Below, piece by piece: positions 1 to 12,014 of a stretch of 12,014 nucleotides of DNA. Position numbers and translations under genes: made by a program. Within the stretch, counting starts at the first letter, position 1. Each line of letters starts with the position of its first letter. The notes beneath the pieces were generated by a model that was not told the DNA's origin, ran no database searches, and was given only the letters and a program-made list of their open reading frames with translations. The DNA lies in the NCBI GenBank assembly GCA_025774205.1, contig JALGWK010000021.1, positions 1 through 12,014 on the forward strand, given 5' to 3'. The DNA comes from a bacterium (GTDB taxonomy: Bacteria; Blakebacterota; Blakebacteria; Blakebacterales; Blakebacteraceae).

Positions 1-279
1 GAAGATCTTGAAACTGCGGAACCGCTGAAGCCGTTCGGCCATCCCCTCCAGGACCGTCTTCTTCCAGCCTTCGGGGAGTTTCCAGTCCTCGTCGGTAACC
101 GCCCAGTCCCTCGGGTTCGGCAGACCGAGGGTCTCAAGATGTTTGGATTTACCCGGATAAATGAAGGTCCCAGGCCTGAAGTCGACCGGCGTGTCCATCC
201 ATCCTGTCGAGGGAGGACGCGTATCGACGTCGAGCAACTCTTCCCTGTTGTAGTAATCCGGTTCGTCGAATTTAGACAT
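1..279 (-). CDS. dsrK: DsrK N-terminal part (partial, runs off left edge)
   Basis: These are the first 93 codons of the catalytic, HdrD-like Fe-S subunit of the DsrMKJOP complex. In the family, cytosol-facing DsrK uses a noncubane [4Fe-4S] centre to reduce the DsrC trisulfide. I translated it by hand: it begins MSKFDEPDYYNREELLDVDT, continues with GKSKHLETLGLPNPRDWAV, and ends RLQRFRSFKIF at the window edge. Family members have their first CxxCxxC ferredoxin motif just after this point, so no cluster ligand is visible here. The ATG lies inside the end of dsrM: the shared ATGTCTAA gives an 8-base overlap and suggests translational coupling. No strong Shine-Dalgarno precedes it; only a weak GAGAGG/AAGAGAG purine stretch is present. 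The identification rests on N-terminal similarity remembered from the family plus position directly after dsrM. Confidence 0.88.
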   Translation of the reverse strand, partial: MSKFDEPDYYNREELLDVDTRPPSTGWMDTPVDFRPGTFIYPGKSKHLETLGLPNPRDWAVTDEDWKLPEGWKKTVLEGMAERLQRFRSFKIF

Positions 280-1291
280 TGCTCTCTTGCCTCTCGACCG
301 GGACCCCGGCTCTGATCATCTTCTCCCGGAGCTCGTCCTCGTATTCATCGTAGGTGTGCACATCCACCGGGTAGTCCCAGGGATTCACGTGCCTGACCGC
401 CCGGTTGTTGTTGGCCAGGTTGCGGGTCGGGCTCAGGAAAACACCGAACATGTGACTCAGTTTGCTGAGCGGGATGTAGGCCAGAAGCACACAGACGAGG
501 AGGAGATGGCCGTAGAAGAGCCCGCTGATCCCGCCGGGAACCACCGGCGAGAAATGGGTCAGTCCGACCGCGAGTTCCTTGATGCTTGCCACATCCGTCC
601 TGGTCAGGTAACGCATGAAGAAACCGCTCAGCCCGATCCCCAGCAGCAGGAAGAGCGGGAAGTAATCACCGGCCAGCGAGATGTACCGGACCTTGCTTTC
701 GGCAAACCTCCGGTAGAGCAGCCAGGCCAGTCCGCCGAGGAAGGTGAAGGAGGTGATGAAGAAGACCGGCAGGCCGATCTCGAGGAATCCGTCCGCCCCT
801 TCCAGGAACGTCACGAATCCGGGCACCGGGTTCACCATGAGGCGGAGGTGGCGCACGACGACGACCAGGAGTGACCAGTGCATCATCATGCCCGCCAGCC
901 AGAGCCATATCTCGGTGCTGTACACGAGGCGCTTGCCATCCACCATCGAGGCCTTCGTGTTTTTGAGCAGGGACCTGAAGAAGAGGACTTCCAGAAGCAT
1001 CCTGCCGATCACCTGGAGACCGGTGAACGGATTGTCGAACTTGCTCTGGTCGATCCACTCCAGCGACTTCTGCTGACCGCTCGTGGTCGGAATCCGGAAC
1101 GGGACATCGCTCCTGGTCCAGTCCATGATGCGGGCGATCGTTCCTCCCAGGAAGGCGATCACAGCCGCGTAGGGAAGGACGACACCGAAGAGCCACCCGA
1201 TGCCGGGGATCCCTCCGAGCATGCCCAGCAGGAACAGACCTGCGACCGCTGCCAAGGGTACCATGATGTTCATCGAAGTCTCTTTCAGCAT
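272..1291 (-). CDS. dsrM: DsrM, membrane cytochrome b subunit of the DsrMKJOP complex
   Basis: This is a 339-residue NarI-like integral membrane protein thought to exchange electrons with menaquinol and pass them through two b hemes to DsrK. Hydrophobic segments lie at about residues 9-26, 32-54, 127-147, 168-193, 209-226 and 255-275. Four histidines, H138, H148, H262 and H280, are spaced 10 and 18 apart. This is the same spacing as the heme ligands of E. coli NarI (H56/H66 and H187/H205), so a di-heme protein is expected. The soluble tail after residue 290 is charged. The chosen start, MLKETSMN, overlaps the rsbRD stop by 7 bases (ATGCTGA). An internal ATG at residue 7 (position 1273) is also possible, since GAAAGAGA lies before it. 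The stop overlaps dsrK. Confidence 0.93.
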   Translation of the reverse strand: MLKETSMNIMVPLAAVAGLFLLGMLGGIPGIGWLFGVVLPYAAVIAFLGGTIARIMDWTRSDVPFRIPTTSGQQKSLEWIDQSKFDNPFTGLQVIGRMLLEVLFFRSLLKNTKASMVDGKRLVYSTEIWLWLAGMMMHWSLLVVVVRHLRLMVNPVPGFVTFLEGADGFLEIGLPVFFITSFTFLGGLAWLLYRRFAESKVRYISLAGDYFPLFLLLGIGLSGFFMRYLTRTDVASIKELAVGLTHFSPVVPGGISGLFYGHLLLVCVLLAYIPLSKLSHMFGVFLSPTRNLANNNRAVRHVNPWDYPVDVHTYDEYEDELREKMIRAGVPVERQESNV

Positions 1292-1836
1292 TCGCTCGTA
1301 TCGTCAGCCCCGTCAGCCTTGTCGGGCTCGGGGCATCCGTCACGTTCGCCCATCTTTTCGAGCACCCAGGAAACGCTCCTCTTCGCTTCGTTGACCCGGA
1401 GCTCGTAGACCTGCTTCCGGTACTCTCCATAGACATCGAAGGTGGCCAGCGCGATCTCGTCGATCTTCCGGTCGAGACCGCCCCACATTTCCGTGAGACC
1501 GGGATCAGCGATGCTCTCCGTCAGTACTGCCCGGACGGCGTCCTTGAGCCGGAACACGAAGGCGAGACCCTCCGAGGCCGGGAACTGCTGGACCGCCCTG
1601 ATCTGGATGATCTCGGAAAGATGCTCCGAGATCGCGCCCGCGTCCTCACCCGCCAGCAGGGCCGAGAAGGCATTCTCCGTACCGTTCCTGATACTGGCGC
1701 CCACCGGATTGGCGAAGGGATCCTGCTCAGTGCCGAAGAGCATCACCGCATCCTCTTCGTAGATCTCCAGCGTGAAATCCACCCATTTCCGGACGATCGG
1801 ATCCTTCATCTCACTGAGCAATTGCTCCAGCGTCAT
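1285..1836 (-). CDS. Stand-alone RsbRD N-terminal-type sensor domain protein, linked to dsrM
   Basis: This 183-residue protein is soluble and mostly helical, with no signal peptide or membrane segment. It resembles the N-terminal globin-like sensor domain of RsbRD stressosome co-antagonists. Recognisable parts are the start MTLEQLLSEMKDPIVRKW, the DPFANPVGASI segment at about 39-49, and the IQIRAVQQFPASEGLAFVF segment at about 76-95. It has no STAS domain, so it is not a full stressosome protein. Similar small proteins are known directly upstream of dsrM in sulfate reducers, and their function is unsettled. The C-terminus (after about 165) is acidic and holds the only two cysteines (DGC and the final SEC). 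The start is supported by GGAGG at 1845-1849, eight bases before the ATG. It overlaps dsrM by 7 bases, so a role in assembling or sensing for DsrMKJOP is inferred. Confidence 0.8.
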   Translation of the reverse strand: MTLEQLLSEMKDPIVRKWVDFTLEIYEEDAVMLFGTEQDPFANPVGASIRNGTENAFSALLAGEDAGAISEHLSEIIQIRAVQQFPASEGLAFVFRLKDAVRAVLTESIADPGLTEMWGGLDRKIDEIALATFDVYGEYRKQVYELRVNEAKRSVSWVLEKMGERDGCPEPDKADGADDTSEC

Positions 1837-1858
1837 CCGTGGGACCTCCCCGACGCGC

Positions 1859-1887
1859 CCGGGAATGAACCCTCAGGTTCATCCCGG
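1859..1887 (-). promoter_or_regulatory. Stem-loop with one bulge, upstream of rsbRD-dsrMK
   Basis: The arms at 1859-1871 and 1876-1887 pair over 12 base pairs with a single unpaired base at 1864. The loop is four bases (1872-1875). The structure ends about 23 bases before the rsbRD start codon, just upstream of its GGAGG. No T-run follows on the minus strand, so a classical intrinsic terminator is unlikely. It may be a stabilising or attenuating structure at the dsrC/rsbRD boundary. Confidence 0.55.
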
Positions 1888-1904
1888 ACATGTCCAGTTA
1901 TCGC

Positions 1905-1930
1905 CCCGGCCCGCTTTCAGGCGAGCCGGG
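1905..1930 (-). promoter_or_regulatory. Second stem-loop between dsrC and rsbRD
   Basis: CCCGGC at 1905-1910 pairs with GCCGGG at 1925-1930. After one mismatch (1911/1924), CGC at 1912-1914 pairs with GCG at 1921-1923, leaving a six-base loop. It is the first imperfect hairpin met downstream of dsrC and stands in tandem with the one at 1859-1887. No T-tract is present. It could protect the 3' end of a dsrC message or cause partial termination; both are inferences. Confidence 0.5.
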
Positions 1931-1993
1931 AAACCATCTATTGAACAGACCACCCGAGACACCATTCCGCCAACGAGGAACGGTATACTCAGT

Positions 1994-2005
1994 GCGGCGC
2001 GCCGC
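1994..2005. repeat. 12-bp perfect palindrome just after the dsrC stop
   Basis: GCGGCGCGCCGC reads the same on both strands and begins five bases after the dsrC stop codon. As RNA it has no natural loop, so it is a poor hairpin unless the central bases open. As DNA it could be a protein-binding site. GC-rich sequence makes chance occurrence plausible. Confidence 0.4.
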
Positions 2006-2010
2006 TTCGA

Positions 2011-2328
2011 TCAGACACAACCCGTGGGCTTGGGCAGACCCGCGACCTTGCAGGCACCCTTGGCCGGACCGCTCGGGAAGAGGTCGTAGACCTCCTTGAG
2101 CTTGAGATCGGTCGCCTTGCAGAGCTTCCGGATCATCGGCGCCATGTTGTACTCGAGGTAGTATTCCCTCAGGTAGTTGACCAGTTTCCAGTGGAGCTCA
2201 CCCAGTTCCTCGACCCCTTCAGTCTTGGCGAGATCCACAGCGACAGCCTCATCCCACTGATCGGGATCCTGGATGAAACCATCCTCGTCGATCTCCATCA
2301 TCTTTCCGCCGAGTTCTACCTGTTCCAT
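2011..2328 (-). CDS. dsrC: DsrC, sulfur-carrier protein of dissimilatory sulfite reduction
   Basis: This 105-residue cytoplasmic protein takes sulfur from the sulfite reductase DsrAB and carries it as a trisulfide to the membrane complex DsrMKJOP. The C-terminal arm KGACKVAGLPKPTGCV holds both functional cysteines: C93 and the penultimate C104. Their 11-residue spacing is that of true DsrC and separates it from TusE and RspA homologues, which lack one or both. C70 is an extra cysteine. The core includes FIQDPDQWDEAVA (about 18-30) and YYLEYNMAPMIRKLCK (56-71), typical of the family. A strong GGAGGA at 2335-2340 sits six bases before the ATG, consistent with the high expression DsrC usually needs. 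Hairpins flank the gene on both sides. The dsrAB partners are not in this window. Confidence 0.96.
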   Translation of the reverse strand: MEQVELGGKMMEIDEDGFIQDPDQWDEAVAVDLAKTEGVEELGELHWKLVNYLREYYLEYNMAPMIRKLCKATDLKLKEVYDLFPSGPAKGACKVAGLPKPTGCV

Positions 2329-2334
2329 CGTATC

Positions 2335-2340
2335 TCCTCC
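2335..2340 (-). promoter_or_regulatory. Strong ribosome binding site of dsrC
   Basis: GGAGGA on the minus strand is followed by GATACG and the ATG. It is the strongest Shine-Dalgarno match in the window and comes just after the stem-loop at 2363-2386. The layout suggests that dsrC is translated more heavily than its neighbours. Confidence 0.75.
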
Positions 2341-2362
2341 ATATGTTTCGCCTGTACCCCGG

Positions 2363-2386
2363 CCCGGGACCTGGCATGGTCCCGGG
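2363..2386 (-). promoter_or_regulatory. Perfect 9-bp stem-loop between osmC and dsrC
   Basis: CCCGGGACC at 2363-2371 and GGTCCCGGG at 2378-2386 pair perfectly around a six-base loop (2372-2377). It lies seven bases after the osmC stop and about 34 bases before the dsrC start. No T-run follows, so it may be a processing or stability element that uncouples dsrC from the upstream message, or a weak or Rho-assisted terminator. The structure is seen directly; the role is inferred. Confidence 0.65.
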
Positions 2387-2392
2387 TGAAGT

Positions 2393-2785
2393 TCAGGCGA
2401 ACTCGATGTCGACCCGCGGTGGATGGCTGAGAGTGCCGTGGATCACGCAATGTTCCGCCACGCGCTGCACGGCTTCTCTTCTGTCATCCGGAAAACCCTC
2501 CGGCAGATCGACGTCGATCACAATGCCGGCGATCCGTTTGGGGTCATCCGCGAGTTCCAGAGTGAGGCTGACACTGACGTCGCCATCGGTGTAGCCATGT
2601 GTATCACAGTAAGCCTGGACCATCATCGCGACGCAGGCACCCAGCGAACCGGCCAGGAGTTCGGCTGGAGCCGGCCCCCCGTCCTGGCCGCCGTCGCGGG
2701 CCGACATGTCGGCCTGAACGGTGTGCCCCCGGACCTGGATGACGAACTCCAGGCCACTCTCCCTCTCGATGGTGATCAGGTCCAT
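2393..2785 (-). CDS. OsmC/Ohr-family thiol protein
   Basis: This 130-residue cytoplasmic protein belongs to the OsmC fold, whose members reduce peroxides or act on small thiols and persulfides with a cysteine pair. The first family motif is AELLAGSLGACVAMM (41-55) with C51. The second is AEHCVIHGTL (110-119) with C113. These match the peroxidatic and resolving cysteines, so the site looks intact. C60 is extra. The length fits the small OsmC subgroup (YhfA-like, about 130-140). The ATG is 30 bases after sat; GGAAGG upstream is rather distant, so translation may be modest. Its place between sat and dsrC suggests a link to sulfur or thiol redox, but its substrate is unknown. OsmC proteins do occur near other sulfur-trafficking genes. 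Confidence 0.85.
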   Translation of the reverse strand: MDLITIERESGLEFVIQVRGHTVQADMSARDGGQDGGPAPAELLAGSLGACVAMMVQAYCDTHGYTDGDVSVSLTLELADDPKRIAGIVIDVDLPEGFPDDRREAVQRVAEHCVIHGTLSHPPRVDIEFA

Positions 2786-2815
2786 TTACACGATCTTTCC
2801 TTCCGGGTGGTCCTG

Positions 2816-4039
2816 TTACTTCGCGTCGCCGGTGGCGGCACCGTGCAGCTTGACCTCGACCTTCTCTTCGAGGTTGCTGTAGTAATCCTTCAGGATCGCC
2901 ACTATCTCCGGCCGGCTGAACTCCGCGGGCGGGTCGCCACCCTCGGAGAGAGTCTTGCGGAGGACCGTGCCGCTCAGCATCAGGCGATCGTCCTTCCCGT
3001 GGGGGCAGGTCTTCATCGAAACCATCCCCTGGCACTTGTAGCAGTGGAAGGTCCAGTCGATGTTCAGCGGCTGGGTTTCGAGGGCGTCCTGGGGGATCTT
3101 CAGGAAGATCTCCTGGGCGTCGAACGGACCATAGTAGTCCCCCACTCCGGCGTGGTCGCGACCCACGATCAGGTGGCTGCAGCCATAGTTCTGACGGAAG
3201 ACGGCATGGAGCAGTGCCTCCCGGGGACCGGCGTAACGCATGTCGAGGGGGTAACCGCCCTGGACGACCGATTCCTTGATGAAGTAGTTCTCCACCAGCG
3301 CGTCGATGCAGCGCACTCTGACGTCGGCCGGGATGTCGCCCGGCTTGAGCCCGCCGACCAGCTGATGGATGAAGAGGCCATCGAGGACCTCGAGCGCGAT
3401 CTTGGCCAGGTACTCGTGGGAGCGGTGCATCGGGTTCCGCAGCTGCAGCGCGGCCACGGTGCGCCATCCCTTCTCGATGAACATCTTCCGTGACTCGTCA
3501 GGCCGCATGTAGATGTCACCGAACTCGGTGGGGAAGTAACTCTCGCTGAGGACCTTGATCGGTCCGGCCAGGTTGACTTCTTTCTGGGCCATGACCATGG
3601 CCACACCGGGGTGCGCCTCGTCGGTCGTACAGTAGACTTCCTGACACTCGAGGGCCTTGTCGATGGTGTACTTCTCGGTCACCGTCATGATGGCCATGTC
3701 GGTTCCCGTCTCCTCGTCGACCAGCGTGATCTCCTCACCGTCGGCGATACTGTCGGCGTCTTCCTGCGTGGCCGAAAGGGTTACCGGGATGGGCCAGAAG
3801 GTGCCGTCGGTCATGGCCATGTCGGTGACGACGCCCTTCCAGTCGGCGCTGCCCATGAAACCGTCCAGGGGAGTGAATCCACCGATCCCCATCATGATGG
3901 TGTCACCGGTCTCCCGTGATGTCATGGGGATCTTCTTCAGAGTTGCTGCGTGCTGCTGTCCGGCGGCCAGTTCCTCACCCTCCAACAGGAGCGGCTTCAG
4001 TACCTTGTCCGGGCCGTGTGGTTTAACCAGTTGATCCAT
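2816..4039 (-). CDS. sat: Dissimilatory sulfate adenylyltransferase (ATP sulfurylase)
   Basis: This 407-residue enzyme makes adenylyl sulfate (APS) and pyrophosphate from sulfate and ATP, the first step of sulfate reduction; the reverse direction makes ATP. An N-terminal PUA-like region with [12 protein letters not shown] (about 51-62) precedes the catalytic domain. Catalytic motifs are QLRN (199-202), HRSH (205-208, the HxxH nucleotide site) and [13 protein letters not shown] (292-304). C333, C336, C345 and H347 form a Cys3His group like the zinc site of bacterial and archaeal Sat. No APS kinase domain is fused, as expected for the dissimilatory type. The start at 4039 is chosen because AAGGGA precedes it at a 5-base distance. 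The frame stays open to an ATG at 4123, but that would run into qmoC. The gap to qmoC is 10 bases. Confidence 0.96.
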
Positions 4040-4044
4040 TATCG

Positions 4045-4050
4045 TCCCTT
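4045..4050 (-). promoter_or_regulatory. Ribosome binding site that fixes the sat start
   Basis: AAGGGA on the minus strand, followed by CGATA and ATG, supports the start at 4039. It touches the qmoC stop codon (4050-4052), so ribosomes ending on qmoC could reinitiate on sat. Confidence 0.7.
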
Positions 4051-5390
4051 TATTGTGTTGAGTCGGCGGTGTCCTCCGACTCCGGTTCTTCTTCAGTTTC
4101 TTCAGATCCTTCGTCTGGTTCATCTTCGGATGGTTCTTCTACAGTCGTGGCCGTGGCCGGTGCCTCTGTCATAACTGCGGCGAGTGGCACGGATCCGGCG
4201 TACTCCTTCGTCCGTCCCGAGTACTCGGCGTAGACCATGGCCAGCGTCCGGTACCAGATGTGGGCGAATTTTGAATAGGGCAGGTACACCAGCAGACCGA
4301 AAACGCACATGAGGTGCACGAAGTAGACGGCGTAGGCGGTGTACTGCATCGCTCCGCCGTGGGCGTCGGCGCCCACCGTGAAACGGAAGATCTCGGTGAT
4401 AAAGCCGGTGATACCGACCAGCAGGAGCAGCCAGATGAAGATCGTATCGAAGGAAGTGTTCCCGGCCGTATCACCGGCATCTTTCTTCCGGTCGAGAATC
4501 GCCTTCAGGCAGCCGGCGATGAGCAGGATCCCGCCGATGTTGGCGAGGATCTTCATAGGGTGGATCAGGTTGAAGGGGTAGACGGAGTCTAACCCCAGCG
4601 CCGGGAAGAGGTAGATGTCGAGCACGGCGTAGATCGTGACCACGAAAAGAGCGATGAAACCGTAGAAGGCATAGAGGTGGGTCGATTGACGGTTTCCCCT
4701 CTGGGTGCACTTCCCGAACTGCTTGTGGGTAAGCACCGCTATGACGGTCTTGATGAAACTCGGTATGATCCCGGTCTCTCCGACGGCACGTCCCGCCGTG
4801 ACATCTGCCAGTTTCATCGCCTTCCAGTACTTGAACAATCCGCCGAGCAGGCCGACGAAAGCCAGCATCGTGAGCGTCGTATAGAACGCGATCAGGAGCC
4901 AGTGCGGGAAGAAGCTGGCGTAGAAGGCCTCGTCATGTACACCACCGCCAAGACCGATCATGTTCTCGATAGGGTGGCGGAGCAGGATAGCCAGCAGCAG
5001 CAGGATGCCCGGCACCAGCATGAACATCACCGGGATCTGACGGACCCGGTTCACCATCCCGGCCATGAACTGCGGTGTGGCATAATGCTTCACCGACTGT
5101 TCCCGAACCGCCGCCAGCACATCGCCCGGTTTCGCGCCGCGGGTGCAGCGTTCCGAGCAGTCCATGCACTGATGGCAGAGCCAGACATCAGGGTCCGCCA
5201 TCAGGCGGTCCTTCAGTCCCCACTGGGCCCAGATCATCTCTTTCCGCGGGAAGGGACTGGAATCGTTCGACAGATCGCAGACCACCGAGCAGGTCGCGCA
5301 CTGGACGCACAGTTTCAGGTCACCGCCGCCCGAGTCGATGATCTCCTCGACGAACTTCCGGTCCGGCTTCAGCAGAACCGCCTCGGCCAT
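4050..5390 (-). CDS. qmoC: QmoC, membrane cytochrome b and Fe-S subunit of the Qmo complex
   Basis: This 446-residue subunit anchors QmoABC to the membrane and links the menaquinone pool to the cytoplasmic subunits and APS reductase. The N-terminal HdrC-like domain carries two [4Fe-4S] motifs: [11 protein letters not shown] (C28, C31, C34, C38) and [11 protein letters not shown] (C72, C75, C78, C82). The HdrE/NarI-like part has about six membrane segments, near 119-137, 163-185, 240-262, 279-298, 317-333 and 353-371. H359 and H377 are 18 apart, as are the heme ligands in the last helices of NarI and DsrM; H238 and H277 are further candidates. The last roughly 40 residues (after about 405) form an acidic, low-complexity tail that is not part of the core fold. 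AGAGGA at 5399-5404 precedes the ATG. It follows qmoB by 14 bases. Confidence 0.95.
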
Positions 5391-5404
5391 GCTCGACGTC
5401 CTCT

Positions 5405-7654
5405 CTACAGACCCTTGAAGGGGTTCATGCCGATATCTTCGATTTCATCGGCGAATTCGTTGATGATCTCGGGCAGACGCTCGAATTCATCGATCGACAA
5501 CTGCACGAGCTTCACCCGTTCCTCTTCGAGGGCCAGCTGCTTGAGCTTCTCCTGGATGTTTTCGCTCCGGGTCTCCATCAGCTCACTGCCGTTGATGAAG
5601 TGGCACTGGTAATCATCGCCCGACTTGCAGCCGATCATGATGATCCCGTCGAATCCCTTGGAGAGCGCGTCGGAGATCCAGACCACGTTCACCGAACCGA
5701 GACAGCGGACCGGTATGAAGCGGATCCAGGCACTGTGCCTGATCCGTTTCAGTCCCGCGGTGTCGAGCGCCGGGTAGGCGTCGTTCTCGCAGAGGAGACC
5801 GAGGAGACGCGGTTTCTCATCCCACTCTTCCGGGACCTCCACGGCCTTGATCGCCGCCGAAATGATCGGGACCGAGTAGTCGGAGAAGGAGATGATCCGC
5901 TCCGGACAGGCCCCCAGACAGATCCCGCACCGGCGGCACCGGGTCGGGTTCGGCAGCGGGGTGCCTTTCTCGTCCTCATTGAGGGTCCCGAAGGGGCACT
6001 CCTCGGTGCACCGCTTGCACTGGGTGCAGCGGTCGAGGGCGAAGTCGGGATACGACATGTCACCCCAGCGCGGATGGACCGCTTCGCCGCGGCTGGTCAG
6101 ATCGACGCACTGGACCGCCTTCAGCGCCGCGCCCGAGCCGTCTTCGCTCGAGACCTGCGAGTCATTCGGCGCCCGCATGCAGCCGGCGGCGTATATCCCC
6201 GTCCGGCGTGATTCATAAGGGAAACAGATGAAGTGGGAGTCGGGGAAATCATATTTAAAGACCGGCAGGTCGGGCCCCTGACGGTAATCGAGGTTGAGCA
6301 GACTGGTGTCCGTCAGGTGGTTCAGATCCTCGAAGGTCTGTTTCGCCTTGTTAAGCTGGGCCCCCTCCTCGCCCTTCGCGATCACCGCTTCGGCGTCTAC
6401 CAGCTTCCTGATCGACTCGCTGTCGGCGGCGTTCGGGACCATGCCTGTCGCCAGCACCACCAGATCGGTCTCGAGTTCGATCTTCTCACCCAGCAGGGTG
6501 TCTTCCGCCTCAACCCTCGGGTGACCGTCCCCACCGACTGACACGCCGGTGACCTCGGCCTTGGTGAAGAAGATGCCGCTGTCCTCCTGGGCGCGGACGT
6601 AGAAATCCTCGTACTGGCCGGGTGAGCGGATATCCTTGTAAAGGATGTAGGCATCGGCCTCCGGGTCCATCTCCCTGACCACGAGAGCCTGTTTGAGGGA
6701 GACCCGGCAGCAGACCGCCGAACAGTACGGCAGGTGGTCCTCATCACGGGAGCCGGCGCACTGGATAAAGGCGATCTTCCTGGCCGGCTGGCCGTCGCTC
6801 GGACGGGTGATCTGTCCGGTGGCGATCATCTCTTCCATCTCGACATTGGTGATTACATCGGGTGAAGCGCTGTATCCGAGATGGTCGAGACGGTTCGCGT
6901 CATACGGCTTCCAGCCGGTGGCCTGGACGATGGCGCCCACCCGGAACTCACCGCTCGATCCGTTCGCCTTCAGTTTGACGTCGAACTGCCCGGGCTGACC
7001 GCTGATACCCTCGATGGACGCTTCGGTGTGGACCGTGATGCGTTCGTTCTGCTCCACCTCTGCGATGAGGGCGCTCAGATCGACCGGTTGCGGTTCCCGG
7101 TAGGGCGGCTCGTGCGGGATGCGCCGGGCGAACCGGTTCATCCAGCCGCCGAGCTGCGTCTCCTTCTCCACGAGCACCACGTCGTGGCCGATATTGGCGG
7201 CGTCGAGAGCCGCCGTGATCCCGGTGATCCCCCCCCCGACCACCATGATGGTCCGGTCGACCTCCTCCTCAAAGGGGACCGGGATATCGATCTTCCGGGC
7301 CTTGATGATACCCATCCGGAGGTAATCCTCGGCCATCATCTGGGTGTCTTCGTCGTTGGGTTCGTGGCTCCAGACCACCTGCTCCCTGAGGTTCACCCGC
7401 TCGGTGTGGCACCCGTCGAAGGTGAAGGTGTCGGTCATGAAGCGTGGTGTGCACGCAGCGATGACCAGGGCATTGGCGCCGTCCTGGATGTCCTGTGTGA
7501 TGAGCGCGCAGCCTTCTTCTCCGCAGAGGAATTCATGGTCGTGAATGACATCGACCTCGAACTCGTCGCTGGCGGCTTCCATCAGTGCCTCGATGTCGAG
7601 AGCGTCACCGATGCTGCAGCCACGGCATATGTATGCGGCTACTTTCCTGTCCAA
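5405..7654 (-). CDS. qmoB: QmoB, HdrA-like flavoprotein fused to an MvhD-like domain
   Basis: This 749-residue cytoplasmic subunit of QmoABC resembles heterodisulfide reductase HdrA with a C-terminal MvhD (hydrogenase delta) domain. Its N-terminal Cys-bearing domain has CRGC at C10/C13. The FAD-binding VVGGGITGITAAL starts at 138. The HdrA cysteine motif QCAGSRDEDHLPYCSAVCC gives C299, C311, C315 and C316. Two ferredoxin motifs follow: CTQCKRCTEECP (C543, C546, C549, C553) and CRRCGICLGACP (C573, C576, C579, C583). The MvhD-like region spans about 615-740 with C622, C651, C676 and C684. The length is usual for QmoB. The start codon is TTG, chosen because it places MDRKVAAYICRGC at the family N-terminus and GGAG lies seven bases upstream; the next in-frame Met is residue 25. 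The gap to qmoA is four bases. Confidence 0.95.
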   Translation of the reverse strand: MDRKVAAYICRGCSIGDALDIEALMEAASDEFEVDVIHDHEFLCGEEGCALITQDIQDGANALVIAACTPRFMTDTFTFDGCHTERVNLREQVVWSHEPNDEDTQMMAEDYLRMGIIKARKIDIPVPFEEEVDRTIMVVGGGITGITAALDAANIGHDVVLVEKETQLGGWMNRFARRIPHEPPYREPQPVDLSALIAEVEQNERITVHTEASIEGISGQPGQFDVKLKANGSSGEFRVGAIVQATGWKPYDANRLDHLGYSASPDVITNVEMEEMIATGQITRPSDGQPARKIAFIQCAGSRDEDHLPYCSAVCCRVSLKQALVVREMDPEADAYILYKDIRSPGQYEDFYVRAQEDSGIFFTKAEVTGVSVGGDGHPRVEAEDTLLGEKIELETDLVVLATGMVPNAADSESIRKLVDAEAVIAKGEEGAQLNKAKQTFEDLNHLTDTSLLNLDYRQGPDLPVFKYDFPDSHFICFPYESRRTGIYAAGCMRAPNDSQVSSEDGSGAALKAVQCVDLTSRGEAVHPRWGDMSYPDFALDRCTQCKRCTEECPFGTLNEDEKGTPLPNPTRCRRCGICLGACPERIISFSDYSVPIISAAIKAVEVPEEWDEKPRLLGLLCENDAYPALDTAGLKRIRHSAWIRFIPVRCLGSVNVVWISDALSKGFDGIIMIGCKSGDDYQCHFINGSELMETRSENIQEKLKQLALEEERVKLVQLSIDEFERLPEIINEFADEIEDIGMNPFKGL

Positions 7655-7658
7655 GGCA

Positions 7659-8924
7659 CTACTCCACGTGGAATTTCAGAGCTTTCATCGCGACGCTGGT
7701 GGCGTCACGTACGGATGTCGCGACATCGGCCGGGCGCCTGGCGCAGCCGGTGGCGAAGAGGCCTGCCACCGGTTGTTCTCCGACAAGGAACCCGTGTCGG
7801 TCGATCTGGATATCACTCTCCACCTCGGTATCACCGATACCGACCGGGATCATCCCGGTGGCGAGCACGACCATGTCGACCGTCCTGGTGATCTTCTGAG
7901 AGGTCAGCGCGTCTTCCGCTTCGATCGTGAGGCTTCCGCCGGCAGGATCCCCGGTGATCTTCGCCACCTTGCCTTTGATGAGGGTGAGACCCTCATCCGC
8001 CTCGGTCGCGGTGAAGAAGTCCTCCAGGCGACCCGGTGAACGTATGTCGATGTAGAAGATATGAATCTCCGCCTCGGGATACTGCTCACGGACGTACCGG
8101 GCCTGCTTCAGCGAACCGAGGCAGCAGACCCCTGAACAGTACTCGTAGTAGTTCTCATCCCGTGAACCCGCGCACTGCACGAAGGCGATCGATCCGATCC
8201 CCTCACCATCCGAAGGCCGGACGATCTTCCCTCCGGTCGGCCCGTTGATCGAGGCGTACCGCTCCATCATGACATTGGTGATGACGTTGGGGTACTCCCC
8301 GAAACCGTAACCCTCGAACTGCGTCGCATCGGGCGGATTCCAGCCGGTCGCCCAGATCACCGCGGTGACCTTGACTTCCATCGTCTCGGCCTGCATCGCC
8401 AGGTCGATGGCACCGTAGGGGCAGGCCTCCACGCACTTGCCGCACTCCGTCCCGGGACAGACCCCGCCATCGATGACGAACCGTGACGGCCAGGCCATCT
8501 CGTACGGCAGGTAGACGGCTCTGGTATTAGTCACACCGAGATTGAATTCATTGGGACGTTCCACCGGACAGGCGTCCACGCACTCACCGCACACTGTGCA
8601 CTTCTCGTTCACGAAGCGTGGATTCCGCCTGATGACCGCCGTGTAGTTGCCGGCCGTGCCGGTGATCTTCTCGACCTCTGAAAGGGTCAGGCACCGTATC
8701 CGGGGGTTGGTCCGGAACCGGCGCAGGTTGATCTCGAGGCCGCAGGCCGGCGGACACATCTTCGGGAAATACTTGTTCATGCGGGCGACGCGACCGCCGA
8801 CGAAGGCTTCCTTCTCCACCACGATCACGTCACTTCCCGCTTCTGACGCTTCAATGGCCGCCGTGATGCCGCTGATTCCGCCGCCGATGACGAGTATGGT
8901 GCCCCGCCCTCCGTTTCCACTCAT
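7659..8924 (-). CDS. qmoA: QmoA, HdrA-like FAD subunit of the Qmo complex
   Basis: This 421-residue cytoplasmic flavoprotein is related to HdrA and forms the QmoABC complex that passes electrons to AprBA. The FAD Rossmann motif LVIGGGISGITAAIEAS begins at residue 11, followed by the VVEKEAFVGGRVA segment. A ferredoxin-type motif CTVCGECVDACPVE (C109, C112, C115, C119) and a second one with an enlarged first gap, CPGTECGKCVEACPYG (C156, C161, C164, C168), are present. The HdrA signature CAGSRDENYYEYCSGVCC gives C251, C263, C267 and C268. The last domain, VDMVVLATGMIP (349-360) to ATGCARRP (391-398), completes the flavin site. The ATG shares ATGA with the stop of the upstream YkgJ-like gene, and AAAGGA lies inside that gene at 8931-8936, so the two are translationally coupled. 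Confidence 0.95.
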   Translation of the reverse strand: MSGNGGRGTILVIGGGISGITAAIEASEAGSDVIVVEKEAFVGGRVARMNKYFPKMCPPACGLEINLRRFRTNPRIRCLTLSEVEKITGTAGNYTAVIRRNPRFVNEKCTVCGECVDACPVERPNEFNLGVTNTRAVYLPYEMAWPSRFVIDGGVCPGTECGKCVEACPYGAIDLAMQAETMEVKVTAVIWATGWNPPDATQFEGYGFGEYPNVITNVMMERYASINGPTGGKIVRPSDGEGIGSIAFVQCAGSRDENYYEYCSGVCCLGSLKQARYVREQYPEAEIHIFYIDIRSPGRLEDFFTATEADEGLTLIKGKVAKITGDPAGGSLTIEAEDALTSQKITRTVDMVVLATGMIPVGIGDTEVESDIQIDRHGFLVGEQPVAGLFATGCARRPADVATSVRDATSVAMKALKFHVE

Positions 8925-9817
8925 GACTGTTCCTTTTCAGGGGATTCGGCAGGTTCAGATTTCGTCAGTTTTCTCTTGTCGAGCTTGCCCTTGTATGCCT
9001 CGGCGACTTCCGATCTGACTTTGACGGTCGGCTCACCGAAGAGGCTGAACTGCAGCCAGAGGAATCCGAACCGCATCAGCGCCTCATCGTCGACCCTCAT
9101 CGCCTCGGCGAAATCCTCGTCGATGTCGAACCGGTCCAGAAGGGAGCTTTCAAACACGAACTCCCGGAACTTGTCGAGGTCGTAACTCGCCGTGTAAAAC
9201 ATCTCCATCTTCTCGGGGGTCAGGGTGTTGCCCTGCTCGAAGTACTCGTTCAGGGTGAGTTCCTTGTATGCTTCCCCCCAGACGTCGTACTCATCCATCC
9301 CCTGGTCATCAAGCCAATCCCTGACCTTCCACTCCTTCGCCTCTCCGAATCCCTGGCAGGCGTCCTCCTTCAGGAGGAAATAGAACCGCTCGCCGCGCCA
9401 GCCGTCGGGGGTGTCTTTTGAGGTGGCCAGGCCGAGGGGATACATCCGGCAGGGCCAGGGACGGTCGGAATAGATTCCACAGCCCGATTCTTCCAGGAAG
9501 GGGCAGCTCTTGGCTTCGTCGTCCTTCATGCGGAGCACGACGATCGGTGTCTTCATGTCCTTCTGGATCGGGAGGAGAGTGTAGTTCTCGAGAAATTCCA
9601 TCGAGGTCAGACCCAGACGCTTCTTCATCCGGAGCACGTCATAGGGAGACAGGAAGATGTTCACGTCTCCGCAACACGTATTGAAACATGAGACTCCCGG
9701 ATGGCACCCGAACTGAATGGTGTCGTCCAGCTCAAGACGTTTGTGATCTTCCACGATCGTCTTCTGAAGACGCGTCTGAGCGTCTTCGGGCGGTATCTGC
9801 TGTGTCTCGTCACTCAT
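8921..9817 (-). CDS. YkgJ-family Cys-cluster protein between aprA and qmoA
   Basis: This 298-residue soluble protein of unknown function has the metal-binding cysteine pattern of the YkgJ (UPF0153, Fe/Zn cluster) family. C38, C44, C48 and C49 form C-x5-C-x3-CC; C105 and C113 follow in SCPFLEESGCGIY; then C123 in RPWPCRMYPLGL, the family's clearest signature. C154 is extra. Residues after about 160 form a long, charged, helical extension rich in Asp and Glu, not part of the YkgJ core. The start at 9817 (MSDETQQ) is preferred over the open frame up to 9853, because the latter lies wholly inside the previous gene. The chosen ATG overlaps that gene's stop by 8 bases (ATGAGTGA). Its coupling to qmoA suggests a job in maturing or serving Apr or Qmo, which is inference. 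Confidence 0.8.
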   Translation of the reverse strand: MSDETQQIPPEDAQTRLQKTIVEDHKRLELDDTIQFGCHPGVSCFNTCCGDVNIFLSPYDVLRMKKRLGLTSMEFLENYTLLPIQKDMKTPIVVLRMKDDEAKSCPFLEESGCGIYSDRPWPCRMYPLGLATSKDTPDGWRGERFYFLLKEDACQGFGEAKEWKVRDWLDDQGMDEYDVWGEAYKELTLNEYFEQGNTLTPEKMEMFYTASYDLDKFREFVFESSLLDRFDIDEDFAEAMRVDDEALMRFGFLWLQFSLFGEPTVKVRSEVAEAYKGKLDKRKLTKSEPAESPEKEQS

Positions 9818-10115
9818 CCTCTTCACCCTTCCCTTCCCCAATTGTCCCTTCATGATCGACGATCATCTCGCGGGTAGCCTCATCTGACCAGACCGGGATC
9901 ATGAGCGTACCGCCATTGTTGGGATTGACGGCGAAACGGTAGGAGGCCTTCTGGTTGTACTGTTCCATCATCCATTCCCACCCACGCTGATAGTAGGAAC
10001 ACTCGTTGTTGAAACAGACCAGGAAGAACTCGTCGTCCCAGGACGCTCCGTCAGGAACGAGCCACTTGCTCAAATCAGAACCGCAATGGGAACATGTATC
10101 AGGAATGTCAGCCAT
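9810..10115 (-). CDS. Small Cys4 zinc-ribbon protein (Ogr/Delta-like finger)
   Basis: This 101-residue protein has no signal peptide or membrane segment. Four cysteines form CSHC (C8, C11) and CFNNEC (C34, C39). The C-x-N-x2-C form of the second pair followed by aromatic YY resembles the Ogr/Delta zinc finger, known from phage transcription activators. No phage gene is nearby, and the aromatic, tryptophan-rich remainder (GWEWMMEQY, 45-53) is not phage-like, so I read this as a zinc-ribbon protein of the Apr/Qmo locus. Its function is unknown; metal binding is likely. The start at 10115 is set by GAGGAG at 10120-10125, four bases upstream; an ATG at 10178 in the same frame lacks such a site. 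Its acidic C-terminus (GKGEEDE) is coded in the overlap region with the YkgJ-like gene. Confidence 0.75.
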   Translation of the reverse strand: MADIPDTCSHCGSDLSKWLVPDGASWDDEFFLVCFNNECSYYQRGWEWMMEQYNQKASYRFAVNPNNGGTLMIPVWSDEATREMIVDHEGTIGEGKGEEDE

Positions 10116-10119
10116 GTTA

Positions 10120-10125
10120 CTCCTC
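10120..10125 (-). promoter_or_regulatory. Ribosome binding site that fixes the zinc-ribbon gene start
   Basis: GAGGAG on the minus strand is followed by TAAC and ATG at 10115. It shortens the open frame by 21 codons relative to the upstream ATG at 10178. It is the first ribosome site after the intergenic gap and so opens the accessory-qmo-sat block. Confidence 0.7.
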
Positions 10126-10241
10126 GCTCGATCACCACTGCCCTCGACCGATCCTGTGATGAGATATCGGTCAGCCACACACGCATTACCTGTACACGTT
10201 CCCCCGAGAAGGCTGGAACGGATTCTGGTTGCTGAAAGGGG

Positions 10242-10366
10242 ACCTCCGGGGCCATGCAGGTCGGTACCCGGAGTACCCGTTATCCAAATTCATTGCCGTG
10301 TGAATCACTCCAGTGGATCTCCGGGTGCCGCGTGCTGCGTCACCCGGAGTTCCTGTGCCCGGAGGT
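10242..10366 (-). repeat. Cluster of CTCCGGG/CCCGGAG inverted repeats after aprA
   Basis: A 7-mer occurs five times in both orientations: CTCCGGG at 10244-10250 and 10319-10325, and CCCGGAG at 10267-10273, 10343-10349 and 10358-10364. The best local stem is CTCCGGGTG (10319-10327) with CACCCGGAG (10341-10349), nine perfect pairs with a 13-base loop. ACCTCCGGG at 10242-10250 can pair nine for nine with 10358-10366, and 10266-10273 can pair with 10319-10326. The copies can therefore form alternative, mutually exclusive structures. They fill the 265-base gap between aprA and the zinc-ribbon gene. No T-tract follows, so an ordinary terminator is not supported. I see no convincing promoter in the gap. 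Confidence 0.6.
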
Positions 10367-10380
10367 GCTGCTACCTGATG

Positions 10381-11682
10381 CTACTGCGTGATGTACTTCA
10401 CCGGGCGCTTGATCATCTCCCACTCGCCCGTGTTCCGGTCGTACTTGCAGTTACAGAAGGCAAGCCAGTTGTCGTTGTCCATGGTCGGCTTGTCATTGCG
10501 GAAGTAGTAACCGGGCCAGCGCGTCTCTTCCCTGAAGAGCATCGAGCGCACGTGTGATTCGGCCTGGTACATCCGGTGGATGCTTTCCCAGGAACGCATC
10601 AGCTCGTGCAGGCTGTCAGCAGCCAGGTTTTCGCTGTCTTCCTTCAGGAAGGCCAGCAGTTCGAGACCCCGCTCCATCAACTTGTCGTTGGTCTGGAACT
10701 GGGCCGAGACGCCACCCGCGTACTCATCCATGATCTTCTGCAGACGGTAGATGTGCTGCGTCGGACGGATGTAGTTGGGATTGATGGCCGGATCGGTCGT
10801 GGCATCCTTGTGCTCCTCGTACATGTCGAGAGGCTTCAGGATCTCGGCGATACGCTCGTCGATCACTGACTGGTCCACGTTCGGCAACGTGTTGTTGTCG
10901 AGGATGAACGCCAGAGCCGACTTCCCGACGATCCGTCCTTCGGTGAAGGATCCGGAGGAGAACTTGTGGCTCGAGGCTCCCGAGGCGTCACCGGCCGCAA
11001 AGAGACCGGACACGGTCGTCATGTTGGCGTAGCCCCAGAAGTACTCATCCATTGTCTCGTCGGTCTGGACATCTTCCGGACCTGAGACCCACGCACCCGA
11101 AGCACCGGAGTGGGACCCGATGAAGTAAGGGTCACACGCCATGATCTCGGAGGGCTTCTTGTCCGGTTCGGTATTCGTGGCGGCCCAGAGGATCGCCTGG
11201 GAGATGGTCATGTCGAGGAAGTCCTCCCACGCCTCGGCTTCCAGCTCCTTCAGCTTCTTCTTGGCATCCTTCTCGTCAGCTGCCGTATCAACGATGGCCT
11301 GGATAGCGTCGGCGGTCTGCATGTAGATGGGCGACTTCCCGTCCATCACATCCAGCATCATGAGCCAGTTCCGGATGTTGGCCGGTCTCGGCTTCACCTT
11401 GCCGTACGGTTCCCACTTGTCCAGCTCAGCGGCATTATCCTGCATGTAGTTGCCGCCGTAGGCGTTGGTTGCGATCGACTTGAAGAGGAGGAACCAGGCT
11501 CCCACCGGACCATAGGCGTCCTTGAAGCGGACCGGGATGAACCTGACTTCCTGGCAGGTCATTTCGGCACCGGCGTCGAGCGTGAAGAAGGTGCTCGCGC
11601 CCGAGTTGAAGGGCGGGTACCAGGAACGACCGAATCCCTCACCGGTGGAACGCGGCTTGAAGACGTGTACAGCTCCACCCAT
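10381..11682 (-). pseudogene. aprA: 3' in-frame segment of broken aprA
   Basis: This is the downstream frame. The internal ATG at 11680-11682 is the family's own methionine in the AMGGAV segment, not a natural start codon. No Shine-Dalgarno lies before it, although reinitiation cannot be ruled out. Any product begun here would lack the whole N-terminal FAD half. Confidence 0.85.
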
Positions 11683-12014
11683 GGAAGCCCTTTGCCTTGA
11701 ACACGTAGATCTTGTTCTCGCGAACGGAGAACCCGATCGCGCCGGCGCACCGGTCACCATCCATCAGCGGATGCGTGATGAAGACGCGCTCGAAGTACTC
11801 GCCGTCGGCCTCGGCCAGGGCGTTCTTCGCGGCCTCGGCCACGATGACCTTGTACGACTCACCATTGATCATGAGCTGCCAGCGACCCTCATGGACGTAG
11901 TTGCCTTCGTCGTCCGTCCAGATCGGCAGTCCCCACTTTTCAAAAAGGTGGACGGTGTTGTCTACGTGACGCGCGATGTTGACCACAACGTCCTCACGGG
12001 TGATCCCCATCAGG
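11639..12014 (-). pseudogene. aprA: 5' in-frame segment of broken aprA
   Basis: This is the upstream reading frame of the split gene, entering at the edge (12013-12011 is CTG, followed by the codons for MGITREDVVV). It encodes the FAD-domain part containing GRWQLMINGESYK and FSVRENKIYVFKAK. After position 11690 the last 16 codons and the stop at 11639-11641 are out-of-phase readthrough with no AprA similarity. Confidence 0.85.

Follow-up and report, generated by a model that had tools for sequence, protein, structure and literature searches.

Gene organization between aprA and qmoA

The window, i.e., the whole stretch of DNA analyzed here (12,014 nucleotides), is contig C11 of a 3.09-Mb genome that is 85.9% complete (G000). 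Its minus strand carries, in this order, aprA, a zinc-ribbon gene (ZnR), a YkgJ-like gene (YkgJ), qmoA, qmoB, qmoC, sat, an OsmC-like gene, dsrC, an RsbRD_N-domain gene, and dsrM. The qmoC gene downstream of qmoA passes the NF038018 model (G000:C11:4230-5366). The features around the two genes are these:

10381..12010, minus strand: aprA, with its N terminus outside the window (TIGR02061, 580 bits on 10381-11760)
9810..10115, minus strand: ZnR, first gene of the pair, an Ogr/Delta-like zinc ribbon of 101 aa (from the ORF and the PF04606 profile)
9999..10094, minus strand: ZnR Cys4 motif, C8-x2-C11-x22-C34-x4-C39
9810..9817, minus strand: 8-base overlap of the ZnR stop and the YkgJ start (from the sequence)
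8921..9817, minus strand: YkgJ-like protein of 298 aa, with a PF03692 CxxCxxCC domain and a C-terminal helical domain
9671..9706, minus strand: first YkgJ Cys motif, C38-x5-C44-x3-C48-C49
9437..9505, minus strand: second YkgJ motif, C105-P127 (C-x-F/L/M-L/V ... GC-x-I/V-Y-xx-RP-xx-CR-x-YP, including C105, C113, and C123)
8960..9355, minus strand: mostly helical C-terminal domain of YkgJ, about residues 155-286 (AlphaFold2, mostly pLDDT >90)
8921..8924, minus strand: ATGA common to the YkgJ stop (TGA) and the qmoA start (ATG), from the sequence
7659..8924, minus strand: qmoA, encoding a 421-aa HdrA-like FAD/Fe-S protein

A first-pass annotation of this DNA had placed a Cys4 zinc-ribbon gene and a YkgJ-like gene between aprA and qmoA, and we found both reading frames there, the former with its CxxC-x22-CxxxxC motif and the latter with its PF03692 domain. 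They are not chance ORFs, because both frames are conserved between phyla, with a mean column identity of 44% among 40 aligned ZnR homologs and 47% among 53 aligned YkgJ homologs.

Protein families of YkgJ and ZnR

The YkgJ-like protein of the window scored 35.5 bits against PF03692 (gathering score, 23), and all of the 53 aligned homologs matched this family. Eight cysteines are invariant in the alignment, the eighth being C154, and both the spacing of the first Cys motif and the regular expression of the second motif are kept in 53/53 sequences. What had been described as a long acidic extension is a conserved domain that is predicted with high confidence to be helical; the mean pLDDT of the whole model is 89.3 (AlphaFold2). 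Neither a Pfam family nor a solved fold matched this C-terminal domain in sequence and fold comparisons, and the same comparisons found no solved-structure relative of either protein of the pair. NCBIfam holds no dedicated model for YkgJ, and a search for viral relatives returned two weak partial matches only.

Among the relatives in the superfamily, FliB is the best characterized. Its CX4CX3CC motif binds a [4Fe-4S] cluster, and the enzyme uses SAM to methylate lysines under reducing conditions (PMC8598068). FliB and the YkgJ proteins have the PF03692 (YkgJ/UPF0153) Cys domain in common, with CX5CX3CC here in place of CX4CX3CC, and FliB has likewise been described with eight conserved cysteines (PMC8598068). 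By analogy, C38, C44, C48, and C49 are likely Fe-S ligands, so that YkgJ probably carries a [4Fe-4S] cluster and may be an enzyme. However, the apr-linked YkgJ proteins differ from FliB in having a C-terminal helical domain of their own, without a Pfam family, and in their genomic tie, which is to aprBA/qmo and not to flagella. The FliB model NF038110 scored only 16.9 bits on the window protein (E, 0.0035), far under its cutoff of 85 bits, and weakly matched 4 of the 53 members at an E of ≤0.01 (best, 4.3e-05).

The ZnR protein of the window fell slightly below the gathering score of PF04606 (24.6 against 26.3 bits, residues 7-49), while 40/40 homologs matched this family at an E of ≤0.1 (best, 4.9e-11), i.e., from sub-threshold to clear. 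The four cysteines are invariant with the same spacing in all 40, and this x2-x22-x4 spacing is that of phage Ogr. Unlike the Ogr/Delta-like zinc fingers, ZnR has about 50 further conserved residues (GWxWM...SYR...PVW) and lies in a cellular operon, with no phage relatives found: the window protein (P0002) had no match among the PHROGs, and a search for viral relatives gave zero matches. NCBIfam has no dedicated ZnR model. Fourteen columns of the ZnR alignment are invariant, the majority of them non-Cys, which suggests a conserved binding surface. YkgJ forms an apr-linked subfamily within a known Cys-cluster superfamily, and ZnR belongs to a zinc-ribbon family that has no name.

ZnR-type domains also occur in longer proteins. 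A SAM-dependent methyltransferase carries one at its C terminus in five loci (L181 4422-5495, L182 4324-5454, L202, L210, and L211). These fusions do not adjoin apr/qmo; in L181 and L182, photolyase-like and pyridoxamine-oxidase-like genes lie nearby, as judged by eye, and most genomes with such a fusion have a stand-alone ZnR as well. An N-terminal ZnR-type domain, unlinked to apr/qmo, is found in L183 (4930-5907), L184 (4706-5383), L185 (5700-6362), and L250 (5551-6219), and in the two that were checked, L183 and L184, HEAT-like repeats come next, with another zinc ribbon at the C terminus. Fusion to a methyltransferase or to HEAT-like repeats points to a module that binds proteins or clients, which is probably what ZnR is.

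Conservation of the gene order across phyla

A neighborhood scan, covering one genome per species and loci with short stretches of window protein only, gave 66 loci, assigned by their contig labels to Gemmatimonadota, Planctomycetota, Latescibacterota, Zixibacteria, Calditrichota, Ignavibacteria, Acidobacteria, Dehalococcoidia, Anaeromyxobacter, Desulfobacterota, and others. The order aprA-ZnR-YkgJ recurs in contigs labeled as about ten phyla. It is constant in the loci of the non-Desulfobacterota type where the contig shows it, apart from L002, which has no aprA, and L027 and L032, which read aprA-YkgJ-qmoA with ZnR not detected. The gene that follows YkgJ in these loci is qmoA in 25, qmoC in 5, and dsrA in 1; in L018, dsrAB lies directly behind YkgJ. 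The 8-base overlap and the shared ATGA reported by the first-pass annotation are as it said, and such overlaps recur, between ZnR and YkgJ in 19 of 34 loci (median, -4 bp) and between YkgJ and qmo in 16 of 29, counted with the start codon closest to the upstream stop.

The coupling to qmoA that the first-pass annotation emphasized thus holds for the window, but aprA is the more constant partner. Since aprA precedes the pair wherever the contig shows it and the next gene is variable, AprBA seems at least as likely a partner as Qmo. The pairwise distances over 24 loci agree in direction, correlating with those of AprA at an r of 0.85 (YkgJ) and 0.86 (ZnR) and with those of QmoA at 0.80 and 0.76, respectively, although this modest difference is a mild hint only because all of the genes have the same host history.

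Arrangements are more diverse in Desulfobacterota. YkgJ is divergent, ahead of aprB or sat, in the Desulfovibrionales-like loci L148 to L151 and L156, and convergent behind aprA in L154; L166 reads aprBA-YkgJ-YkgJ-qmoABC. The gene lies behind qmoC in L160, L178, and L180 and beside dsrC-dsrM in L162 and L164, and some Desulfovibrio-like genomes have a single YkgJ away from apr/qmo. In 36 of 73 Desulfobacterota-type genomes, no more than 10 kb separated YkgJ from aprA or qmoC (random expectation, about 1.3). Tandem YkgJ duplicates occur in L152, L160, L162, L164, L165, and L166, the two copies in L166 lying exactly between aprA and qmoA.

Co-occurrence with aprA

We drew 197 Desulfobacterota-type genomes evenly and counted YkgJ at an E of ≤1e-20 and aprA over its cutoff. 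The aprA gene served as the marker because the qmoC model overlooks divergent qmoC genes, which score 180 to 213 bits in many Desulfobacterota. YkgJ was present in 83 genomes and aprA in 78, with both in 76, and only 7 of the 119 genomes without aprA had YkgJ (table [[76,7],[2,112]]; Fisher p, 1.7e-43, which is not a strict probability as the genomes are related). Of the 62 genomes with qmoC over its cutoff, 61 had YkgJ. ZnR was found in 44 of the 197 genomes, a count that takes in longer proteins with a ZnR-type domain; 41 of the 78 aprA genomes had it and 37 did not. YkgJ and ZnR are therefore not an obligate pair (76/78 against 41/78), and we propose that YkgJ is the core component, with ZnR belonging to some lineages only.

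At least three of the seven genomes with YkgJ and without aprA look like assembly gaps. In G047, a fragment of aprA lies at the end of a contig; a short contig of G084 carries ZnR and a partial YkgJ with qmoCBA; G105 has qmoC; and the contigs of G084 and G187 stop where apr/qmo would be expected. G088, G169 (a weak match), and G178 are left. Among 298 Gemmatimonadota, ZnR and a high-scoring YkgJ occurred in the same four genomes only (G005, G006, G392, and G401), and aprA was found in the last three of these and also in G239 and G301. The window's own phylum was represented by four genomes, too few for statistics, and Archaeoglobus, Bacillota, Nitrospirota, and Chlorobia lay outside the genome sample.

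The first-pass annotation had named co-occurrence of the families with apr/qmo as support for its proposal, and co-occurrence is borne out by these figures for the Desulfobacterota-type genomes and by the three of four pair-bearing Gemmatimonadota that have aprA. Homologs mostly outside apr/qmo genomes, the pattern it had named as speaking against its proposal, are clearly not what the co-occurrence and linkage counts give.

Loci without the pair and the direction of sulfur metabolism

Two of the Gemmatimonadota, G239 and G301, have a contiguous sat-aprBA-qmoABC locus without the pair (L198 and L199). A search of both genomes for dsrA found none, and sulfite oxidation would fit this gene content. 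G032 has apr-qmo and dsrAB without YkgJ (L200 and L248). The two genes located between aprA and qmoC in "Ca. Thermonerobacter" are absent from green sulfur bacteria (PMC6338057). AprBA and Qmo can therefore be made without the pair. The first-pass annotation had suggested insertion of Fe-S or flavin cofactors; as an obligatory function this is unlikely because L198, L199, and L200 have apr-qmo without the pair.

G239, G301, and the green sulfur bacteria suggested a strict tie of the pair to the reductive direction. This was weakened by G006, which has a DsrL-like gene behind dsrAB, and by the genus UBA2156, for which only oxidative-type DsrAB has been reported (PMC10591310) and whose locus L008 has the pair. 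Because of these two cases, we do not claim a strict tie, and the association with the reductive direction is suggestive.

The single-contig chromosome MAG G005 carries ZnR-YkgJ-qmoABC-sat (L209), and a search of its genome for aprA found none; similar adenylate-cyclase-like or TPR-looking genes stand in a row at the expected apr position.

Comparison with known accessory genes

In Desulfovibrio vulgaris, QmoD (DVU0851) is encoded by the promoter-distal gene of qmoABC (PMC10920352), and it resembles the present proteins in being a small accessory gene of a qmo operon. However, the QmoD-like proteins are coiled-coil proteins of 226 to 255 aa, to which the ZnR and YkgJ families are unrelated. 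We considered whether DVU0851 (25.8 kDa) is a YkgJ homolog and rejected this, as the QmoD-like proteins of L168 and L169, from two Desulfovibrio-like genomes and identified by their position behind qmoC and their size, gave hhalign probabilities of 0.5% and 0.1% against the two families.

DsrD, which activates DsrAB allosterically (Ferreira 2022, cited by PMC10591310), is a possible parallel, being a small non-catalytic gene that accompanies a sulfate-reduction enzyme. ZnR and YkgJ are unrelated to it in sequence, with no match of either window protein to the DsrD profile PF08679, and the tie of the pair to the reductive direction is suggestive only.

The pair has very likely been seen at least once before. 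Between aprA and qmoC, "Ca. Thermonerobacter" was reported to have two genes for conserved hypothetical proteins (PMC6338057, accessible text), equal in position and number to those in the Ignavibacteria-type loci L024, L029, and L031, and these are very likely ZnR and YkgJ; the same text does not give the family or function of either. In the open-licence literature, we found no description of the families, distribution, or function of the pair and nothing relevant on YkgJ in sulfate reduction, in keeping with the earlier view of an undescribed accessory system.

Possible function of the pair

Judging from their genomic context, ZnR and YkgJ probably serve the first redox step in sulfate respiration as dedicated helper proteins. 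More specifically, they may form a dedicated accessory module, for maturation or modification, of the APS reductase-Qmo step in dissimilatory sulfate metabolism, a tentative reading to which we give somewhat less than an even chance. ZnR would be a small zinc-stabilized adaptor docking on AprBA, and perhaps on QmoAB too, by its conserved surface (GWxWM...SYR...P...W). YkgJ, with a [4Fe-4S] cluster in its CX5CX3CC domain, would be the enzyme that matures or posttranslationally modifies the docked client, on the model of its relative FliB acting on flagellin. Translational coupling would keep synthesis of the pair matched to that of AprBA and Qmo, and the pair would condition the enzyme for electron flow between quinol and APS without being indispensable for catalysis. 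We favor this docking and modifying reading because of the FliB analogy and the ZnR-type fusions. Against it stand the FliB score of 16.9 out of the 85 bits needed, the loci L198 to L200 without the pair, G005 with the pair and no aprA found, the unlinked YkgJ of Desulfovibrio-like genomes, the absence of ZnR from 37 of 78 aprA genomes, and the fusions away from apr/qmo.

YkgJ could alternatively be an assembly chaperone that supplies AprBA or Qmo with clusters or FAD, or repairs these cofactors, as the clients contain FAD and [4Fe-4S] clusters, the proteins are Cys rich, and the genes overlap within the operon; we regard this as rather unlikely, given that insertion does not strictly depend on either protein in L198, L199, and L200 and that known Fe-S carriers in Pfam and NCBIfam are not resembled. 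An electron-transfer or coupling subunit, in which the cluster(s) of a ZnR-docked YkgJ would be a missing relay or a second-donor site between QmoAB and AprBA, would account for genes sitting between apr and qmo and for eight invariant cysteines. Transfer from menaquinol through Qmo to AprBA has not been reconstituted and may need a second donor (PMC4215793, citing Ramos 2012). Nonetheless, FliB, the best-characterized relative, is an enzyme and not an electron carrier, some apr-qmo systems do without the pair, and the single Desulfovibrio-type YkgJ is unlinked, and so we hold this to be unlikely. In a stricter form, the missing coupling component would be YkgJ, together with ZnR in genomes that have it: an Fe-S protein through which QmoABC, with a second donor, could hand menaquinol electrons on to AprBA in the reductive direction. 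This form appears distinctly unlikely.

ZnR, with its PF04606 similarity in 40/40 homologs and its Cys spacing, could also be an Ogr/Delta-like transcription activator and YkgJ a redox sensor of the apr-qmo operon. Yet protein binding is a better fit to the ZnR-type domains that are joined to a methyltransferase or to HEAT-like repeats with a second ribbon, P0002 has no PHROG match, and ZnR lies inside the operon, behind aprA, all of which makes local regulation very improbable. Equally, there is little chance that the pair works for the sulfate-respiration island as a whole, or for Dsr, and not for AprBA-Qmo. YkgJ pairs by dsrC-dsrM (L162 and L164), dsrAB behind YkgJ (L018), YkgJ with dsrA and without aprA over the cutoff in G088 and G178, and the joint lack of dsrA and the pair in the apr-qmo genomes G239 and G301 would suit such a general role, but aprA is the closest constant neighbor in non-Desulfobacterota loci, G032 has dsrAB and aprA without YkgJ, and UBA2156, with its oxidative-type DsrAB (PMC10591310), has the pair in L008.

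Sulfate respiration is globally important, and its core parts list is usually taken as known. Present in nearly all of the Desulfobacterota-type genomes with aprA (76/78) and covered in Pfam and NCBIfam by a generic Cys domain only, YkgJ stands out as a strong candidate for an accessory factor that has been overlooked. This family also offers a testable handle on why in vitro reconstitution of electron transfer from Qmo to AprBA was not achieved and, if the suggestive pattern holds, a marker that could help to tell in which direction sulfur metabolism runs in uncultivated organisms from their genomes.

Other features of the window and related loci

The aprA gene of the window is split over two frames (11639-12010 and 10381-11760, minus strand), with the frame change near 11690. 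Its relatives have an uninterrupted reading frame, and the window seems a few bases short at this point, which may be an assembly error or a real lesion; it is seen in one MAG contig. Elsewhere in the genome, G000 has a second qmoABC set on contig C15 (L212 633-5527), with no adjoining apr and with A and B 51 to 55% to those of the window, and a third, more distant Hdr/Qmo-like set on contig C175 (L213 637-5285).

SEC-C-motif proteins (CPCGSGKKFKKC-like) adjoin YkgJ, ZnR, or qmo genes in L152 (4183-4950), L204 (1175-1933), and L179 (12060-13067). Within the island, the dsrC-dsrM part has a conserved RsbRD_N-domain gene (1285-1836, minus strand) and a conserved OsmC-like gene (2393-2785, minus strand), which recur in L014, L015, and L256.
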